From Pseudomonas sp. (lineage in GTDB: Bacteria; Pseudomonadota; Gammaproteobacteria; Pseudomonadales; Pseudomonadaceae), in the NCBI RefSeq assembly GCF_030698175.1, contig NZ_JAUYNT010000018.1, positions 124,001 to 188,000 of the forward strand: a stretch of 64,000 nt of DNA, written 5' to 3'. The notes beneath the pieces were generated by a model. That model had not been told where the DNA came from and ran no database searches. It saw only the letters and a list, made by a program, of their open reading frames with translations. Position 1 is the first letter of the stretch; the number at the start of each line of letters is the position of its first letter. A program made the position numbers and the translations under genes. Below, piece by piece: positions 1-64,000 of the stretch.

Positions 1-3
1 GCT

Positions 4-87
4 GGTGGACAAGTAAACGTTGTCCACCCTACATCGCTCTCAAGTCCGCTAGGGTGGGAAACCGCGAAGCGTTTCCCACCGTGTAGA
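4..87. repeat. Two short intergenic palindromes
   Basis: Two hairpin-forming units lie side by side. One has GGTGGAC facing GTCCACC and ends in CCCTACA. The other has AGGGTGGGAAAC facing GTTTCCCACC. They resemble the GTAGGGTGG-type repeats found elsewhere in the window. No gene is seen in the 320 bases before the first CDS. The rest of that stretch is AT-richer and presumably carries the promoter of the helicase operon. Confidence 0.6.
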
Positions 88-320
88 TGCCCAGGCTACT
101 CGCTGCCGGCCGTAACAGACCGCAATCGGCCAAAAGCTGCCCATCGAAACTGTCTACGAAACCAAGGTCTATTCACTTTAAGCGTCGGCTGTTTTCCAAA
201 AACGATGTTTAGAGTACGGTAAATAAATCTACCCCCTTTGCCTCAGAGACTTAATACTCTGCTCCGGCATGCTTGGGGCAATGCTCACATCAGTAATGAT
301 ATGGATAGCTAGGGGACGCG

Positions 321-2567
321 ATGCAAGTTGCAGATTTCAGGTTGGTGGATGACCTGAGCCATAAAGATTTTGAGCACTTTGTGAAGGATCTGCTGCTTGC
401 CTCGGGCTGGCAGGAAGCAGTGGTCACAGAGACTGGCAGCGAATATCGCTACGGTGATGGTGGGGTGGACATCTTTGCCTACCGCGACGGACGTAAGTTT
501 GCAGTAGAGGTAAAACAACGCCAGCTGAACACTACGGTGGACGTCAGCGCTCTAAACCAATTGGTCACCGGGGCTCGGCTCGCAAATGTGAAACTGATGA
601 TCTTGGTCACCAACTCGTACTTCACCTCCGAGGTCAAAGTCCGGGCTTTGCGCTTAGGTGTTGAACTGATTGACCGGGACGCGTTGAAGAACTTGTTTGT
701 GGTTCGCGGCTCGGAGATCGGCCGAAGGATTAAGCCGCGCGAATATCAGGTTGAGGTCATTCAACAGGCACTGGAACACTTCGATACAGGCAAACGAAGA
801 CTGCTGATCGAGATGGCAACCGGCCTGGGAAAAACTTACACCGTTGCGTTACTGATCAAACAATTGCTCGAACGTGCTGAGGTTAGGCCGCGCGTTCTGT
901 TTCTCGCTCATCAGATCGAGATTCTGTTGCAGTCGGTGACCGCCTTCAAGAACGTGTTGGGTTTGGGGAGTTACAGCTTTTCTGCCTGCTTCGCGGGTTC
1001 TCGGCCTGAGAATACTGACTTGGTCTTTGCCAGCTTTGACACACTGTATGGCCAACTGGGCGACCTGGCGGCGGGTAGCTTTGATTACGTAATCGTCGAC
1101 GAAGCGCACCACACGCCGGCCAGAACCTATGCGAGCGTTGTGGCGCACTTCCAACCCCGTCTGCTTATTGGCCTTACAGCAACGCCTTGGCGCACCGATA
1201 ACAAAAGCGTTAGTGAATTCTTCGGCGGCGCGGACGGCCATATTGGCCGCTATGACCTGATCTGGGGGCTGCAGCATAAGAAACTGGCGTTTCCCAAGTA
1301 CTTGGTTTTGCTCGATGACATTGACCAGGATCGCATTGACCAACTGGAGAGTGGTCTGTCGATTTCGGATCTGGATAAACGGCTTTTCCTGCATAAGAAG
1401 GATCAAGAAGTCGTGCGCCTGATTGAGGCTACGATCAAACAGAAGCAGTTGAGTAACGTAAAGGGCATCGTCTTCTGTCGGAACATCAGACATCTTCGGC
1501 ACCTGCTCGGTTTCTTCGAAGCTGGTACCGCCACCAGCGTGCATTCGCGCATGCTGGATGCAGAACGCAGAGAAAATATCCGGCAATTCCGCGAAGGCGA
1601 ACTCAAGTACATCTTGGTATGCGATCTGTTCAATGAGGGGATCGATATCCCTGAAACCAATCTGCTGGTGTTCATGCGATACACGGGTTCGAAAACCGTG
1701 TGGCTGCAACAGTTAGGGCGCGGCCTACGCAAAACCAAAAACAAAGATTGTGTTCATGTGCTCGACTTTGTGGGATCTCTGGACCGCTTGAAGGATGTTC
1801 AGCAGTTGGTCAAGGCTGTGCGCAGCAAGCCAAGAAAAAGGCTGACTGAGGACGATCTGGATGAGGCCCGTGATGATCAACACGATCTGCACGATGACAC
1901 TATTGAAGTGACTTACAGCCAGTCGGCTGCGCGCGTGCTTGACCTGATCGAACGCCTGAGATACCGGCTCAATAGCCGTGAGGAAATGGTCGAGCAGCTT
2001 AGGCGTTATCAGAACGCCACCGGTAACGTACCGTCAATTGAGGCACTGGAAAGCAGCCTGGAAGACCTTTCTGTGGACCAGGTAGCTACGCACTTTGACT
2101 CCTATCAAGGGTATCTCCAGGCCGCGTTCGGCTGGGACATCGATACCGCTGCCATCAATAAAGAAGTAGCTAGAGCCTACAGGGGCTATCAGGAGAAGCA
2201 CGGGGTGCCACCCAGCCCGAAGGCGCTGTCGTTGGAATTCCAGTACAAGACGCTGCCGTGGTTTACCGCAACGGAAATGGCTCGCTCAATCGCCAGGCTA
2301 ACGCCGACACAGGTGCTCGATACCATTGCTCAGGGCGCGCTAGCGGCTCCTGAACCGGGGGGGATTACAGCGCAGGCCACAGCAGTCGTTCAGTCTGTCT
2401 CTGCTCCTGTGCTACCTGAGGATCGGGCACAGCTTGAGCTGCTCGCAAAATATCGCGGAGTTGTCAGCAGCCGCGCGGATCTGTTGACGCTATCCAAAGA
2501 GCAACTCGACCTAATAACCGCCGTGTTTCGTTCCACATCGGTGTTTTTGGTGCGGTTGAGAGGTTAG
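321..2567 (+). CDS. Mrr-like nuclease / DEAH-box helicase fusion, putative defence protein
   Basis: This 748-residue protein joins a nuclease-like domain to a superfamily 2 helicase. Residues about 12-125 resemble the Mrr_cat fold, with D50 in GDGGVDI followed by E63-V-K65, a D...ExK metal site. Residues about 138-490 form the helicase: ATGLGKT (Walker A, about 166), DEAH (about 260), GLTATP (about 285) and QQLGRGLRK (motif VI, about 460). The last 250 residues are helical and not recognised. The start follows AGGGGA. The next gene begins 5 bases after the stop, so the two are very likely co-transcribed. Base composition is lower in GC than the kdp genes. A role in cutting foreign DNA is inferred from the architecture; a repair helicase is the alternative. 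Confidence 0.85.
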   Translation: MQVADFRLVDDLSHKDFEHFVKDLLLASGWQEAVVTETGSEYRYGDGGVDIFAYRDGRKFAVEVKQRQLNTTVDVSALNQLVTGARLANVKLMILVTNSYFTSEVKVRALRLGVELIDRDALKNLFVVRGSEIGRRIKPREYQVEVIQQALEHFDTGKRRLLIEMATGLGKTYTVALLIKQLLERAEVRPRVLFLAHQIEILLQSVTAFKNVLGLGSYSFSACFAGSRPENTDLVFASFDTLYGQLGDLAAGSFDYVIVDEAHHTPARTYASVVAHFQPRLLIGLTATPWRTDNKSVSEFFGGADGHIGRYDLIWGLQHKKLAFPKYLVLLDDIDQDRIDQLESGLSISDLDKRLFLHKKDQEVVRLIEATIKQKQLSNVKGIVFCRNIRHLRHLLGFFEAGTATSVHSRMLDAERRENIRQFREGELKYILVCDLFNEGIDIPETNLLVFMRYTGSKTVWLQQLGRGLRKTKNKDCVHVLDFVGSLDRLKDVQQLVKAVRSKPRKRLTEDDLDEARDDQHDLHDDTIEVTYSQSAARVLDLIERLRYRLNSREEMVEQLRRYQNATGNVPSIEALESSLEDLSVDQVATHFDSYQGYLQAAFGWDIDTAAINKEVARAYRGYQEKHGVPPSPKALSLEFQYKTLPWFTATEMARSIARLTPTQVLDTIAQGALAAPEPGGITAQATAVVQSVSAPVLPEDRAQLELLAKYRGVVSSRADLLTLSKEQLDLITAVFRSTSVFLVRLRG

Positions 2568-2572
2568 TAGAA

Positions 2573-5089
2573 ATGCACGTTTTATCCGAAATGACGACAG
2601 CTGCTCGCTCGCTGAAAGCGCAGATGATCGCAGCAGGCCTACTCCCTGCAACCGAAACGTCGGGACGCCTAGATATCCTGATCGCCAAACTGGATGTTGA
2701 AGACTTTCTTAGTTTGCGTGCGCTTCCAGCTTTCTGGGAGCTGCTGGCTTTTTGGCAGATTCCGGCCGATATCGAGCAACCGTCTACGTCGCAGAAGGAA
2801 CAGGGAGTGCTCACGTTCGCAGATGAGCAGCAACACCGCACACTCAATCCCCCCCCCCTTAGCTATCACGCGGACGTGAAGGCGGGGTCTTCAGCGACTG
2901 ACGTTCCGCCACGTCTCCCACATCCTCAGACTCTGATCGGTGATGTGCAACTCGGTGGCCGCTTCGACAAATTGATTGCCCGACTGTGCCGTAGCGCGAG
3001 CCGCAGTGCTGGAGTCACGGTCACCTTCGAGCGGCTTGAGGATATTTTGAACCTGCCCGTAGAAGGCCTGCTCAGGCTTGATGGAGTCGGTAAAGCCTAC
3101 AGGGATGACTGGCAGGAGCTCAAGGTCCTGTATATCCAGGCAGCCGAGTTTCTGCCTGTGCCACCAGATTTGTCAGGCGTCGTTGATCCTCTCGAACTCG
3201 TTCGAGAGGACATGCGACTCAATTTGACGCAGTTAGACGCTGCTGACCTTAAAGTCATTGCCAAGCTTGAGCGCGTTATAGGTCGTGCTGACATCAGGAC
3301 TATTTTGAGCTTCGACTCATTGGAGCAAGATGCGACAGGTTCGCTGGTCGGTCGCACAAGAAGCCAGCTATTACAGGTGCGGGAACGTTTGGCTGCCGAG
3401 CTTCAGCTCATTACAACGGGCACTCTGGACTATCACACTGCCCCAACCTCGTTGATTACCTCCACGGCGCAATCGTTTGCATCGGTGGCGGAATTGGGTG
3501 GGTTTCTGCTGGATCGGGTGGATACTTTTCTGGCGACGCTTGATGAGAAAAGCCAGCTGATCTTCCAGCACCGTTGGGGATTCGTTGACGAGCGCCTGAC
3601 GCTTTCGGAAATTGGCAAAAAATATGCTGTTTCCCGAGAGCGCATCCGCCAATTGGAAAGCAAGATTAACGAGCGGCTCAATGGCTATCTTGCTCTGGAT
3701 TCCGCCGAGATTTGGCGCGCAGTAACAAGTCTGTCGCAGGAAACGCTGCACCTAGAGATGGCAGATCTGTCCGAATGCTTTGCGGAACAGGCCCACTTCC
3801 ATGATTTTTTGGCATTCGTTAGCCATGGCCGTATCGTCTCTACTGTCTCTTCGACACACCCGCCACTGGCAATACTTGATGGGTACTTCGCCCTGTATGG
3901 CGCGGCTGTTGATCAGCTGGTTGTCCTTCAATATTTGCAACAAGAGCTGGGCGGGGATGAAAAGGATGCATCCAATGCGTTGCAATTCCTACATGCCAAA
4001 GCTCAAGTGGCATTCGAGAGCGGGAAAGTACTCCCGCTGAATCTAGGAAAGCACGAGGCGGCAGCGGCAGTGCTCAGTGAACACCCTAACGGCCTACCAT
4101 GGCTGGATATTGCCCGACACGCGAACAGACGCGGTATATCCCGCAGTTCGTTTTCAGAGCAGACCAGTGGCCATGGATTGCAGGATTCGGCACTTATGTA
4201 TGTCGCCGGCAAAGGAGTCTACAGACATACCCGGTACGTCGATTTTTCCACCGTCGACAAACCCGCCATTTTCCAAGCCCTGCATACCTACTTCGCTACT
4301 TCTGCACGGGAGGTGTCGCATTTAAGCGAGGCCCATGCAGGTTTACCGGAGCTGCGTAAACATGACTACTACATCCTTCGCTATGTAGTGAAGATGCACG
4401 GAGAAGACTACGGAATTTATTTCAACGGTAAATCGCAGACCGACTCCATAAGTCTGAATCCGGCGTTCGACTTGTACTCGCAAAAAAGTGTAATTCTGCA
4501 CTCGATGCGACAAAGACTAGGGCCTTTAACCAGCAACGAGGTGGCGCAACTTTTGAAAAGCCGTAGTTCGCGACACGCAAAGTTTTATCTCAGCGAGTTA
4601 ATGTTCACCAATCAGGTCGTGCAGGTAGACCGTATGCTTTACACCACTCCGGAGCATGCTTACGAAAACATCGACCTAGATGCAATGCGGCATGCGATAG
4701 AGTCGGTGTTACGAAGCCACGACAAGCCTGTAGACCCCTCAATCATTCAATATGAGCTGAATGCGTTGCAGGGCGAAGCCTACTCAAAATACTTCTACAG
4801 TTCGCTTGCTCGCTTTTTCGCCCAACTCGGGCATTGGCAACGCCGCCACAGCCTGTTCGCTCTGCAGCCTATTTCCTTTGCTAGTTTGACAGACGCGATC
4901 GATACGCTTTGTAAGCCAGATGATAGCCTCGAGCAGAACCTTCAATCGCTACGCTTGCATATTGCGATCAACGAGGAGGCTGCCAGAGTATCCCTCTATA
5001 ACTGGAAAGCCGCGAAGGCACGACTGGCCGCTGGTGTAGGCGTACCTGAAGTGGAAGATGAATTAGAGGGTGAGTTGGAAATCGACTGA
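2573..5089 (+). CDS. Large protein with sigma-70 region 4-like helix-turn-helix
   Basis: This 838-residue protein has no full-length family that I recognise. Residues about 330-370 contain LTLSEIGKKYAVSRERIRQL, very close to the -35-binding helix-turn-helix of sigma-70 region 4. No regions 1-3 are visible, so it is not a sigma factor. Residues about 155-185 (LLRLDGVGKAY) look like a helix-hairpin-helix similar to the RNA polymerase alpha C-terminal domain. Two later segments (about 500-560 and 640-690) could be winged helices of the HARE-HTH type. A run of ten C (2849-2858) lies in an apparent linker near residue 94. It is the partner of the helicase 5 bases upstream. A role as DNA or transcription-complex sensor is only inference. 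Confidence 0.6.
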   Translation: MHVLSEMTTAARSLKAQMIAAGLLPATETSGRLDILIAKLDVEDFLSLRALPAFWELLAFWQIPADIEQPSTSQKEQGVLTFADEQQHRTLNPPPLSYHADVKAGSSATDVPPRLPHPQTLIGDVQLGGRFDKLIARLCRSASRSAGVTVTFERLEDILNLPVEGLLRLDGVGKAYRDDWQELKVLYIQAAEFLPVPPDLSGVVDPLELVREDMRLNLTQLDAADLKVIAKLERVIGRADIRTILSFDSLEQDATGSLVGRTRSQLLQVRERLAAELQLITTGTLDYHTAPTSLITSTAQSFASVAELGGFLLDRVDTFLATLDEKSQLIFQHRWGFVDERLTLSEIGKKYAVSRERIRQLESKINERLNGYLALDSAEIWRAVTSLSQETLHLEMADLSECFAEQAHFHDFLAFVSHGRIVSTVSSTHPPLAILDGYFALYGAAVDQLVVLQYLQQELGGDEKDASNALQFLHAKAQVAFESGKVLPLNLGKHEAAAAVLSEHPNGLPWLDIARHANRRGISRSSFSEQTSGHGLQDSALMYVAGKGVYRHTRYVDFSTVDKPAIFQALHTYFATSAREVSHLSEAHAGLPELRKHDYYILRYVVKMHGEDYGIYFNGKSQTDSISLNPAFDLYSQKSVILHSMRQRLGPLTSNEVAQLLKSRSSRHAKFYLSELMFTNQVVQVDRMLYTTPEHAYENIDLDAMRHAIESVLRSHDKPVDPSIIQYELNALQGEAYSKYFYSSLARFFAQLGHWQRRHSLFALQPISFASLTDAIDTLCKPDDSLEQNLQSLRLHIAINEEAARVSLYNWKAAKARLAAGVGVPEVEDELEGELEID
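2849..2858 (+). repeat. C10 homopolymer inside coding sequence
   Basis: Ten consecutive C bases encode Pro-Pro-Pro and the first base of Leu at about residues 94-97 of the region-4-like protein. The reading frame is open as given. A change of one base in this tract would truncate the protein early, so it is a possible slippage (phase-variation) site. Confidence 0.8.
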
Positions 5090-5311
5090 AATTGTGTAGG
5101 TAAATCAGCTCCTGGAGCGCTAAACAGCTGCTCTAGTGGCCTAGCCCGTTAACCTCTAAACGAATAGGCCCTGCCGCCCTAGAGACCTTAAGGCCCCAAA
5201 ATTAGCTTCACACTCAGTCAGCTTTTGGCCATTCATAGTCTGTCGCGACCGGCAGCTCTTGGCCGACAGCAGCCAGTCATAACCTGCTGCGATCAAACCA
5301 ATACAGGCCTC

Positions 5312-6031
5312 TCAACTGTCCGAAGAGCCACTCGCGGCTAAGACCTCAAGCAACCGATACCCAACCCCGGCTTCGGTGACGATAAAGCGCGGCGCTGCGG
5401 GGTCGTCGTTGAGTTTCTGGCGTAGATGACCGACTACCACGCGCAGGTAGTGGCTGTCTTCGGCGTGGCTGGGGCCCCAGATGTCTTTGAGCAGTTGTTG
5501 CTGGGTCAGCACCCGGCCGAGGTGGCGGGCGAGCGTGGCCAGTACCTCGTACTCCTTGCGGGTCAGCGCCACTTCGGCCCCGTCCAGGGTCACCCGTCGA
5601 TAGGCAAAATCCACGGTTAACGGCCCGCTGCTGACACTGGCGGCCTGCTGCTCACCGTTGCCGGCTTGGCGCAGCAACACCCGCACCCGGGCGAGAAATT
5701 CCTGGATGCCGAAGGGTTTGGTCACGTAATCATTGGCGCCGCCGTCCAGCGCCAGGACTTTTTCACTCTCGCTGGCGCGCACCGAGAGCACCAGCACCGG
5801 CACCTGGGACCATTCGCGCAGTTCGCGCAGCACCGCCTGGCCGTCCATGTCCGGCAGGCCGAGGTCGAGTACCACCAAATCCGGTTTGGCCAGCGCGGCA
5901 TGGGCCAGCCCTTCGCCGCCATTGCTGCCCTCCAGCACTTTATAGCCCTGGGCCGCCAAGCTGATGCGCAGGAACTTGCGAATCTGCGCTTCGTCGTCGA
6001 TGACCAGGATGGTCGGTTGATTAGTGGTCAT
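5312..6031 (-). CDS. kdpE: KdpE, two-component response regulator
   Basis: KdpE is the DNA-binding regulator that activates kdpFABC under potassium limitation after phosphorylation by KdpD. The N-terminal receiver domain shows ILVIDDEAQIRKFL and the phospho-acceptor Asp in VVLDLGLPD. The C-terminal OmpR-type winged helix ends with FIVTEAGVGYRLL. I chose the start MTTNQPT (239 residues) rather than the ORF start at 6058. The extra nine residues come partly from an intergenic repeat and do not fit the family. It is the last gene of the kdp series, separated from kdpD by a repeat of about 120 bases. Confidence 0.95.
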   Translation of the reverse strand: MTTNQPTILVIDDEAQIRKFLRISLAAQGYKVLEGSNGGEGLAHAALAKPDLVVLDLGLPDMDGQAVLRELREWSQVPVLVLSVRASESEKVLALDGGANDYVTKPFGIQEFLARVRVLLRQAGNGEQQAASVSSGPLTVDFAYRRVTLDGAEVALTRKEYEVLATLARHLGRVLTQQQLLKDIWGPSHAEDSHYLRVVVGHLRQKLNDDPAAPRFIVTEAGVGYRLLEVLAASGSSDS

Positions 6032-6042
6032 GTCTCTCAATC

Positions 6043-6168
6043 TGTAGGGCGGGTGCAACCCGCCAAAATCTGCACAACAAGGGCAATGCGGGCGCGCTCA
6101 ACCGTAGAGCGGGTGCAGCCCGCGAAATATCTGCACAACAACGGCAATGCGGGTTGCACCTGCCCTAC
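6043..6168. repeat. Duplicated GTAG-GCGGGTGCA repeat between kdpE and kdpD
   Basis: Two related units (GTAGGGCGGGTGCAACCCGC and GTAGAGCGGGTGCAGCCCGC) are each followed by a stretch like ATCTGCACAACAANGGCAATGCGG. The block closes with GGTTGCACCTGCCCTAC, the complement of its beginning. It touches the kdpD stop codon and fills the gap up to kdpE. It can form strong hairpins in the transcript between kinase and regulator. Confidence 0.75.
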
Positions 6169-8813
6169 TCTTCTTCCGCTAGCGGCTGTGGATGCAACGG
6201 CAGGTGCAGGCACAGGGTAGCACCGCGGCCATCCAGGCCGTCATCCACCGTCACCCGACCGCCGTGGGCGCCGACCATGCCTTGGCAAATCGCCAGCCCC
6301 AGGCCGGTGCCCTGGCCGCCACGATCGCCGCGGGCGGCGGTGTAGAACATGTCGAAAATCTTCTCGCGCTCGTGCAGCGGAATGCCCGGGCCCTGATCGC
6401 TGACGGCGAAGCGCAGTTCCTTGGCATCGGCCTCGACGGCGATGCGCAAGCGGCCCTGGCTGGGCGAGAAGCGCGCGGCGTTTTCCAGCACGTTGATCAG
6501 CGCCTGTTCGATCAGCGCCCCGTGCGCGTACAGCAGCGGCAATTGCGCCGGCAACTGCACCTCCAGCTGCAGATCGGCCAACACCGGGCGCAGCCGCTGC
6601 ACGGCACTGGCGACTATATCGCCGGGCGCCACCCAATCGCGCGCCAAGGCCAGGCCGCCGTGACCCAGGCGGGTCATGTCGAGCAGGTTCTGGATATAGC
6701 GGTCGAGGCGCTCGGCCTCATCGCTGGTGCCTTGCAGCAACTCGCGGCGGTCACTCAGGGAAATGCTTTCACCCAGGGTCAGCAGGCTGTCGATGGAACC
6801 GCGCATGGCCGTGAGCGGGGTGCGCAAGTCATGGGACACCGAGGCCAGCAAGGCGCTGCGTAACTCTTCGGTCTGCCCGTGCAGGCGCGCGGCCTCCAGC
6901 TCTTGCGCCAGTTGTGCACGCTCCAGCGCCTGCGCCAAGGGTTGCGCCAGGGCGGCGATCAGGCGGCGCTGTTCGGGTGGCAGCGGGCGGCCATCTTTGG
7001 GGCTGACGCCGAGCAGGGCCAAGGGCCCCTCCTCACCCGACAACGGCCACCACCACCAGCGCCCGCCAGGCAGCGTATCGGTGCCCAAGCCAGCCGGTTG
7101 TTCATGTTGCCAGGCCCAGTCGGCGGCGGCGCGTTCCTGCTCGACCAGCAGCCGTTGCACCCCGGCCTCAACCTGCCACAGGCCATCGGTGCTGCGCGCC
7201 AACAGGCTGATTTCCAGTTCGTGCCACTGGCCGAATTGCTGCAGCGCGGCGGCCAACACTGCCTGCCGATCGGTGGCGGCGGTCAGCTTGCGCGACAGTT
7301 CCAGCAAGGCGGTGGTTTCCGCCTGGGTCTGGCGTAGCGCCTCCAGTTGCCGGCGCTGGCGGGTGGCCAGATTGCCGGTCAGGGCCGCCATCAGCAGGAA
7401 GAACAACAGCGTCAGCACGTCTTGCTGGCGGGCGATGGTCAGCGACCAGGTCGGCGGGATAAAGAAAAAGTTGTAGGCCAGAAACGACAGCCCGGCGCAG
7501 GCCAGCGCCGGACCCAAACTGCTGCGCACCGCCACCAGCAACACGGCCGCAAGAAATACCAGGGAGATATTCGGCAGTTCGAGAAAACGCGACACCGCCA
7601 GCGACAGGCCGGTGGCCGCCAGCGCCGCCCCTAACGCCAACCCGTAGTCGCGCCACACCAGCGGTGCCGAGGCGCGGCGTGGCGCCGGCAGCAACTCGCT
7701 GGTGCTGTCCAGCACGCTGATTTCCAGCCCCTGGCCACGGGCCAATAAGCGCTCGGCCAGACCGCGACCGAACCAGCGCCGAGTCAGCCGCTGACGGCTA
7801 CGACCGACCAGAATCAGGCTGGCGCGGCGCTCGCGGGCATGCTCGATCAGGGTCTGCGCGACTTCGCCGGCACGCAAGCTGACCACCTTGCCACCCAGAC
7901 GCTCGGCCAGTTGTTGCGCGGCCTGCAAACAGGCCAGCCGTCGTTCATCACGCTCGCCGCCGGTATCCACATGCACCACCGACCAGGGCAAATGCCGGCG
8001 CTCGGCCACCCGGCTGGCATGCCGCACCAGCCGCTCGGCTTGCTCGCAGGCATCGATGCCGACCAACAAACGTCCGCGCAAGGTCGGCGCGACATGGCCT
8101 TGCAGGCGATAGCGCCGGTTAAGGTCGGCATCCACCCGCGCGGCGGCCGTTTGCATGGCCAGCTCGCGCAACGCGGTGAGGTTGGTCTGCGAGAAAAACG
8201 CATCGATGGCTGCCCGCGCCTGCTCCGGCACATAGACCTTGCCGTCGCGCAGCCGCTCCAGCAACTCGCGCGGTGGCAGGTCGATCAGCAGGATTTCATC
8301 GGCTTCTTGCAGCACCCAGTCCGGCAGCGTCTCGCGCACCTGCACACCGGTGATATCGCGGACCTGATCGTTGAGGCTTTCCAGATGCTGGACGTTGACC
8401 GTGGTGTAGATGTCGATGCCGGCCTCCAGCAATTCGCGCACATCCTGCCAGCGCTTGCTGTGGCGACTGCCGGGCACATTGCTGTGGGCCAGTTCATCGA
8501 CCAACAACAGCTTGGGTGGCTTGGCCAGAATGCCGTCCAGGTCCATCTCGGTCATGGCCACGTCGCGGTACTTGAGGTGGCGCTGCGGTTGCTGCGGCAA
8601 GCCGACCAGCAACGCTTCGGTCTCCGCCCGGCCATGGGTTTCCACCACGCCGGCGCGCAGGTCGACGCCCTGAGCCAGCTGCGCCTGGGCGGCTTGCAGC
8701 ATGGCAAAGGTCTTGCCGACGCCGGGCGCCGCACCGAGAAAAACTTTCAGCCGGCCACGCCCATCCTTGGGCATCTCGGCCAGCAGGGCATCGGCGCGTA
8801 CGGCATCACTCAT
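6165..8813 (-). CDS. kdpD: KdpD, turgor/potassium sensor histidine kinase
   Basis: KdpD is the membrane sensor kinase that controls the Kdp potassium pump through KdpE. The 882 residues show the full family layout. An N-terminal KdpD domain carries Walker A GAAPGVGKT (about 27-35) and LLVDELAHSN. A universal-stress-like domain ends near residue 370. A four-helix membrane block spans about 395-495 (DUF4118), then a GAF-like segment follows. HisKA has the phospho-His in SVSHDLRTP (about 661), and the HATPase domain has DQGPGIP and GTGLGLAI. Length is normal for the family. It lies downstream of kdpC behind a 275-base repeat-rich gap, so it may also be expressed separately from kdpFABC. Confidence 0.97.
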   Translation of the reverse strand: MSDAVRADALLAEMPKDGRGRLKVFLGAAPGVGKTFAMLQAAQAQLAQGVDLRAGVVETHGRAETEALLVGLPQQPQRHLKYRDVAMTEMDLDGILAKPPKLLLVDELAHSNVPGSRHSKRWQDVRELLEAGIDIYTTVNVQHLESLNDQVRDITGVQVRETLPDWVLQEADEILLIDLPPRELLERLRDGKVYVPEQARAAIDAFFSQTNLTALRELAMQTAAARVDADLNRRYRLQGHVAPTLRGRLLVGIDACEQAERLVRHASRVAERRHLPWSVVHVDTGGERDERRLACLQAAQQLAERLGGKVVSLRAGEVAQTLIEHARERRASLILVGRSRQRLTRRWFGRGLAERLLARGQGLEISVLDSTSELLPAPRRASAPLVWRDYGLALGAALAATGLSLAVSRFLELPNISLVFLAAVLLVAVRSSLGPALACAGLSFLAYNFFFIPPTWSLTIARQQDVLTLLFFLLMAALTGNLATRQRRQLEALRQTQAETTALLELSRKLTAATDRQAVLAAALQQFGQWHELEISLLARSTDGLWQVEAGVQRLLVEQERAAADWAWQHEQPAGLGTDTLPGGRWWWWPLSGEEGPLALLGVSPKDGRPLPPEQRRLIAALAQPLAQALERAQLAQELEAARLHGQTEELRSALLASVSHDLRTPLTAMRGSIDSLLTLGESISLSDRRELLQGTSDEAERLDRYIQNLLDMTRLGHGGLALARDWVAPGDIVASAVQRLRPVLADLQLEVQLPAQLPLLYAHGALIEQALINVLENAARFSPSQGRLRIAVEADAKELRFAVSDQGPGIPLHEREKIFDMFYTAARGDRGGQGTGLGLAICQGMVGAHGGRVTVDDGLDGRGATLCLHLPLHPQPLAEEE

Positions 8814-8891
8814 GGGGCTTACTCATCGCTATGTACCCGTTAATTGTTGAGGCGTGCGGCCGATCAAGCGATGCCTGAGCTGCGGTAATTT

Positions 8892-9054
8892 GTAGGGTGG
8901 GTTAGGCGCATGACCACGGGCTCTCAGCTGATGCTTAGCCTGTGGCGCCGTAACCCACCAGCGGGGGCAGGCCGATCATCGCTGGTGGGTTACGTGGCGC
9001 ACACATTGCGCAGTTGATGCTCTGATTCTGCTCTGCGCCACTAACCCACCCTAC
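8892..9054. repeat. GTAGGGTGGGTTAG palindromic element between kdpD and kdpC
   Basis: The block begins TGTAGGGTGGGTTAGGCGCA and ends with its near complement GCGCCACTAACCCACCCTAC. An internal pair (GTAACCCACCAGC / GCTGGTGGGTTAC) makes it a nested palindrome. Related copies lie at about 35263 and 48257. No gene is seen in this gap. Confidence 0.85.
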
Positions 9055-9088
9055 GTTTTTGTCATCAACACTTAACGGAGACATAACC

Positions 9089-9655
9089 TTATTGATGGTC
9101 AAAGGAGGGGCGATTGTCGGCCAGGGCCAGGTTTAGAGCCAGCACATTGACCACCGCAGGACCCACCATAGGCTGCTCTGTGTGTTGCACCAACAGCCGC
9201 TCCAGCGACTCCACGGGCAGGCCACGGGCGGCGGCGATACGGGCCAGCTGATAACGCGCGGCGGCCGGTGGCAGGTGCGGATCGAGGCCGCTGCCGGAGG
9301 TGGTCAGCAGCGCCATCGGCACCGCGCCCTGGCCGGCAACGCTGAGCTGCGCGGCATCGATGGCGATACGTTCGGCCAACGCCGGGTTGCTCGGCGCCAG
9401 GTTGCTGGCGGCACTGGCGACGGTGGCAAAAGCCCCGGCCGAGGGCCGCGACTGGAACCACTCGGCGCCGCTGAATTGCTGCGCCAGCAGCGCACTGCCG
9501 CGCACCTCTCCCTTGGCATCCATTACCAGGCTGCCGTTGGCTTGCGCCGGGAACGCCAGCTGGGCAATGCCGGTGACCGTCAGCGGATACAGCACCCCTG
9601 TAACCAGCGTCAGCAGGGCCAACAAACTCACGGCGGGACGAAGTTGTTTAAGCAT
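9089..9655 (-). CDS. kdpC: KdpC, potassium-transporting ATPase subunit C
   Basis: KdpC is the small single-pass subunit that stabilises the KdpFABC potassium pump and helps ATP binding by KdpB. The 188-residue length is typical. One N-terminal membrane helix (about 8-30, [20 protein letters not shown]) is followed by a soluble domain. That domain has the family features [27 protein letters not shown] and [10 protein letters not shown]. It follows kdpB after 243 bases occupied by repeats, which is unusual because kdpB and kdpC are normally close. Confidence 0.96.
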
Positions 9656-9701
9656 GATCAGAACCTCAAGAGTTGAAAAGACTATGCGAATCAGTGTTAT
9701 T

Positions 9702-9769
9702 CGTCGTTCCCGCGCAGGCGGGAACCCAGGGAGCGGCGCAGCTGGATCCCCGCCTGCGCGGGGATGACG
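9702..9769. repeat. Paired hairpin repeat (BIME-like) between kdpC and kdpB
   Basis: Two hairpins face each other: TTCCCGCGCAGGCGGGAA and ATCCCCGCCTGCGCGGGGAT, separated by about 20 bases, with CGTCGTTCC at one end and GGATGACG at the other. This head-to-head layout is that of REP pairs common in Pseudomonas intergenic regions. Confidence 0.8.
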
Positions 9770-9808
9770 CGTGAGCCTTACAAAGCACGCCGGTCGTCAA
9801 ACCAGGCG

Positions 9809-9882
9809 GTAGGATGGGTTGAGCGCAGCGATACCCATCATTGCAACCTCGTTGGGTATCGCTGCGCTCAACACCAACCTAC
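9809..9882. repeat. GTAGGATGGGTTGAGCGCAGCGATACCCATC element, copy 1
   Basis: An inverted repeat whose left arm GTAGGATGGGTTGAGCGCAG faces the right arm GCTGCGCTCAACACCAACCTAC. It is the first of six copies in the window. It lies just downstream of the kdpB stop codon. Confidence 0.85.
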
Positions 9883-9898
9883 AAAAACACGCCGGCCG

Positions 9899-11989
9899 TT
9901 AAACCAGCCCCACTGCCACCAGCAGCAGGTCAATCAGCTTGATCCCGATAAAGGGCGCGATGATGCCGCCCAGGCCGTAGATCAGCAGGTTGCGGCGCAA
10001 CAAACTCGCCGCATCCAGCGCCTGTACCCGTACCCCGCGCAGGGCCAGCGGAATCAGCGCGACTATGATCAGCGCGTTAAACACAATCGCCGAGAGGATC
10101 GCGCTCTGCGGGCTGTGCAGGCCCATCAGGTTGAGCACGCCGAGCTGCGGATAGATGCCGGCAAACAGCGCCGGCAGGATGGCGAAGTACTTGGCGATGT
10201 CGTTGGCCACCGAGAAGGTGGTCAGCGCGCCACGGGTCACCAGCAATTCCTTGCCGACCTGTACCACGTCCAGCAGCTTGGTTGGGTCGCTGTCGAGGTC
10301 CACCAGGTTGGCGGCCTCGCGGGCGGCCTGGGTGCCATCGTTCATCGCCATGCCGACATCGGCCTGGGCCAGCGCCGGGGCGTCGTTGGCACCGTCACCG
10401 CACATGGCAACCATCTTGCCTTCGGCCTGTTCGGTGCGGATGCGCTGCAGTTTGCGCTCCGGCGTGGCCTCGGCAATAAAGTCATCGACCCCTGCTTCGG
10501 CGGCAATCGCGGCGGCGGTCAGCGGGTTATCGCCGGTCACCATGATGGTGCGAATGCCCATCGCCCGCAGCTCAGCGAAACGCTCGCGAATACCGGGCTT
10601 GACCACGTCTTTCAGGTGGATGGCGCCGAGCAACTGGCCATCGCCGGCCACCAATAATGGTGTGCCGCCGCTCTGGGCGATTTTCTCGATGTCACGGGCC
10701 AGTGGCGCCGGCACCTGCTCGCGGCTCAGACTGAGGTAATTGAGCACCGAATCGACGGCGCCCTTACGATAAATATGACCGTCCCAGTCGGCCCCGGACA
10801 AACGGGTTTCGGCCGTGAAAGGAATCACCTTGATCGTCTCGCGCGCCGGCTCCTCGACCGGATGCAGGCCGCGCAGGTACTCGACAATCGACTTGCCCTC
10901 GGCGGTGTCATCACCCAGCGAGGCTAACAAAGCCGCTTGCGACAGGTCAGTGGTGGACACGCCAGGCGCCTTGATCATCGCGCTGCAACGGCGGTTACCG
11001 AAGGTGATGGTGCCGGTTTTATCCAGCAGCAACACATGCACGTCACCGGCCGCCTCGACTGCACGGCCCGACTTGGCGATCACGTTCAGGCGCACCAGGC
11101 GGTCCATGCCGGCGATGCCGATGGCCGACAACAGGCCACCGATGGTGGTCGGAATCAGCGTGACCAACAGCGCCACCAGGTACACCAGCGGCAGATCGCC
11201 ACCGGCGTAACGGGCGAATGGCTGCAGGGTCGCGACCACCAACAGGAAGATCAGCGTCAGGCCGATCAGTAAAATATCCAGCGCCACTTCATTGGAGGTT
11301 TTCTGCCGTTTGGCGCCTTCCACTAGGGCGATCATCCGGTCCAGGGTCGACTCACCGGGGTTGGCGGTGATCTGCACCAGCAACCAGTCCGAAACCACCC
11401 CGGTGTTGCCGGTGACCGCCGAGCGGTCACCGCCGGATTCGCGAATCACCGGAGCCGATTCACCAGTAATCGCCGCTTCGTTGACTGCGGCTATACCTTC
11501 GATCACCTCACCGTCACCGGGAATCTGCTCGCCACACTCAACCCGCACGATGTCGCCACGGCGCAGGCTGCTGGCCGCCACGGTCTGGTACTTGCCCGGA
11601 CTGATTAACTTGCGTGCGCTCAGGCCCTGACTGCCAGCCTTCAGGCTGTCGGCGCGGGCCTTGCCACGGCCTTCGGCCAAGGCTTCGGCGAAGTTGGCAA
11701 ACAGCACGGTGAACCACAACCAAAGGGCGATTTGCACCGCCAGGCCAGTGGACACCTGCCCAGCGCTTGTTTGAGAAGCAGGCACTAGGCACAACAGCGT
11801 GGTGACCACTGCGGTCAGCTCGACCACCAGCATCACTGGCGAGCGCACCAACTGACGCGGGTCGAGCTTGACGAAGGCCTGTTTCAGCGCCGGTTTCCAC
11901 AGCGCCGCCAGGCTGGTTTTGGCCGCTTGCTTGCCATGTTGCTTGGCGCTGTTCGGCGCCGGGCTTTTGAGTTGCGTCTGCGCATTCAT
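9899..11989 (-). CDS. kdpB: KdpB, potassium-transporting P-type ATPase subunit B
   Basis: KdpB is the ATP-hydrolysing subunit of the high-affinity potassium pump in the inner membrane. The phosphorylation motif DKTGTIT, the actuator motif TGES, the hinge [10 protein letters not shown] and [10 protein letters not shown] are all present. Membrane helices lie at about 45-90, 225-275 and at the C-terminus. I chose the start MNAQTQL (696 residues). AAGGA lies seven bases upstream of this ATG but only one base from the preceding in-frame ATG (MHMNAQ). The ORF-track start overlaps kdpA and is not supported. kdpA ends 10 bases upstream, so translation is probably coupled. Confidence 0.96.
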
Positions 11990-11999
11990 GTGCATGTCC

Positions 12000-13697
12000 T
12001 TATTGAGCCAACGAGCCAAGGTGTTCGGCGACAGGGCCCAGAGCCAGTGCTGGCAGGAAGGTCAAACCGCCAATCAGCAAAATGGTCAGGGTCAGCAAGG
12101 TGACGAACAGCGGGCCGTGGGTGGGGAAGCTGTTGCTGCCAACCGGCGCACGTTTCTTCGCCGCCAGGCTGCCGGCAATTGCCAGAATCGGCAGGATGTA
12201 ACCGAAGCGGCCAATCAACATCGCCAGGCCCAGCATCAGGTTGTGGTACGGCGTGTTAGCGCCAAAACCTGCGAACGCCGAGCCGTTATTGGCGGTACCC
12301 GAGGTGTAGGCATAAAGAATCTGGCTAAAACCGTGGGCGCCAGGGTTAGTCACCGAGGCCGCCGCCACCGGCAAACTGGCCGCCAATGCACTCAGTACCA
12401 AGACACCCACCGGCATCACCAGCAGAGTGAAGACCAGCAGCCGTACTTCGCGGGCCTCAAGCTTCTTGCCGAGGTATTCCGGGCTGCGGCCAATCATCAG
12501 GCCGGCCAGGAACACTGTTATCAGCACGAACAGCAACATGCCGTACAGCCCGGCACCGACGCCGCCGAAGATCACCTCGCCGAGCATCATGTTGAACATC
12601 GGCACCATGCCGCCCAACGGACTGAAGCTGTCGTGCATGGCATTCACCGAGCCGTTGGAAGCGGCCGTGGTGGTCACCGCCCAGAGGCTCGAAGCAACAG
12701 TGCCGAAGCGGCTTTCCTTACCTTCCAGCGAACCCACTTGCTCAATCGGCAAGGCGCTCAAGGCCGGGTTAGGCTGCAGTTCGGAATAAGTGGTCACGCC
12801 CAAGCCGAGCACAAACAGAATCAGCATGCTGGCCAGCAAGGCCCGGCTCTGACGCAAGTCCTTAACGTAGTGACCGAAGGTGAACAGCAACGCCACCGGA
12901 ATCAGGATGATCGAAGCCACCTCGAACAGGTTGCTCCAAGCGGTTGGGTTCTCGAACGGGTGCGCCGAGTTGACGCCGAAGAAGCCACCGCCGTTGGTAC
13001 CCAGTTGCTTGATGGCGATCTGGCTAGCCGCCGGCCCCAACGGAATGGTCTGGTCGACGCCTTGCAGCGTCAGCGCGTGGGCATAATCGATAAAGGTTTG
13101 CGGCACACCTTGCCAGACCAGCAACAACGCCAGAATCAAGCAGAACGGCAGCAGGCCGTAGAGGGTGGCGCGGGTCAAATCGAGCCAGAAGTTGCCCAGA
13201 TTGTTAGTCGATTTGCGGGTGATACCCCGGCAGAACACCACCAGCACCGCCAGGCCAACCGCCGGGCTGACGAAGTTTTGCACGCCCAAGCCGACCATCT
13301 GGCTGAAGTAACTCAGCGATGCCTCACCGCTATAAGCCTGCCAGTTGGTATTGGCGACAAAACTCACTGCGGTATTGAACGCCAGTATCCACTCCATGCC
13401 CGGCAACTGCTGCGGATTGAGCGGCAAAAAGCCCTGCAGCATGAGAATGGCGAATAACGTCAGCAGGCTGACTGCGGTAAAGGCCAACAAGGCCAGGGCA
13501 TAGGTTTTCCAGTCTTGCTCGGCGCGTTCATCTACCCCTGAGAGGCGATAACAGAGCCGCTCGACCGGCTGCAACAGCGGCGTGAGCAGGGTCTTCTGCC
13601 CTTCCATCACCCGATACAGGTAACGCCCGAGGAACGGGGCCGGCGCCAGCACCAACACGAAAAAGGCCAGTAATAGCCAATAGTCTTGAACTTGCAT
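12000..13697 (-). CDS. kdpA: KdpA, potassium-binding and translocating subunit
   Basis: KdpA is the membrane channel-like subunit that selects potassium. The 565-residue length and the multi-helix hydrophobic pattern fit the family. Typical segments are visible: [18 protein letters not shown] (first pore region), [19 protein letters not shown] (second) and [17 protein letters not shown] (fourth). It begins 8 bases after the kdpF stop. It lies at the head of the operon with kdpF, and kdpB follows immediately. Confidence 0.97.
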
Positions 13698-13705
13698 GGC
13701 GCCTC

Positions 13706-13795
13706 CTAGCTACGATCGGCGCGCAGCAACGCGACCAACAAGTAGATAAAAAGCCCTGCGGCCAAGCCCAAGGACAACCCGTCGAGAATGCTCAT
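13706..13795 (-). CDS. kdpF: KdpF, small Kdp complex subunit
   Basis: This gene is too short for the ORF track. It encodes 29 residues, [20 protein letters not shown] followed by [10 protein letters not shown] single membrane helix ending in a short basic tail is the usual KdpF pattern. It lies directly upstream of kdpA, where KdpF is always found. KdpF is a lipid-like stabiliser of the KdpABC complex. It is the first gene of the operon, so the promoter should lie in 13796-13967. Confidence 0.9.
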
Positions 13796-13851
13796 CTGTG
13801 ATCTGCTCCGAATGACGCTGGATAGCGCATGCAGTCATTCTCAGAGCAAGA

Positions 13852-13903
13852 GGCGTAAAGGTTCGATTGCCAGCGGGCCGAGGCGGCGTAAAGAAAGCGT
13901 AAA
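13852..13903 (-). promoter_or_regulatory. Candidate KdpE operator upstream of kdpF
   Basis: On the minus strand two direct repeats, TTTACGC-TTTC-TTTACGCC (13885-13903), are followed about 33 bases later by a third TTTACGCC (13852-13859). KdpE of E. coli binds direct TTTA-rich repeats upstream of kdpF. The match in layout and position is the basis for this call. A further 57 bases separate it from the kdpF start. Confidence 0.55.
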
Positions 13904-13930
13904 TTTCACCGCACACCACTGGCTGCGGCG

Positions 13931-13964
13931 AAAACAACCAAGGCGCCTTGTGCGCCTTGCTGGG
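13931..13964 (-). terminator. Hairpin after the GFA cassette gene
   Basis: Read on the minus strand, CAAGGCGC-ACAAG-GCGCCTTG is followed by GTTGTTTT. It lies just after the stop of the GFA-type gene and before the kdp operator candidate. It would separate cassette transcription from kdp. Confidence 0.55.
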
Positions 13965-13967
13965 TAC

Positions 13968-14387
13968 TCAATCGCCAAGGCCAGGCGGCAAAATATCAAA
14001 CTTCGGCACGCCTTCAGGAAACACCGCCCATGAAGGTGCAGACGCGGTATAAATTGCAATTTTGGGTGATAACAAGTGGTTACCGATAAGTGTTGTGGCC
14101 GCGACTGAATATATATTGGCGACTGTTACCTCGACACATAGATTTGTGCCGCAGGCGCCACAGAACTGATGATGCATGGCTTGGCCAGAATCGCCAGGCC
14201 GGGTAAAGGTCAACGGCGTGCCTTTGGTGAAAGTAAAGTTCTCTTTTTGCACCCATAGGCCGAACCACTTGTCCGAGCCGGTACGCACTTGGCACTCCTT
14301 ACAGTAGCAAAATACCGAATTGACCGGCTCGCCACTGAAAGAATAATTAACGGCACCGCAACCACAACTGCCTTCGTAGATTTTCAT
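13968..14387 (-). CDS. GFA/CENP-V family zinc-binding protein (cassette gene)
   Basis: This 139-residue protein belongs to the GFA family, named for glutathione-dependent formaldehyde-activating enzyme. Members are small zinc proteins, mostly of unknown substrate. The zinc ligands are visible: CGCGAV (C8, C10), FCYCKEC (C27, C29, C32) and FCGACGTNLC (about 95-105). AAGGA lies seven to eight bases before the ATG. The gene is the leftmost of four AT-rich genes in a cassette-like array, begins shortly after a GTTAGGC boundary, and has no attC site after its stop. Naming it a formaldehyde enzyme would go beyond the evidence. Confidence 0.85.
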   Translation of the reverse strand: MKIYEGSCGCGAVNYSFSGEPVNSVFCYCKECQVRTGSDKWFGLWVQKENFTFTKGTPLTFTRPGDSGQAMHHQFCGACGTNLCVEVTVANIYSVAATTLIGNHLLSPKIAIYTASAPSWAVFPEGVPKFDILPPGLGD

Positions 14388-14414
14388 AACTGGATATCCT
14401 TATTTTAAATTAAT

Positions 14415-14539
14415 GCCTAACGAGCAGATTTAGTTTGGCATCAGATTTAGGTTAATTACGACACTTCGTTTTGCTTCAGCATTACCTCAAAGCGTTTTTG
14501 CATTTCTTCCAAGAAAAAGATTTGAACCGCCTATTATTC
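14415..14539 (-). other. attC-like site 3 (degenerate)
   Basis: On the minus strand the block starts at the VOC stop codon (AATAATAGGCGGTTCAAATC) and ends in CGTTAGGC, a perfect GTTRRRY core. The element TTAACCTAAAT seen in attC site 1 recurs inside. The left core has decayed from TAAC to TAAT, and the site is longer (125 bases) than the other two. Confidence 0.55.
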
Positions 14540-14986
14540 CAGAGCGTCAACAGGATGCTCGCCAGTAAGAGTGCTTAGCCTGAGTAGATATCCGTCTGGA
14601 TCCATGATCATAAATTGTCTGACATTTAAGAATTTATTACCGACTCGATATGATTTTTGCTCCAAGGGTAGCCTGATTGGATAGCCATCCTTCAGTAAAC
14701 GACTGTAAATACCGTCAAGACCCGTAACGATTATCTGGAAATTTATACCTCTACCAAAGGGATATTCGAGTTTTGCTGTAATCCATGGATCATCGTTCGG
14801 CTCAAGTTCTTCTATTTGTTCAAGCATTATAAAAGCGCCATCGAGTTCTATTGTTGCAAAACCATCCTCTGGACGCTCGAAACAAATAGCGAAGCCAAGC
14901 AACCCCGTATAGAACTCTAGGGACTTACCAATATTGCGAACATTTAGCTCTGGTGTTAACGGGGGAAACATATCGGCACCATCCAT
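14534..14986 (-). CDS. VOC-fold protein, bleomycin-resistance/glyoxalase-like (cassette gene)
   Basis: A 150-residue protein of the vicinal oxygen chelate fold. It has the two halves of that fold: LNVRNIGKSLEFYTGLLGF near the start and FMIMDPDGYLLRLS near the end. Such proteins include bleomycin-binding resistance proteins and small metal-dependent enzymes; the substrate is not readable. The start could be this ATG or the internal MFPPLTP at 14971. Composition is AT-rich compared with kdp and marR. It is flanked by attC-like sites on both sides. Confidence 0.8.
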   Translation of the reverse strand: MDGADMFPPLTPELNVRNIGKSLEFYTGLLGFAICFERPEDGFATIELDGAFIMLEQIEELEPNDDPWITAKLEYPFGRGINFQIIVTGLDGIYSRLLKDGYPIRLPLEQKSYRVGNKFLNVRQFMIMDPDGYLLRLSTLTGEHPVDALE

Positions 14987-14996
14987 AATTCATACC

Positions 14997-15073
14997 GTAT
15001 ATCTTTTGCTTAAGGGACCGGCTTTAGCCGGCCCCGAGTGACCGAAGCAAGCGGCTTGAACCACTAGTTAGAA
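14997..15073 (-). other. attC-like site 2
   Basis: On the minus strand the site starts at the GNAT stop codon: TTCTAAC, then TAGTGGTTCAAGCC. It has a central hairpin (GGCCGGCTAAAGCCGGTC) and CCCTTAAGCAAAAG near the far end. The near core TTCTAAC fits RYYYAAC at six of seven positions. The far core (GATATAC) is degenerate. Its length of 77 bases matches attC site 1. Confidence 0.65.
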
Positions 15074-15526
15074 TGGTGAAGTTATTTTTCTCATTATGAT
15101 TATTCTCTCAACACCTTCATACTCCTCACGCACTTTCGCATACCCTAGTTTCTGATAAAAGCCTTCAGCAGTAACCGAAGAGGGTACAGTCAATTCCTTT
15201 ATGTCATTTTTTGTAGCTAGCTCTTCTATGTGTTTAATTAGAGCTAGACCAATACCTAAACCCTGACGCCTTGGCATTACAAAAACAGAGCGTATGGCGA
15301 TTTTATCTAAGCTAGCAGTTCCGGTAATTTTTCCGTCTTCCACGTAAATATATGTCTTACGGACCAGCATACGACTTGCTATCTGCTCAGGTGAAAAATT
15401 TTCTGGCAGCTTTTCAATAAACGATGCGGGATAGTCTTTGGCATTAGTCTCTTTAATAGCAGCGATTATTAGAGCGCTGATTTCCACCGCGTCTTCCGGG
15501 CGTGCTTCGCGTATAGATATGATCAT
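15068..15526 (-). CDS. GNAT family N-acetyltransferase (cassette gene)
   Basis: A 152-residue acetyltransferase of the GNAT fold. The acetyl-CoA-binding motif A is visible as SVFVMPRRQGLGIGLALIKHIE (R/Q-x-x-G-x-G/A), followed by GFYQKLGYAKV, typical of motif B. The start MIISIRE is preferred to the upstream TTG of the ORF track, since GAGG lies eight bases before this ATG. The whole frame lies between two attC-like sites and is AT-rich. The acceptor substrate is unknown; acetyltransferase genes are common cassette cargo. Confidence 0.85.
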   Translation of the reverse strand: MIISIREARPEDAVEISALIIAAIKETNAKDYPASFIEKLPENFSPEQIASRMLVRKTYIYVEDGKITGTASLDKIAIRSVFVMPRRQGLGIGLALIKHIEELATKNDIKELTVPSSVTAEGFYQKLGYAKVREEYEGVERIIIMRKITSPF

Positions 15527-15535
15527 CAGCAATAC

Positions 15536-15611
15536 CTCTAACGTTTAGGTTAAGGGGCTGTGGTACGCAGTCACAGAGAGCGAAGCGAACGATTTGAACC
15601 GCTTGTTAGCT
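15536..15611 (-). other. attC-like site 1 (best conserved)
   Basis: On the minus strand the site runs from AGCTAAC-AAGCGGTTCAA to CTTAACCTAAA-CGTTAGAG, 76 bases. It has the classic order R'', L'', L', R' of integron attC sites; compare the TAACAATTCGTTCAAG...CTTAACTCAAGCGTTAG pattern of aadA cassettes. AGCTAAC overlaps the stop codon of the membrane protein gene. Confidence 0.8.
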
Positions 15612-16139
15612 TGTGCCGGACTCCATGAGAATACGATTGGCGAGGCGGATGAATACCCAATGCCATATCCAGAAGCCTATGGCCACTACACCTGCAACCG
15701 ACCCGACCTGATTTGGAATAAGCGAAATTATCTGTGCGGCACACCAGCCTAGCCCCGAGATCATTCCATAGGACTTAAACGTAGCTAGTGCCGGATTAAT
15801 GCCCGCCTCAGCTTTTAGAGACTTGGCCACATTAGATACGATGAAGAAGTCTTCGATAAAGTTGTACGGCAAAAGAAACATAAACCACACACTGTTGGGC
15901 TTGGCCTTTCTTGACGCGGGAGAAACCAGTTCGAGTGACCTGATGAGGTCTAAGGCGTAGAAAAAAACCAACAACAAGAACACCACAATGGCGACGACGG
16001 ATCCAATGGGACCGAATATTTTCAACTCACCTATAATGCCCCCAGAGGCATGCGGCTGAATGAATGGATATGCAAGTCCGATTCCTACAGGAACACTGAG
16101 AACGATCTTGGCGAGGATGAGTGCGATTTCTCTGTTCAT
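15606..16139 (-). CDS. Four-helix membrane protein of unknown function (cassette gene)
   Basis: This 177-residue protein is not recognised. Four hydrophobic segments are clear: about 5-22 (LILAKIVLSVPVGIGLAYPF), 40-62 (GSVVAIVVFLLLVFFYALDL), 120-140 and 145-168 (GSVAGVVAIGFWIWHWVF). The start MNREIAL was chosen because the cassette boundary GTTAGCTTG lies eight bases further upstream (16148-16154); the 17 extra residues of the ORF track would lie across that boundary. The cassette start GTTAGCTT is exactly complementary to AAGCTAAC at the beginning of its own attC, as expected for an intact cassette. Confidence 0.75.
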   Translation of the reverse strand: MNREIALILAKIVLSVPVGIGLAYPFIQPHASGGIIGELKIFGPIGSVVAIVVFLLLVFFYALDLIRSLELVSPASRKAKPNSVWFMFLLPYNFIEDFFIVSNVAKSLKAEAGINPALATFKSYGMISGLGWCAAQIISLIPNQVGSVAGVVAIGFWIWHWVFIRLANRILMESGTS

Positions 16140-16147
16140 ATTTTGCA

Positions 16148-16154
16148 AGCTAAC
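16148..16154 (-). other. Cassette boundary core GTTAGCT
   Basis: On the minus strand GTTAGCT precedes the membrane-protein cassette and mirrors AGCTAAC at the start of its attC. No attC or attI features are seen further upstream. From here to the MarR gene (about 290 bases) only a short broken reading frame was found. Confidence 0.6.
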
Positions 16155-16221
16155 TATGAATAGACGACATATGCGGCGTAATACTTTCAACCATTTTCGC
16201 CTGACAGCCTTCCTTGCCCAT
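16150..16221 (-). pseudogene. Short 5' gene remnant cut at the cassette boundary (tentative)
   Basis: A 23-codon frame (MGKEGCQAKMVESITPHMSSIH...) has a good ribosome binding site, AAGGA seven bases before the ATG. It stops in a TAG made by the cassette core GTTAGCT. The pattern suggests that insertion of the cassette cut the beginning of a gene. The rest of such a gene was not found left of the array. It could also be a genuine tiny gene or chance. Confidence 0.3.
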
Positions 16222-16444
16222 GACTAATTCCTTGTTCAGTTTGAATGTCGAGTTTTGCAAATCAACATTCAGCGGGGAGAGAAACGACATGCAGTGCCGG
16301 CACGTTACTGATTCCCTGCGGGCATGTCCATGGATCGCGCTTGGCCGACAGTTGCCTGCCATGGCTTGCCGGCTAAGCGCGATTGCAGCCGTTCGCAAAC
16401 GGTAGCGGCGATTAAAACCAAGTCCAAAAATACACCGCCCAAGA

Positions 16445-16957
16445 TCAGGCGAGACCAGGCTCCAAAACCCCCAGCAACTCTGACAGACGAGCATCCAGCT
16501 CCAGCAGCTCAGCGGCCTTGATCGGCGCCAAGATGCGTGCCTCGTTCGCCACATGGGCGGTCACTGTGCGGTCGATCAACTCCAGCCCGGCCGCTGTCAA
16601 TTGCACCAGCATGCTGCGGGCGTCATTGGGATTGGCCATCCGGCTGACCAGCCCCGCCGCTTCCAACTGTTGCAGCTGACGGGTCATGGTGCCGGAGGTG
16701 ATCATCAAGGACTGAAACAAGGCAGTCGGCGCCAAGCAATAGGGCGCCCCGGAGCGGCGCAAGGTGGCCAGCACATCGAACTCCCAAGTCGTCATGCCAA
16801 AGGCTGTGAAGACTTGATCCAGCTCTCGCTGCAGCAGCGCCGAGCAGCGTTTTATCCGGCCGATGGTGCCCATCGGGCTGACGTCCAAGTCCGGCCGCTC
16901 CCGACGCCATTGTTGAAGAATTACATCCACCGCGTCAGTCCGCTGCTTGTCGGCCAT
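16445..16957 (-). CDS. MarR family transcriptional regulator
   Basis: A 170-residue winged-helix repressor of the MarR type. The family pattern is visible: FGMTTWEFDVLATLRRSG, LTPTALFQSLMITSGTMTRQLQQLEAAGLV (recognition helix) and RMANPNDARSMLVQLTAAG (wing). The start MADKQRT is used rather than the upstream GTG. The gene is divergent from the EamA/nitroreductase ORF. Two perfect palindromes in the 78-base gap are the likely binding sites, so it probably represses both itself and the transporter. The ligand is unknown. Confidence 0.92.
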   Translation of the reverse strand: MADKQRTDAVDVILQQWRRERPDLDVSPMGTIGRIKRCSALLQRELDQVFTAFGMTTWEFDVLATLRRSGAPYCLAPTALFQSLMITSGTMTRQLQQLEAAGLVSRMANPNDARSMLVQLTAAGLELIDRTVTAHVANEARILAPIKAAELLELDARLSELLGVLEPGLA

Positions 16958-16976
16958 AGTCACACCCCATATTTAG

Positions 16977-17027
16977 CTTGAATTCAAGACAAGTGCTCGC
17001 TAGGCTCTATCTTATCTTGAATTCAAG
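16977..17027. promoter_or_regulatory. Twin CTTGAATTCAAG palindromes, probable MarR operators
   Basis: The 12-base perfect palindrome CTTGAATTCAAG occurs at 16977-16988 and again at 17016-17027, centre to centre 39 bases, between the divergent marR-type gene and the EamA ORF. Perfect twin palindromes in such a gap are what MarR dimers usually bind. Confidence 0.75.
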
Positions 17028-17035
17028 GTAATTAC

Positions 17036-18619
17036 ATGAAGACCACCCAAACCCGCCCGACTTGGCTGGATGCGCTCAGCACCGCACTGGCACCCGTTAT
17101 CTGGGGCTCGACCTACATAGTCACCACCGAACTGCTGCCGCCGGGCCTGCCCTTCACGGCCGCTTTGCTGCGCACCCTGCCGGCCGGCATCTTGTTGGTG
17201 CTGTTTAGCCGGCGTCGGCCCAAGCGAGCTGAATGGGGGCGTCTGGCGATACTGGCGGCGCTGAACATCGGTTTCTTTCAGGCATTGTTGTTCGTGGCGG
17301 CCTATCGCTTGCCCGGTGGTTTGGCGGCCGTGGTCGGCGCCATCCAGCCCCTGCTGATCATGGCCCTGGTGTGGCTATTTGATCGGCACCCGCCCGCTCA
17401 GCTGGCCGTGCTGGCCAGCATCGTGGGGATAGCCGGCATGGCCGCCTTGCTGCTGGCGCCAGGCGCCACATGGGACCCGCTGGGCATCGCTGCGGCCTTT
17501 GCCGGAACCGCCTGCATGGCCACTGGCACCTACCTGACGCGGCGCTGGCGGCCCACGCTGCCATTGTTGGCATTCACCGGCTGGCAATTGCTGGTGGGCG
17601 GGCTGTTGCTGCTGCCCGTGGCCTACTTGGTTGATCCGCCACTGCCGACATTGAGCCTCACGCAGGTGCTGGCATACGCCTACCTCTCGCTGTTTGGTGC
17701 CCTGCTGGCCTATGTCTTGTGGTTTCGCGGCGTGGCCCGGCTAGCGCCAGTGGCCGTGTCGTCGTTGAGCTTGTTGAGCCCCTTGGTAGCGGTCGTCATC
17801 GGCTGGGCGCTGCTTGGCCAGAGCATGACGGGGCTATCACTGGCCGGGCTGATGGCCGTGCTCGGCAGCATCCTGGCGGTGCAATGGGCGTCCACTTCTC
17901 GCGAACCAACAGCAACCGCCAAGGCCGGCGTTGCGACTCCCCCAAGTCAGGGCTTGGACTTACTCAGCACAGCGAAAAACCACCCATTCAAGGAGAACAG
18001 CATGTCCAATCTCATTAAAAACCTGATCGAGGCGCGGGTCTCGACCAGCCGTTACCACGCTGACCGCCAGCTGTCCGATCAGGACATCAGCGAACTGGTG
18101 CGTCTGGCCACTCGGGCGCCCTCGGCCTACAACTTCCAGAACTGGAAATTTATCGCCGTGCGCACGCCCCAGGCCAAGGCCCGCTTGCAAGCGGTGGCCT
18201 ACGGCCAGCAACAGGTGGCGGACGCGTCCGTGACCTTCATCATCTGCGGCACCCTGGCGGCCCATGAAAGCCTCGCCCAAACACTGCAGCCAGCGGTTGA
18301 TGCGGGCATTCTGGATCAGGCGACACAGGCCGGCTGGGTCGCCGCCGCTCAGGGTTCGCACCCGGGCAATCCGCAATTGCAGCGCGACGAGGCACTGCGC
18401 TCGGCGTCCCTGGCGGCAATGACGCTGATGCTCGCGGCTCAGGGCATGGGGCTGTCGACCGGAGCCATGAGCGGCTTCGACGCCCAGGGCGTGACACGCG
18501 AATTCGGCTTGGCGGCCAATGAGGTGCCGGTGATATTGATAACAGTGGGCTACCCAGCAGCCGGCAACTGGCCACAAAAACCACGCAAAGCGCTGCATGA
18601 GGTGCTGGAGTTTGCCTGA
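17036..18619 (+). CDS. EamA-family transporter reading in frame into a nitroreductase
   Basis: One uninterrupted frame of 527 codons covers two usual genes. Residues about 10-290 form a ten-helix EamA/DMT exporter (APVIWGSTYIVTTELLP, then repeated helix pairs). Residues 323-527 form a nitroreductase-fold flavoprotein (LVRLATRAPSAYNFQNWKFIAV; later GLSTGAMSGFD). The joining segment (about 295-322) is polar and contains, in the DNA, AAGGAGAACAGCATG. That is a complete start signal for the second part at 18002. The two parts may be made as a fusion, as separate proteins, or both. Divergent MarR control suggests a response to a toxic aromatic or nitro compound, which is inference. Confidence 0.8.
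   Translation: MKTTQTRPTWLDALSTALAPVIWGSTYIVTTELLPPGLPFTAALLRTLPAGILLVLFSRRRPKRAEWGRLAILAALNIGFFQALLFVAAYRLPGGLAAVVGAIQPLLIMALVWLFDRHPPAQLAVLASIVGIAGMAALLLAPGATWDPLGIAAAFAGTACMATGTYLTRRWRPTLPLLAFTGWQLLVGGLLLLPVAYLVDPPLPTLSLTQVLAYAYLSLFGALLAYVLWFRGVARLAPVAVSSLSLLSPLVAVVIGWALLGQSMTGLSLAGLMAVLGSILAVQWASTSREPTATAKAGVATPPSQGLDLLSTAKNHPFKENSMSNLIKNLIEARVSTSRYHADRQLSDQDISELVRLATRAPSAYNFQNWKFIAVRTPQAKARLQAVAYGQQQVADASVTFIICGTLAAHESLAQTLQPAVDAGILDQATQAGWVAAAQGSHPGNPQLQRDEALRSASLAAMTLMLAAQGMGLSTGAMSGFDAQGVTREFGLAANEVPVILITVGYPAAGNWPQKPRKALHEVLEFA
18002..18619 (+). CDS. Nitroreductase-family protein, internal start within the EamA frame
   Basis: The 205-residue nitroreductase portion has its own strong ribosome binding site (AAGGAG, six bases before the ATG). 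Its N-terminus MSNLIKNLIEARVSTSRYH fits the usual beginning of the family. It binds FMN and reduces nitro groups, quinones or similar with NAD(P)H. This entry marks the alternative product of the same frame. Its stop lies nine bases from the convergent AraC-type gene. Confidence 0.65.
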   Translation: MSNLIKNLIEARVSTSRYHADRQLSDQDISELVRLATRAPSAYNFQNWKFIAVRTPQAKARLQAVAYGQQQVADASVTFIICGTLAAHESLAQTLQPAVDAGILDQATQAGWVAAAQGSHPGNPQLQRDEALRSASLAAMTLMLAAQGMGLSTGAMSGFDAQGVTREFGLAANEVPVILITVGYPAAGNWPQKPRKALHEVLEFA

Positions 18620-18628
18620 GTCGGGCGC

Positions 18629-19660
18629 TCACTCCGCAGGCGCCCGCCCCTGTTGCTGGCGGCGATAGAGCGCCGGGGTGCTGCCAGACCAGCGCTGGAA
18701 GGCGTGAATAAAGGCCGCCGACTCGACATAGCCCAGTTGCCCGGCGATGACCTCTACCGACAGCTGGCTGCTTTCGAGCAATTGCCGCGCGCGCGCAAAG
18801 CGCAGCTCTTCGAGGATGCGCCGGAACGAGGTGCCCTGGCTGCGCAACTGGTGGCGCAAGGTCCGCTCGGAAAAGCCCAGGGCCGCGGCCACCTCGGCGG
18901 CCGACGGGAAACCTGCGGTGAACAGGGTCAGGTGCGCACGCACCTGATCGGCCGAGTTGCCGCTGACCTGCTCCTGTTGCAGCCCCAGGAGCAGCTGGTC
19001 GCACTGCCGACGGTAGAGCGCATTGGCGCTGCGGTCGCTGCTGGGCAGGCGCAACTGCAGGTGTTCATTGCGCATCCAAAACCGCCCGATGCTGGCGTCA
19101 AAGTGCACCGGACAGCCGTAAAACTGCTCATACAACTGGGCCTCGGCAGGCTTGGGATAGGGCAGATCGACCTGAACGGCATACAGATCCATGTTCAGGT
19201 TGGTCTGAATGTCGCGAATCAACTTGTAGGTGCCAGCCATCTGCATGTCGATCAGCAGCCGCCGCGCCGGCTCCGCCAGCGGCAGGGTGCTAAGCGTCAG
19301 TGCACTGATTTTATCCCCGGCCTGGAAGCTCAGCTCACTGAACAAGTAGGTCAGTTGTTGATAGCGCAAACCGCAATGCAGCACCTCCTGAGCGGTGTCG
19401 CAGGTCAACAGCAGCAGGCTGAGCGGGCCGTAGCCGGCAAAGCCAAAACCATTGCCGATGCTCAGGCCGATGCTGGGCTCAACCAGCTCCTGCGCCAGCT
19501 CGCAGAGCAGCCGCAGCTCCAGGCTGCGGTCGATACGAGCATCGAGGGCCAGGTGATCAAGATCCAGGCCATAACGCTGCAATAAGGCGGCGGTATCCAC
19601 ACCCTGCTTACGCAAACTGTTGATGATGTAGATGAGCCCGAGGATTGGATGACTGGCCAT
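18629..19660 (-). CDS. AraC family transcriptional regulator
   Basis: A 343-residue regulator with an N-terminal effector domain of the Arabinose_bd type (SIGLSIGNGFGFAGYGPLSLLLLTC, about 60-85). The C-terminal AraC DNA-binding domain (about 240-335) shows SAAEVAAALGFSERTLRHQLRSQGTSF and VIAGQLGYVESAAFIHAFQRWSG, both helix-turn-helix units. It is divergent from the monooxygenase gene, with 112 bases between them. It is the probable activator of the monooxygenase-GMC-SDR group. Relatives often sense a catabolic substrate; the effector here is unknown. Confidence 0.92.
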   Translation of the reverse strand: MASHPILGLIYIINSLRKQGVDTAALLQRYGLDLDHLALDARIDRSLELRLLCELAQELVEPSIGLSIGNGFGFAGYGPLSLLLLTCDTAQEVLHCGLRYQQLTYLFSELSFQAGDKISALTLSTLPLAEPARRLLIDMQMAGTYKLIRDIQTNLNMDLYAVQVDLPYPKPAEAQLYEQFYGCPVHFDASIGRFWMRNEHLQLRLPSSDRSANALYRRQCDQLLLGLQQEQVSGNSADQVRAHLTLFTAGFPSAAEVAAALGFSERTLRHQLRSQGTSFRRILEELRFARARQLLESSQLSVEVIAGQLGYVESAAFIHAFQRWSGSTPALYRRQQQGRAPAE

Positions 19661-19772
19661 ATTGATTTTATTGTCTTGCCGAAATTATCAATTTATACCC
19701 AACCCTAGCATATCGACACCCGTCGGCCACACCTAGACTGGCCAGGTTGAAACTTATCCTGCCCAGGTGCCT

Positions 19773-21314
19773 ATGAACAACTCAGCGCAAGCCGCAAGCA
19801 ACCCCAAGACTGTCGATGTGCTCATCATTGGTTCAGGCTTTGGCGGCCTGGGGATGGCCATCAAGTTGCGCGAAGCCGGTAACGACAACTTCGTGATTCT
19901 GGAAAAAGCCGCCGAGGTCGGCGGCACCTGGCGCGAGAACAGTTACCCGGGCGCGGCCTGCGATGTGCAGTCGCATATGTACTCGTTCTCCTTCGCGCCC
20001 AAAAGCGACTGGAGCCAGCGTTACGCCGGTTGGCAGGAGATCCAGCAATACATTCTGGATACCACGGCAAAGTTCGGCATCCGCCCTTTCGTGCGCTTCC
20101 AGCGCGAAGTCTGCGGCATGCACTTCGACCCGGCCAAAGGGCTGTGGACGGTGGATACCAAAGCCGGCGAGCAGTATGTCGCCCGCCATGTGGTGCTGGC
20201 CTCAGGCCCACTGCATGTGCCGTCGATCCCGAAACTGCCCGGGCAGGAAAACTTCAAGGGCAAGCTCTTCCACTCGGCGCACTGGGACCATGACTATGAC
20301 CTGACCGGCAAGCAGGTGGTCTCGATCGGCACCGGCGGCAGCGCCATCCAGTACGCACCAGAAATCGCCGCCAAGGTGGCCAAGTTGAATATTCTGCAGC
20401 GCACCCCGGCCTGGGTAATCCCCCGGGATGAGCGCAGCTACGCCGGTTGGGAGAAAGGCCTGTTTGCCCGCCTGCCCTTCACCCGCTTCCTGCACCGCGC
20501 CCGCCTGTACTGGAGCAACGAGTCACGGGTTTGGCCGCTGTTTGCGCCACGCCTGGCGGGGGTTTTGCAAAAACTGGCCGAGCTGTTTATTACCACCAAG
20601 GTCAAGGACCCGGCGCTGGCCAAGGCATTGACACCGAACTATTTGATCGGCTGCAAGCGCATCCTGATTTCCAACAAGTGGCTGCCGATGTTTAACCGCG
20701 ACAACGTCGAATTGGTCAGCCAGGGCATTCAAGAATTGCGCGAACACTCGGTGGTGCTGCGCGATGGCCGCGAGCTGCCGGCCGATTGCATCATCCTCGG
20801 CACCGGTTTCGTCACCGACCCGCGCATCTACATGAAGGACTTCCCCTGCAAAGGCCTGCCCGGCCACGACCTGATGCAAGACTGGCAAGATTGCGCCGAA
20901 GCCTATTACGGCACCACGGTGACGGGCTTCCCGAACCTCTACCAACTGGTCGGGCCGAATACCGGCCTGGGCCACAACTCGATCATCTTTATGATCGAAG
21001 CCCAGGTGCATTACGTCTTGCAGTGCCTCAAGCGCCTGCAGGAGAAAGGCGCCGACTACCTGGACGTGAAGCCGCAGGTGCAGCGCGAGTTCAACCAGAA
21101 ACTGCAGGCCAGGTTCGTCGGCACCGCCTGGTCTTCTGGCTGCACCAGCTGGTATCAACAGGCCGGTGGCAAAAACGTACTGATCTGGCCGGGCGCCACC
21201 TGGCGCTTTTGGCTGCAGACCCGGCGAGTGCGCGATGAAGACTACGAGTTCGTCACCTGCGCCAGCCAGCCACAGCCCGTCGAGCTGTTGGACGCGGCGC
21301 CGAGTACGGCGTGA
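19773..21314 (+). CDS. Flavin-containing (Baeyer-Villiger type) monooxygenase
   Basis: A 513-residue NADPH/FAD monooxygenase. An FAD-binding GSGFGG lies near residue 22 and an NADPH-binding GTGGSA near residue 185. Between them FKGKLFHSAHW (about 160) fits the type I Baeyer-Villiger fingerprint FxGxxxHxxxW. Such enzymes insert oxygen next to a carbonyl group to give an ester or lactone. The ATG at 19773 is preferred to the GTG two codons before because of AGG spacing. It is followed by a GMC alcohol oxidoreductase and an SDR, which could supply or process ketones. The substrate is unknown. Confidence 0.9.
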   Translation: MNNSAQAASNPKTVDVLIIGSGFGGLGMAIKLREAGNDNFVILEKAAEVGGTWRENSYPGAACDVQSHMYSFSFAPKSDWSQRYAGWQEIQQYILDTTAKFGIRPFVRFQREVCGMHFDPAKGLWTVDTKAGEQYVARHVVLASGPLHVPSIPKLPGQENFKGKLFHSAHWDHDYDLTGKQVVSIGTGGSAIQYAPEIAAKVAKLNILQRTPAWVIPRDERSYAGWEKGLFARLPFTRFLHRARLYWSNESRVWPLFAPRLAGVLQKLAELFITTKVKDPALAKALTPNYLIGCKRILISNKWLPMFNRDNVELVSQGIQELREHSVVLRDGRELPADCIILGTGFVTDPRIYMKDFPCKGLPGHDLMQDWQDCAEAYYGTTVTGFPNLYQLVGPNTGLGHNSIIFMIEAQVHYVLQCLKRLQEKGADYLDVKPQVQREFNQKLQARFVGTAWSSGCTSWYQQAGGKNVLIWPGATWRFWLQTRRVRDEDYEFVTCASQPQPVELLDAAPSTA

Positions 21315-21338
21315 GATTGCGGTTGCCTGCAGCGCCCA

Positions 21339-21500
21339 TCGCGGATAAATCCGCTCCTACAAGGAGTGGCCAGCCGATGCAATTGCTGCAGGGTGCTGGG
21401 CTTTGGGAGGAGCGGCTTTAGCCGCGAAAGATTCGTGCAAGCACCGGCAAATATTACCCACTGCCGCAGCCCGTTTTTGTAGGAGCGGCTTTAGCCGCGA
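21339..21500. repeat. Cluster of three GTAGGAGCGGCTTTAGCCGCGA-type repeats
   Basis: Three copies of a REP-like hairpin lie in the gap between the monooxygenase and GMC genes: 21339-21361 (TCGCGGATAAATCCGCTCCTAC), 21405-21427 and 21478-21500. The first is inverted relative to the others. The third overlaps the ORF-track start of the GMC gene, which is therefore not the real start. Confidence 0.85.
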
Positions 21501-21595
21501 TGCTGTGCTGGCTTGGCGCACCGAAACAAGCTTGGTTATCGGCATTTAAATCCTATGCTGCAAAAGCCCCCCATCCACCCGAGGAAAACCTGTCC

Positions 21596-23203
21596 ATGCC
21601 TGAGTTCGATTATGTGATTGTTGGCGGCGGTTCCGCCGGTTGCGTGCTGGCCGCACGCCTGAGCGAAGACCCGCAAATCAGTGTCTGCCTGCTCGAAGCC
21701 GGCGGCACCGGCGACAGTCAGGTAGTCAAGGTGCCCATGGGCATGGTCGCGATGATGCCGACCAGTCTGAATAACTGGGCGCTAGAGACAGTCCCGCAAC
21801 CGGGCCTGAATGGCCGGATTGGCTACCAGCCACGGGGCAAGATGCTCGGCGGCTCCAGCGGCCTCAACGCCATGGTGTATATCCGTGGCCATCGCTGGGA
21901 CTACGACCACTGGGCCGCACTGGGCAACCTCGGTTGGTCCTATGACGAGGTGCTGCCCTACTTTATCCGCTCTGAACACAATGAGACCTTGCACGACCGC
22001 TTCCACGGCCAGGGCGGGCCGCTCAATGTGGCCGAACTGCGCACCGACAATCCCTTTCAGCAACACTTTGTGGACGCCGCCAAACAAGCCGGTTTCCCGC
22101 TGATTCGCGATTTTAACGGCGCTCAACAGGAAGGCGCTGGTATCTACCAGGCCACCCAGATCAACGGCGAACGTTGCAGCGCCGCGCGTGCCTACCTGCA
22201 GCCGCACCTGCACCGGCCCAACCTCCAGGTGATCACTGGCGCCGCGGCGCACCGGGTGTTGTTCACCGACAAACGTGCCACGGGTATCGAGTACTGCAAA
22301 GACGGGCAAATTCTCCAGGTCCGGGCCCGCCATGAAGTGCTGCTCAGTGCCGGGGCCTTTCAGTCGCCGCAACTGCTGCTGCTCTCCGGGGTGGGCGACA
22401 GCAGCCAGTTGCGCCAGGTCGGCATCGAGCCACTGCTGCACTTGCCTGGCGTCGGCCAAAACCTGCAGGATCACCCGGATTTCGTGTTTATTTACCGGGC
22501 CAAAAGCCACGACCTGTTCGGCCTGTCGCTGCGCGGCAGCCTGCGTATGCTCAAGGAGTTTTGGCGCTACCTGAGTGGTCGGCGCGGCATGCTGACCAGC
22601 AACGTCGCCGAGGGTGGCGCCTTCCTCAAGACCGACCCGGCCTTGCCGGCACCAGACGTGCAACTGCACTTCGCCACCGCCCTGGTGGAAAACCACGCAC
22701 GCACCATTCGCTTAGGTCACGGCTACTCCTGCCACGTGTGCCTGCTGCGGCCAAAAAGTCGTGGCACGGTGAAACTGCGCAGCGCCAACCCGGATGACAG
22801 GCCGCTGATCGACCCGAATTTTCTCGGCGAACCGGACGATCTCGAAGCCATGGTTAAAGGCTTCAAACTGACCCGTCAAATCATGGATGCCCCGGCCCTG
22901 GCCGAGCACCGGCATGCCGAGTTGCACAGTGACAACGTGCGCAGCGATGAACAAATTCGGCAGATCCTGCGCGAGCGTAGCGACACGGTTTACCACCCGG
23001 TGGGCACCTGCATGATGGGCCAAGGTCCGCTGGCGGTGGTCGATGCCGAGTTGCGCGTGCACGGCCTGCAAGGCTTGCGGGTGGTGGACGCCTCGATCAT
23101 GCCAACCCTGATCGGTGGCAATACCAACGCCCCCGCGATGATGATCGCCGAGAAAGCCGCAGACTTGATCCGCGCCAGCCACGCCGCCCGCCTCAGCGCC
23201 TGA
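21596..23203 (+). CDS. GMC-family oxidoreductase (choline/alcohol dehydrogenase type)
   Basis: A 535-residue FAD enzyme of the glucose-methanol-choline family. The N-terminal [16 protein letters not shown] binds [22 protein letters not shown] (about 80-98) is GMC signature 1, and [15 protein letters not shown] is signature 2. The C-terminal HPVGTCMMG (about 466) and [19 protein letters not shown] carry the active-site His and Asn. The start MPEFDY follows GAGGA; the longer ORF runs into a REP repeat. It probably oxidises an alcohol to an aldehyde in the same pathway as the monooxygenase. The SDR follows 57 bases later. Confidence 0.92.
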
Positions 23204-23260
23204 TCGGGTATAACTTCAAACAGTCAAAACCACAGGCCTTAGCCGGCCAGGAGAATAACA

Positions 23261-24070
23261 ATGAGTGGGACTGAATTTCGCAATCGGGTGGTGGTGATTA
23301 CCGGCGCCGGCTCAGGCATAGGCCGGGCACTGGCGCTGCAGTTTGCCGCGGCCGGCGCCCGCTTGGCGCTGTCGGACGTTAACCGTGCGGGGCTGGATGA
23401 AACCCTGGCAATGCTGGCCGCCGGCTGCGAGGCGCGCGGTTACAGCGTCGATGTGTCGTCACGCGAGGCGGTGTTCGCCCATGCGGACGAGGTGCAGCGC
23501 GATTTTGGCACCGCGCACCTGCTGATCAACAACGCCGGCGCCGCCCTGGTCGGCACCATCGCCCACACCAGCATCGAAGAATTCGAGTGGCAGATCGGCA
23601 TCAACCTGTGGGGCGTGATCTACGGTACCAAGGCCTTTCTGCCGATGATGCTGGCGCAACGGGATGGCTGCATCGTCAATATCTCCAGCGTCTTCGGCCT
23701 GGTGGGCTTCCCCTTGCAGGGCGCCTACAACATCTCCAAGTTCGGCGTGCGCGGCTTTACCGAATGCCTCTGGACCGAGCTGGACGGCACTGGGGTACGG
23801 GCGGTTTGCGTGCACCCCGGCGGAATCAAAACCAACATCGACAAGGCCGCGCGGCTGGTCCAGGCGGCCGGCAAGGAAGAGTCTATTTTCGCCAAACTGG
23901 GCGACAAAATGCTGATCACCCCGCCAGAAGACTGCGCCGCCGACATCATCCAGGGCGTGCTCAGTGGCAAACGGCGGATTCTCACCGGCAACAAATCCAG
24001 CACCCTGCACTGGTTGTCGCGGCTGCTGCCCAACAGCTATCCGGCGATCATTCGCTTGCTCGCCCGTTAA
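23261..24070 (+). CDS. SDR-family oxidoreductase
   Basis: A 269-residue classical short-chain dehydrogenase. The cofactor motif TGAGSGIGRALAL is at about 13-25, and NNAGAALVG and the catalytic NISS...YNISK (Ser, Tyr-x3-Lys) follow. A strong ribosome binding site AGGAGAATAACA precedes the ATG. It is co-directional with the GMC and monooxygenase genes and probably forms one operon with them. It may interconvert an alcohol and the ketone used by the monooxygenase; that is inferred from context. Confidence 0.92.
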   Translation: MSGTEFRNRVVVITGAGSGIGRALALQFAAAGARLALSDVNRAGLDETLAMLAAGCEARGYSVDVSSREAVFAHADEVQRDFGTAHLLINNAGAALVGTIAHTSIEEFEWQIGINLWGVIYGTKAFLPMMLAQRDGCIVNISSVFGLVGFPLQGAYNISKFGVRGFTECLWTELDGTGVRAVCVHPGGIKTNIDKAARLVQAAGKEESIFAKLGDKMLITPPEDCAADIIQGVLSGKRRILTGNKSSTLHWLSRLLPNSYPAIIRLLAR

Positions 24071-24228
24071 AGCGCCGCGCCCGCCGCACACGAACAGCAG
24101 TGCTTGGGCATGGCCCTGGCACTGCCGCAATTTAGCTTCTGTCCCAGTTAGGTGTTGCTACCCGCAACGTTGTTAGAGGCTCGTGCGGCTATCGACTCCA
24201 CCGTCATGGGTTTCACACTTCCTGCCTG

Positions 24229-24254
24229 CTATAAATCCCATAGCTAAAACCTAT
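24229..24254. promoter_or_regulatory. OxyR-like site upstream of katG
   Basis: The pattern CTAT-N7-ATAG-N7-CTAT is exact here (CTATAAATCCCATAG CTAAAACCTAT). It matches three of the four quarter-sites of the OxyR consensus ATAG-N7-CTAT-N7-ATAG-N7-CTAT. It lies 69 bases before the katG start, a position suited to activation by OxyR. Confidence 0.65.
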
Positions 24255-24298
24255 TTGATCGGTCAGCACCCAGACACCAAGCTGGGCTGACCCGTTAG

Positions 24299-26521
<2,223 letters not shown>

Positions 26522-26557
26522 CCACCGAGACTAGGCCTTAACCGGCCTAAAAGACTG

Positions 26558-26600
26558 GCCGCTATCTGCTGAGGGATACCTCATCAGGTAGCGGCTTTTT
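26558..26600 (+). terminator. Terminator after katG
   Basis: GCCGCTATCTGCTGAGG-GATA-CCTCATCAGGTAGCGGC forms a long stem and is followed by TTTTT. It lies 37 bases after the katG stop. Confidence 0.9.
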
Positions 26601-26704
26601 ACATTCGGCAACTGCACTGCACCGCAAAACGCGCAAAACTTACGCTTATTATTTTTGCCGCATTTATCGGCCAGCAACAGGCACTAAGCCGTAGCCTTGA
26701 TAGA

Positions 26705-26866
26705 TCATTCCTCAGCAGAAATGCTTGAGTCTTGACTGGACTCATCAGCCATTTTCAACCGGTCAGCCTTACTAATGTATTTAGACTTACTTGGCGGCGC
26801 CAATTTGGAGCTAGCCTTTTTGGCGTGGGCTTTTAATAGCTGTTTTATTTTTTTACGGCGATTCAT
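26705..26866 (-). CDS. Small DUF2986-like basic protein
   Basis: A 53-residue lysine-rich protein beginning MNRRKKIKQLLKAHAKKA, followed by KYISKADRLKM. This pattern fits the small DUF2986 family known from gammaproteobacteria, whose function is unknown. The ORF-track frame begins 17 codons earlier with a sequence not typical of the family, so the internal ATG is chosen. It is convergent with katG. Confidence 0.75.
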   Translation of the reverse strand: MNRRKKIKQLLKAHAKKASSKLAPPSKSKYISKADRLKMADESSQDSSISAEE

Positions 26867-27164
26867 ATCTTTATACCCAGGGTATGTCCACGGCCTGGCA
26901 TGGCCGCTTGGTGTCACTCAATTATCCTTTATCAGCCCCAGAAATCGAGTGCCGATAAGGCAACAGCCGAGCGCAGAATTCCCGAAAAACCTAGACTGGA
27001 TGTTCTGGTGGCAAAGGCTTCGCGGTTTTCCATACGAGACTTGCTGGTTATCCAAGGCAGTGTGTTGCTCCGCCCGCTGCTCGGGCCGATGTTTTTGTTG
27101 CAAGGGCGCTAACCATTCGCGATAGGGAATTAGCTTTGATACTTGTGCTGCCTGCACCGACCAA

Positions 27165-27241
27165 TCGCGGATAAATCCGCTCCTACAGGGAGGTGGCCGA
27201 TGAGATTATTGCAGGTACCTGGCTTGTGTAGGAGCGGCTTT
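27165..27241. repeat. REP-like hairpins upstream of thpR
   Basis: TCGCGGATAAATCCGCTCCTACA (27165-27187) faces TGTAGGAGCGGCTTTT (27226-27241). They lie in a stretch of 594 bases (26867-27460) without a supported gene. A separate GTAGAGTGGGCTAAAGCCCACCCTAC hairpin follows at 27367-27391. The rest of the stretch, including two small frames, shows nothing recognisable. Confidence 0.75.
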
Positions 27242-27460
27242 TGTAACAAAGGGCAGCGCGAAGCAAGCGCGAACACGCTGACAATCCTGCAGGGCCAAAA
27301 CTATTCTTTTCCCCGCATTTATCTGGGTCACAAACCTGAGGTCACGGGACTTGTGCTTTGCAACACGTAGAGTGGGCTAAAGCCCACCCTACAAAACAGG
27401 GTCTGTAACACATAACTGGGACAGAGCTTTTTTGCTTCACTACCAGCAGAGATACAAGGC

Positions 27461-28006
27461 ATGAGTTATGAATTCCGCGAACCCGCAGAACCGTCCAAGC
27501 GATTGTTTTTTGCGCTGCCCTGCGCCCCGGCGCAACGCCGCGCTATAGCCCAATGGCGCAGCGCGCTTGAGCTGCGCAGCGGGCGCCCGGTGCCTGCGGA
27601 GAACTTTCATCTGACCCTGATGTTTCTTGGCGCTGTGGCCGTGACGCAGATCCCGGCTATCTGCGCTGCCGCCACAAGTGTGCGAACGCCGGGTGAGCCT
27701 TTGCTGGTGCCGCTGGATCGCCTGGATATCTGGCGCCGCTCGGGGATTTTATTGCTCGCCCCAGAGCAGGAGCCGCAGGCGTTACGCCAGTTGGTCTATG
27801 CCTTGCAGCAGGCGCTGTTGCCGCTTGGCTTTGCCTGCGAACCGCGAGAGTTTCGCCCGCACCTGACCTTGCTGCGCGACTATCGCGAGCCTGTGCCGGA
27901 GTCCAGCTCCCCACCCAGCTTTCACCTGCGCGCCGAACACTTCAGCCTGTTCGAGTCGCACAAAGGCCGCTATCGGTCACTGGCCGAGTGGCCGCTTGCG
28001 CCTTAA
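27461..28006 (+). CDS. thpR: RNA 2',3'-cyclic phosphodiesterase (ThpR/LigT)
   Basis: A 181-residue protein of the 2H phosphoesterase family. The two HxTx motifs are present as FHLTLMFLG (about 51) and RPHLTLLRDY (about 131), the catalytic His pairs. ThpR opens 2',3'-cyclic phosphates in RNA and was first known as a 2'-5' RNA ligase. The length is typical. It is a single gene, convergent with the next gene, with 14 bases between their stops. Confidence 0.93.
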   Translation: MSYEFREPAEPSKRLFFALPCAPAQRRAIAQWRSALELRSGRPVPAENFHLTLMFLGAVAVTQIPAICAAATSVRTPGEPLLVPLDRLDIWRRSGILLLAPEQEPQALRQLVYALQQALLPLGFACEPREFRPHLTLLRDYREPVPESSSPPSFHLRAEHFSLFESHKGRYRSLAEWPLAP

Positions 28007-28020
28007 CGAGAGTCGGGCAA

Positions 28021-28491
28021 TTAGCGCTTAAACAAGCCCCAAGGGTCGATAAACAGGGCTGATTTGTCCTGAACCTGGAACAAATTCAGGGTGGTGAACT
28101 GCACGCGATACACCGGTAGCTCAAGCTCTGGCAGGGTGACCACAAAGCCATAACTGGTTAATAGGTTATCTGCGGCTCTGAGCTGGGCCATGGTGGCCTC
28201 GGGGATGCCGTCGCGGGCATAAAACTTGTTCTCGTAAGTGCCGACCACCTCAGTATCCGCGCCTGGAGCGAGCCCAAGGTGTTCGATGATCCTGGCCTTG
28301 ATCAAGGCTTCCAGTTCGGCCAGATCATATTTTTCCGGGTCGAATGAAAGCGGCTCGGTGACGTAGTAATGGATGCGCTCATCGTCATTGCGAATAATTT
28401 CTTTGACCACGATCTGGTGCGGCGTGGTTCGCTGATTCGACTCAAACAGGGAAAAATCACGATTGGTAAACACACACTTCACGCTAAGCAC
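28021..28491 (-). CDS. Hypothetical protein of 156 residues
   Basis: I do not recognise this protein. It is soluble, without signal peptide or membrane segment, and acidic in the middle (about 35-75, FDPEKYDLAELEALIKARI). The sequence looks like a real gene: Pseudomonas-like codon use, a clear stop, and convergence with thpR at short distance. It is divergent from the UvrD-like helicase gene, with 159 bases between them that should hold both promoters. Confidence 0.7.
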   Translation of the reverse strand: MLSVKCVFTNRDFSLFESNQRTTPHQIVVKEIIRNDDERIHYYVTEPLSFDPEKYDLAELEALIKARIIEHLGLAPGADTEVVGTYENKFYARDGIPEATMAQLRAADNLLTSYGFVVTLPELELPVYRVQFTTLNLFQVQDKSALFIDPWGLFKR

Positions 28492-28650
28492 CCCCTGGGT
28501 TATTTGAATCGTACATGGTTTTTTTCAGCATAGGCGCTGGCAAACAGAGCGGTAGCAAACTCGCCGCGTTGATCCGACTGACTGCCAGTTCAGGGCGAAA
28601 AACACTTATCATTCAAGGATATATCTTATAGCCCGGAGGGGAATCGTCGA

Positions 28651-30612
28651 ATGCTGTCTGCCGCCCGGCGCTACAAGCTGCTCATCTCCAGAGCGCTGGC
28701 GCGTTACTTTCCGCGTACCACCGAGTATTTGCGTGCCGAGGGCAAGGCGGCGTTGCTGCACGACCAGCCCCGCCCACGGCTGAGCAAAGCCAGTGCGCCA
28801 CTGCCCAAGGGCAAAACACCCAGTACCAGGGTTGTGAAAAAACCGGCCAAACCACGGACGAAAACCACTCAAACCAGCACAGCCATTTATGGCCCGGCAC
28901 TCATGGCGGTCGATGAGCCACAGATTGCGGCGATGCGTTTGCGGATAAGCCAGGCAGTGAGCGCGGGCCTGATCAGCGCGCCTTCGGATGAGCAGTGGGC
29001 GATGATCCTCGGGCGTAGTCCGCTGACTCGGGTGTTTGCCGCAGCGGGCTCGGGCAAGTCCACCACTCTGCTGCTGCGGGTGGTGTTTATGCTCTGTCAT
29101 TTAGGGATTGAGCCGGCGCAGCTGACGGTGATTTCCTTTACCAATGCCTCCTGCGCGCAACTGCGCGAGCAGCTGTTGAAGCTGCTGGGTTTCTGGCAGT
29201 TTACCTTCGATGCCAGCCAGGCCCGGCAATGCGTGCGCACCTTTCATTCGGCCATGGGCGGGCTGGCCAAAGAGGCGCTGGGCAATCCCCGTTGGTTCGA
29301 GCAACTGAGCAGCAGCGCCGCCAACAGCGAACTGGATAATCCGCTGACCAGCAGCCGCCTGCGCCCCGCCCAACTGGCCCTGCTCAAACAGGCGTATCAG
29401 CATTGTTATGAACAGCAGCCGGAGTTTCGCCAACTGGTACACGGCCTGCTGGGCTTGCCGGCGCCACTGGCAATGGACGACGCAACCAAGAGCAAACGGG
29501 TGCTCAAGGCGCCGCTGGACGCATACCAACTGGCCGGCGAATTTACCCCGTTGCCGCTGTTCGAAGCCTTCTACCTGCAGGCCGGATTTATCCAGAGCAT
29601 CGGCATTCGCATCGATCAGCTGCAGGCTGAAGCACTGCCTTGCGCCGCTCAAGAACGCAGCTTTATCCAAGCACTGGTCTTGTTTTGGCAGCGCTTCGAG
29701 CAACTGCTGGACGAGCAAGGTTTGCTGACTTTCGACGCGGCCTTTGCCCAGCTCAGCGACCGCCTGAATGCCGGCACGCCGCAACTGTCCGCCGCTGCAT
29801 TGGCGCCCTTCAGCCATCTGTTGATCGATGAATTTCAGGACATCTCGCCGCAAATCGTCCAGTGGCTGAATGCCGTGCAGCGGGCGTTGGTGCGTCAGGG
29901 CACGGCGGTTAGTCTGATGGCCATCGGTGACGACTGGCAGTCGATCTATGGCTGGCGCGGCAGTTCGCCGGAGCTGTTTATCGACTTCGACAAGCACTTC
30001 CCAGGCTTGGGTAAAGCGAGCAAAAGCGCAGTGTTGCTGCTGCAAAACAACTACCGCTCGATTGAGCCGATCATCCGCGACGGCGAGGCGGTGCTGGCCG
30101 GTGTTAGTCACAAGCAGGCGAAAACCAGCAACGCCGTCAGGGCCACTCAAACGGGAGATCATGGGGTTAAGTTGGTGACCCAGTTCGAGCTGAAAACCCG
30201 GCTTCCCGAGCTGTTGGCCGAGATCCAAGCCCAGTGCGCCCACGTCGCCAGCAGCACCAGCCGCGAACGCACCAGCGTGCTGCTATTGAGTCGCAGCAAC
30301 GCCAGCTTGCAGCTGGTGCGCGGCCAGCTCGACCAGCAGTTGCCGGTCAAAGCCTGCACCATCCACGGCGCCAAAGGCTTGCAAGCCGAAGTGGCGATCA
30401 TCCTCGACGACTGCCTGCCGCCCACCCCGCACCCGCTGCGCGATGCGCTCTATGCCTACTCGGGATTTTTCCAGAACAGCTACGGGCAAGCCATGCAGGA
30501 TGAGAGCCTGCGCCTGGCCTATGTGGCGATTACCCGCGGAGTCAGCCGGGTACTCTGGTACTGCAATAAACCCCAAGGGGCGGTGCAGATCTTGCGCAAG
30601 CGGGGGCGCTAA
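28651..30612 (+). CDS. UvrD/Rep-type ATP-dependent DNA helicase
   Basis: A 653-residue superfamily 1A helicase. All main motifs are seen: AAAGSGKSTT (Walker A, about 131), ISFTNASCAQLREQL (Ia), LIDEFQDISP (Walker B, about 391), AIGDDWQSIYGWRG (III), NNYRS (IV), TIHGAKGLQAEVAII (V) and YVAITRG (VI). About 110 residues before Walker A are basic and probably bind DNA; this extension is longer than in UvrD or Rep. The total length is close to Rep but the arrangement suggests a different subgroup. The start follows GGAGGGG. The role is presumably in DNA repair or removal of protein blocks, unproven. Confidence 0.9.
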   Translation: MLSAARRYKLLISRALARYFPRTTEYLRAEGKAALLHDQPRPRLSKASAPLPKGKTPSTRVVKKPAKPRTKTTQTSTAIYGPALMAVDEPQIAAMRLRISQAVSAGLISAPSDEQWAMILGRSPLTRVFAAAGSGKSTTLLLRVVFMLCHLGIEPAQLTVISFTNASCAQLREQLLKLLGFWQFTFDASQARQCVRTFHSAMGGLAKEALGNPRWFEQLSSSAANSELDNPLTSSRLRPAQLALLKQAYQHCYEQQPEFRQLVHGLLGLPAPLAMDDATKSKRVLKAPLDAYQLAGEFTPLPLFEAFYLQAGFIQSIGIRIDQLQAEALPCAAQERSFIQALVLFWQRFEQLLDEQGLLTFDAAFAQLSDRLNAGTPQLSAAALAPFSHLLIDEFQDISPQIVQWLNAVQRALVRQGTAVSLMAIGDDWQSIYGWRGSSPELFIDFDKHFPGLGKASKSAVLLLQNNYRSIEPIIRDGEAVLAGVSHKQAKTSNAVRATQTGDHGVKLVTQFELKTRLPELLAEIQAQCAHVASSTSRERTSVLLLSRSNASLQLVRGQLDQQLPVKACTIHGAKGLQAEVAIILDDCLPPTPHPLRDALYAYSGFFQNSYGQAMQDESLRLAYVAITRGVSRVLWYCNKPQGAVQILRKRGR

Positions 30613-30689
30613 CCAGCCACGCTTTGAGGGGCTTTAGCGACCCGCATGGATGTGGGAAATGCGGCGAGCCGGATGGACGACCAGCCTTT

Positions 30690-30778
30690 GTAGGATGGGT
30701 TGAGCTTGGCGATACCCATCAATCATCCAGCGCTGCATCTTTGCAACGATGGGTATCGCTGCGCTCAACCCATCCTAC
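30690..30778. repeat. GTAGGATGGGTTGAG element, copy 2
   Basis: GTAGGATGGGTTGAGCTTGGCGATACCCATC faces GATGGGTATCGCTGCGCTCAACCCATCCTAC. It lies between the convergent helicase and solute-binding protein genes, where it could act as a bidirectional hairpin. Confidence 0.88.
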
Positions 30779-30803
30779 GGCTCAAGTCATCCCACGAGCG
30801 ACA

Positions 30804-31628
30804 TCAGCCCTTCTTGGCGGCCTGTTCCTTGGCGCGCTGGCGCTTGATGAAGTCGATTTTCCATTGCTCCAGGCCAACGAACTCGGAGTTGATGTTCTCC
30901 TCGACCCGGTATTTGGCTTTCAGCGTCTGCACCTCGGCTTGATTCTCGGCCAGGAACTGGTCGAAGCGCTTCAGCAGGGGCGCGTGCTGGATGGTCGAGA
31001 GTTGAAAGCTGCCACGGTTGTAAGGCAAGCCGGCATCGAACTGCAGGGCATTGATAAATTTGCCGCTGTTGTTGAGGGCATAGAGCGCCACTTCGACGTT
31101 GTAGTAGACGCCATCGGCTTGCTTCTTCACGGCGCTGCGGATCATGGTCAGCAGGTTGTCGCTGTCCACCTGGTTGATCTGCCCGGCGTCGATGGCCGCG
31201 CTGTATTGCTGGGGCGTCCAGCCCTTGACCACGGCCAGGCGTTTCAGCTGTTCCAGGCCCTTGCCATGTTGCGGCGGAGCCACCAGCACGCCGTCGATAT
31301 AGTCGACGGTGGCGCTGCTGTAGCTGATGTTTTTACCCAGGCGGGCTGACGTGCCCCAGGCCGCATTATCCGGGTATTTAAAATCGACGCCGCCACTCAG
31401 CAGCTCATCCAGCAGCCCTTGCGTGGCTATCGGCCGGTAGACGAAGGTGACGCCAGCGCTGGCGGCAAAACGGTCGAGCAACTCGCGGGCATAGCCGCTG
31501 TATTGGCCCTGGGCATCGACCGTGTAGTAAGGCAAGAATTGCGCTTTTTCGACGCCGACCACATAGGTCTCGGCACTGGCGGCGCAGGGCAACAAAATGG
31601 CGAACAGACCACAAAGAAATGGCTTCAC
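30804..31628 (-). CDS. Periplasmic solute-binding protein, family 3
   Basis: A 274-residue exported protein of the amino-acid-type (SBP_bac_3) binding family. The N-terminus VKPFLCGLFAILLPCAASAE is a signal peptide with cleavage after ASA. The family segments YVVGVEKAQFLPYYTVD and YSGYARELLDRFAASAGVTF follow. The start is taken as the GTG at 31628 because AAGGAG lies six bases upstream; the ORF-track ATG has no such site. No permease or ATPase is nearby, so this is an orphan binding protein that may serve a distant transporter or a signalling partner. Confidence 0.82.
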   Translation of the reverse strand: MKPFLCGLFAILLPCAASAETYVVGVEKAQFLPYYTVDAQGQYSGYARELLDRFAASAGVTFVYRPIATQGLLDELLSGGVDFKYPDNAAWGTSARLGKNISYSSATVDYIDGVLVAPPQHGKGLEQLKRLAVVKGWTPQQYSAAIDAGQINQVDSDNLLTMIRSAVKKQADGVYYNVEVALYALNNSGKFINALQFDAGLPYNRGSFQLSTIQHAPLLKRFDQFLAENQAEVQTLKAKYRVEENINSEFVGLEQWKIDFIKRQRAKEQAAKKG

Positions 31629-31686
31629 GGGATTCTCCTTAATCAGCAAAAGGCTATGTGCCCGTTAGCTGTTGTGGCAGCCCTTG

Positions 31687-31773
31687 GTAGGATGGGTTGA
31701 GCTTGCGATACCCATCGAGTATCGATGGCAACCAAGCCCGTGATGGGTATCGCTGCGCTCCACCACATCCTAC
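31687..31773. repeat. GTAGGATGGGTTGAG element, copy 3
   Basis: GTAGGATGGGTTGAGCTTGCGATACCCATC faces GATGGGTATCGCTGCGCTCCACCACATCCTAC. It lies between the deaminase gene (31877) and the solute-binding protein gene, with both genes on the minus strand. Confidence 0.85.
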
Positions 31774-31876
31774 GGTCGGCTTTTCAACGGTTAATGGGGA
31801 TCAACTCATAACGGCTACATAGCCCAGCAAAACGCCCCGCATTGCAGGGCATGTAGGTAGTTAAGGGGGTAGCGGC

Positions 31877-33238
31877 TTAGTCGCCGCTGACCAATTTGTG
31901 CGCCAGTTGGTTGTGCCGCTCGATCACCAGCGGCAGGTCGATGCTCAGCAGCTGACCATCCTTGACCACTTGCTTGCCGTTAATGACGCTGTGGGCGACC
32001 TGGCTCGGGGCGCAGAACACCAGGGCCGCCAGCGGGTCATGGAGGGCGCCGGCGAAGGCGATTTGGCGCAGGTCGAAGGCCACAAAATCCGCCGACATGC
32101 CCGGCGCCAAGGCACCAATATCGTTACGGTTAAGCACCTTGGCACCGCCCAGGGTGGCGATCTCCAAGGCTTCGCGGGCAGTCATGGCATCCGGGCCAAA
32201 ACCCACCCGTTGCAGCAACAGGGCCTGACGCACTTCGCCGATCATGGTGGCGCCATCGTTGGAGGCCGAACCGTCGACGCCCAGGCCGACCGGCACGCCG
32301 GCGTCGCGCATCTTGCGGATCGGCGCGATGCCCGAGGCCAGGCGCATGTTCGAGCACGGGCAATGGGCGACGCCGGTGCCGGTGCGGGCGAACAGGTCGA
32401 TACCGTGCTGATCCAGTTGCACACAGTGGGCGTGCCACACATCCGGGCCGACCCAGCCGAGGTCTTCGGCGTATTCGGCCGGGGTCATACCGAATTTTTC
32501 GCGGCTATAGGAAATGTCGTTTTGGTTCTCGGCCAGATGGGTGTGCAGCGACACCCCGTACTGGCGCGCCAGCACTGCGGCTTCGCGCATCAGGTCACGG
32601 CTGACCGAAAACGGCGAGCACGGCGCCACCACCACCCGCAGCATCGAACTGTGGCTGGCGTCGTGGTAGTCCTCGATCAACCGTTGGGACTCTTTGAGAA
32701 TGTCGGCTTCTTTTTCCACCACGCTGTCAGGCGGCAGACCGCCCTGGCTGCGGCCGACGCTCATGCTGCCGCGGGCGGCGTGAAAGCGCATGCCGATCTC
32801 GGCAGCGGCATGAATGCTGTCATCCAGCTTGCAGCCATTTGGGTAGATATACAGGTGATCGCTGGAGGTGGTGCAGCCAGACAAAATCAGCTCGGCCATC
32901 GCCGTCTGAGTCGACACCTGGATCATCTCCGGAGTCAGCCGCGCCCAAATCGGATAGAGGTTCTGCAGCCAATTAAACAACTCACCGTCCTGGGCCGACG
33001 GCACCACGCGGGTCAGGCTCTGGTACATATGGTGGTGGGTGTTGACCAGGCCAGGGATGACGATATGGCCCTTGAGGTCGAGCACTTCATCGGCGGTGGC
33101 CGGCAGCTCACTGCTCGGGCCGACCTGAACAATCTGATTGCCGACTATATACAGACCGCCCTGCTTGATCTCACGGCGCTCGCCGTCCATGGTCACCAGC
33201 AGCTCAGCGTTTTTTACCAATAAAGTCTTAGCCATCAC
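31877..33238 (-). CDS. 8-oxoguanine deaminase (amidohydrolase)
   Basis: A 453-residue zinc amidohydrolase of the 8-oxoguanine deaminase / TrzN-AtzA group. The metal site is seen in NTHHHMYQSLTR (about 65), HTHLAEN (about 240), HAHCVQLD (about 275) and GVDGSASNDG (about 325). The closest known function, from an enzyme characterised in P. aeruginosa, is deamination of 8-oxoguanine to urate. That fits the neighbouring purine and glyoxylate genes. The start may be the second Met (MAKTLLV). A guanine deaminase-like alternative substrate cannot be excluded. Confidence 0.85.
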   Translation of the reverse strand: MMAKTLLVKNAELLVTMDGERREIKQGGLYIVGNQIVQVGPSSELPATADEVLDLKGHIVIPGLVNTHHHMYQSLTRVVPSAQDGELFNWLQNLYPIWARLTPEMIQVSTQTAMAELILSGCTTSSDHLYIYPNGCKLDDSIHAAAEIGMRFHAARGSMSVGRSQGGLPPDSVVEKEADILKESQRLIEDYHDASHSSMLRVVVAPCSPFSVSRDLMREAAVLARQYGVSLHTHLAENQNDISYSREKFGMTPAEYAEDLGWVGPDVWHAHCVQLDQHGIDLFARTGTGVAHCPCSNMRLASGIAPIRKMRDAGVPVGLGVDGSASNDGATMIGEVRQALLLQRVGFGPDAMTAREALEIATLGGAKVLNRNDIGALAPGMSADFVAFDLRQIAFAGALHDPLAALVFCAPSQVAHSVINGKQVVKDGQLLSIDLPLVIERHNQLAHKLVSGD

Positions 33239-33250
33239 TCATCTCCTCCG

Positions 33251-33276
33251 GCCCGTTGGCGGGCGTTTTTTTTTTT
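33251..33276 (+). repeat. GC hairpin followed by T11
   Basis: GCCCG-TTGG-CGGGC is followed by G and eleven T. It looks like a terminator on the plus strand, but no plus-strand gene runs into it. On the minus strand it lies in the leader of the deaminase gene. Its role is unclear. Confidence 0.6.
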
Positions 33277-33291
33277 GCTGTTAATTAGGGG

Positions 33292-33407
33292 ACCGGGATT
33301 CTTGGGATCGAGCGCAGCGGTTCTGGCAAGGCGCTTTGTCGCAGGTAGTACGATTTTGTACGCCAAGACAAAGCAACGCAGCTAGAACGATTCCAAGGAT
33401 TCCGGTT
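33292..33407. repeat. MITE-like inverted-repeat element next to moaA
   Basis: The left end ACCGGGATTCTTGGGATCG and the complement of the right end AACCGGAATCCTTGGAATCG match well. The inner arms also pair (AGCGCAGCGGTTCTGG with CTAGCTGCGTTG), and a short palindrome GTAGTACGATTTTGTACGCC is at the centre. The element abuts the moaA stop codon. Confidence 0.7.
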
Positions 33408-34401
33408 AGCCGCCAGTCATGCTCATAAAGCGGATAACTTGTACCTGCTCGCGGGCATCGAAATAGTGCCGTTCGGGCTTCAGCCGCAATGCCTCGATCA
33501 GCGCCCCGCGCAGCCTTGCTGAGTCACCGGGATGGCGACGCAGCAAGGCCTTCAAATCCAGCGCGCCGTCAGACCCTAAGCACAGCACCAGCTGGCCTTC
33601 GGCGGTGACTCGCACACGATTGCAATCACCACAAAAATTGCGGCTATGCGGTGAGATAAAACCGACCCGGGTGTCGCTGCCAACCACCTGCCAATACCGC
33701 GAGGGGCCGCCTGTGCGATGGCTGCTGGGCAGTAGTTGAAAACGCTGCTGGATGCGTTCGCGCACCTCGTCGCTGCTGCATAGGGTGTGCTCGCGGGAAT
33801 GGCTGGAGATGTTGCCCAGCGGCATCTCCTCGATAAAACTGATGTCCAGCTGCTGGGCGACCGCGAAGGCCACCAAGGCCTCTACTTCGTCATCGTTGCG
33901 GCCTTTTTGCACCACGGTGTTGAGCTTGATCCGCTGGAAACCGGCCGCCCGCGCCGCCTCGATGCCGGCCAGCACTTGGGTTAATTGATCGCGGCGGGTG
34001 AAGGCGGTGAAGCGCTCGCGCTGCAGCGAGTCGAGGCTGATATTCAGGCGCTTCACCCCGGCGGCGCGCAGACCGCTGGCCATGCTGGCAAGTTGCGAGC
34101 CGTTGGTGGTGATGGCCAGGTCTTCCAGCTCGTGGCGGGCGCCGAGGCGGCCCAGCAAACTGAGCAGGTTCTTGCGCACCAGCGGCTCACCACCGGTGAT
34201 GCGGATGCGCTTAACCCCCAGGCCGATAAAGGCGTCGGCAACTGTATAGAGTTCTTCGAGGCTGAGGATTTGTGCGCGCGGGGCGAAGACCATGTCTTCG
34301 CTCATGCAATAGGTGCAGCGAAAATCGCAGCGGTCGGTGACTGACAGCCGCAGGTAGCTGATACGTCGACCAAAGGGATCAAGCAAAATAGGATCTTGCA
34401 T
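33406..34401 (-). CDS. moaA: MoaA, GTP 3',8-cyclase
   Basis: MoaA is the radical-SAM enzyme for the first step of molybdenum cofactor synthesis, making 3',8-cyclo-GTP from GTP. Residues 25-32 show CDFRCTYC (Cx3Cx2C cluster). A second cluster is at CGDCNRVRV with a later Cys in LVLCLG, and the chain ends in the conserved Gly-Gly (MSMTGG). The length of 331 is normal. Its place in a purine locus makes sense because xanthine dehydrogenase needs this cofactor. A TGTATACA site lies 82 bases upstream. Confidence 0.96.
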   Translation of the reverse strand: MQDPILLDPFGRRISYLRLSVTDRCDFRCTYCMSEDMVFAPRAQILSLEELYTVADAFIGLGVKRIRITGGEPLVRKNLLSLLGRLGARHELEDLAITTNGSQLASMASGLRAAGVKRLNISLDSLQRERFTAFTRRDQLTQVLAGIEAARAAGFQRIKLNTVVQKGRNDDEVEALVAFAVAQQLDISFIEEMPLGNISSHSREHTLCSSDEVRERIQQRFQLLPSSHRTGGPSRYWQVVGSDTRVGFISPHSRNFCGDCNRVRVTAEGQLVLCLGSDGALDLKALLRRHPGDSARLRGALIEALRLKPERHYFDAREQVQVIRFMSMTGG

Positions 34402-34482
34402 GCTGGAGCCTGCCGCAGCACGCGCCAGTTGGGGACACTGGCGACATGGGCGGACGTTTAATAAAACAGAAATTATTTATTT

Positions 34483-34490
34483 TGTATACA
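34483..34490. promoter_or_regulatory. TGTATACA operator candidate, site 1
   Basis: The context TTATTTTGTATACA is identical over 14 bases to site 2 at 36052. It sits in the gap between moaA (minus) and the TetR-type gene (plus). Confidence 0.6.
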
Positions 34491-34627
34491 GCATTACTGA
34501 CAATCTTATTTTTGCGACGCTCGCAGAGCACCCTAGCCCCTGGCTTGAGAGCCGCGCAGGCCCAGTGCTACCATGCCGGTGCAGGTGCACCGCCCTTTGC
34601 GACGCACGGCAACAAGCCCGGGGGCTT

Positions 34628-35236
34628 ATGAGCAGTATTCGCCAGCGCAACAAAGATTTGATCCTGCGCGCAGCCAGTGAAGAATTTGCCGACAAAGGCT
34701 TTGCCGCCGCCAAGACCAGCGATATCGCGGCCAAGGCCGGGGTGCCCAAGCCCAACGTGTATTACTACTTCAAGAGCAAAGACAACCTTTACTGCGAAGT
34801 CCTCGAGAGCATCATCGAGCCCCTGCTGCAGGCCTCGGCGCCGTTCAATCAAGACGGTCAACCAGGGCAAATACTGCGCGACTATATTCACGCCAAGATC
34901 CGTATTTCCCGTGACCTGGCCAACGCTTCCAAGGTGTTTGCCAGCGAGATCATGCACGGCGCGCCGCACTTGGCGGCCGAACAAACCGCACAGCTAAACG
35001 CCCAAGCCCAGCACAACATCGCCTGCATCCAGAGCTGGATCGACCAAGGCCTGATGGCCAAGGTCGACCCTCACCATTTGCTGTTCAGCATCTGGGCCGC
35101 GACCCAAACCTATGCCGATTTTGACTGGCAAATCTCCACCGTCACCGGCAAAACCAGCCTCGACGATGCCGACTACCAAGCCGCCGCCGACACCATCATC
35201 CGTTTGGTGCTCAAAGGCTGCGAAGTCGCCGAGTAA
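34628..35236 (+). CDS. TetR family transcriptional regulator (RutR/YcdC-like)
   Basis: A 202-residue regulator. The N-terminal TetR helix-turn-helix is clear: RNKDLILRAASEEFADKGF, then TSDIAAKAGVPKPNVYYYFKSKDNLY. The C-terminal domain (about 80-200) resembles the YcdC/RutR type (DYIHAKIRISRDLANASKVFASEIMHGAPHL). RutR relatives sense pyrimidines or purines. The start MSSIRQR follows GGGGG; the ORF track extends 76 codons upstream through the probable promoter. Divergent from moaA and close to gcl, it may bind TGTATACA and control both. That link is inference. Confidence 0.88.
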   Translation: MSSIRQRNKDLILRAASEEFADKGFAAAKTSDIAAKAGVPKPNVYYYFKSKDNLYCEVLESIIEPLLQASAPFNQDGQPGQILRDYIHAKIRISRDLANASKVFASEIMHGAPHLAAEQTAQLNAQAQHNIACIQSWIDQGLMAKVDPHHLLFSIWAATQTYADFDWQISTVTGKTSLDDADYQAAADTIIRLVLKGCEVAE

Positions 35237-35262
35237 CACCGCGCTTGTCCGACGCACAAACC

Positions 35263-35432
35263 GTAGGGTGGGTTAGCGGCGCGGGCCAACTTACCCACAG
35301 CCGCGCGCGAACTCAGAGCGCCGCGTAACCCACCGTTTCACCGGACATCCGTGATTGCGCCATGGTGGGTTACGGCGCACCGTGCCCCAGCGGCAGCCGC
35401 AGATCAGGTGCCACGCGCCTAACCCACCCTAC
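35263..35432. repeat. GTAGGGTGGGTTAG palindromic element, second copy
   Basis: GTAGGGTGGGTTAGCGGCGCG starts the block and CGCCTAACCCACCCTAC closes it. The inner pair GTAACCCACC / GGTGGGTTAC makes it nested, as at 8892. It fills the 228-base gap between the convergent TetR and GlcG-like genes. Confidence 0.85.
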
Positions 35433-35464
35433 GCCCTGCTTCGCCAGCCGACCGGCGTTAGGTT

Positions 35465-35896
35465 TTAACCCGCATCCGCCAACAAACCCGCCGCCAGAAT
35501 CCCCTTAATCGCACATTGCTCGTCGATGTCTGAGGTGTCACCGCTGATGCCGATGGCGCCGATCACGGCATTGTTGGCATCGCGAATCAGCACGCCGCCC
35601 GGCGCCGGAATCAGGTTGCCGTGGGCCAAGGTATTAACCGCCGAGATAAAGCTCGGCCGCTGCTGGGCGTCTTCGGCAATCAAGCGTGAAGCTTTGCCCA
35701 GCGCCACGGCGCCCCAGGCTTTGCCGATGGCGATTTGCGGACGCAGCATGCTGGCGCCGTCTTCGCGCAGCAAACTGACTAGGTGACCGCCGGCATCCAG
35801 CACGGCAATGGTCAAGGGTGCGGCAGAGATCGCGCGACCGGCCGCCTGGGCCTGGCTGCTGATGCTAGTAGCAGTTTGCAAGGTTAAAGCGCTCAT
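35465..35896 (-). CDS. GlcG/HbpS family protein
   Basis: A 143-residue protein of the GlcG/HbpS (haem-degrading domain) family. Typical segments are LTIAVLDAGGHLVSLLREDGA, NLIPAPGGVLIRD and VIGAIGISGDTSDIDEQCA. GlcG-like proteins often accompany glycolate or glyoxylate genes, but their role is unclear; some bind haem. The start MSALTLQ follows AGAAGG; the ORF track begins 37 codons earlier without support. It is divergent from gcl and shares the TGTATACA control region. Confidence 0.85.
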   Translation of the reverse strand: MSALTLQTATSISSQAQAAGRAISAAPLTIAVLDAGGHLVSLLREDGASMLRPQIAIGKAWGAVALGKASRLIAEDAQQRPSFISAVNTLAHGNLIPAPGGVLIRDANNAVIGAIGISGDTSDIDEQCAIKGILAAGLLADAG

Positions 35897-36051
35897 GGAG
35901 TAGCCTTCTTGTAGTGGTGAGAAAGTTGAAAGAAGCGCCTCCATCCCTGCGGCAAAAAGTCGTCGACAGCGGACGGGGCAATCAAAAGGTCGAGGTAAAT
36001 ATCTCACCTAAAACAAAAAACGCAATAGACAAGTACAATCCAATCTTATTT

Positions 36052-36059
36052 TGTATACA
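36052..36059. promoter_or_regulatory. TGTATACA operator candidate, site 2
   Basis: TTATTTTGTATACA lies in the 338-base gap between the divergent GlcG-like gene and gcl. It is identical over 14 bases to site 1. No gene is seen in this gap. Confidence 0.65.
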
Positions 36060-36199
36060 CCTATAAAGTCGAAAGCCTAGGCGTCCTCCACACCCCCGCT
36101 CAAACAGCCGTTTTAAAAGATTTTTCCTCTTGTCCGTTCTCAGCAAGAAAAATTCTTGACCAGCAAGTCATGCCATGAATAGAATCAAGCCCAGAAAAC

Positions 36200-36207
36200 T
36201 GTATACA
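36200..36207. promoter_or_regulatory. TGTATACA operator candidate, site 3
   Basis: The palindrome occurs again 28 bases before the gcl start (AAACTGTATACAATC), in a position that could block transcription or translation start. Outside the two intergenic gaps I noticed no other copy near these genes. Confidence 0.55.
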
Positions 36208-36234
36208 ATCTCAGAACAAAAGAGGCACAACAGC

Positions 36235-38010
36235 ATGGCCAGAATGAGAGCAATCGAGGCAGCCGTACTCGTAATGCGTCGCGAAGGTGTTGATACCGCG
36301 TTTGGTATCCCCGGCGCAGCAATCAACCCGTTGTATGCAGCACTGCGTAAAGTCGGCGGCATCGACCACGTCCTGGCCCGTCACGTTGAAGGCGCCTCGC
36401 ACATGGCCGAGGGTTACACCCGCACCAACGCCGGCAACATCGGCGTGTGTATCGGTACCTCGGGCCCCGCCGGTACCGACATGGTCACCGGTCTGTACTC
36501 GGCCAGCGCCGACTCCATCCCAATCCTCTGCATCACCGGCCAGGCACCACGGGCGCGGATGCACAAGGAAGACTTCCAGGCAGTCGACATCACCAGCATC
36601 GTTAAGCCGGTGACCAAGTGGGCGACCACCGTGATGGAGCCTGGCCAAGTGCCGCGCGCCTTCCAAAAAGCCTTCTATGAAATGCGCAGCGGCCGCCCTG
36701 GCCCCGTGCTGATCGACCTGCCATTTGACGTGCAGATGGCTGAGATCGAATTCGACATCGACGCTTATGAACCGCTGCCGCTGGCCAAACCTGCCGCTAA
36801 CCGCGTGCAGATCGAAAAAGCCCTGGCGATGCTCAACGAGGCCGAGCGCCCATTGATCGTTTCCGGTGGTGGCGTGATCAACGCCGACGCCGCTGCGCAG
36901 TTGGTGATCTTCGCCGAGCTGGTGGGCGTGCCGGTAGTACCGACCCTGATGGGTTGGGGCACCATCCCCGACGACCACGAACTGATGGTCGGCATGGCCG
37001 GCCTGCAAACCTCGCACCGCTACGGCAACGCCACCTTGTTGGCCTCCGACCTGGTGCTCGGCATTGGTAACCGTTGGGCTAACCGCCACACCGGTTCGGT
37101 TGAGGTGTACACCGAAGGCCGTAAGTTCATCCACGTCGATATCGAACCGACCCAGATTGGCCGCGTGTTCAACCCGGATCTGGGTATCGTTTCCGATGCC
37201 GGCGCCGCACTGGACATGTTCATAACCGTCGCTCGCGAGTGGAGCGCCGCCGGCAAGCTGAAGAATCGCAGCGCCTGGCTGGATGAATGCCAGCAGCGCA
37301 AGAGCAGCCTGCAGCGCAAGACCAACTTCGACAACGTGCCGGTCAAGCCGCAGCGCGTTTACCAAGAAATGAACGAAGTGTTCGGCCGCGACACCTGCTA
37401 CGTCAGCACCATCGGTCTGTCGCAGATTGCCGGCGCGCAGTTCTTGCACGTTTACAAGCCGCGGCACTGGATCAACTGTGGTCAGGCCGGCCCGTTGGGC
37501 TGGACCATTCCAGCGGCTTTGGGTGTGGTTAAAGCCGACCCAACCCGCAACGTGGTGGCACTGTCTGGCGACTACGACTTCCAGTTTATGATCGAAGAAA
37601 TGGCGGTTGGCGCGCAGTTCAATCTGCCGTACATCCATGTGGTGGTGAACAACTCCTACCTGGGTTTGATTCGCCAATCGCAACGCGGCTTCGAGATGGA
37701 TTACTGCGTGCAGTTGGGCTTTGAAAACGTCAACGCGCCAGAGTTGAACGGCTACGGCGTCGACCACGTGGCCGTCGTGGAAGGTTTGGGTTGCAAGGCG
37801 ATTCGCGTGTTCGAACCGAGCGAAATCAAAGCCGCACTGATCAAGGCCAAGGCGTTGATGGCTGAGTTCCGCGTACCGGTGATGGTGGAAATCATCCTGG
37901 AGCGGGTGACCAACATCTCCATGGGTGTGGAGATCAACGCGGTCAACGAGTTTGAAGACCTGGCGTTGACCGGTGCCGATGCACCGACCGCGATCTCGTT
38001 GTTGGATTGA
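36235..38010 (+). CDS. gcl: Gcl, glyoxylate carboligase
   Basis: Gcl is a thiamine-diphosphate enzyme joining two glyoxylates into tartronate semialdehyde with loss of CO2. Residues about 48-63 read [15 protein letters not shown]. The Val in place of the usual catalytic Glu is the hallmark of Gcl within its family. The ThDP motif [15 protein letters not shown]...NNSYLG is at about 440-480. The start [11 protein letters not shown] gives 591 residues, close to E. coli Gcl. The ORF-track start 20 codons earlier would run over the TGTATACA site. It is the first gene of the glyoxylate operon. Confidence 0.97.
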
Positions 38011-38097
38011 TGCAACGGTGGCCAACGCTTCGCGGTTGACCACCCTACAGCCCCCCTTTCCCCCGTGCGGGGAAGGGCACTATTAAAGGAGCCGAGC

Positions 38098-38880
38098 ATG
38101 CCCCGTTTTGCCGCCAACCTGTCCATGCTGTTCACCGAGGAAGAGTTCCTCGATCGCTTCGACGCTGCCGCCGATGCCGGCTTCACCGGTGTCGAATACC
38201 TGTTTCCCTACGACTTTCCAGTCGAGGTGATCAAGGCCCGCCTGAACGCCAACAACCTGACCCAGGTGCTGTTCAACCTGCCGGCCGGTGACTGGGCCAA
38301 GGGTGAGCGCGGCATTGCCTGCCACCCTGATCGCGTCGAAGAGTTCCGTGCCGGCGTGGCCCAGGCCATCAGCTACGCCAAGGTCCTCGGCAACAGCCAG
38401 ATCAACTGCCTGGCGGGCATTCGCCCGGCCGGTTATGACTGCGCGACCATCGAGCAGACCTTTGTCGACAACCTGAAGTTTGCCGCCGAACAGCTGCAAA
38501 CCGCCGGTATCAAGTTGGTCATGGAAATGATCAACACCCGCGACATTCCCGGCTTCTACTTGAACACCACTAAGCAGGCCCTGGCGATTCGCGACAAAGT
38601 TGCCAGCAACAATCTGTACCTGCAGTACGACATCTATCACATGCAAATCATGGAAGGTGATCTGGCCCGGACCATGGAAAGCAACCTGGCGGTGATCAAT
38701 CACATCCAGCTGGCCGACAACCCTGGCCGCAACGAGCCAGGCACTGGCGAGATCAACTACCGCTTCTTGTTTGAGCACCTGGACCGCATTGGCTACCAGG
38801 GCTGGGTCGGCTGTGAATACAAGCCGGCTACCACCACCGCAGCCGGCCTCGGCTGGATGAAAGCGCATAACGCAATCTGA
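38098..38880 (+). CDS. hyi: Hyi, hydroxypyruvate isomerase
   Basis: Hyi interconverts hydroxypyruvate and tartronate semialdehyde. It is a 260-residue TIM-barrel protein of the xylose-isomerase-like AP-endonuclease superfamily. Family segments are FAANLSMLFTEEEFLDRF, the metal-binding VMEMINTRDIPGFYL, YDIYHMQIMEGD and VGCEYKPATTTAAGLGW. The start MPRFAAN follows AAAGGAG. It lies 87 bases after gcl, and a GTAGGATGGG repeat separates it from glxR. Confidence 0.94.
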   Translation: MPRFAANLSMLFTEEEFLDRFDAAADAGFTGVEYLFPYDFPVEVIKARLNANNLTQVLFNLPAGDWAKGERGIACHPDRVEEFRAGVAQAISYAKVLGNSQINCLAGIRPAGYDCATIEQTFVDNLKFAAEQLQTAGIKLVMEMINTRDIPGFYLNTTKQALAIRDKVASNNLYLQYDIYHMQIMEGDLARTMESNLAVINHIQLADNPGRNEPGTGEINYRFLFEHLDRIGYQGWVGCEYKPATTTAAGLGWMKAHNAI

Positions 38881-38884
38881 GTTC

Positions 38885-38966
38885 GTAGGATGGGTGGAGC
38901 GCAGCGATACCCATCGAGCCAGGCCAGGTGCCCAGTGATGGGTATCGCAGGCTCAACCCATCCTAC
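38885..38966. repeat. GTAGGATGGG element, copy 4
   Basis: GTAGGATGGGTGGAGCGCAGCGATACCCATCGAG faces GATGGGTATCGCAGGCTCAACCCATCCTAC, inside the operon between hyi and glxR. Confidence 0.88.
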
Positions 38967-39013
38967 GGTGGCTCGGTCCATAACAGACATCACGACACCA
39001 GGAGAAACTCCTC

Positions 39014-39904
39014 ATGGCTAAAATCGGATTTATCGGCACCGGCATCATGGGCAAGCCTATGGCGCAGAACCTGCAAAAAGCCGGGCACTGCCTGTTCTTC
39101 TCCGAGCACTTCGAGAAGACCCCGGCCGACCTGCTCGGCGAGCACGGCATCGGCCTGGCCAACCCGCGCGAAGTGGCGCAGGAAGCCGAATTCATCATCA
39201 TCATGGTGCCGGATACCCCACAGGTTGACGACGTGCTGTTCCGCGCCGACGGCGTAGCAGCAGGCGTAACGGCCGGCAAAGTGGTGATCGACATGAGTTC
39301 GATCTCGCCGACCGCGACCAAAGTTTTTGCTGAAAAAATCAAAGCCACTGGCGCCAGCTATCTCGACGCGCCAGTGTCCGGCGGCGAAGTCGGCGCCAAG
39401 GCCGCGACCCTGAGCATCATGGTCGGCGGTTGCCCGCAAGCCTTCGAGCGCGTGCTGCCACTGTTTCAGGTGATGGGCAAAAACATCACCCACGTCGGCG
39501 CCAATGGCGACGGCCAGACTGCCAAGGTGGCCAACCAGATCATCGTCGCCCTGAACATTCAGGCTGTGGCCGAAGCCCTGCTGTTCGCCGCCAAGAACGG
39601 CGCCGATCCGGCCAAGGTGCGTGAAGCACTGATGGGTGGCTTCGCCGGCTCGAAGATCCTCGAAGTGCACGGCGAGCGCATGATCAAAGGCACCTTCGAT
39701 CCAGGCTTCCGTATCAGCCTGCACCAGAAGGACCTCAATCTGGCCCTGGCCGGCGCACGCGAGCTGGGCCTGAACCTGCCCAACACCGCCAATGCCCAGC
39801 AAGTGTTCAGCACCTGCGCGGCCATCGGTGGCAGCAACTGGGACCACTCGGCGCTGATCAAGGGCTTGGAGCACATGGCCAACTTCTCGATCCGCAAAGA
39901 GTAA
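39014..39904 (+). CDS. glxR: GlxR, tartronate semialdehyde reductase
   Basis: GlxR (2-hydroxy-3-oxopropionate reductase) reduces tartronate semialdehyde to glycerate with NAD(P)H. It is a 296-residue member of the beta-hydroxyacid dehydrogenase family. The Rossmann motif IGFIGTGIMGKPMAQNL is at the start. DAPVSGGEVGAKAATLSIMVGG binds substrate, and TAKVANQIIVALNIQAVAE holds the catalytic Lys. AGGAG precedes the ATG. It takes the Gcl product to the substrate of the glycerate kinase downstream. Confidence 0.96.
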   Translation: MAKIGFIGTGIMGKPMAQNLQKAGHCLFFSEHFEKTPADLLGEHGIGLANPREVAQEAEFIIIMVPDTPQVDDVLFRADGVAAGVTAGKVVIDMSSISPTATKVFAEKIKATGASYLDAPVSGGEVGAKAATLSIMVGGCPQAFERVLPLFQVMGKNITHVGANGDGQTAKVANQIIVALNIQAVAEALLFAAKNGADPAKVREALMGGFAGSKILEVHGERMIKGTFDPGFRISLHQKDLNLALAGARELGLNLPNTANAQQVFSTCAAIGGSNWDHSALIKGLEHMANFSIRKE

Positions 39905-39915
39905 GCGCTGCATCT

Positions 39916-40045
39916 GTAGGATGGGTTGAGCGCAGCGATACCCATCGAGCACGACGCGAGTCCCCTGATGGGTATCGCAGGCTCAACCCATCCTACGGCG
40001 CTGTTGCGGAGCTATTTTGTAGGGTGGGCTTCAGCCCACCCCTAC
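39916..40045. repeat. GTAGGATGGG element copy 5 plus a GTAGGGTGGGCTTCAGCCCACC hairpin
   Basis: Copy 5 occupies 39916-39996, and a compact hairpin TGTAGGGTGGGCTTCAGCCCACCC follows at 40018-40045. They lie in the 332-base gap between glxR and ttuD. The rest of the gap (40050-40236) shows no gene that I can support; the ORF track reads through it. Confidence 0.85.
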
Positions 40046-40236
40046 AGGTTTCTCGATCCGCAAAGTAAAAGCTGCAATTGCTCGCCGGTCAGTGGCGAGC
40101 AATTAACCCTTTCGACCTCCCGGCAGGCGGTGTCACGGCCTGCCCTGCCGGGTTGGTCGATTCCAGCCCACAAGCGTTGCGACCGACGACCCTTGTGGAC
40201 TGCAATCGGCCCATTACCACCATCAGGAGCCCTGCC

Positions 40237-41520
40237 ATGTCGTTCGATCCAACGTTCAATCCAGAGTCATTGCTGCGCGAGCTGTTCAGCACCGCCATCG
40301 ACGCTGCCCACCCGCGTCAGGTGCTGGCCGACCATTTGCCTGCCGACCGCACGGGCCGGGTCATCGTCATAGGTGCCGGCAAAGCGGCGGCGGCCATGGC
40401 CGAAGTGATCGAGTGCGAGTGGCAAGGCGAGATTTCCGGCCTGGTGGTAACCCGCTACGGCCACGGCGCCAACTGCACGAAGATCGAAGTGGTCGAGGCA
40501 GCCCATCCGGTACCGGACGCCGCCGGCTTAGCCGTGGCGCAGCGCGTCCTCAAGCTGGTCAGCGGTCTGACCGAGACCGACCGGGTGATCTTCTTGCTGT
40601 CGGGCGGCGGCTCCGCCCTGCTCGCTTTGCCGGCAGCCGGCCTCTCGCTGGCCGACAAACAAGGCATCAACAAAGCCCTGCTCAAATCCGGCGCCAGCAT
40701 CAGCGAGATGAACTGCGTGCGCAAACACCTCTCGGCGATCAAGGGCGGCCGTTTGGCCAAGGCCTGCTGGCCGGCCAGCATCTACACCTATGCGATTTCC
40801 GATGTGCCGGGGGATGAACCGACGGTGATTGCCTCCGGCCCCAGCGTGGCCGACCCGAGCACCTCGGCCGAGGCGTTGGCGATTCTCACCCGCTACAGCA
40901 TCGAAGTGCCGCCGGCGGTGCTGGCCCGCTTGCACGACCCGCGCGCCGAGACGGTTAAGCATGCCGACCCGTGCCTGGCCCGCAGCCATTTCGAGCTGAT
41001 CGCCACGCCGCAGCAGTCACTCGATGCGGCCGCCGCTAAAGTTCGCGCCGCCGGCCTGACCCCGCTGATTTTGGGTGATCTGGAAGGCGAATCCCGCGAG
41101 GTGGCCAAGGTGCACGCCGGGATCATCCGCCAGATAGTGCTGCACGGCCAACCGATCAAGCCGCCTTGCGTGATTCTGTCCGGTGGTGAAACCACGGTGA
41201 CGGTGCGCGGCAAGGGCCGTGGCGGGCGCAATGCCGAATTTTTGCTGAGCCTCACCGAGAGCCTCAAAGGTTTGCCTGGGGTTTACGCGCTGGCCGGCGA
41301 CACCGATGGCATCGACGGTTCGGAAGACAACGCCGGCGCCCTGATGCGCCCCGACAGCTATGCCCGCGCCGTAGAACTGGGCCTGAGCGCCACTAATGAA
41401 TTGGATAACAACAACGGCTATGGCTACTTCGCCGCCCTCGACGACTTGATCGTCACCGGGCCGACCCGTACCAACGTCAACGATTTCCGCGCCATCTTAA
41501 TTTTGGAAACTGCCCAATGA
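40237..41520 (+). CDS. ttuD: TtuD, glycerate 2-kinase / hydroxypyruvate reductase family
   Basis: A 427-residue protein of the glycerate kinase type 2 (GckA/TtuD, MOFRL) family. It shows RVIVIGAGKAAAAMAEVIE, VIFLLSGGGSALLALPA and, in the C-terminal MOFRL domain, GKGRGGRNAEFLLSL and LAGDTDGIDGSEDNAGA. In this setting it should phosphorylate glycerate from GlxR to 2-phosphoglycerate. Older annotations call it hydroxypyruvate reductase. The start MSFDPTF follows AGGAG; the ORF track begins 53 codons too early. Its stop overlaps the pyk start (ATGA). Confidence 0.92.
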   Translation: MSFDPTFNPESLLRELFSTAIDAAHPRQVLADHLPADRTGRVIVIGAGKAAAAMAEVIECEWQGEISGLVVTRYGHGANCTKIEVVEAAHPVPDAAGLAVAQRVLKLVSGLTETDRVIFLLSGGGSALLALPAAGLSLADKQGINKALLKSGASISEMNCVRKHLSAIKGGRLAKACWPASIYTYAISDVPGDEPTVIASGPSVADPSTSAEALAILTRYSIEVPPAVLARLHDPRAETVKHADPCLARSHFELIATPQQSLDAAAAKVRAAGLTPLILGDLEGESREVAKVHAGIIRQIVLHGQPIKPPCVILSGGETTVTVRGKGRGGRNAEFLLSLTESLKGLPGVYALAGDTDGIDGSEDNAGALMRPDSYARAVELGLSATNELDNNNGYGYFAALDDLIVTGPTRTNVNDFRAILILETAQ

Positions 41521-42932
41521 TTGCCGACAAGAAAGTAAAAATCCTCGCCACCCTCGGCCCGGCCATCAAGGGCATCGACGATATCCGTCAGCTGGTCGAA
41601 GCCGGGGTCAATTTATTCCGCCTGAACTTCAGCCACGGCGAGCACGCCGACCATGCCGAACGCTTCAACTGGGTGCGTGAAGTGGAGCGTCAGCTGAACC
41701 AACCGATTGGCATCCTGATGGACCTGCAAGGGCCGAAGCTACGGGTCGGCCGGTTCGCCGAGGGCAAGGTCAACTTGGTCCGTGGTCAGGCCTTTCGCCT
41801 CGACCTCGACCCAACACCGGGCACCCTTGAGCGCGCCAACCTGCCGCACCCGGAAATCATCGCGGCCTTGCAGCCGGGCATGAACCTGCTGCTGGACGAC
41901 GGCAAATTGCGCCTGCAAGTGACCGCCAAACACAGCGACGCGATCGAGACCCTGGTGATCGCCGGTGGCGAACTGTCCGACCGCAAGGGCGTCAACGTGC
42001 CAGAAGCCGTGCTGGAGCTCAGCCCGCTGACCAGCAAAGACCGCATCGATCTGGACTACGGCCTCAAGTTGGGGGTGGATTGGGTCGCGCTGTCCTTTGT
42101 GCAGCGTCCGCAAGACATCATCGAAGCCCGCGCGATCATTGGCGACCAGGCCTTCCTGATGGCCAAGATCGAGAAGCCGTCGGCCGTTGAGCACCTGCAA
42201 GCCATCGCCGAACTCTGCGACGCGATCATGGTGGCCCGTGGCGATTTGGGTGTGGAAGTGCCGGCCGAGAACGTGCCACGCATCCAGAGAGACATCATCC
42301 GCACCTGCCGCCAACTGGGTAAGCCGGTGGTGGTGGCCACGCAAATGTTGGAATCGATGCGCTTTTCCCCGGCACCAACCCGCGCCGAAGTCACAGACGT
42401 GGCCAACGCCGTGGCCGAAGGCGCCGATGCGGTGATGCTGTCGGCGGAAACCGCCTCCGGCGATTACCCGCTGGAAGCCGTGCAAATGATGAGCAAGATC
42501 ATCCGCCAGGTGGAAAACGGCCCGGACTTCCAGGCCCAGCTCGACGTTAGCCGCCCGCACGCCGAAGCCACCGCATCGGACGCGATCAGCTGCGCGATCC
42601 GCCGGATCAGCAGCATTTTGCCGGTGGCCGCGCTGGTCAACTACAGCGAGTCGGGCGCCTCCAGCCTGCGTGCTTCACGCGAACGCCCCAAGGCACCGAT
42701 CTTGAGCCTGACGCCGAACATCAACACCGCACGGCGCTTGACCGTGGCCTGGGGCATCTACTCGGTGGTCAATGCACGCTTGAACAAGGTCGAGGAAATC
42801 ACCAGCACCGCGCTGGAAATCGCCCAGGCCCAGAACATGGCACAACGCGGCGACACCCTGGTGATCACCGCCGGCGTGCCTTTTGGCCAACCGGGAACGA
42901 CCAATACCCTGCGCATCGAGACCCTGCACTGA
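41517..42932 (+). CDS. pyk: Pyruvate kinase
   Basis: Pyruvate kinase converts phosphoenolpyruvate and ADP to pyruvate and ATP. The 471 residues include KVKILATLGPA at the start, RLNFSHGEHADH, MDLQGPKLRVG, the signature MAKIEKPSAVEHL, VARGDLGVEVP and the C-terminal allosteric domain. The gene overlaps ttuD by four bases, so the two are translationally coupled. Together they drive purine-derived glyoxylate carbon to pyruvate, with enolase from elsewhere. A terminator follows, so this is the last operon gene. Confidence 0.97.
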   Translation: MIADKKVKILATLGPAIKGIDDIRQLVEAGVNLFRLNFSHGEHADHAERFNWVREVERQLNQPIGILMDLQGPKLRVGRFAEGKVNLVRGQAFRLDLDPTPGTLERANLPHPEIIAALQPGMNLLLDDGKLRLQVTAKHSDAIETLVIAGGELSDRKGVNVPEAVLELSPLTSKDRIDLDYGLKLGVDWVALSFVQRPQDIIEARAIIGDQAFLMAKIEKPSAVEHLQAIAELCDAIMVARGDLGVEVPAENVPRIQRDIIRTCRQLGKPVVVATQMLESMRFSPAPTRAEVTDVANAVAEGADAVMLSAETASGDYPLEAVQMMSKIIRQVENGPDFQAQLDVSRPHAEATASDAISCAIRRISSILPVAALVNYSESGASSLRASRERPKAPILSLTPNINTARRLTVAWGIYSVVNARLNKVEEITSTALEIAQAQNMAQRGDTLVITAGVPFGQPGTTNTLRIETLH

Positions 42933-43008
42933 GTTAATGCGCGGCGACTCAGACCGAGTAGTCGCGCGCACCGAGCAACATCTCTCCCTCTGGCACTGCC
43001 AGTTATTA

Positions 43009-43042
43009 ACGTCCACCGGCTTTGCGGGTGGACGTTTTTTTT
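43009..43042 (+). terminator. Terminator after pyk
   Basis: ACGTCCACC-GGCTTTGCG-GGTGGACGT is followed by a run of T (eight including the stem end). It closes the gcl-hyi-glxR-ttuD-pyk series. Confidence 0.92.
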
Positions 43043-43095
43043 CGGCGCGCGACTCGTGCAGCAACAACCTTCGCCGGCCAACCTTTTCCTTATCC

Positions 43096-44031
43096 ATGAC
43101 GACTCCCATGCACCCGCCCTTAACCCCCTTACTCAAACGCCCACTTGCCAACGATTGGGCCATGGCCTTGCTCAATGGTTGCAGCCAGGTATTTTTGCTG
43201 CGCCACCCGCTGTGCGGCCTGCTCTGCTTGTTGAGCGTTGCTTGGGGCGCGCCGCAGTTACTCGGTGGCGCTTTGCTCGGCGGTTTTGTTGGCTGGCTGA
43301 CGGCCGTGCGCCGACATTACCCGCAGCCGGAGATCAACAGCGGTCTGTACGGCTACAACGGCGTGCTGCTGGGCCTGCTGCTAAGCGCCAAGCTGGCCTG
43401 GTCGCCATTGCTACCGCTGCTGATCATCGCCAGCGCCGGGCTGGCGAGCCTGCTGCTCAACCGTTGGCTGCGGCATAACCGCCGGCACGCCAGCTTGCCG
43501 GCTTATACCGCGCCCTTTGTGCTGTTCGGTTGGCTGCTGCTGGCGTTGAGCGACTGCCTGCAGTTAACCAGCAACGTCGCCGACCCCGGCCAACTGCATG
43601 GCCTGGCGGCGCTGGACTGGCCGCTGGCGGTGCTGCGTGGTTTGAGCCAGGTGCTGCTGGTGAATGACCCAGTTAGCGGCGTGCTGATTTTTATCGCCCT
43701 ATGGCTGGCCAATCGTCGTATGGCGCGCTGGGCCTTAGTCGGCTCGGCCCTGGGCCTGCTGCTGGCCAGTCAACTGGGTCAATACAACGATGCACTGCAA
43801 GGCTTATACGGTTTCAACGGCGCCTTGGTGGCCGTCGCCCTAAGCCAGCAACAGCGCCGCGCCTGGCCAGTGCTGGCGGGAATCATCGCCAGTGTGCTGC
43901 TGCAACTCAGCTTGCTCGGCCTGGGCGTGAGTGCACCGCTGACGGCGCCGTTTATTCTGGCCTGCTGGCTGGTGCAGATCGCTAGTCGATTGCTGCGGCG
44001 CAGATTCAAGCCGGCGCCCGCCAGCCACTGA
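43096..44031 (+). CDS. Urea transporter
   Basis: A 311-residue membrane protein of the UT urea channel family. It consists of two similar halves: LFGCxxxN-like segments recur as INSGLYGYNGVLLGLLLS (about 80) and DALQGLYGFNGALVAVALS (about 235), each surrounded by hydrophobic helices. It lets urea cross the inner membrane passively. Urea arises in ureide breakdown, so it fits the purine locus, although a terminator separates it from pyk. The start is uncertain: ATG at 43096 or 43108, neither with a strong ribosome binding site. Confidence 0.85.
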   Translation: MTTPMHPPLTPLLKRPLANDWAMALLNGCSQVFLLRHPLCGLLCLLSVAWGAPQLLGGALLGGFVGWLTAVRRHYPQPEINSGLYGYNGVLLGLLLSAKLAWSPLLPLLIIASAGLASLLLNRWLRHNRRHASLPAYTAPFVLFGWLLLALSDCLQLTSNVADPGQLHGLAALDWPLAVLRGLSQVLLVNDPVSGVLIFIALWLANRRMARWALVGSALGLLLASQLGQYNDALQGLYGFNGALVAVALSQQQRRAWPVLAGIIASVLLQLSLLGLGVSAPLTAPFILACWLVQIASRLLRRRFKPAPASH

Positions 44032-44132
44032 GCTGAGCAAAAAACACGGCGAACCCGGCCGGGCTGGAATGGCGAGTTAAATCGCTTCACTATTGGGCGC
44101 TCGCTCTATTTCCAGCCACAAGGATGCTATTT

Positions 44133-44810
44133 ATGCTTCGACTCACCACCCTGCTCGCCGGACTCGCCCTCTCCGCCAATTGCCTGGCGTTCTCCCTGGC
44201 CGATTTAAGCCAGCAAGATGCCAGCGGCGGTCTCAAGGATGCCCTGTCCCAAGGCGCCAAAGTCGCCATTGCGCAACTGGGCAAACCCGGTGGTTTTAGC
44301 GCCAACCCCGAGATGCGCATCGAACTTCCGGGTAATCTCGGCAAGGCCGCGGCGGCGATGAAGATGATGGGCATGGGCGCCCAGGTCGAGCAGCTCGAAG
44401 CGAGCATGAACAAAGCCGCCGAAGCCGCAGTGCCACAGGCGCAAACCTTGCTGCTGGACGCGGTAAAAAAAATGACGGTACAGGACGCCAAAAGCATCCT
44501 CAGCGGCCCCGATGACGCCGCCACCAACTACCTGAACAAAACCAGCCGTGCGCAACTGCGCGCCAAGTTCTTACCGATAGTGCAGCAGGCCACCAATCAG
44601 GTCGGGCTGGCCAAGCAATACAACAGCTTCGCCGGCCAAGCGGCGAGCTTTGGCGCCATCGATGCAAAAAGCGCCAACATCGAAAACTACGTCACCGAAG
44701 AGGCGCTGGATGGTTTGTTCAAGGTGATCGCCGAGCAAGAAGCCTCGATCCGGCAAAATCCGACCGAGGCGGCCACCAGCTTGGCGAAAAAAGTCTTTAG
44801 CCTGCAGTAA
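44133..44810 (+). CDS. DUF4197-like exported protein
   Basis: A 225-residue protein with a signal peptide (MLRLTTLLAGLALSANCLAF). The following helical domain fits DUF4197, including ALSQGAKVAIAQLGKPGGFSA, IELPGNLGKAAAAMKMMGMG and AKSILSGPDDAATNYLNKTS. Members are periplasmic proteins of unknown function. The ATG at 44133 has AAGG at proper spacing; the ATG at 44124 is too close. It is convergent with the M48 protease gene. Confidence 0.85.
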   Translation: MLRLTTLLAGLALSANCLAFSLADLSQQDASGGLKDALSQGAKVAIAQLGKPGGFSANPEMRIELPGNLGKAAAAMKMMGMGAQVEQLEASMNKAAEAAVPQAQTLLLDAVKKMTVQDAKSILSGPDDAATNYLNKTSRAQLRAKFLPIVQQATNQVGLAKQYNSFAGQAASFGAIDAKSANIENYVTEEALDGLFKVIAEQEASIRQNPTEAATSLAKKVFSLQ

Positions 44811-44817
44811 GTGCGCC

Positions 44818-44848
44818 GACGGCACCGCCGAGCGCAGTGCCGTCGTCT
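44818..44848. terminator. Hairpin between convergent genes
   Basis: GACGGCAC-N11-GTGCCGTC followed by GTCTT lies between the convergent DUF4197 and M48 genes. The T tract is weak. Confidence 0.5.
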
Positions 44849-44861
44849 TCAGCAAGGACTT

Positions 44862-45683
44862 TTAGTTACTGCCCTTGGCTTGCTGATACAGCCCCGTCAC
44901 CTTAGGAATAGCCGCTTGCAGCGACGCTATCCGCGTACTCGAGGCCGGGTGGGTGCTCATAAACTCCGGCGGTGCTCCTTCGCTGGCGCTGCTCATCTTC
45001 TGCCACAGGCTGACGGCCGCCTGCGGGTTGTAGCCGGCCCGAGCGGACAGCTCCAGACCAATCAGATCGGCCTCATTCTCGTTATCGCGGCTGTTGGGCA
45101 GGGTCATGCTGTACTGCACCACATTATCGGCCAGCGCCATGCTGTCCTGGCCCAAGCCGAGCAAGGCGCCGATGCCCTGCTGCGCCATCTGGGTGGCATA
45201 GGCCTTGGACATTGCCTCGCGGCCGTGCTCGCGCAGGGCGTGGGCAATTTCGTGGCCCATTACCGCCGCTAACTCGTCATCGCTCAGGTGCAACTGCTCG
45301 ATCAAGCCGCTATAAACGATGATCTTGCCACCCGGGCCGCAGTTGGCATTCAGCTCCTCGCTGTCGATCAGATTGACTTGCCAGTCCCACTGCGCCGAAT
45401 CCGGACGAAACACCGGCGCCTGGGCAATCAAACGCTTGGCGATGGCATTCACCCGCTTGGCATTGCCGCTGTTCTTGTCCAGCATGCCCTTGCTTGAGGC
45501 CTCGCTAAGCGTCTGCTGGTAGGACTGCTCAGACATCTGATTGACCTGCTGAGTCGAGAGCATGCTGAACATGTACTGCTTGCGCTCAACCCCCACAGCA
45601 CCGGCATTGGTGGTATTCACCGACTGGCAACCGGCCAGCCACAACGCCAGACTCAAACCACTTAAGCGCAACAACTTGCCCAC
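44862..45683 (-). CDS. M48 family metalloprotease, lipoprotein
   Basis: A 273-residue zinc protease of the M48 family, similar to the LoiP/YcaL type. A lipobox signal is visible at the N-terminus (LLRLSGLSLALWLAGC). The zinc site is HEIAH (about 165) with the third ligand in ENEADLIGLE (about 215). The start is the GTG at 45683 because GGAGA lies about seven bases upstream; with this start the signal peptide is of normal length. Such proteases take part in outer-membrane protein quality control. Confidence 0.88.
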   Translation of the reverse strand: MGKLLRLSGLSLALWLAGCQSVNTTNAGAVGVERKQYMFSMLSTQQVNQMSEQSYQQTLSEASSKGMLDKNSGNAKRVNAIAKRLIAQAPVFRPDSAQWDWQVNLIDSEELNANCGPGGKIIVYSGLIEQLHLSDDELAAVMGHEIAHALREHGREAMSKAYATQMAQQGIGALLGLGQDSMALADNVVQYSMTLPNSRDNENEADLIGLELSARAGYNPQAAVSLWQKMSSASEGAPPEFMSTHPASSTRIASLQAAIPKVTGLYQQAKGSN

Positions 45684-45840
45684 AGTACTTCTCCAATAAG
45701 AACAGTTGCTCATCTTAACAGCCTGCCGAGCGCGAAAGGCCCACGCACTGCGCTGTGCATGCCAAGCAGTTGGCAGCCAGACAACGCGGCTGCCGAACTT
45801 GCGCATTCGCCCACATGCGCCTTTGCTAACAAGAGGCTAA

Positions 45841-46038
45841 CAGGCCGTTGAAAAATGTAGCGAGCGACGGCTAGGCAAGGCGAAATCAGCCGCAACGTAG
45901 CGAAGCGCAGTAACAGCCGTAGGCTGGCCCGCAGGGCGAGCGCAGCGAGTCAAAAGCGCAGTGTACGAGTAGTACATGAGCATTTTTAGGCAGATTTCAA
46001 CGCTGCATAGCCGAGCGCAGTAGTTTTTCAACGGCCTG
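45841..46038. mobile_element. 198-bp MITE-like element with CAGGCCGTTGAAAAA ends
   Basis: Both ends are inverted copies of CAGGCCGTTGAAAAA, and the inner arms also pair in part (GCGAGCGACGGCTA with TAGCCGAGCG). The same five bases GCTAA flank it on both sides (45836-45840 and 46038-46042), compatible with a target duplication. The 64-codon frame inside (minus strand) is a product of the repeat and not a real gene. It has no transposase and would need one in trans. Confidence 0.8.
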
Positions 46039-46105
46039 CTAATGCTTTGCTACAAGCCTGCCGATAAGCCAAGGACAGGTGTAACCCGTAGACCTTGGAG
46101 CTGCC

Positions 46106-48250
46106 ATGAAATTCAAATCCATCCAGTTTTCTGTGGCCGCTTTGGCGGGCGCCAGCGTGCTCGCGGTGGTGGTTGCGCTGGTGCTGTACTCAGTGTTTGC
46201 CGGCAATCGTACCCAAGTCTTGGTGCAACAACGCACCCAAGAGCTGCTGGAGAAGGTCATCAATGAGCGGCTGATCGCCCTGGCAAGCTCACAGGCCAGC
46301 AAGATCCAACTGGACCTTGAGTTCGCCCTGACCACCGCCCGCGCACTGGCGCAGACCAATATGCTGATGGGCGAAACGGACGCCAGCGGCACGCCACAGC
46401 TGAGCATAAGCCGCGAAGAACTCTCCAACCTGGCCAAGCAAGCGCTGATGGCTAACCCCAAACTGCTGGATTTCTATATTGGTTGGGAGCCGAACGCCTT
46501 CGACGGCAACGACGATCTCTACAAAGGCCAGGCCGACAAAGGCTACGACGACACCGGGCGTTTTATGCCCTGGTGGTATCGCAAACCCGATGGCAGCGCG
46601 ACCGTAGAAGCGCTCACCGCCACGCAAATGGAAAGCAGCAAACTGCTGCCCACTGGAGTGCCTGAGGGCGAATATTACCTGTGCCCAAAACGCACCAAAA
46701 AAGCCTGCGTGATCGACCCAGCACCCTATGAAATCAACGGCAAAATGGTCCTAAGCTCGGCCTTTAGCGTGCCGGTGCTGATCAACAACAAGGTGGTTGG
46801 CGTGGTCGGCAATGACTTGGCCATGGACTTCATTCAAGACCTGCTCACCAGCGCCAACAAACAACTCTATGCAGGCGCCGGCGAGCTGGCGCTGTTCTCG
46901 GCCAATGACAGCGTGGTCGCCTACACCAAGGACGCCCAGCAAATTGGCAAACCCGGCAGCCAAGTGCTGAATGGCGCCGACCTCAGCCACCTTAAGCAAC
47001 TCAGTGGCGACCAGCCGTTTTACCAAGTCGACGAGGAACAGGGCGAGATTCATGTGTTTATGCCCCTGAGCATTGGCGATACCGGCGTGCGCTGGAAACT
47101 GATGCTGCAACTGCCGATCAGTGCGGTGATGGGTGACCTGAAAAACCTCCAGACGGATTTGCAAGCGCAAAGCCAGGCCGACACCCTCGGCATGACCCTG
47201 GTGGGCCTTCTGATCGCCGCGCTGGGTTTGCTGGTGGTGTGGTTTGTCGGCTACGGGATTGCGCGGCCGCTCAAGCAAATGGTCGCCATGCTCGACGACA
47301 TCGCCAAGGGTGAAGGTGATCTGACCCGCCGTTTGACGACCGACCGGGTTGACGAACTGGGCGCCATCGCCAATGGCTTCAACACCTTCCTGAGCAAACT
47401 GCAGTCGATGATCAGCCAGGTGGTGACCTCGGTGCAGCAGGTCAGCGACTCCTCCGAGCACAGCGCCGACATCGCCATCCGCACCCACCAAGGCATGCAG
47501 CGGCAGATGACCGAGATCGAACTAGTGGCCACCGCCGTCCATGAGATGACCGCCACCGCCCAAGAGGTAGCGCGCAACGCCACCCACGCTGCCGAAGCAG
47601 CCAGCCACGCCGATCAAGCCGCTAACAACGGCAAGACCATCGTGCACAGCACCACCCAGGCGATTGCCGCCCTGGCCAGCGAAATTGGCCGCGCCGTTGG
47701 CGTGGTGCAAAACCTGGCCAAGGACAGCGAAAACATCAATGCCATTTTGACCGCCATCCGCGGGATTGCCGAACAAACCAACCTGCTGGCCCTCAACGCC
47801 GCGATTGAAGCGGCACGGGCCGGTGAGCAAGGCCGTGGCTTTGCCGTGGTGGCCGATGAGGTGCGTAATCTCGCGCAAAAAACCCAGCAGGCCACCGAAG
47901 AAATCCAGAAGATGATCCAGCAACTGCAAAGCGGCACCCGCGAAGTGGTCAAGGTCATGGAAGACAGCCAAGCCAAGACCGACGACAGCGTCAGACACGC
48001 CGCCGAAGCCGCCAATGCACTGGAGTCGATCACCCAGGCGGTGTCGGTGATCAACGACATGAACAACCAGATCGCCAGCGCCGCCGAGGAGCAAAGCGCC
48101 GTGGCCGAAGACATCAACCGCAACGTCACCAACATCGATCAGGTCGCCAACCAGGTGGCCTCCGGTGCCGACGAAGCCAGCCGCGCCAGCGCCGAACTGA
48201 CCAAACTGGCCGAGCAACAGCGGCGGCTGATCAACCAGTTCCGGGTTTGA
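46106..48250 (+). CDS. Methyl-accepting chemotaxis protein with periplasmic Cache domain
   Basis: A 714-residue chemoreceptor. The first membrane helix spans about 10-32. The periplasmic part (about 35-360) is a double Cache domain; [12 protein letters not shown] and [15 protein letters not shown] fit the ligand pocket region. The second helix (about 370-390) is followed by HAMP. The signalling domain contains the invariant hairpin [20 protein letters not shown]. The chain ends in LINQFRV without a CheR-binding pentapeptide. It senses an external small molecule; the arrangement resembles amino acid receptors, but the ligand is not certain. It stands alone behind a MITE. Confidence 0.92.
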
Positions 48251-48256
48251 TTATTT

Positions 48257-48327
48257 GTAGGGTGGGTTAGCGGCGCGGGCGGTGGTTGTTTGCACCACCG
48301 CGAAAGCCGGGCGCCGCGTAACCCACC
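48257..48327. repeat. GTAGGGTGGGTTAGCGGCGCG element, third copy
   Basis: GTAGGGTGGGTTAGCGGCGCGGGC pairs with GCGCCGCGTAACCCACC. A longer degenerate stretch follows up to about 48482 (GGACTG and CAGTCC units, ending ACACCCTACG). No gene is seen from 48251 to 48515. Confidence 0.8.
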
Positions 48328-48515
48328 ATGCGGTTTGCCGGTAGACCGCGATGGGCTGACGGGCGGACGTAGGGCGGACTCAGGAGCGTAGCGAACAGTC
48401 CGCCAATCAGCGCCATACCCCGGACCGCCGCGAACAGTCCACCAGCCAGTGGCGTACTGCCTGCGGCGAGTACACCCTACGCAAGGCGCAACGCCGCATC
48501 GCCTAGCGCCGGCTT

Positions 48516-49133
48516 TCACCCCGGCGTCAGGCACTCGGGGGCATCCAGCTTGGGATCATTAATCAGATTGGCCAACACCCGCTCGCGCAAGGCTGGCTGG
48601 GGGCCGGCCAACAGTGCCTGTAACAACTCCGGCGCGCTGTCCGCCGCCAACCAGGCTTGCTGGCCGGCCTCATCGAGCAACAGCGGCCGGCGTTGATTAG
48701 CCGCCGCCTGGGTCACCAGCGCCACGCTCAGATAGCTATGACCCTCAACCGGATAAGCCTCCCAGACACCGGCGAAATACAGCAGCGGCGCCTCTTGGCT
48801 GAGCCAGAACGGCCGTTTGCGCGCGGTGCCCCGCCATTCGTAAAAGCCATTGGCCGGCACCAGACAGCGGCGTTGCTTAAACGCGTCACGAAACATCGGC
48901 TGCTCGGCCAGGGTTTCCGCCCGGGCGTGGGCCGGGGTGCGTGACCAGTCCGTCAACCACGGCGGGGTTAAGCCCCAACGCGCCGTGGCCGCTTGGCGCT
49001 GCCCATCTTCATTGCGCAGCATCAACACGCTCGCACCCGGAGCAATATTCCAGTGCGGCTGCTGATCGGCGGGAAACCCAGGCATGGCGGCAAACGTGGC
49101 GGGCCAGCGAAACAGTGCAAAACGTCCACACAT
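48516..49133 (-). CDS. SRAP/YedK-family protein
   Basis: A 205-residue member of the SRAP (HMCES/YedK) family that shields abasic sites in single-stranded DNA by a covalent bond through Cys2. The start MCGRFAL at 49133 places Cys at position 2, as the mechanism requires; the ORF-track start would bury it. NARAE-like HARAETLAEQPMFRDAF and CLVPANGFYEW (with the conserved Glu) are present. The usual HDR(M/R)P segment with catalytic His is replaced by AANQRRPLLL, so the His seems absent. The link to the SOS response is only by family. Confidence 0.88.
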   Translation of the reverse strand: MCGRFALFRWPATFAAMPGFPADQQPHWNIAPGASVLMLRNEDGQRQAATARWGLTPPWLTDWSRTPAHARAETLAEQPMFRDAFKQRRCLVPANGFYEWRGTARKRPFWLSQEAPLLYFAGVWEAYPVEGHSYLSVALVTQAAANQRRPLLLDEAGQQAWLAADSAPELLQALLAGPQPALRERVLANLINDPKLDAPECLTPG

Positions 49134-49329
49134 AGGGGCGGTAAAACTCAAGAGGGCAAAGAATCAGCAGCGCGGGTGGCCGTTAAAAACTGGCGACGCT
49201 ACATCGGCCAGCAGTTGCGCGGCATTGTACCCAGTGATCGATTGCTGTGCGCGCTTGGCCACCTTCGGCCAACGACAAACCCTCAAGCCACTCTGCCAAT
49301 GAAGAAAGCTAAGGCAAATCAGGCGTTCT

Positions 49330-50340
49330 TCAGTCGCGTCGAATAACCGCCGCCGACGGCAACATGCGCAGTGCGCAACCTAGCTCAACTTTGCTGCGTA
49401 CCCCCAGTTGCAGGTAGCAGTTGCGCAGATAGGTACGCACCGTCGCCGGACTCAACACCAGCAGTTTGGCGATTTCCTTGTAGGAATGCCCGGCGGCAAA
49501 CAGCATCGCTGCGGTGCGTTCACGGGGTGCCAATGCCACCCGCCGCTCCTGGGTTTTCAGGGTCAGCACCACTTGCTCGCCGAGCGGATTGAGGGTCAGC
49601 GTCGCGCGGCCCAGGCGCATCACGCAGGGTGCATTGGCCAGTCGCGCCGTCACCGCCGCCGGCAGCACCGAGCCGCCCCAACCGGGCACTTCGCGCAGGA
49701 TGCTGGCACACAGGCGCGCGCCCACATAAAGCAAGCGACCATCGGCGGCGACCACCGCACAATCGCTCGGATCATCGGCCACACCGGCGCGCAGCAGATC
49801 CTGCAATTGAAAGCGCCAGAGCTGCAGCAGCTGATCGCAGAAGGCCGCAAACACCTTGGCCTCGGCCTCATCGAAGGCCTGCTGGGCCTCACCGCGATAC
49901 AGGCAGACAAAAAACGTCATGCCGCTTTCCGGCAGGGCGAAGGTGATGCAGAGCAGGTGGTAGATATCGTGCCGGCGGGCGAAGTCATTGACTGCGGCGC
50001 AAGGATCATCGAAACCACTGAAACGCACTATCTCGCCCAGATGGCTCAGGGTGCTGTGGGAGAACTCGTCCAGATCAGCCACCTGACTCCATTCGCTGGC
50101 GAACGAGGGGCTCAGGTTCAGGCTGCCGTGCATCCAGCTTTGCGGCGGCGCGCTCTGCGTGGGCCCGGACATCTCGCCCCACCAGGCCGAGGCAAACGGC
50201 ACCAGCTCGGCAAAATTCTGCAAGCCTTCGCCGATAAACTGCGCCGCCCCGCGCTCACGCGCCAGACGCGTCAGTTGCAGTACGCAACGATTGAACGCAT
50301 CCAACGCTCCCGGTTGTGACATGGCCCCGTACTGAATCAC
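49330..50340 (-). CDS. LuxR-type helix-turn-helix regulator
   Basis: A 336-residue regulator. The C-terminal LuxR/GerE domain (about 265-325) reads LAPRERTAAMLFAAGHSYKEIAKLLVLSPATVRTYLRNCYLQLGV. The N-terminal 250 residues are not a classic autoinducer domain and resemble no domain that I can name. The ATG near 50322 (MSQPGAL) is an alternative start. It directly follows the aldehyde dehydrogenase gene on the same strand (51 bases), so it may control the glycosyltransferase/cupin/ABC cluster. That is inferred from position. Confidence 0.85.
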   Translation of the reverse strand: MIQYGAMSQPGALDAFNRCVLQLTRLARERGAAQFIGEGLQNFAELVPFASAWWGEMSGPTQSAPPQSWMHGSLNLSPSFASEWSQVADLDEFSHSTLSHLGEIVRFSGFDDPCAAVNDFARRHDIYHLLCITFALPESGMTFFVCLYRGEAQQAFDEAEAKVFAAFCDQLLQLWRFQLQDLLRAGVADDPSDCAVVAADGRLLYVGARLCASILREVPGWGGSVLPAAVTARLANAPCVMRLGRATLTLNPLGEQVVLTLKTQERRVALAPRERTAAMLFAAGHSYKEIAKLLVLSPATVRTYLRNCYLQLGVRSKVELGCALRMLPSAAVIRRD

Positions 50341-50391
50341 TACCCTGCTCCGTCATTTACGCTGGCGCTGAAGATAACAGCCTGACCTTTA

Positions 50392-51894
50392 CTACGCCGA
50401 GTAAAACACCTCGTCCGAGTACGGGTACCACCAGTCATGCACCTTCGGCTGGTGGTCGATGATGACCATTTTCGAGCGGCGGAACACATCCAGGCCTTGG
50501 CGACCCAACTCGCGGCCCATGCCGGACATTTTCCAGCCGCCAAAGGGCAAGGCGTCGTTATCGATCAGCGGATTATTCACCCAGACCATCCCGGCTTCCA
50601 GGCGATCGGCTGCTTCCATGGCCTCGGCCAAATCGGTGGAGAACAGCGAGGCGCCAAGACCGAAGTGCGAGTCATTGGCCATGCCGATGGCCTGGTCGAA
50701 GTCCGTCACCTTACAGATCGCCGCCACCGGGCCGAAGCATTCCTCGTTGAGAATATCCATCTCGCGGGTCACGCCGGTGAGGATGGTGGGTTCAAAGAAC
50801 CAACCCACCGGCTGGCTTGGCGGGATACGCCCGCCGCAGACCACAGTCGCGCCCTTGGCCACGGCATCGGCCACCAGACGCATGACTTTGTCCCGCGCCG
50901 CCTCGCTGACCAACGGGCCGATTTCGCTGTGTTCCAGGCCATGGCCGATGCGCAGCTTTTTCGTCATTTCGACAAAGCGCGCCACGAAGGCATCGTGGAT
51001 TTCCTCGACCACAAAGAAGCGTTCGGCCGAGGTGCAGATCTGCCCGGTGAGGTGGAAGGCTGCCGTCACCGAACCGGCCACCGCCACCTCCAGTGGCGCG
51101 TGTTTGGAGACGATCAGCGCATCACTGCCACCGGCCTCGATCACGCAGGGCTTCATCCGCTCGGCGCACGCCACCGCCACCGCCTTGCCAGCCGCGACGC
51201 TGCCGGTAAAGGCCACCGCGTGAGTGGCATCCGACTGGATCAGCAATTGCGCGGTTTGCGCATCACCCGGCACGCAACACACCAGCCCGGCCGGCAACAG
51301 GCGGAAGTACTGCATGAACTGCAGGGTGCAGAGGGTGGTGGCTTCTGCCGGTTTGATGATGCAGGCGTTGCCAGCGGCGAGCGATGCAGCGACCGTCCAG
51401 CACATCAGCAGAATCGGGAAGTTGAACGGCATGATGTGCACGCTGACGCCAATCGGCTCGTAGCGCGCGTGCTGGAACGAGCCCAGCTGAGTGGTGCCGG
51501 CGACCTTGCCGGCTTCGTCACGGGCCATCTCGGCGTAGTAGCGAAAAATCGGCGCGCAATTGGCCAGCTCGCCCATGGCCTCGGGAAAGGGTTTGCCCAT
51601 TTCCAAGGTCATCAAACGCGCCGCTTCGCGGTTGACCGCCACGTTGCCTTCGATGGCATTGGCCAGTTGATGCAGCAGCGCCGCACGGCTCTTGGCATCG
51701 ACCTGGCGCCAGCCTTTTTGCGCGGCATTGGCGGCGGCGATGGCGTTGTTCACATCCGCCTCGTCGCACAGACCAATCTGCCCAACCTGCTCCAGGGTGG
51801 CCGGGTTGATGATGACGCGCAGGCGCTGGGTCAGCGGGGCAATAAAGCTCGGATTGATAAAGTGCAGCGGCTGATCGTGGGCAAATGCGGTCAT
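50392..51894 (-). CDS. NAD(P)-dependent aldehyde dehydrogenase
   Basis: A 500-residue aldehyde dehydrogenase oxidising an aldehyde to its acid. The catalytic Cys lies in LTGQICTSAERFFVV (about 290) and the Glu in CVIEAGGSDALIV (about 255). MPFNFPILLM and AFTGSVAAGKAVA bind the cofactor, and EECFGPVAAICKV is near the C-terminus. The start MTAFAHD follows GGAG. The sequence is nearest the succinate-semialdehyde type of the superfamily, but the substrate cannot be read. A REP-containing gap separates it from the upstream kinase gene. Confidence 0.92.
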   Translation of the reverse strand: MTAFAHDQPLHFINPSFIAPLTQRLRVIINPATLEQVGQIGLCDEADVNNAIAAANAAQKGWRQVDAKSRAALLHQLANAIEGNVAVNREAARLMTLEMGKPFPEAMGELANCAPIFRYYAEMARDEAGKVAGTTQLGSFQHARYEPIGVSVHIMPFNFPILLMCWTVAASLAAGNACIIKPAEATTLCTLQFMQYFRLLPAGLVCCVPGDAQTAQLLIQSDATHAVAFTGSVAAGKAVAVACAERMKPCVIEAGGSDALIVSKHAPLEVAVAGSVTAAFHLTGQICTSAERFFVVEEIHDAFVARFVEMTKKLRIGHGLEHSEIGPLVSEAARDKVMRLVADAVAKGATVVCGGRIPPSQPVGWFFEPTILTGVTREMDILNEECFGPVAAICKVTDFDQAIGMANDSHFGLGASLFSTDLAEAMEAADRLEAGMVWVNNPLIDNDALPFGGWKMSGMGRELGRQGLDVFRRSKMVIIDHQPKVHDWWYPYSDEVFYSA

Positions 51895-52016
51895 GGATAA
51901 CTCCAAGCGATAAATAAGGTTCTGTAGCGGCTATCTGTTGCAGGCCTTGTTTTGCAGGCTTTGTACCCAACACCTGACTTGAGCAGTGGCAAAATTGGCG
52001 GCGTACTTGCGCTTGC

Positions 52017-52101
52017 TTCGCGGCTAAAGCCGCTCCTACACAAACCTGGCACCTGCAACCCTTTCATCGGCCGGCCCTTGTAGGAGCGGATTTATCCGCG
52101 A
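52017..52101. repeat. REP-like repeats at the end of the kinase gene
   Basis: TTCGCGGCTAAAGCCGCTCCTACA (52017-52040) and TGTAGGAGCGGATTTATCCGCGA (52079-52101) face each other. The second lies within the kinase reading frame and encodes its last residues. Confidence 0.85.
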
Positions 52102-53109
52102 TTGCTCGAGCAACGCCAGCGGCTGTTGCCAGCCAGACAGATGCCGGTCGAGAAAGGCGCGCAGCGGTTGCAGCGCCGTGCCTTGCAGCGCGCGGTCGAG
52201 CAAGCCGAGCACCCGTGGCAGATGGGCGAGGTAATGCTGCTTGCCGTCACGGCGGGCCAGGCGCACGAAGATGCCGGCGACCTTGGCATGCCGCAGGGCG
52301 GCCAGCACCTGGTAGTCGGCGCCGAACTGCTCGGCGTCAACGTCCGAGCGCTGGGCCAGATAGCGGCTTAGCAAATGCTCGCGCAGTGCCTCGGGCACAT
52401 CACGGCGAGCGTCTTCCAGCAGCGACATCAGGTCGTAGGCACAGGCGCCGATCAGCGCGTCCTGAAAATCCAGCAGGCCACAGGCAGCGGTGCCTTCGCG
52501 ACCTTCCAGCAGCATCAGGTTGTCGACGTGAAAATCACGCAACACCAGGGTCTCGCGGCGCTGCGCCACCTCGTCGGCCAGTTGCCCACAGAGCTGCAGA
52601 TAAGGCTCACGCAGAGCCGTCGCTTCCGCGCCCACCAGCAGCGGCGCGTACCAGTCGATAAACAGTGCAGCCTCCGCCAACAAGGCCGGCGCGTCGTAGG
52701 CCGGCACTTCGACCGCCACCGCATTGCTGGCCTGATGCAGGTGCGCCAGGGCATCCACCGCCAGTTCGTACAGCGGCTGCTCGGCATGCCCGGCCGCCAG
52801 CAACCGGGTGTAGGTGGCCTGGCCAAAATCCTCAATCAACGCCAGGCCGTTAAGCGGGTCGCTGACGAGGATTTTCGGGGCCGACAAACCCAGCCAGTGC
52901 AGATGCCGCGCCACACTTAAAAACGGCCCAATCGGCTCCTCCAGCGGTGGCGAATCCATCAGCAACAGGCCGGCCTGGGGCAGGCGAAAATAGCAGCGCC
53001 GTGATGCATCCATCGGCAAGGCTTCAAGGGTCGCAGCGCTGAACCCCGCACCTTCGAGAAAGGCGCGGCGCTGCTGGCTGCGGGCATCGGGCGGGAGAAG
53101 ATCGGCCAT
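52036..53109 (-). CDS. APH-fold kinase, similar to sugar kinase AmgK
   Basis: A 357-residue kinase of the aminoglycoside phosphotransferase fold. The N-terminal DASRRCYFRL and LLMDSPP, the catalytic LRDFHVDNLML (about 190) and LLDFQDALIGACAYDLMSLLEDARRD (about 215-240) follow the pattern of AmgK, which phosphorylates N-acetylmuramate and related sugars at the anomeric carbon. MurU, its usual partner, is absent. The start MADLLPP is five bases after the cupin stop; the ORF track begins 72 codons too early. The last 20 or so residues (SRINPLLQ...) are encoded by a REP repeat. A sugar substrate would fit the neighbouring glycosyltransferase. Confidence 0.8.
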   Translation of the reverse strand: MADLLPPDARSQQRRAFLEGAGFSAATLEALPMDASRRCYFRLPQAGLLLMDSPPLEEPIGPFLSVARHLHWLGLSAPKILVSDPLNGLALIEDFGQATYTRLLAAGHAEQPLYELAVDALAHLHQASNAVAVEVPAYDAPALLAEAALFIDWYAPLLVGAEATALREPYLQLCGQLADEVAQRRETLVLRDFHVDNLMLLEGREGTAACGLLDFQDALIGACAYDLMSLLEDARRDVPEALREHLLSRYLAQRSDVDAEQFGADYQVLAALRHAKVAGIFVRLARRDGKQHYLAHLPRVLGLLDRALQGTALQPLRAFLDRHLSGWQQPLALLEQSRINPLLQGPADERVAGARFV

Positions 53110-53114
53110 GCTAT

Positions 53115-53459
53115 TCACCGGATCATGTAGACCTTTTTGATCGTTTCGTGAACGGTGCAGGTGCCCTTCCAGTCTTTCGGGAAGAAGGCTGCGGTGTCCG
53201 GTTTGATCTCTATCACTTCGCCCGACTCGTGCACGTAGGTGCTGCTGCCTTCGAGGAAGTGGCAGAACTCGTCGCTGGTCACATGGCAGAACCATTTGCC
53301 CGGCGTGCAGATCCAGATACCGCATTCGGACTGGCCTTCCGGGCCCTTGTGCAGCACCACGCCGGAGACTTTCGACTCGCCTTCGAGCATGGTCGGGATG
53401 CTGCCCCAGTCTTTGAGGTCGGTGATTTCAAGCGGGTTGTAGAGATAGGGAGTGGTCAT
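53115..53459 (-). CDS. DUF861-type cupin protein 1
   Basis: A 114-residue cupin of the DUF861/EutQ-like type. The cupin core is visible as GIWICTPGKWFCHVTSDEFCHFLEGSSTYVHESGEVIEIKPD, followed by FFPKDWKGTCTVHETIKKVY. Such small cupins bind sugars, ureides or amines; the function is unknown. It ends five bases before the kinase gene and is paralogous to cupin 2, found 125 bases upstream. A REP pair lies between the two. Confidence 0.88.
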   Translation of the reverse strand: MTTPYLYNPLEITDLKDWGSIPTMLEGESKVSGVVLHKGPEGQSECGIWICTPGKWFCHVTSDEFCHFLEGSSTYVHESGEVIEIKPDTAAFFPKDWKGTCTVHETIKKVYMIR

Positions 53460-53503
53460 GTTTTTTGCTCCTTAGATAAATTCTGGTTTGCTAATGCGCA
53501 ACC

Positions 53504-53574
53504 TGTAGGAGCGGCTTTAGCCGCGATTGGATCGCGCAGAGATCAAAAGCTTCGCGGCTGAAGCCGCTCCTACA
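53504..53574. repeat. Inverted REP pair between the two cupin genes
   Basis: TGTAGGAGCGGCTTTAGCCGCGA and, about 30 bases on, TCGCGGCTGAAGCCGCTCCTACA form one large palindrome with hairpins in both arms. Confidence 0.9.
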
Positions 53575-53584
53575 GGGGACCGAG

Positions 53585-53953
53585 TTAAGCCAGCATGTAC
53601 AGGTTGCGGATGGTTTCCTGAACGTGGCACTCGCCGCTCCAGCCAGCGGGAAACAGCACCAGGGTGTTGGGGTGCACTTCAATCACCTCGCCACTGTCCT
53701 CGCGGTAGGTGGCGCGGCCAGAGACGAAATGGCACAACTCATCGCGCGGGATCGACAGCCGCCAGCGGCCTGGCGTACAGACCCACAAGCCAGTTTCCGG
53801 GCTGTTATTCGGCCCCTTGAACAGCAGGCGACCGCTGGAATGGGAGACGCCTTCGACGGCATCGCTCTGCACGCCCCAGTCCACCAGATCGGTGCGGCTG
53901 CTGACGTCATACAGCGCCGGGGCGCTGCTAATCGGTACGCTGGAGTTAGTCAT
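53585..53953 (-). CDS. DUF861-type cupin protein 2
   Basis: A 122-residue paralogue of cupin 1, with GLWVCTPGRWRLSIPRDELCHFVSGRATYREDSGEVIEVHPN and LFPAGWSGECHVQETIRNLY aligned along the whole core. The start MTNSSVP overlaps the stop of the glycosyltransferase gene by eight bases (ATGACTAA), so the two are translationally coupled. The ORF track extends upstream into the glycosyltransferase frame and is not followed. This coupling ties the cupins to glycosyl transfer in function. Confidence 0.88.
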   Translation of the reverse strand: MTNSSVPISSAPALYDVSSRTDLVDWGVQSDAVEGVSHSSGRLLFKGPNNSPETGLWVCTPGRWRLSIPRDELCHFVSGRATYREDSGEVIEVHPNTLVLFPAGWSGECHVQETIRNLYMLA

Positions 53954-55229
53954 GGTTAAGCAGTCCATCGAGAATTTTCGCCGCGTCTTGCGGGCCTTTG
54001 CGTGATTGCATATAGGCGCTGGTCTGCTGCAACCGGGCGGCCATGGCGCTGTCGTTGAGGCAAGCCTCCAGCTTGGCGGCCAGATCCGCTTCGCTCCATT
54101 GGTAGCGGTCCAGCTTGAAGCCGTGGCCGCTCTCCTCGGCGCGCATGGCGTTGTCGTGACCGTCCCAGACGTAGGACATGACAATCGCCGGTTTGCCGAA
54201 GAACAGGCACTCGGTAAAGCTGTTGTTGCCACCGTGATGGATCACCGCATCGACCTTCTCGATCACCGAGGGTTGCGGGTACCAGTTGGCGATCAGCACG
54301 TTGTCCGGCAGGTCGGTGTATTCGTCCAGGTGCTCGCCGACATTGAACAGTGCGCGGTACGGCAGCTTGCCGATGGCGACGATCAGGCGCTTGAGCAACT
54401 CGACATCACCGGAACCGAGGCTGCCAAAACTCACATAGAGCAGCGGCTGGTCGTTATTGGCTTTGAATTCGGGAATCTCATAGGCCTTGTCGGCCCGCAC
54501 GCAGCCTTGCAGGTAGTGGAACTGCGCCGGCGGTAGCGGGTGGCGACGTTCGAATTTCACCGGGTCCGGATACAGCAGCAGGTTCATAAAGGGCGAAGCT
54601 TCGAAGAAGGTGCCCAGCGGATACGGCTGCTCGCCGTGCTCGACCAGAAACTGATTGAAATCGGCGTGAATCGGCCCGATCACCTGCTCAAATCGCGCTC
54701 TGAACTGCGCGTGGCCGACCTTGTCGTGCACACTCATGCCGGACAGGTGCGGCGGGATGTCCTCGTCTTCGATTTCGTTTTCCGAGCAGGAGATAATCCG
54801 CACCCAGGGCTTGCCGTATTGCTTGATGGCCGGAAACAGAATCACGTTATCGACGCAGATCAAATCCGGCTGCACCTTGGCCAACACGCTGGGCAAATCC
54901 TTCTGCGCCCACTTGGCAGTGTCGACGATGGCGGCCCAGCACTCCTTCACGTAGTTGGGGATCTGCTCCAGCGGCGATTTGCGGAAGTTCGGGATATGGC
55001 CGTTGATAAAGTCGACCCAATACTTGGCCATCTCCTCGGCCGGCATCGGCGCCGACATATTCACCATGTGCTCCTCGAAACCGTAGCCCGAGTAAACCCC
55101 GCTCATGCCTGGGTCTGTGAGGAACACCGCCTTGTGGCCGAGGGCTTCGCAGGCCTGGGCGATGCCGACCGAGTTCAAGGCCGGGCCGTAGGCGGCTTCG
55201 GGGAAGAAGGCGATTACTTTCTGCTTCAT
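53946..55229 (-). CDS. UGT-like glycosyltransferase 1
   Basis: A 427-residue family 1 (UGT/MGT-like, GT-B) glycosyltransferase. The N-terminal acceptor half begins VIAFFPEAAYGPALNSVGIAQACEALGH. The C-terminal donor-binding half shows LYVSFGSLGSGDVELLKRL, NVLIANWYPQPSVIEKVDAVIHHGGNNSFTECLFFGKPAIVMSYVWDGHDNAMRAEE (the nucleotide-sugar signature). It should transfer a sugar from a nucleotide donor to a small molecule. It is coupled to cupin 2 downstream and is a paralogue of the enzyme at 60562. A repeat of about 130 bases separates it from the transporter gene upstream. Confidence 0.9.
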   Translation of the reverse strand: MKQKVIAFFPEAAYGPALNSVGIAQACEALGHKAVFLTDPGMSGVYSGYGFEEHMVNMSAPMPAEEMAKYWVDFINGHIPNFRKSPLEQIPNYVKECWAAIVDTAKWAQKDLPSVLAKVQPDLICVDNVILFPAIKQYGKPWVRIISCSENEIEDEDIPPHLSGMSVHDKVGHAQFRARFEQVIGPIHADFNQFLVEHGEQPYPLGTFFEASPFMNLLLYPDPVKFERRHPLPPAQFHYLQGCVRADKAYEIPEFKANNDQPLLYVSFGSLGSGDVELLKRLIVAIGKLPYRALFNVGEHLDEYTDLPDNVLIANWYPQPSVIEKVDAVIHHGGNNSFTECLFFGKPAIVMSYVWDGHDNAMRAEESGHGFKLDRYQWSEADLAAKLEACLNDSAMAARLQQTSAYMQSRKGPQDAAKILDGLLNHD

Positions 55230-55251
55230 TGCGTTACTCCTGCCTGGTCTG

Positions 55252-55381
55252 TGGAACGATCTGCTGCGCGTCGGCCCTGCTGCGTTAAAAACCGACTCCT
55301 AATGCTCATTGGCTACAGCCAACTCCGCTTCCTCGCCTGCTTTTGCCTTGCATGGCTCTAGCTCGCGAGATCGTTAAAAAA
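55252..55381. repeat. Inverted-repeat element between glycosyltransferase and transporter
   Basis: GGAACGATCTGCTGCGCG at one end faces CGCGAGATCGTTAAAAA at the other, and a central short palindrome (TTGGCTACAGCCAA) is present. It resembles the MITE-like sequences at 33292 and 45841 in design, not in base sequence. Confidence 0.6.
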
Positions 55382-55385
55382 TGCC

Positions 55386-56465
55386 TTAGCGGGTCAGTAC
55401 GCGGGCATGCCGCGCCTGCCAACCGAGGCGGATGTTGGCGCCTTGGCTGAACTGGGAAAATTCGATTTGCGAGGACGGCACCCGCACGATCAGCGGCTTG
55501 TCGCACAGCAACGTCTGCACGTGCAGGTTGGTGTCGAGGCCGTGGTAGGCGATCTCGACAATCTGCCCCTCGACCTGGTTGTCGCAGGCCTCGCTGCGTT
55601 CGTTAAGCACCTGCAAACGCTCGGGGCGTACCACCACGGCCAGCGCCTCGCCGAGCACAGCCTCAACCGCCGACTCGACCTGTAGCGACAGCCCGTTGAC
55701 CGTGACTCGGTCGGTGCTCTGGCGCACGCCTTCGAGCAGGTTGCTGACGCCGATAAAATTGGCCACGAAGCGGCTGCTGGGGTTTTCGTACAGCTCGGCC
55801 GGGCTGCCGATCTGGCAGACCTTGCCGCCGTCGAGCACCGCCATGCGGTCGGACATCACCAGGGCTTCTTCCTGGTCGTGGGTGACGATGATGAAGGTGA
55901 TGCCGCTCTCGTGTTGCAGGCGCTTGAGTTCCAGCTGCATCTTCTCGCGCAGCTTCTTGTCCAGCGCGCCGAGCGGCTCATCCAGCAGCAACACCCGTGG
56001 TCGCTTGACCAGCGCGCGGGCCAGGGCCACCCGCTGGCGTTGGCCACCGGACAGTTGATCGGGCTTGCGCTCGGCCAGCTCGCCCAGTTGCGCGGTGGCC
56101 AGCACTTGATCGACGCGCTGGCGAATCTCGGCGGCGGGCAGCTTTTCCATCTCCAGGCCGTAGGCGATGTTCTTGCGCACGCTCATGTTGGGGAACAGCG
56201 CATAGGACTGGAACATCAGGTTCAGCGGGCGTTTGTTGGCCGGCAGCGGCGAGATGTCGGTGCCGTCCAGATAGATGCAGCCGGAGCTCGGCGTTTCGAA
56301 GCCGGCGAGCATCCGCAGCAAGGTGGTCTTGCCACAGCCGGACGGTCCGAGCAGGGCGAAGAATTCGTTTTCACGGATGCTGAGCGAGACCTCGTCGACG
56401 GCCAGACCATTGCCATAGGACTTGCTGACCTTGTCCAGGATCAGCACTGCAGATGAGTTATTCAT
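55386..56465 (-). CDS. PotA-like ABC transporter ATPase
   Basis: A 359-residue ATP-binding subunit of the spermidine/putrescine (PotA/PotG) importer type. Walker A GPSGCGKTTLL (about 40), signature LSGGQRQRVALARAL (about 140), Walker B VLLLDEPLGALD and the switch IIVTHDQEEAL are complete. The C-terminal TOBE domain follows from about 280. It overlaps the upstream permease gene by four bases. Polyamine transport is the usual role; the substrate here may be another amine or a glycosyl-amine. Confidence 0.93.
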   Translation of the reverse strand: MNNSSAVLILDKVSKSYGNGLAVDEVSLSIRENEFFALLGPSGCGKTTLLRMLAGFETPSSGCIYLDGTDISPLPANKRPLNLMFQSYALFPNMSVRKNIAYGLEMEKLPAAEIRQRVDQVLATAQLGELAERKPDQLSGGQRQRVALARALVKRPRVLLLDEPLGALDKKLREKMQLELKRLQHESGITFIIVTHDQEEALVMSDRMAVLDGGKVCQIGSPAELYENPSSRFVANFIGVSNLLEGVRQSTDRVTVNGLSLQVESAVEAVLGEALAVVVRPERLQVLNERSEACDNQVEGQIVEIAYHGLDTNLHVQTLLCDKPLIVRVPSSQIEFSQFSQGANIRLGWQARHARVLTR

Positions 56466-57277
56466 AGGTGTGAGTCATGGGTGCGAGGAGCCTTGTTGAG
56501 ACGCTGCGAGGCCAGCAGCGCGGTGATGCTGACCAGCATCACCAGCGTCGCCAGCGCATTGATTTCCGGGGTGACGCCGAAGCGGATCATGGCGTAGATC
56601 TGCATCGGCAAAGTGGTCGAGGCCTGGCCTGAACCGGAGTTGAAAAACGCGATGATAAATTCGTCCACCGACAGGGTGAACGCCAGCAAACCACCGGCCA
56701 TGACCCCTGGGAAAATCGCCGGCAGCAGCACCCGGCGCAGGGTAATGGGCCAGCTGGCGCCCAGGTCGATGGAAGCCTCGAGAATCGAGTAGTCGAAGTG
56801 CTTCAGGCGGGTACGCACCACCGCGCAGACGAAGGCGATATTGAACACCGCATGACTGATGATGATCGAGTGCAGGCCCAGGCCCATTTTGATCAGGTTG
56901 AAGAAGCTCAACAGGGCAATGGCCAGCACTATGTCGGGGATGATCATCGGCGCCATCAGCAAGGTGTCGGCGACATGCCCCTTGCTGTCGCCCTTGCGCC
57001 GCAGCTCGACACCCAGCGCCAGCAGAGTGCCGAACACGCAGGCGATAAAGGTCGAGACCAGCGCGACTATCAGGGTGTTCAGCGCCGACGACAGCACCGC
57101 GCTGTTGTGCAAAAGGGCCACGTACCATTTCAGCGAGGCGCCGCTCCACGAAGTGGGCAGCCCGGACTTGTTGAACGACAGCAGGATCAGTACCAGGATC
57201 GGCACATAAAGGAAGGCGTAGACCAAGCCCAAGTGCACACCCAGCGCAGCCGAACTCGCTATGGATGGCCGGCTCAT
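56462..57277 (-). CDS. PotC-like ABC transporter permease
   Basis: A 271-residue inner-membrane permease of the PotC/PotI group with six predicted helices. The conserved loop that contacts the ATPase reads LEASIDLGASWPITLRRVLLPAIFPGVMAG (EAA motif). It overlaps both neighbours by four bases (ATGA), so the three transporter genes are tightly coupled. Confidence 0.92.
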   Translation of the reverse strand: MSRPSIASSAALGVHLGLVYAFLYVPILVLILLSFNKSGLPTSWSGASLKWYVALLHNSAVLSSALNTLIVALVSTFIACVFGTLLALGVELRRKGDSKGHVADTLLMAPMIIPDIVLAIALLSFFNLIKMGLGLHSIIISHAVFNIAFVCAVVRTRLKHFDYSILEASIDLGASWPITLRRVLLPAIFPGVMAGGLLAFTLSVDEFIIAFFNSGSGQASTTLPMQIYAMIRFGVTPEINALATLVMLVSITALLASQRLNKAPRTHDSHL

Positions 57278-58134
57278 GCCTTGCCCTCCCCGGCACGCCG
57301 CGCAATCAACGACTGCACGAACAGCAACAGCAGCATGATGGCGATCAGGATAAAGCTCAGCGCCGAGCCAAATGGCCAGTCGCGGGCGGTGAGGAACTGC
57401 GCATAGATAAGGTTACCGACCATCTGCACCTGCTTGCCACCGAGCAGATCGGCGGTGATGAAGTTGCCGATGCTGAGCACAAACACAAACACGGAACCGG
57501 CGGCGATGCCCGGCACACTGAGGGGGAAGATCACCCGGCGAAAGGTCATCCAGCCCGACGCGCCAAGGTCGCGCGAGGCTTCCCAGAGTTCGCCATTAAT
57601 CCGCGACAGCGACGAGTAGATCGCCAGGATCACAAAGGGGATGTAGTTGTAGACCAGGCCCAGCACCACCGAGCTTTCGGTGTACAGCAGGCTGATCGGC
57701 TCGCCGCTGTAGCCGAGCATGACCAGCAGTTTGTTGATCAGCCCTTCGCGGTTGAGCAGCACTATCCAGGCGTAGGTGCGGATCAGGTAGTTGCTCCAGA
57801 ACGGCAGCATCACCAGAAACAGATACACCGCCTGGCGCTGGCGTGGCGCACGGGCAATCGCATAGGCCGCCGGGTAGCCGATCAGCACCGCAAACAGGGT
57901 GGCAAGGCCGGCAATCTTGGCCGACTTGAGCAGGATGCCGAGGTACAGCGGATCGAAGGCGCGCTGGTAGTTCTCCCAGGTAAACACCCAGTCGATGCCA
58001 CCGTAAGCGCCACGCTCGACAAAGCTGTAGACCAATACCAGCAGGCACGGCAGCAGCAGAAACAGCAGCAGCCAGCTTAGTCCGGGCGTTAAAAGCCAGG
58101 CCGACAGCTTCCTGTCAGCACGCAATGAACTCAT
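57274..58134 (-). CDS. PotB-like ABC transporter permease
   Basis: A 286-residue inner-membrane permease of the PotB/PotH group. The EAA loop is WEASRDLGASGWMTFRRVIFPLSVPGIAAG, and the periplasm-side YLIRTYAWIVLLNREGLIN is typical of PotB. It pairs with the PotC-like permease. A REP copy and a GTAGGATGGG repeat separate it from the binding-protein gene upstream. Confidence 0.92.
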   Translation of the reverse strand: MSSLRADRKLSAWLLTPGLSWLLLFLLLPCLLVLVYSFVERGAYGGIDWVFTWENYQRAFDPLYLGILLKSAKIAGLATLFAVLIGYPAAYAIARAPRQRQAVYLFLVMLPFWSNYLIRTYAWIVLLNREGLINKLLVMLGYSGEPISLLYTESSVVLGLVYNYIPFVILAIYSSLSRINGELWEASRDLGASGWMTFRRVIFPLSVPGIAAGSVFVFVLSIGNFITADLLGGKQVQMVGNLIYAQFLTARDWPFGSALSFILIAIMLLLLFVQSLIARRAGEGKA

Positions 58135-58166
58135 TGGAACGACTCTCTCAGGGAGTGCGAGGTACG

Positions 58167-58279
58167 TGTAGGAGCGGCTTTAGCCGCGATGTTTTTAAGA
58201 CGTAGGATGGGTTGAGCACAGCGATACCCATGCTGTGCCGAGATCGCTGATGGGTATCGCTACGCTCCACCCATCCTAC
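58167..58279. repeat. REP-like hairpin plus GTAGGATGGG element copy 6
   Basis: TGTAGGAGCGGCTTTAGCCGCGA (58167-58189) is followed by GTAGGATGGGTTGAGCACAGCGATACCCAT facing GATGGGTATCGCTACGCTCCACCCATCCTAC (58202-58279). They lie between the binding protein and permease genes. Hairpins there often protect the upstream mRNA and raise binding-protein levels. Confidence 0.88.
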
Positions 58280-58296
58280 AAATTCTTCGGGCCGGG

Positions 58297-59349
58297 TTAT
58301 TCCGACGCCATGATTTCGGTGACGGCGCGGGTATAGGCCTTTTGCGTATCACCGCCGACATCGCGCAACTGCTCCAGCTTCATCAGCTCGGCTGGCGAGG
58401 TACTGAGGTTGGGATACTGCTTGAGCAGCTCGGCGGAGAGCCCGGCCATGGCAGCCTGGTTCGGCACCTTATAAAGGATGTTTTCCGCTACCCAGGCGTG
58501 GTTTTCCTTGGCCAGCATAAAGTTGACGAACTTGAAGGCCGCGTCCTGATGCTTGGAGCTTTTCAGCACCACCATGGTGTCCACCCAGAGATCGGAACCT
58601 TCCTTGGGCACGCTGAACTTGATCGCCGCATTGGCCTGGGTGCCGTAGTTGCACCAGCCGTCCCAGGCGTGCGCCACCAGCGCTTCGCCGGATGCCAGCT
58701 TGGAGTAGAAGGTGGTGTCGTCGAAGGCCAGGATGCGTTTCTTCGCGGCAATCAGCTGATCGCGGACCACCGCAATATGCGCGGGGTCGGTCTCATTCAC
58801 CGACCAGCCTTGGCTGAGGAAACCGGCGCCGAGCATCCAGCGGTCGGTGGCCAGCAGGGTGACTTTGCCTTTCAGTGCATCGCTGGGGTTGAGCAGTTCA
58901 TTCCAGCTGGTAGGCGCCGGGCTGACCTTGTCTGAGCGGTAGCAGATACCGGTGGTGCCCCAGGTGTAGGGCACCGAGAAATGGTTGCCCTGGTCGTAGG
59001 CCAGTTGATTGGCCTGGGGGTAGAGGTTTTTCAGATTGGGCACTTTGGCCGGATCGATATCCGCCAGCAGCCCCTGCTTGTGCAGGATCTCGGCGAACGG
59101 CGAGGAGACGAACACCACGTCATAGCCTTCGCCACCGGAGGCCACCAGCTTGCCCATGATTTCTTCGTTGGTGGCGTGCAATGCCTTGTCGGCATCGATA
59201 CCACTGGCGGCCTTGAATTTATCCAGTGCATCCGGGGCCATATAGCCGTCCCAGATGGAAACCACCAGATCTTTAGCGCCGGCCGTTTGGGCTGCTAGCC
59301 CGACGGAAAGGGTTAAACCTACATGCAGCAGGGTTTTCAGCTTTTTCAT
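58297..59349 (-). CDS. PotD-like periplasmic binding protein
   Basis: A 350-residue exported binding protein of the spermidine/putrescine type. The signal peptide is MKKLKTLLHVGLTLSVGLAAQTAGA. The mature part shows LVVSIWDGYMAPDALDKFKA, YDVVFVSSPFAEILHKQGLLADID and PYTWGTTGICYRSDKV, where PotD-type proteins contact the amine. It is the first gene of the minus-strand transporter series and divergent from the GntR-type regulator. The intergenic region (59350-59548) must hold both promoters. Confidence 0.92.
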   Translation of the reverse strand: MKKLKTLLHVGLTLSVGLAAQTAGAKDLVVSIWDGYMAPDALDKFKAASGIDADKALHATNEEIMGKLVASGGEGYDVVFVSSPFAEILHKQGLLADIDPAKVPNLKNLYPQANQLAYDQGNHFSVPYTWGTTGICYRSDKVSPAPTSWNELLNPSDALKGKVTLLATDRWMLGAGFLSQGWSVNETDPAHIAVVRDQLIAAKKRILAFDDTTFYSKLASGEALVAHAWDGWCNYGTQANAAIKFSVPKEGSDLWVDTMVVLKSSKHQDAAFKFVNFMLAKENHAWVAENILYKVPNQAAMAGLSAELLKQYPNLSTSPAELMKLEQLRDVGGDTQKAYTRAVTEIMASE

Positions 59350-59548
59350 GATGCGCACCTAACGACTGTTGTTGTTGTGTTCGAAGGCAGTGCAGCAATA
59401 CAAACAAAATGAAGCCTGTATGTTTTTTTTTAGAAATTAAGACCGACAAAGAAAAGTGTCAACTCTTTTTTGCAGTGTTGTTGGCAGCCAACAGCTGTGG
59501 CATAAGATCAGCACACGCCGCCAAAGCGACTGAGCAGGAATACAAGGC

Positions 59549-60484
59549 TTGAGCGAAATCACCGAAAAAAAACCACGCCCAAACCATTTGGAGTTGGCGC
59601 GACGCATCCTCGAACACAGCCAGGAGGCCGGCCTGTGCGCCGGCGAAGCGCTTTCCGAGCAAGGCCTGGCGCGTACTTTTCAGGTGTCGCGCACACTGGT
59701 TCGCGCGGCCTTGAAGGTGCTGCTGGAGCAGCAACTGCTCAGCCATCAACCCGGCAAAGGCTATCGACTCAGCAACCTGCCCGCCGAACAGGCGCTGCAC
59801 GCCAACTTGCCGCAAGCCGAAGAAGAACAGCTCGCCAGCTCGGTTCTGCGCGACCGCATGGCTGGGCGACTGGGCAGCAGCCTGAGCATCAGCGAGCTGA
59901 TGCGCCGCTATCAAATAGGCCGTCCGGCGGCGCAGAAGGTGCTCACCCAGCTCAGCGAAAGCCAGGTACTGGAGCGCGGCGCCGGTCAGTCCTGGCTGTT
60001 TCGGCCACTGCTAAATAACCTTGCGGCACTGGAAGACAGCCTGCAGTTCCGGCTGATCCTCGAGCCACAAGCGCTGCTCAGCGCCAACTTCAGCCCCGAC
60101 CTGGCGCGTCTGGCCCTGCTGCGTGACGGCATGCAAAGCCTGCTCAATCACAGCATCGAGACCTTCGACATCCAGCTGTTTCGCGAGCTGGACATCAGCT
60201 TCCACGAGCTGATCGCCCAGAGCTGTGGCAACCACTTTATTCGCGACGCCCTACTGCATCACCAGGCCCTGCGCCGCCTGCCGAACCTACTACCAATGGT
60301 CAGCGTGCATCGCCTGCAGGAGGCCACCCGCGAACACCTGCGCATCATCGAACAGATTGAACGCGGCCAGAGCGAAATAGCCGCCGACCAAATGCGCCTG
60401 CACCTGCGCCTCTCCGCAGCCCAACGACCACAAACCGCCAACCGCGGCGTCCCCCAGACCGGCACTGCCAGGCCGCAGCCGTAA
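59549..60484 (+). CDS. GntR-type regulator with two winged-helix segments
   Basis: A 311-residue regulator starting with TTG. Residues about 10-75 form a GntR winged helix (ALSEQGLARTFQVSRTLVRAALKVLLEQQLLSHQPGKGYRL). Residues about 95-150 look like a second one (SISELMRRYQIGRPAAQKVLTQLSESQVLE). The C-terminal part is an all-helical FCD ligand domain (LEPQALLSANFSPDLARLALLRDGM and LFRELDISFHELIAQSCGNHFI). Ordinary FadR-type members have one DNA-binding domain and about 230 residues. It is divergent from the transporter and probably controls it. Confidence 0.88.
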   Translation: MSEITEKKPRPNHLELARRILEHSQEAGLCAGEALSEQGLARTFQVSRTLVRAALKVLLEQQLLSHQPGKGYRLSNLPAEQALHANLPQAEEEQLASSVLRDRMAGRLGSSLSISELMRRYQIGRPAAQKVLTQLSESQVLERGAGQSWLFRPLLNNLAALEDSLQFRLILEPQALLSANFSPDLARLALLRDGMQSLLNHSIETFDIQLFRELDISFHELIAQSCGNHFIRDALLHHQALRRLPNLLPMVSVHRLQEATREHLRIIEQIERGQSEIAADQMRLHLRLSAAQRPQTANRGVPQTGTARPQP

Positions 60485-60561
60485 ACAAAAACACAGCGGT
60501 CTTTTTATGCTAAAAAGTACCTATAGAATTTTCGCTCAACACAGCGCTGTCGAGCACAGCC

Positions 60562-61863
60562 ATGGAACCCTCTCAATTGATGCCGAAAGAACCGCTGATC
60601 GCCCTCTTCCCGGAAGCAAGTTTTGGCGCCGCCCTTAACTGCATCGGCATTGCCCAAGCACTGCAAGCGCTGGGGGCGAAACCGGTTTTTATCTGTCACG
60701 CGCACTTTCAGGGGATTTTTGCCGAGTACGGCTTTGCCGAATTCCCGATCCCCACACAGACCAAACTGTCCGCCGCCGAGCAGCAGCACTACTGGGAAAA
60801 CTTCATCGAGAAGAACATCCCGTATTTCGACCAGACTCCGTTGGAGCAGCTCAACAGCTATGTGGCGCCGGCTTGGGAGGCGATCATCGATACCGCCATC
60901 GAAGCGGAAAAACCCCTGCAGCAGTTGCTCGCACGACTGCGCCCGGACGTTATCGTGCTGGACAACGTGGTGATGTTTCCGGCGATTGCCAGCGCTGGCT
61001 GCCCCTGGGTGCGGATGGTCTCCTGCGCCGAAACCGAACTGCCGGACCCAGCCGTACCGCCGTATCTGTCCGCCTGCTCGAGCGCCGACCCGGCGGCCTG
61101 GCAGACCTTTACGGCACGCTACAACCTGGCGGTGGCGCCGGCCCATAAGCGCTTCGCACGCTTCCTGGAAAGCTGTCAGCAGCCACCCTGCCCACCCGGA
61201 CAGTTTCTCAATGATTCGCCCTACCTAAATTTACTGCTCGCCCCGGCGCCAGTGCGCTACGCACGCCAGCAACCACTGCCTGCCGAGCGCTATCTGTACC
61301 TAGAGGGCTGCGTGCGCCAGGAAGCGCCCTACATAGTCCCGCAGTTTCCCAGCCAGAATGCCGCGCCGCTGATTTACCTGAGTTTTGGCAGCCTGGGCGC
61401 GGCCGACGTCGAGATGATGCAGCGGCTGATCAATACCGCCGCCACCCTGCCTTACCGTTTTTTGATCAATGTCGGCGCCTACCGCGAGCACTATGCGACG
61501 GTACCCGACAACGTCTATCTGGACAGCTGGTTCCCGCAGCCGGCCGTGCTGCGTGAATGCCAGCTGTTTATTCACCACGGCGGCAACAACAGCTTCTGTG
61601 AAGCGCTGTATTTTGGCCTGCCATCGGTGATTATTCCTTACTGCTGGGACGGTCACGACAATGCCCGGCGCGCCGAAGAAGTCGCGGTTGGCCGCTACCT
61701 GCCACGCTTCGCCGACCCGCTCGGCGCCCTGCCGGCGGCACTGGCAGAACTGCTCGCCGACCAGCCAATGCACCAGCGACTGCACGACTTCAGCGCCACC
61801 ATGCAGTCGTCCCGCGGAACCGAGACGGCCGCTCGCGCCATTCTCGACTTACTCAAGGCCTGA
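60562..61863 (+). CDS. UGT-like glycosyltransferase 2
   Basis: A 433-residue paralogue of glycosyltransferase 1. The same blocks recur: LIALFPEASFGAALNCIGIAQALQALG at the start, IYLSFGSLGAADVEMMQRL, and FIHHGGNNSFCEALYFGLPSVIIPYCWDGHDNARRAEE in the donor site. It lies 77 bases after the GntR-type gene on the plus strand, so it is in a different transcript from enzyme 1. Two related transferases on either side of one transporter suggest two steps on the same acceptor; this is inference. Confidence 0.9.
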   Translation: MEPSQLMPKEPLIALFPEASFGAALNCIGIAQALQALGAKPVFICHAHFQGIFAEYGFAEFPIPTQTKLSAAEQQHYWENFIEKNIPYFDQTPLEQLNSYVAPAWEAIIDTAIEAEKPLQQLLARLRPDVIVLDNVVMFPAIASAGCPWVRMVSCAETELPDPAVPPYLSACSSADPAAWQTFTARYNLAVAPAHKRFARFLESCQQPPCPPGQFLNDSPYLNLLLAPAPVRYARQQPLPAERYLYLEGCVRQEAPYIVPQFPSQNAAPLIYLSFGSLGAADVEMMQRLINTAATLPYRFLINVGAYREHYATVPDNVYLDSWFPQPAVLRECQLFIHHGGNNSFCEALYFGLPSVIIPYCWDGHDNARRAEEVAVGRYLPRFADPLGALPAALAELLADQPMHQRLHDFSATMQSSRGTETAARAILDLLKA

Positions 61864-61914
61864 CGCCCGAACGCAGGCAGCATCAAGGCCCGATGCGCAG
61901 ACATCCGCAGCGCA

Positions 61915-62097
61915 TCAGTCGTCTTCGCGGCGCACCTGCAAAGACCAGCTCTCGCCGTCGGTCTGCAGGGCAAACTCAATAGGCCGACAACAGACCGGAC
62001 AGTCCTCGATGTACTGCTGATCGCCGCCGGACAAATCCAGCAACGCCTGCGCCACTTCGCCGCAGTAAGGGCACTGATAATCTTGGCTTTCGAGCAT
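61915..62097 (-). CDS. CPXCG-motif cysteine-rich protein
   Basis: A 60-residue protein with YQCPYCGEV near the start and CPVCCRP in the middle, a likely zinc ribbon. It belongs to a family of small cysteine-rich proteins common in Pseudomonas, with unknown function. The start MLESQDY is preceded by GGAGA; the ORF track is 51 codons too long. It is divergent from the acyltransferase gene. Confidence 0.88.
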   Translation of the reverse strand: MLESQDYQCPYCGEVAQALLDLSGGDQQYIEDCPVCCRPIEFALQTDGESWSLQVRREDD

Positions 62098-62168
62098 CGC
62101 AGTCTCCATGTGACTTGCAGGTATAATCGCCGGTCTATGTGCAGCCGTTCCACCACCAAGAGAACATG

Positions 62169-63332
62169 ATGGGCGAATTTGATGCCATCCGACCTTACAA
62201 CGATGCCGAAGTCCCGGCCGTGCTGGCGCGCCTGCTAGACGATCAGGCACTTCTTCATATCCTCACCCACTTTAGCTTCCCACGCCTGGCCAAGCCTTGC
62301 GGCTGGCTGCTCAGACCCCTTATCAGCTATGGCCTGCGCCGCAAGTGCCAGGGCATTAGCACTGTGGCGCAGTTTCAGGATCGCATCGCCCCCTATGTTG
62401 ACCGCACCATCGAGCGCGCCACCGACGGCGTGACCTACAGCGGTGTGGAGCACCTGCAAAAAGGCAGCGCTTATCTGCTGCTGGCCAACCATCGCGACAT
62501 CGTCATGGACCCGGCTTTCGTCAACTACGCGGTCTATCACGCAGGCCTGCCGACGCCGCGCATCGCGATTGGCGACAACCTGCTGCAAAAGCCCTACGTC
62601 AGCGACCTGATGCGCCTGAACAAGAGCTTTATCGTGCACCGCTCGATCACTGGCCGGCGCGAGAAGATGGAGGCCTTCCGGCTCTTGTCAGCCTATATCA
62701 ACCATTCGATCCGCACCGATTGCCGCTCGATCTGGATCGCCCAAGCGGAAGGCCGGGCCAAAGACGGCAACGACCGCACGGACTCGGCGATCCTCAAGAT
62801 GTTTCATATGAGCCGCAAGGATCAGCCGTTCGCCGAGGTGATTGGCGGGCTGAACCTGACGCCCGTATCGATCAGCTACGAGTACGATCCCTGCGATCAA
62901 GCCAAGGCCCGCGAGTTGTTTATTCGCGCCAGCACCGGCAGCTACTTCAAAGCCCCAGGCGAGGACGACAGCAGCATTGCCCTAGGCATCACCGGCTATA
63001 AAGGCCGGGTGCACATCAACTTTGCCGCACCGATCAACGCCGAATTTGCCGACACCAAACTGCTGGCCGCCGAGATGGATCGGCAGATTATCGCCGGCTA
63101 CCGGCTGTTTCCGGCGCACTACCTGGCCTACGCCCTGTGGACCGGGCAAGACCCGGCGCTGCAGGTACCGAGCGCCGCGCAGCTGTTCCCGGCCGATGAA
63201 CTGACCAAGGCGCAAGCCCAGTGGGACAAACGCCTCGCCGGCTGCCCGCGCGAGCAGCAGCCTTACCTGATAGAGCAGTACGCCAACCCGGTGCGCAATC
63301 AATACCGGATCAAAGCCGGCTTGCCGCTGTAA
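62169..63332 (+). CDS. PlsC-like acyltransferase
   Basis: A 387-residue acyltransferase of the glycerol-phosphate/lysophosphatidate type. The catalytic HxxxxD motif is NHRDIVMDP (about 112), and WIAQAEGRAKDGNDRTDSAILKMF (about 195) contains the substrate-binding EGR block. No clear membrane helix is seen apart from a hydrophobic stretch near residue 45. It may transfer fatty acyl groups to a lipid precursor; the substrate is not known. The start may be this Met or the one just before. A bidirectional terminator follows. Confidence 0.85.
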   Translation: MGEFDAIRPYNDAEVPAVLARLLDDQALLHILTHFSFPRLAKPCGWLLRPLISYGLRRKCQGISTVAQFQDRIAPYVDRTIERATDGVTYSGVEHLQKGSAYLLLANHRDIVMDPAFVNYAVYHAGLPTPRIAIGDNLLQKPYVSDLMRLNKSFIVHRSITGRREKMEAFRLLSAYINHSIRTDCRSIWIAQAEGRAKDGNDRTDSAILKMFHMSRKDQPFAEVIGGLNLTPVSISYEYDPCDQAKARELFIRASTGSYFKAPGEDDSSIALGITGYKGRVHINFAAPINAEFADTKLLAAEMDRQIIAGYRLFPAHYLAYALWTGQDPALQVPSAAQLFPADELTKAQAQWDKRLAGCPREQQPYLIEQYANPVRNQYRIKAGLPL

Positions 63333-63342
63333 AGCCGCCGGT

Positions 63343-63377
63343 AAAAAAATGGCGACCTATGGGTCGCCATTTTTTTT
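63343..63377. terminator. Bidirectional terminator after the acyltransferase
   Basis: AAAAAAATGGCGACC-TATG-GGTCGCCATTTTTTTT is a near-perfect hairpin with A and T runs. It serves the acyltransferase gene and the convergent small membrane-protein gene. Confidence 0.92.
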
Positions 63378-63401
63378 GCGCTTAGGTTGAACTGAGCACT
63401 A

Positions 63402-63680
63402 TCACCACTGGCTACTGCCCCAAGACAGCAACAAGGCAATCGCCATGCAGGCAAACCCAAACTGGTAGAAAAACCTATTGAGCCGCTGGGTCGGCTCATC
63501 CGTCGGCGCGGCCATGGCGTTGCCGTCGCCACTCATGGCCAATGAGCCACCGACCGCCTGTTCACGCTGACGGGTCGCCAGCAACAACCAGGCGCCAGCG
63601 CAGGCCAAAAACAACGCCAGCAGGTTTAAGCAGCGGGCGGGTTGAGCGTTAAACAACGCGTATAGCGCTTGCAGCGACAT
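63402..63680 (-). CDS. Small two-helix membrane protein
   Basis: A 92-residue protein with two hydrophobic segments, about 18-36 (LNLLALFLACAGAWLLLA) and about 70-87 (FACMAIALLLSWG), and a polar loop between them. The start MSLQALY is chosen rather than the ORF-track start nine codons earlier. I do not recognise a family. The 261 bases upstream of it up to the last gene show no other gene; they should hold two divergent promoters. Confidence 0.6.
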   Translation of the reverse strand: MSLQALYALFNAQPARCLNLLALFLACAGAWLLLATRQREQAVGGSLAMSGDGNAMAAPTDEPTQRLNRFFYQFGFACMAIALLLSWGSSQW

Positions 63681-63941
63681 CGATTGCCTCCACGTCAGAA
63701 ACAGCAAAGCCTGACCAAAAATAGCCGCTGCAGGACAGAAACCTGAGCGGGAAAAAGCGGCCGCGAAGTCTACCTAAGAGATAACCAGGCGCGCCTGATT
63801 TCCGACGAAACGCAGCGTTTTCATCTTTTTGTCGCAGCACGGTAAAACTTTTGTCCTAGAGTTAACTGCCTGCCTTGGGCGTCTAAGCATGCCGCTCAAC
63901 GGCTTCAAGATCAGTAGTAAAATTCCACGGAGGATCCACTC

Positions 63942-64000
63942 ATGCTGCATGCGCTACCGCAAGATCGCGACTACCTGATTGACTCACTCGACGAGATCGA
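63942..64000 (+). CDS. Partial gene cut by the window end
   Basis: A frame starting MLHALPQDRDYLIDSLDEI is open to the end of the window. GGAGGA lies ten bases before the ATG, which supports it as a real gene. Too little is present to name it. Confidence 0.6.
   Translation, partial: MLHALPQDRDYLIDSLDEI

What the first reader, a model, noticed from the sequence alone, without database searches (positions are those of the whole stretch)
321..5089. Two-gene candidate defence system: Mrr-helicase plus a sigma-region-4-like protein
A fused D...ExK nuclease/DEAH helicase is followed 5 bases later by an 838-residue protein with a sigma-70 region 4 helix-turn-helix, a possible helix-hairpin-helix and possible winged helices, but no other sigma regions. 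Composition differs from the kdp genes. I know no named antiphage system with this pair. A sigma-4-like module could let the nuclease find foreign promoters or transcription complexes, but that is speculation.
Basis: partly seen in the sequence, partly recalled or inferred. Interest (0 to 1): 0.8.

Follow-up and report, generated by a model that had tools for sequence, protein, structure and literature searches.

The report
Nuclease-helicase paired with sigma-like DNA reader
Two neighbouring bacterial genes, one for a DNA-cutting motor and one for a large DNA-binding protein carrying the promoter-reading tip of a sigma factor, travel together between distant bacteria and probably form an undescribed antiviral system.

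Summary
Gene A (321-2567, 748 aa) is an Mrr-type nuclease fused to an SF2 helicase. Gene B (2573-5089, 838 aa) carries sigma-70 region 4 and no other sigma region. Most of its C-terminal half is predicted to be tandem winged helices; two helix-hairpin-helix-like segments are marginal.

The pair is a real, rare, mobile unit. It occurs complete, in the same order, in four lineages (the window genome, P. frederiksbergensis, another Pseudomonadaceae genus, and E. coli at one chromosomal site). The two Pseudomonas copies share a ~4.9-5.0 kb block with unrelated flanks, and both genes are under purifying selection. In three other settings the pair, or B alone, sits beside known or candidate defence genes: IetAS, a PrrC/PDC-S06-like ATPase, and a DUF4365 protein. 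No named system with this pair was found in PADLOC, NCBIfam or the papers searched. B is not MzaA.

The best sign of mechanism is that seven of eleven residues by which sigma-70 contacts the -35 element are invariant across five B proteins as little as 22% identical. Most likely B binds promoter-like DNA and loads or licenses A on invading DNA. How host promoters are spared is unknown; no methyltransferase is present. Antiphage function is untested.

The parts
181..5229 (+). Mobile cassette: block shared with P. frederiksbergensis (181-5089 and 5162-5229); flanks unrelated
   Evidence: blastn window against L003: 85.5% over 4916 bp, plus 81% over 68 bp
181..320 (+). Conserved upstream region, likely promoter/5' region of the operon; no strong sigma-70 consensus found
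   Evidence: included in the shared block; promoter scan negative
321..2567 (+). Gene A, 748 aa, Mrr nuclease-SF2 helicase
   Evidence: homologues in L003 (90%), E. coli L037 (59%), L061 (50%)
348..695 (+). Gene A Mrr_cat nuclease domain (residues 10-125), D50, E63, K65
   Evidence: Pfam E 3.8e-19; residues conserved in all four A proteins
729..1730 (+). Gene A SF2 helicase/translocase core (residues 137-470): TGLGKT 167-172, DEAH 260-263, QQLGRGLRK 463-471
   Evidence: Pfam ResIII and Helicase_C; nearest solved structure 7clg, annotated 'putative helicase', E 1.2e-45
1974..2126 (+). Gene A homing-endonuclease-associated HTH repeat (residues 552-602), marginal
   Evidence: Pfam HNH_repeat E 0.013 here, 3e-5 in the E. 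coli homologue, just under its cut-off
2151..2564 (+). Gene A fast-diverging C-terminal tail (residues 611-748), candidate docking site for B
   Evidence: identity to E. coli A 20%, against 68-77% for the nuclease and helicase parts; docking is inference
2573..5089 (+). Gene B, 838 aa, sigma-region-4 multi-domain DNA-binding protein
   Evidence: homologues at 80, 33, 33 and 23%
2933..3442 (+). Gene B two helix-hairpin-helix-like segments (about residues 121-195 and 214-290), marginal
   Evidence: HHH_5 E 0.0033 and RNA_pol_A_CTD E 0.045, one homologue each; weak mutual similarity
3530..3679 (+). Gene B sigma-70 region 4 (residues 320-369)
   Evidence: Pfam E 3.6e-12; Foldseek to SigA region 4 structures
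3635..3652 (+). Recognition-helix motif RERIRQ (residues 355-360)
   Evidence: R355, E356, R357, R359, Q360 invariant in five B proteins and equal to sigma-70 R584, E585, R586, R588, Q589
3872..4867 (+). Gene B tandem winged-helix array, four to five units (about residues 434-765)
   Evidence: AlphaFold2 model and Foldseek matches to SelB, UFL1, RPC62; medium-to-low confidence

Best explanation
The two genes are a mobile, two-component restriction-like antiphage system. B is the DNA reader: its sigma-region-4 domain recognises -35-like (TTGACA-type) promoter DNA and its other helix-rich DNA-binding modules clamp the DNA. B recruits or licenses A, which translocates on or unwinds the DNA with its SF2 motor and cuts it with its Mrr nuclease. 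Shown: the two proteins and their domains, conserved pairing and order, mobility, purifying selection, conservation of -35 contact residues. Inferred: antiphage function, A-B complex, promoter binding, recruitment and cleavage. Not explained: what spares host promoters. With no methyltransferase present, a second trigger is required, such as free ends, replication or modification of incoming DNA.
For: Pair conserved in order in four lineages, spacing 5 bp, 5 bp, 1 bp and 8-bp overlap. 85% identical cassette at unrelated sites in two Pseudomonas species; about 80 of 5,426 E. coli genomes carry it, at what appears to be one chromosomal site. Defence neighbours: IetA E 8.6e-104 and IetS E 1.3e-283 next to B in L062; PDC-S06/PrrC-like ATPase next to B in L004; DUF4365 protein (argonaute-associated REase-like) near the pair in L037. 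Nuclease and helicase families typical of restriction. Seven of 11 sigma-70 -35-contact positions are invariant against 4 of 40 other positions, p 7e-4. dN/dS 0.12 and 0.21.
Against: No phage or plasmid test exists. Thousands of host promoters would also be targets and no self-protection gene is present. The contact list of sigma-70 was taken from memory and the five B proteins are few and unevenly related. The window copy is not in a defence island. B alone survives on three IncHI1A plasmids where an IS1 removed nearly all of A (for two of them), so B is not obviously harmful or useless without A. Rarity (2 of 399 family genomes) limits statistics.
Confidence: 0.42

Rival explanations
1. Type IV-like restriction: A-B recognises modified or otherwise abnormal phage DNA, and sigma-4 is only one generic helix-turn-helix among many in B, without promoter specificity.
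For: The helicase of A is closest to Type IV enzymes (PADLOC mREase_IV E 1.7e-52; nearest solved structure 7clg E 1.2e-45, which I recall as SauUSI). It explains the absence of a methyltransferase.
Against: No modified-base reader domain was detected in A or B. A generic HTH would not be expected to keep exactly the -35-contact residues.
Confidence: 0.23
2. B is mainly a transcription factor (pseudo-sigma or repressor of the operon or of other genes), and A alone is the effector.
For: Sigma-4 and winged helices are regulatory DNA-binding modules; B can persist without A on plasmids.
Against: B is very large, follows A in the operon and is strictly paired with A in four lineages; it lacks sigma region 2 needed to open promoters. 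The operon's own upstream has no clear -35/-10.
Confidence: 0.14
3. Integrated decoy or takeover sensor: sigma-4 imitates the host sigma factor and is bound by phage anti-sigma proteins (T4 AsiA-like, phage G1 ORF67-like), or senses free beta-flap of hijacked RNA polymerase, which unleashes A.
For: Phage proteins that bind sigma region 4 are established (solved G1 ORF67-sigma-A4 complex 4g6d appears among the matches). It would solve the self/non-self problem.
Against: Region 4.1, the half mainly involved in protein contacts (from general knowledge), is poorly conserved; the DNA-contact residues are what is kept.
Confidence: 0.1
4. DNA repair or plasmid/transposon-related function rather than antiphage defence.
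For: The helicase also resembles RadD and XPB; the window and P. frederiksbergensis neighbours are not defence genes.
Against: Patchy distribution, mobility, IS-ridden sites and repeated defence neighbours are unlike housekeeping repair.
Confidence: 0.11

Closest known systems
MZA system, MzaA (sigma-70-like protein of an antiphage system)
   Same: Large defence protein with sigma region 4 (NCBIfam NF041931 E 1.2e-10 and PADLOC E 4e-6, over about 70-90 residues).
   Different: The MzaA family aligns to a full RpoD-type sigma (RpoD-like proteins reach 468-510 bits); B has only region 4 (41 bits against a cut-off of 800). Its partner here is a nuclease-helicase, not MzaBCDE.
Type IV methyl-directed restriction enzyme (SauUSI-like)
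   Same: SF2 helicase core; PADLOC E 1.7e-52; nearest solved structure 7clg, recalled as SauUSI.
   Different: Mrr nuclease at the N-terminus; no modified-base domain found; an obligate-looking second protein.
Zorya ZorD
   Same: Mrr-like nuclease joined to an SNF2-type helicase (E 3.6e-11 on the Mrr part).
   Different: Reverse domain order, only the Mrr part matches, no ZorA/ZorB nearby.
Type I restriction HsdR (EcoAI family)
   Same: Helicase core, E 4.1e-38.
   Different: 131 bits against cut-off 550; no HsdM or HsdS.
Short Mrr-helicases on plasmids beside an ATP-binding protein and, at two of three loci, a cytosine methyltransferase
   Same: 29-32% identical to the A core (H25, H27, H28).
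   Different: About 557-565 aa, lack the C-terminal 200 residues of A, no sigma-like partner.

Membership tests
MZA system | MzaA: full-length match to NF041931 (cut-off 800 bits) | tested here: not met
   41 bits, region 4 part only
MZA system | mzaBCDE genes next to it | tested here: not met
   neighbours in window, L003 and E. coli carry none by ORF reading or annotation
Type IV methyl-directed restriction (SauUSI-like) | SF2 helicase core of this type | tested here: met
   PADLOC E 1.7e-52, 7clg E 1.2e-45
Type IV methyl-directed restriction (SauUSI-like) | Recognition domain for modified bases | tested here: not met
   no such domain by Pfam in four A and five B proteins; a divergent one could be missed
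Type IV methyl-directed restriction (SauUSI-like) | Cleavage only of modified DNA | not testable with these tools
   needs biochemistry
Zorya | ZorA and ZorB membrane motor genes | tested here: not met
   absent beside all copies examined
Type I restriction-modification | HsdM and HsdS; HsdR above cut-off | tested here: not met
   131 of 550 bits; no HsdM/HsdS beside the pair
Sigma-70 factor | Regions 2 and 3 for core binding and promoter melting | tested here: not met
   only Sigma70_r4 found in all five homologues
Sigma-70 factor | -35-contact residues of region 4 | tested here: met
   7 of 11 invariant and identical to sigma-70
Antiphage defence system (general) | Protection against phage when expressed | not testable with these tools
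   no experiment available
Antiphage defence system (general) | Mobile, patchy, associated with defence genes | tested here: met
   though not in the window itself

The most novel reading that the evidence does not exclude
Promoter-directed restriction: a sigma-region-4 reader marks -35 promoter elements, or transcription complexes, of invading DNA as the loading site for a nuclease-helicase, a way of choosing targets that none of the defence families searched here is known to me to use.
Probability: 0.25. Interest if true: 0.85.

Novelty: new variant of a known kind. Interest (0 to 1): 0.57.

Why it matters
Restriction-like systems are usually aimed by a sequence-plus-methylation reader, a modified-base reader or a guide. 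A sigma-4 reader, if it really aims the nuclease, would tie defence to transcription signals that every DNA phage needs and cannot easily lose. The E. coli copies make this testable in standard laboratory hosts. Even as an ordinary restriction variant, it is a compact two-gene unit not listed in the tools searched.

Tried and rejected
MzaA membership: rejected, only region 4 matches. Region 3 of sigma in B: the PDB profile match extends to residue 220 but gains no score over region-4-only chains, so not claimed. Alpha-CTD-like repeats: suggestive by eye, statistics weak (one search used some wrong-strand sequences, and still contained one). Phage or viral homologues of B: none; viral matches to A reached only 21-34% identity, mostly to its helicase part. 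Wider sampling of class and phylum found no more copies. Joint structure of A and B could not be run; E. coli sequences were not accepted for structure prediction, so the models rest on four sequences. A precise empty site in relatives could not be defined: the 189-aa gene to the left is conserved in the genus but its right neighbour varies and is not kdp. Literature: no paper found with this pair; supplements, subscription papers and newer defence-finder databases were not searchable. I did not establish whether the E. coli site is a catalogued defence hotspot: the main text of the hotspot paper does not name these genes.

Full report
What is there. The window encodes, on the + strand, gene A (321-2567, 748 aa) and, 5 bases later, gene B (2573-5089, 838 aa). 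A has an N-terminal Mrr nuclease domain (E 3.8e-19), an SF2 helicase core (ResIII E 9.8e-35, Helicase_C E 1.8e-14) and a fast-diverging C-terminal part with a marginal homing-endonuclease-associated HTH repeat (E 0.013 here, 3e-5 in the E. coli homologue). The catalytic D50, E63, K65 and the DEAH motif are present. B has sigma-70 region 4 at residues 320-369 (E 3.6e-12) and no other sigma region. Both genes are of lower GC (53-54%) than the neighbouring kdp genes (64-68%).

Is the pair real? Yes. In P. frederiksbergensis (L003) A and B follow each other with the same 5-base gap (90% and 80% identity). In E. coli A (742 aa, 59%) and B (816 aa, 33%) are one base apart. In another genus of the same family, contig G106:C20 carries a complete A (733 aa, 50%) and B (811 aa, 23%) that overlap by 8 bases. 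A fifth B (824 aa, L062) lies at a contig start, so its upstream gene cannot be seen. Synonymous changes far outnumber amino-acid changes between the two Pseudomonas copies (dN/dS 0.12 for A, 0.21 for B).

It moves. The two Pseudomonas copies share 181-5089 at 85.5% DNA identity plus a short stretch to 5229, while the flanks are unrelated. To the left of the window copy is a 189-aa gene conserved in the genus whose right-hand neighbour in relatives is not kdp. The pair is rare: 2 of 399 genomes of the family, 2 of 392 of the order, and only the window genome itself in the class and phylum samples. Among 5,426 complete E. coli genomes 83 match B and 105 match A, many of the latter as remnants. 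In the three E. coli copies examined in context the pair lies at the same place, next to ydeT. Broken copies occur: IS elements split A in some strains, in strain C122 A is split and B is cut to about 210 residues, and on the two IncHI1A plasmids examined an IS1 has removed all but the last 19 codons of A while B is intact.

Setting. In L062, B is followed by IetA (E 8.6e-104) and IetS (E 1.3e-283), a named antiphage system. On the IncHI1A plasmids B is followed by a PDC-S06/PrrC-like ATPase and lies near integrase-type genes. In E. coli a DUF4365 protein resembling argonaute-associated nucleases lies close by. In the window and in P. frederiksbergensis the neighbours are ordinary chromosomal genes. 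I take this as moderate support for defence.

How B may work. Region 4 of sigma-70 recognises the -35 promoter element. I mapped the B sequences onto E. coli sigma-70 (sequence and contact list from general knowledge). Of 11 contact positions, seven (R562, L573, R584, E585, R586, R588, Q589) are invariant in all five B proteins and identical to sigma-70; of the other 40 positions only four are invariant (p 7e-4). These proteins are as little as 22% identical overall. That argues that B still binds -35-like DNA, and gives less support to a role of region 4 as a binding site for other proteins. The C-terminal half is predicted as four to five winged helices; the models are of low to medium confidence (mean pLDDT 54 for the whole protein, 65 for the half), and the fold matches (SelB, UFL1, RPC62) are to winged-helix arrays in general. 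Two helix-hairpin-helix-like segments before region 4 are plausible by eye but not statistically firm. Thus B looks like a large multi-contact nucleic-acid-binding protein with a promoter-reading module.

How A may work. The motor is closest to Type IV restriction helicases (PADLOC mREase_IV E 1.7e-52; nearest solved structure 7clg E 1.2e-45, recalled as SauUSI) and also resembles RadD and HsdR. The nuclease and helicase parts are highly conserved between Pseudomonas and E. coli (68-77%), whereas the last 138 residues (20%) diverge as fast as B does. This fits, but does not prove, docking of B on the tail of A.

Model. B binds promoter-like DNA and loads or licenses A, which translocates and cuts. 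The weak point is self-protection: the cassette has no methyltransferase, and host promoters carry the same signals. Some second trigger is required. The main rival is a Type IV-like system in which abnormal DNA is the trigger and region 4 is only one contact among many. A third idea, that region 4 is a decoy for phage anti-sigma proteins, would solve the self problem but fits the conservation pattern less well.

Relation to known systems. B is not MzaA: the MzaA model describes a full RpoD-like sigma factor, and B matches only region 4 (41 of 800 bits). A is not ZorD, HsdR or PbeA as defined by their models and partners. Distant short Mrr-helicases on plasmids occur with an ATP-binding protein and, at two of three loci, a cytosine methyltransferase, showing that this nuclease-motor core is used with different partners. 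The papers I could search do not name the pair; this is absence of evidence within a limited library.

Verdict. It is probably an undescribed restriction-like defence system with an unusual reader subunit. Function remains untested, and the promoter-targeting idea rests on residue conservation alone.

Noticed in passing
L062 79-7262 (G586:C25): A B homologue lies just upstream of IetA and IetS; a transposase gene is inserted between ietA and ietS, and the IetS profile match starts only at position 171, so ietS may be truncated.
   Followed up: partly
L004 14622-17133; L005 11622-14133: IncHI1A plasmids keep an intact B but only the last 19 codons of A after an IS1, so B exists there without A.
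   Followed up: partly
L111 6001-10020 (E. coli C122); also hit H78 (strain WG5::PA8): In C122 gene A is split by an IS3-family element and B is truncated at about 210 residues. WG5::PA8 also has A split by the same kind of element. I recall both as coliphage host strains.
   Followed up: partly
L039 4610-9205; L040 4515-9174; L041 3386-9144: Short Mrr-helicases lie between an ATP-binding protein of about 750-790 aa and a small protein of about 175-200 aa, with a cytosine methyltransferase nearby at two of the three loci: possibly another uncharacterised restriction-like module.
   Followed up: no
window 1-100: Short inverted, REP-like sequence at the left edge; parts of the left flank recur at several places in the genome and in relatives.
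   Followed up: no
window 28651-30612 (+): A 653-aa ORF that looks like a UvrD/Rep-type helicase; not examined.
   Followed up: no
L060 11362-11931 (just left of the window): 189-aa gene of unknown function conserved across many species of the genus, whose right-hand neighbour differs between species.
   Followed up: partly
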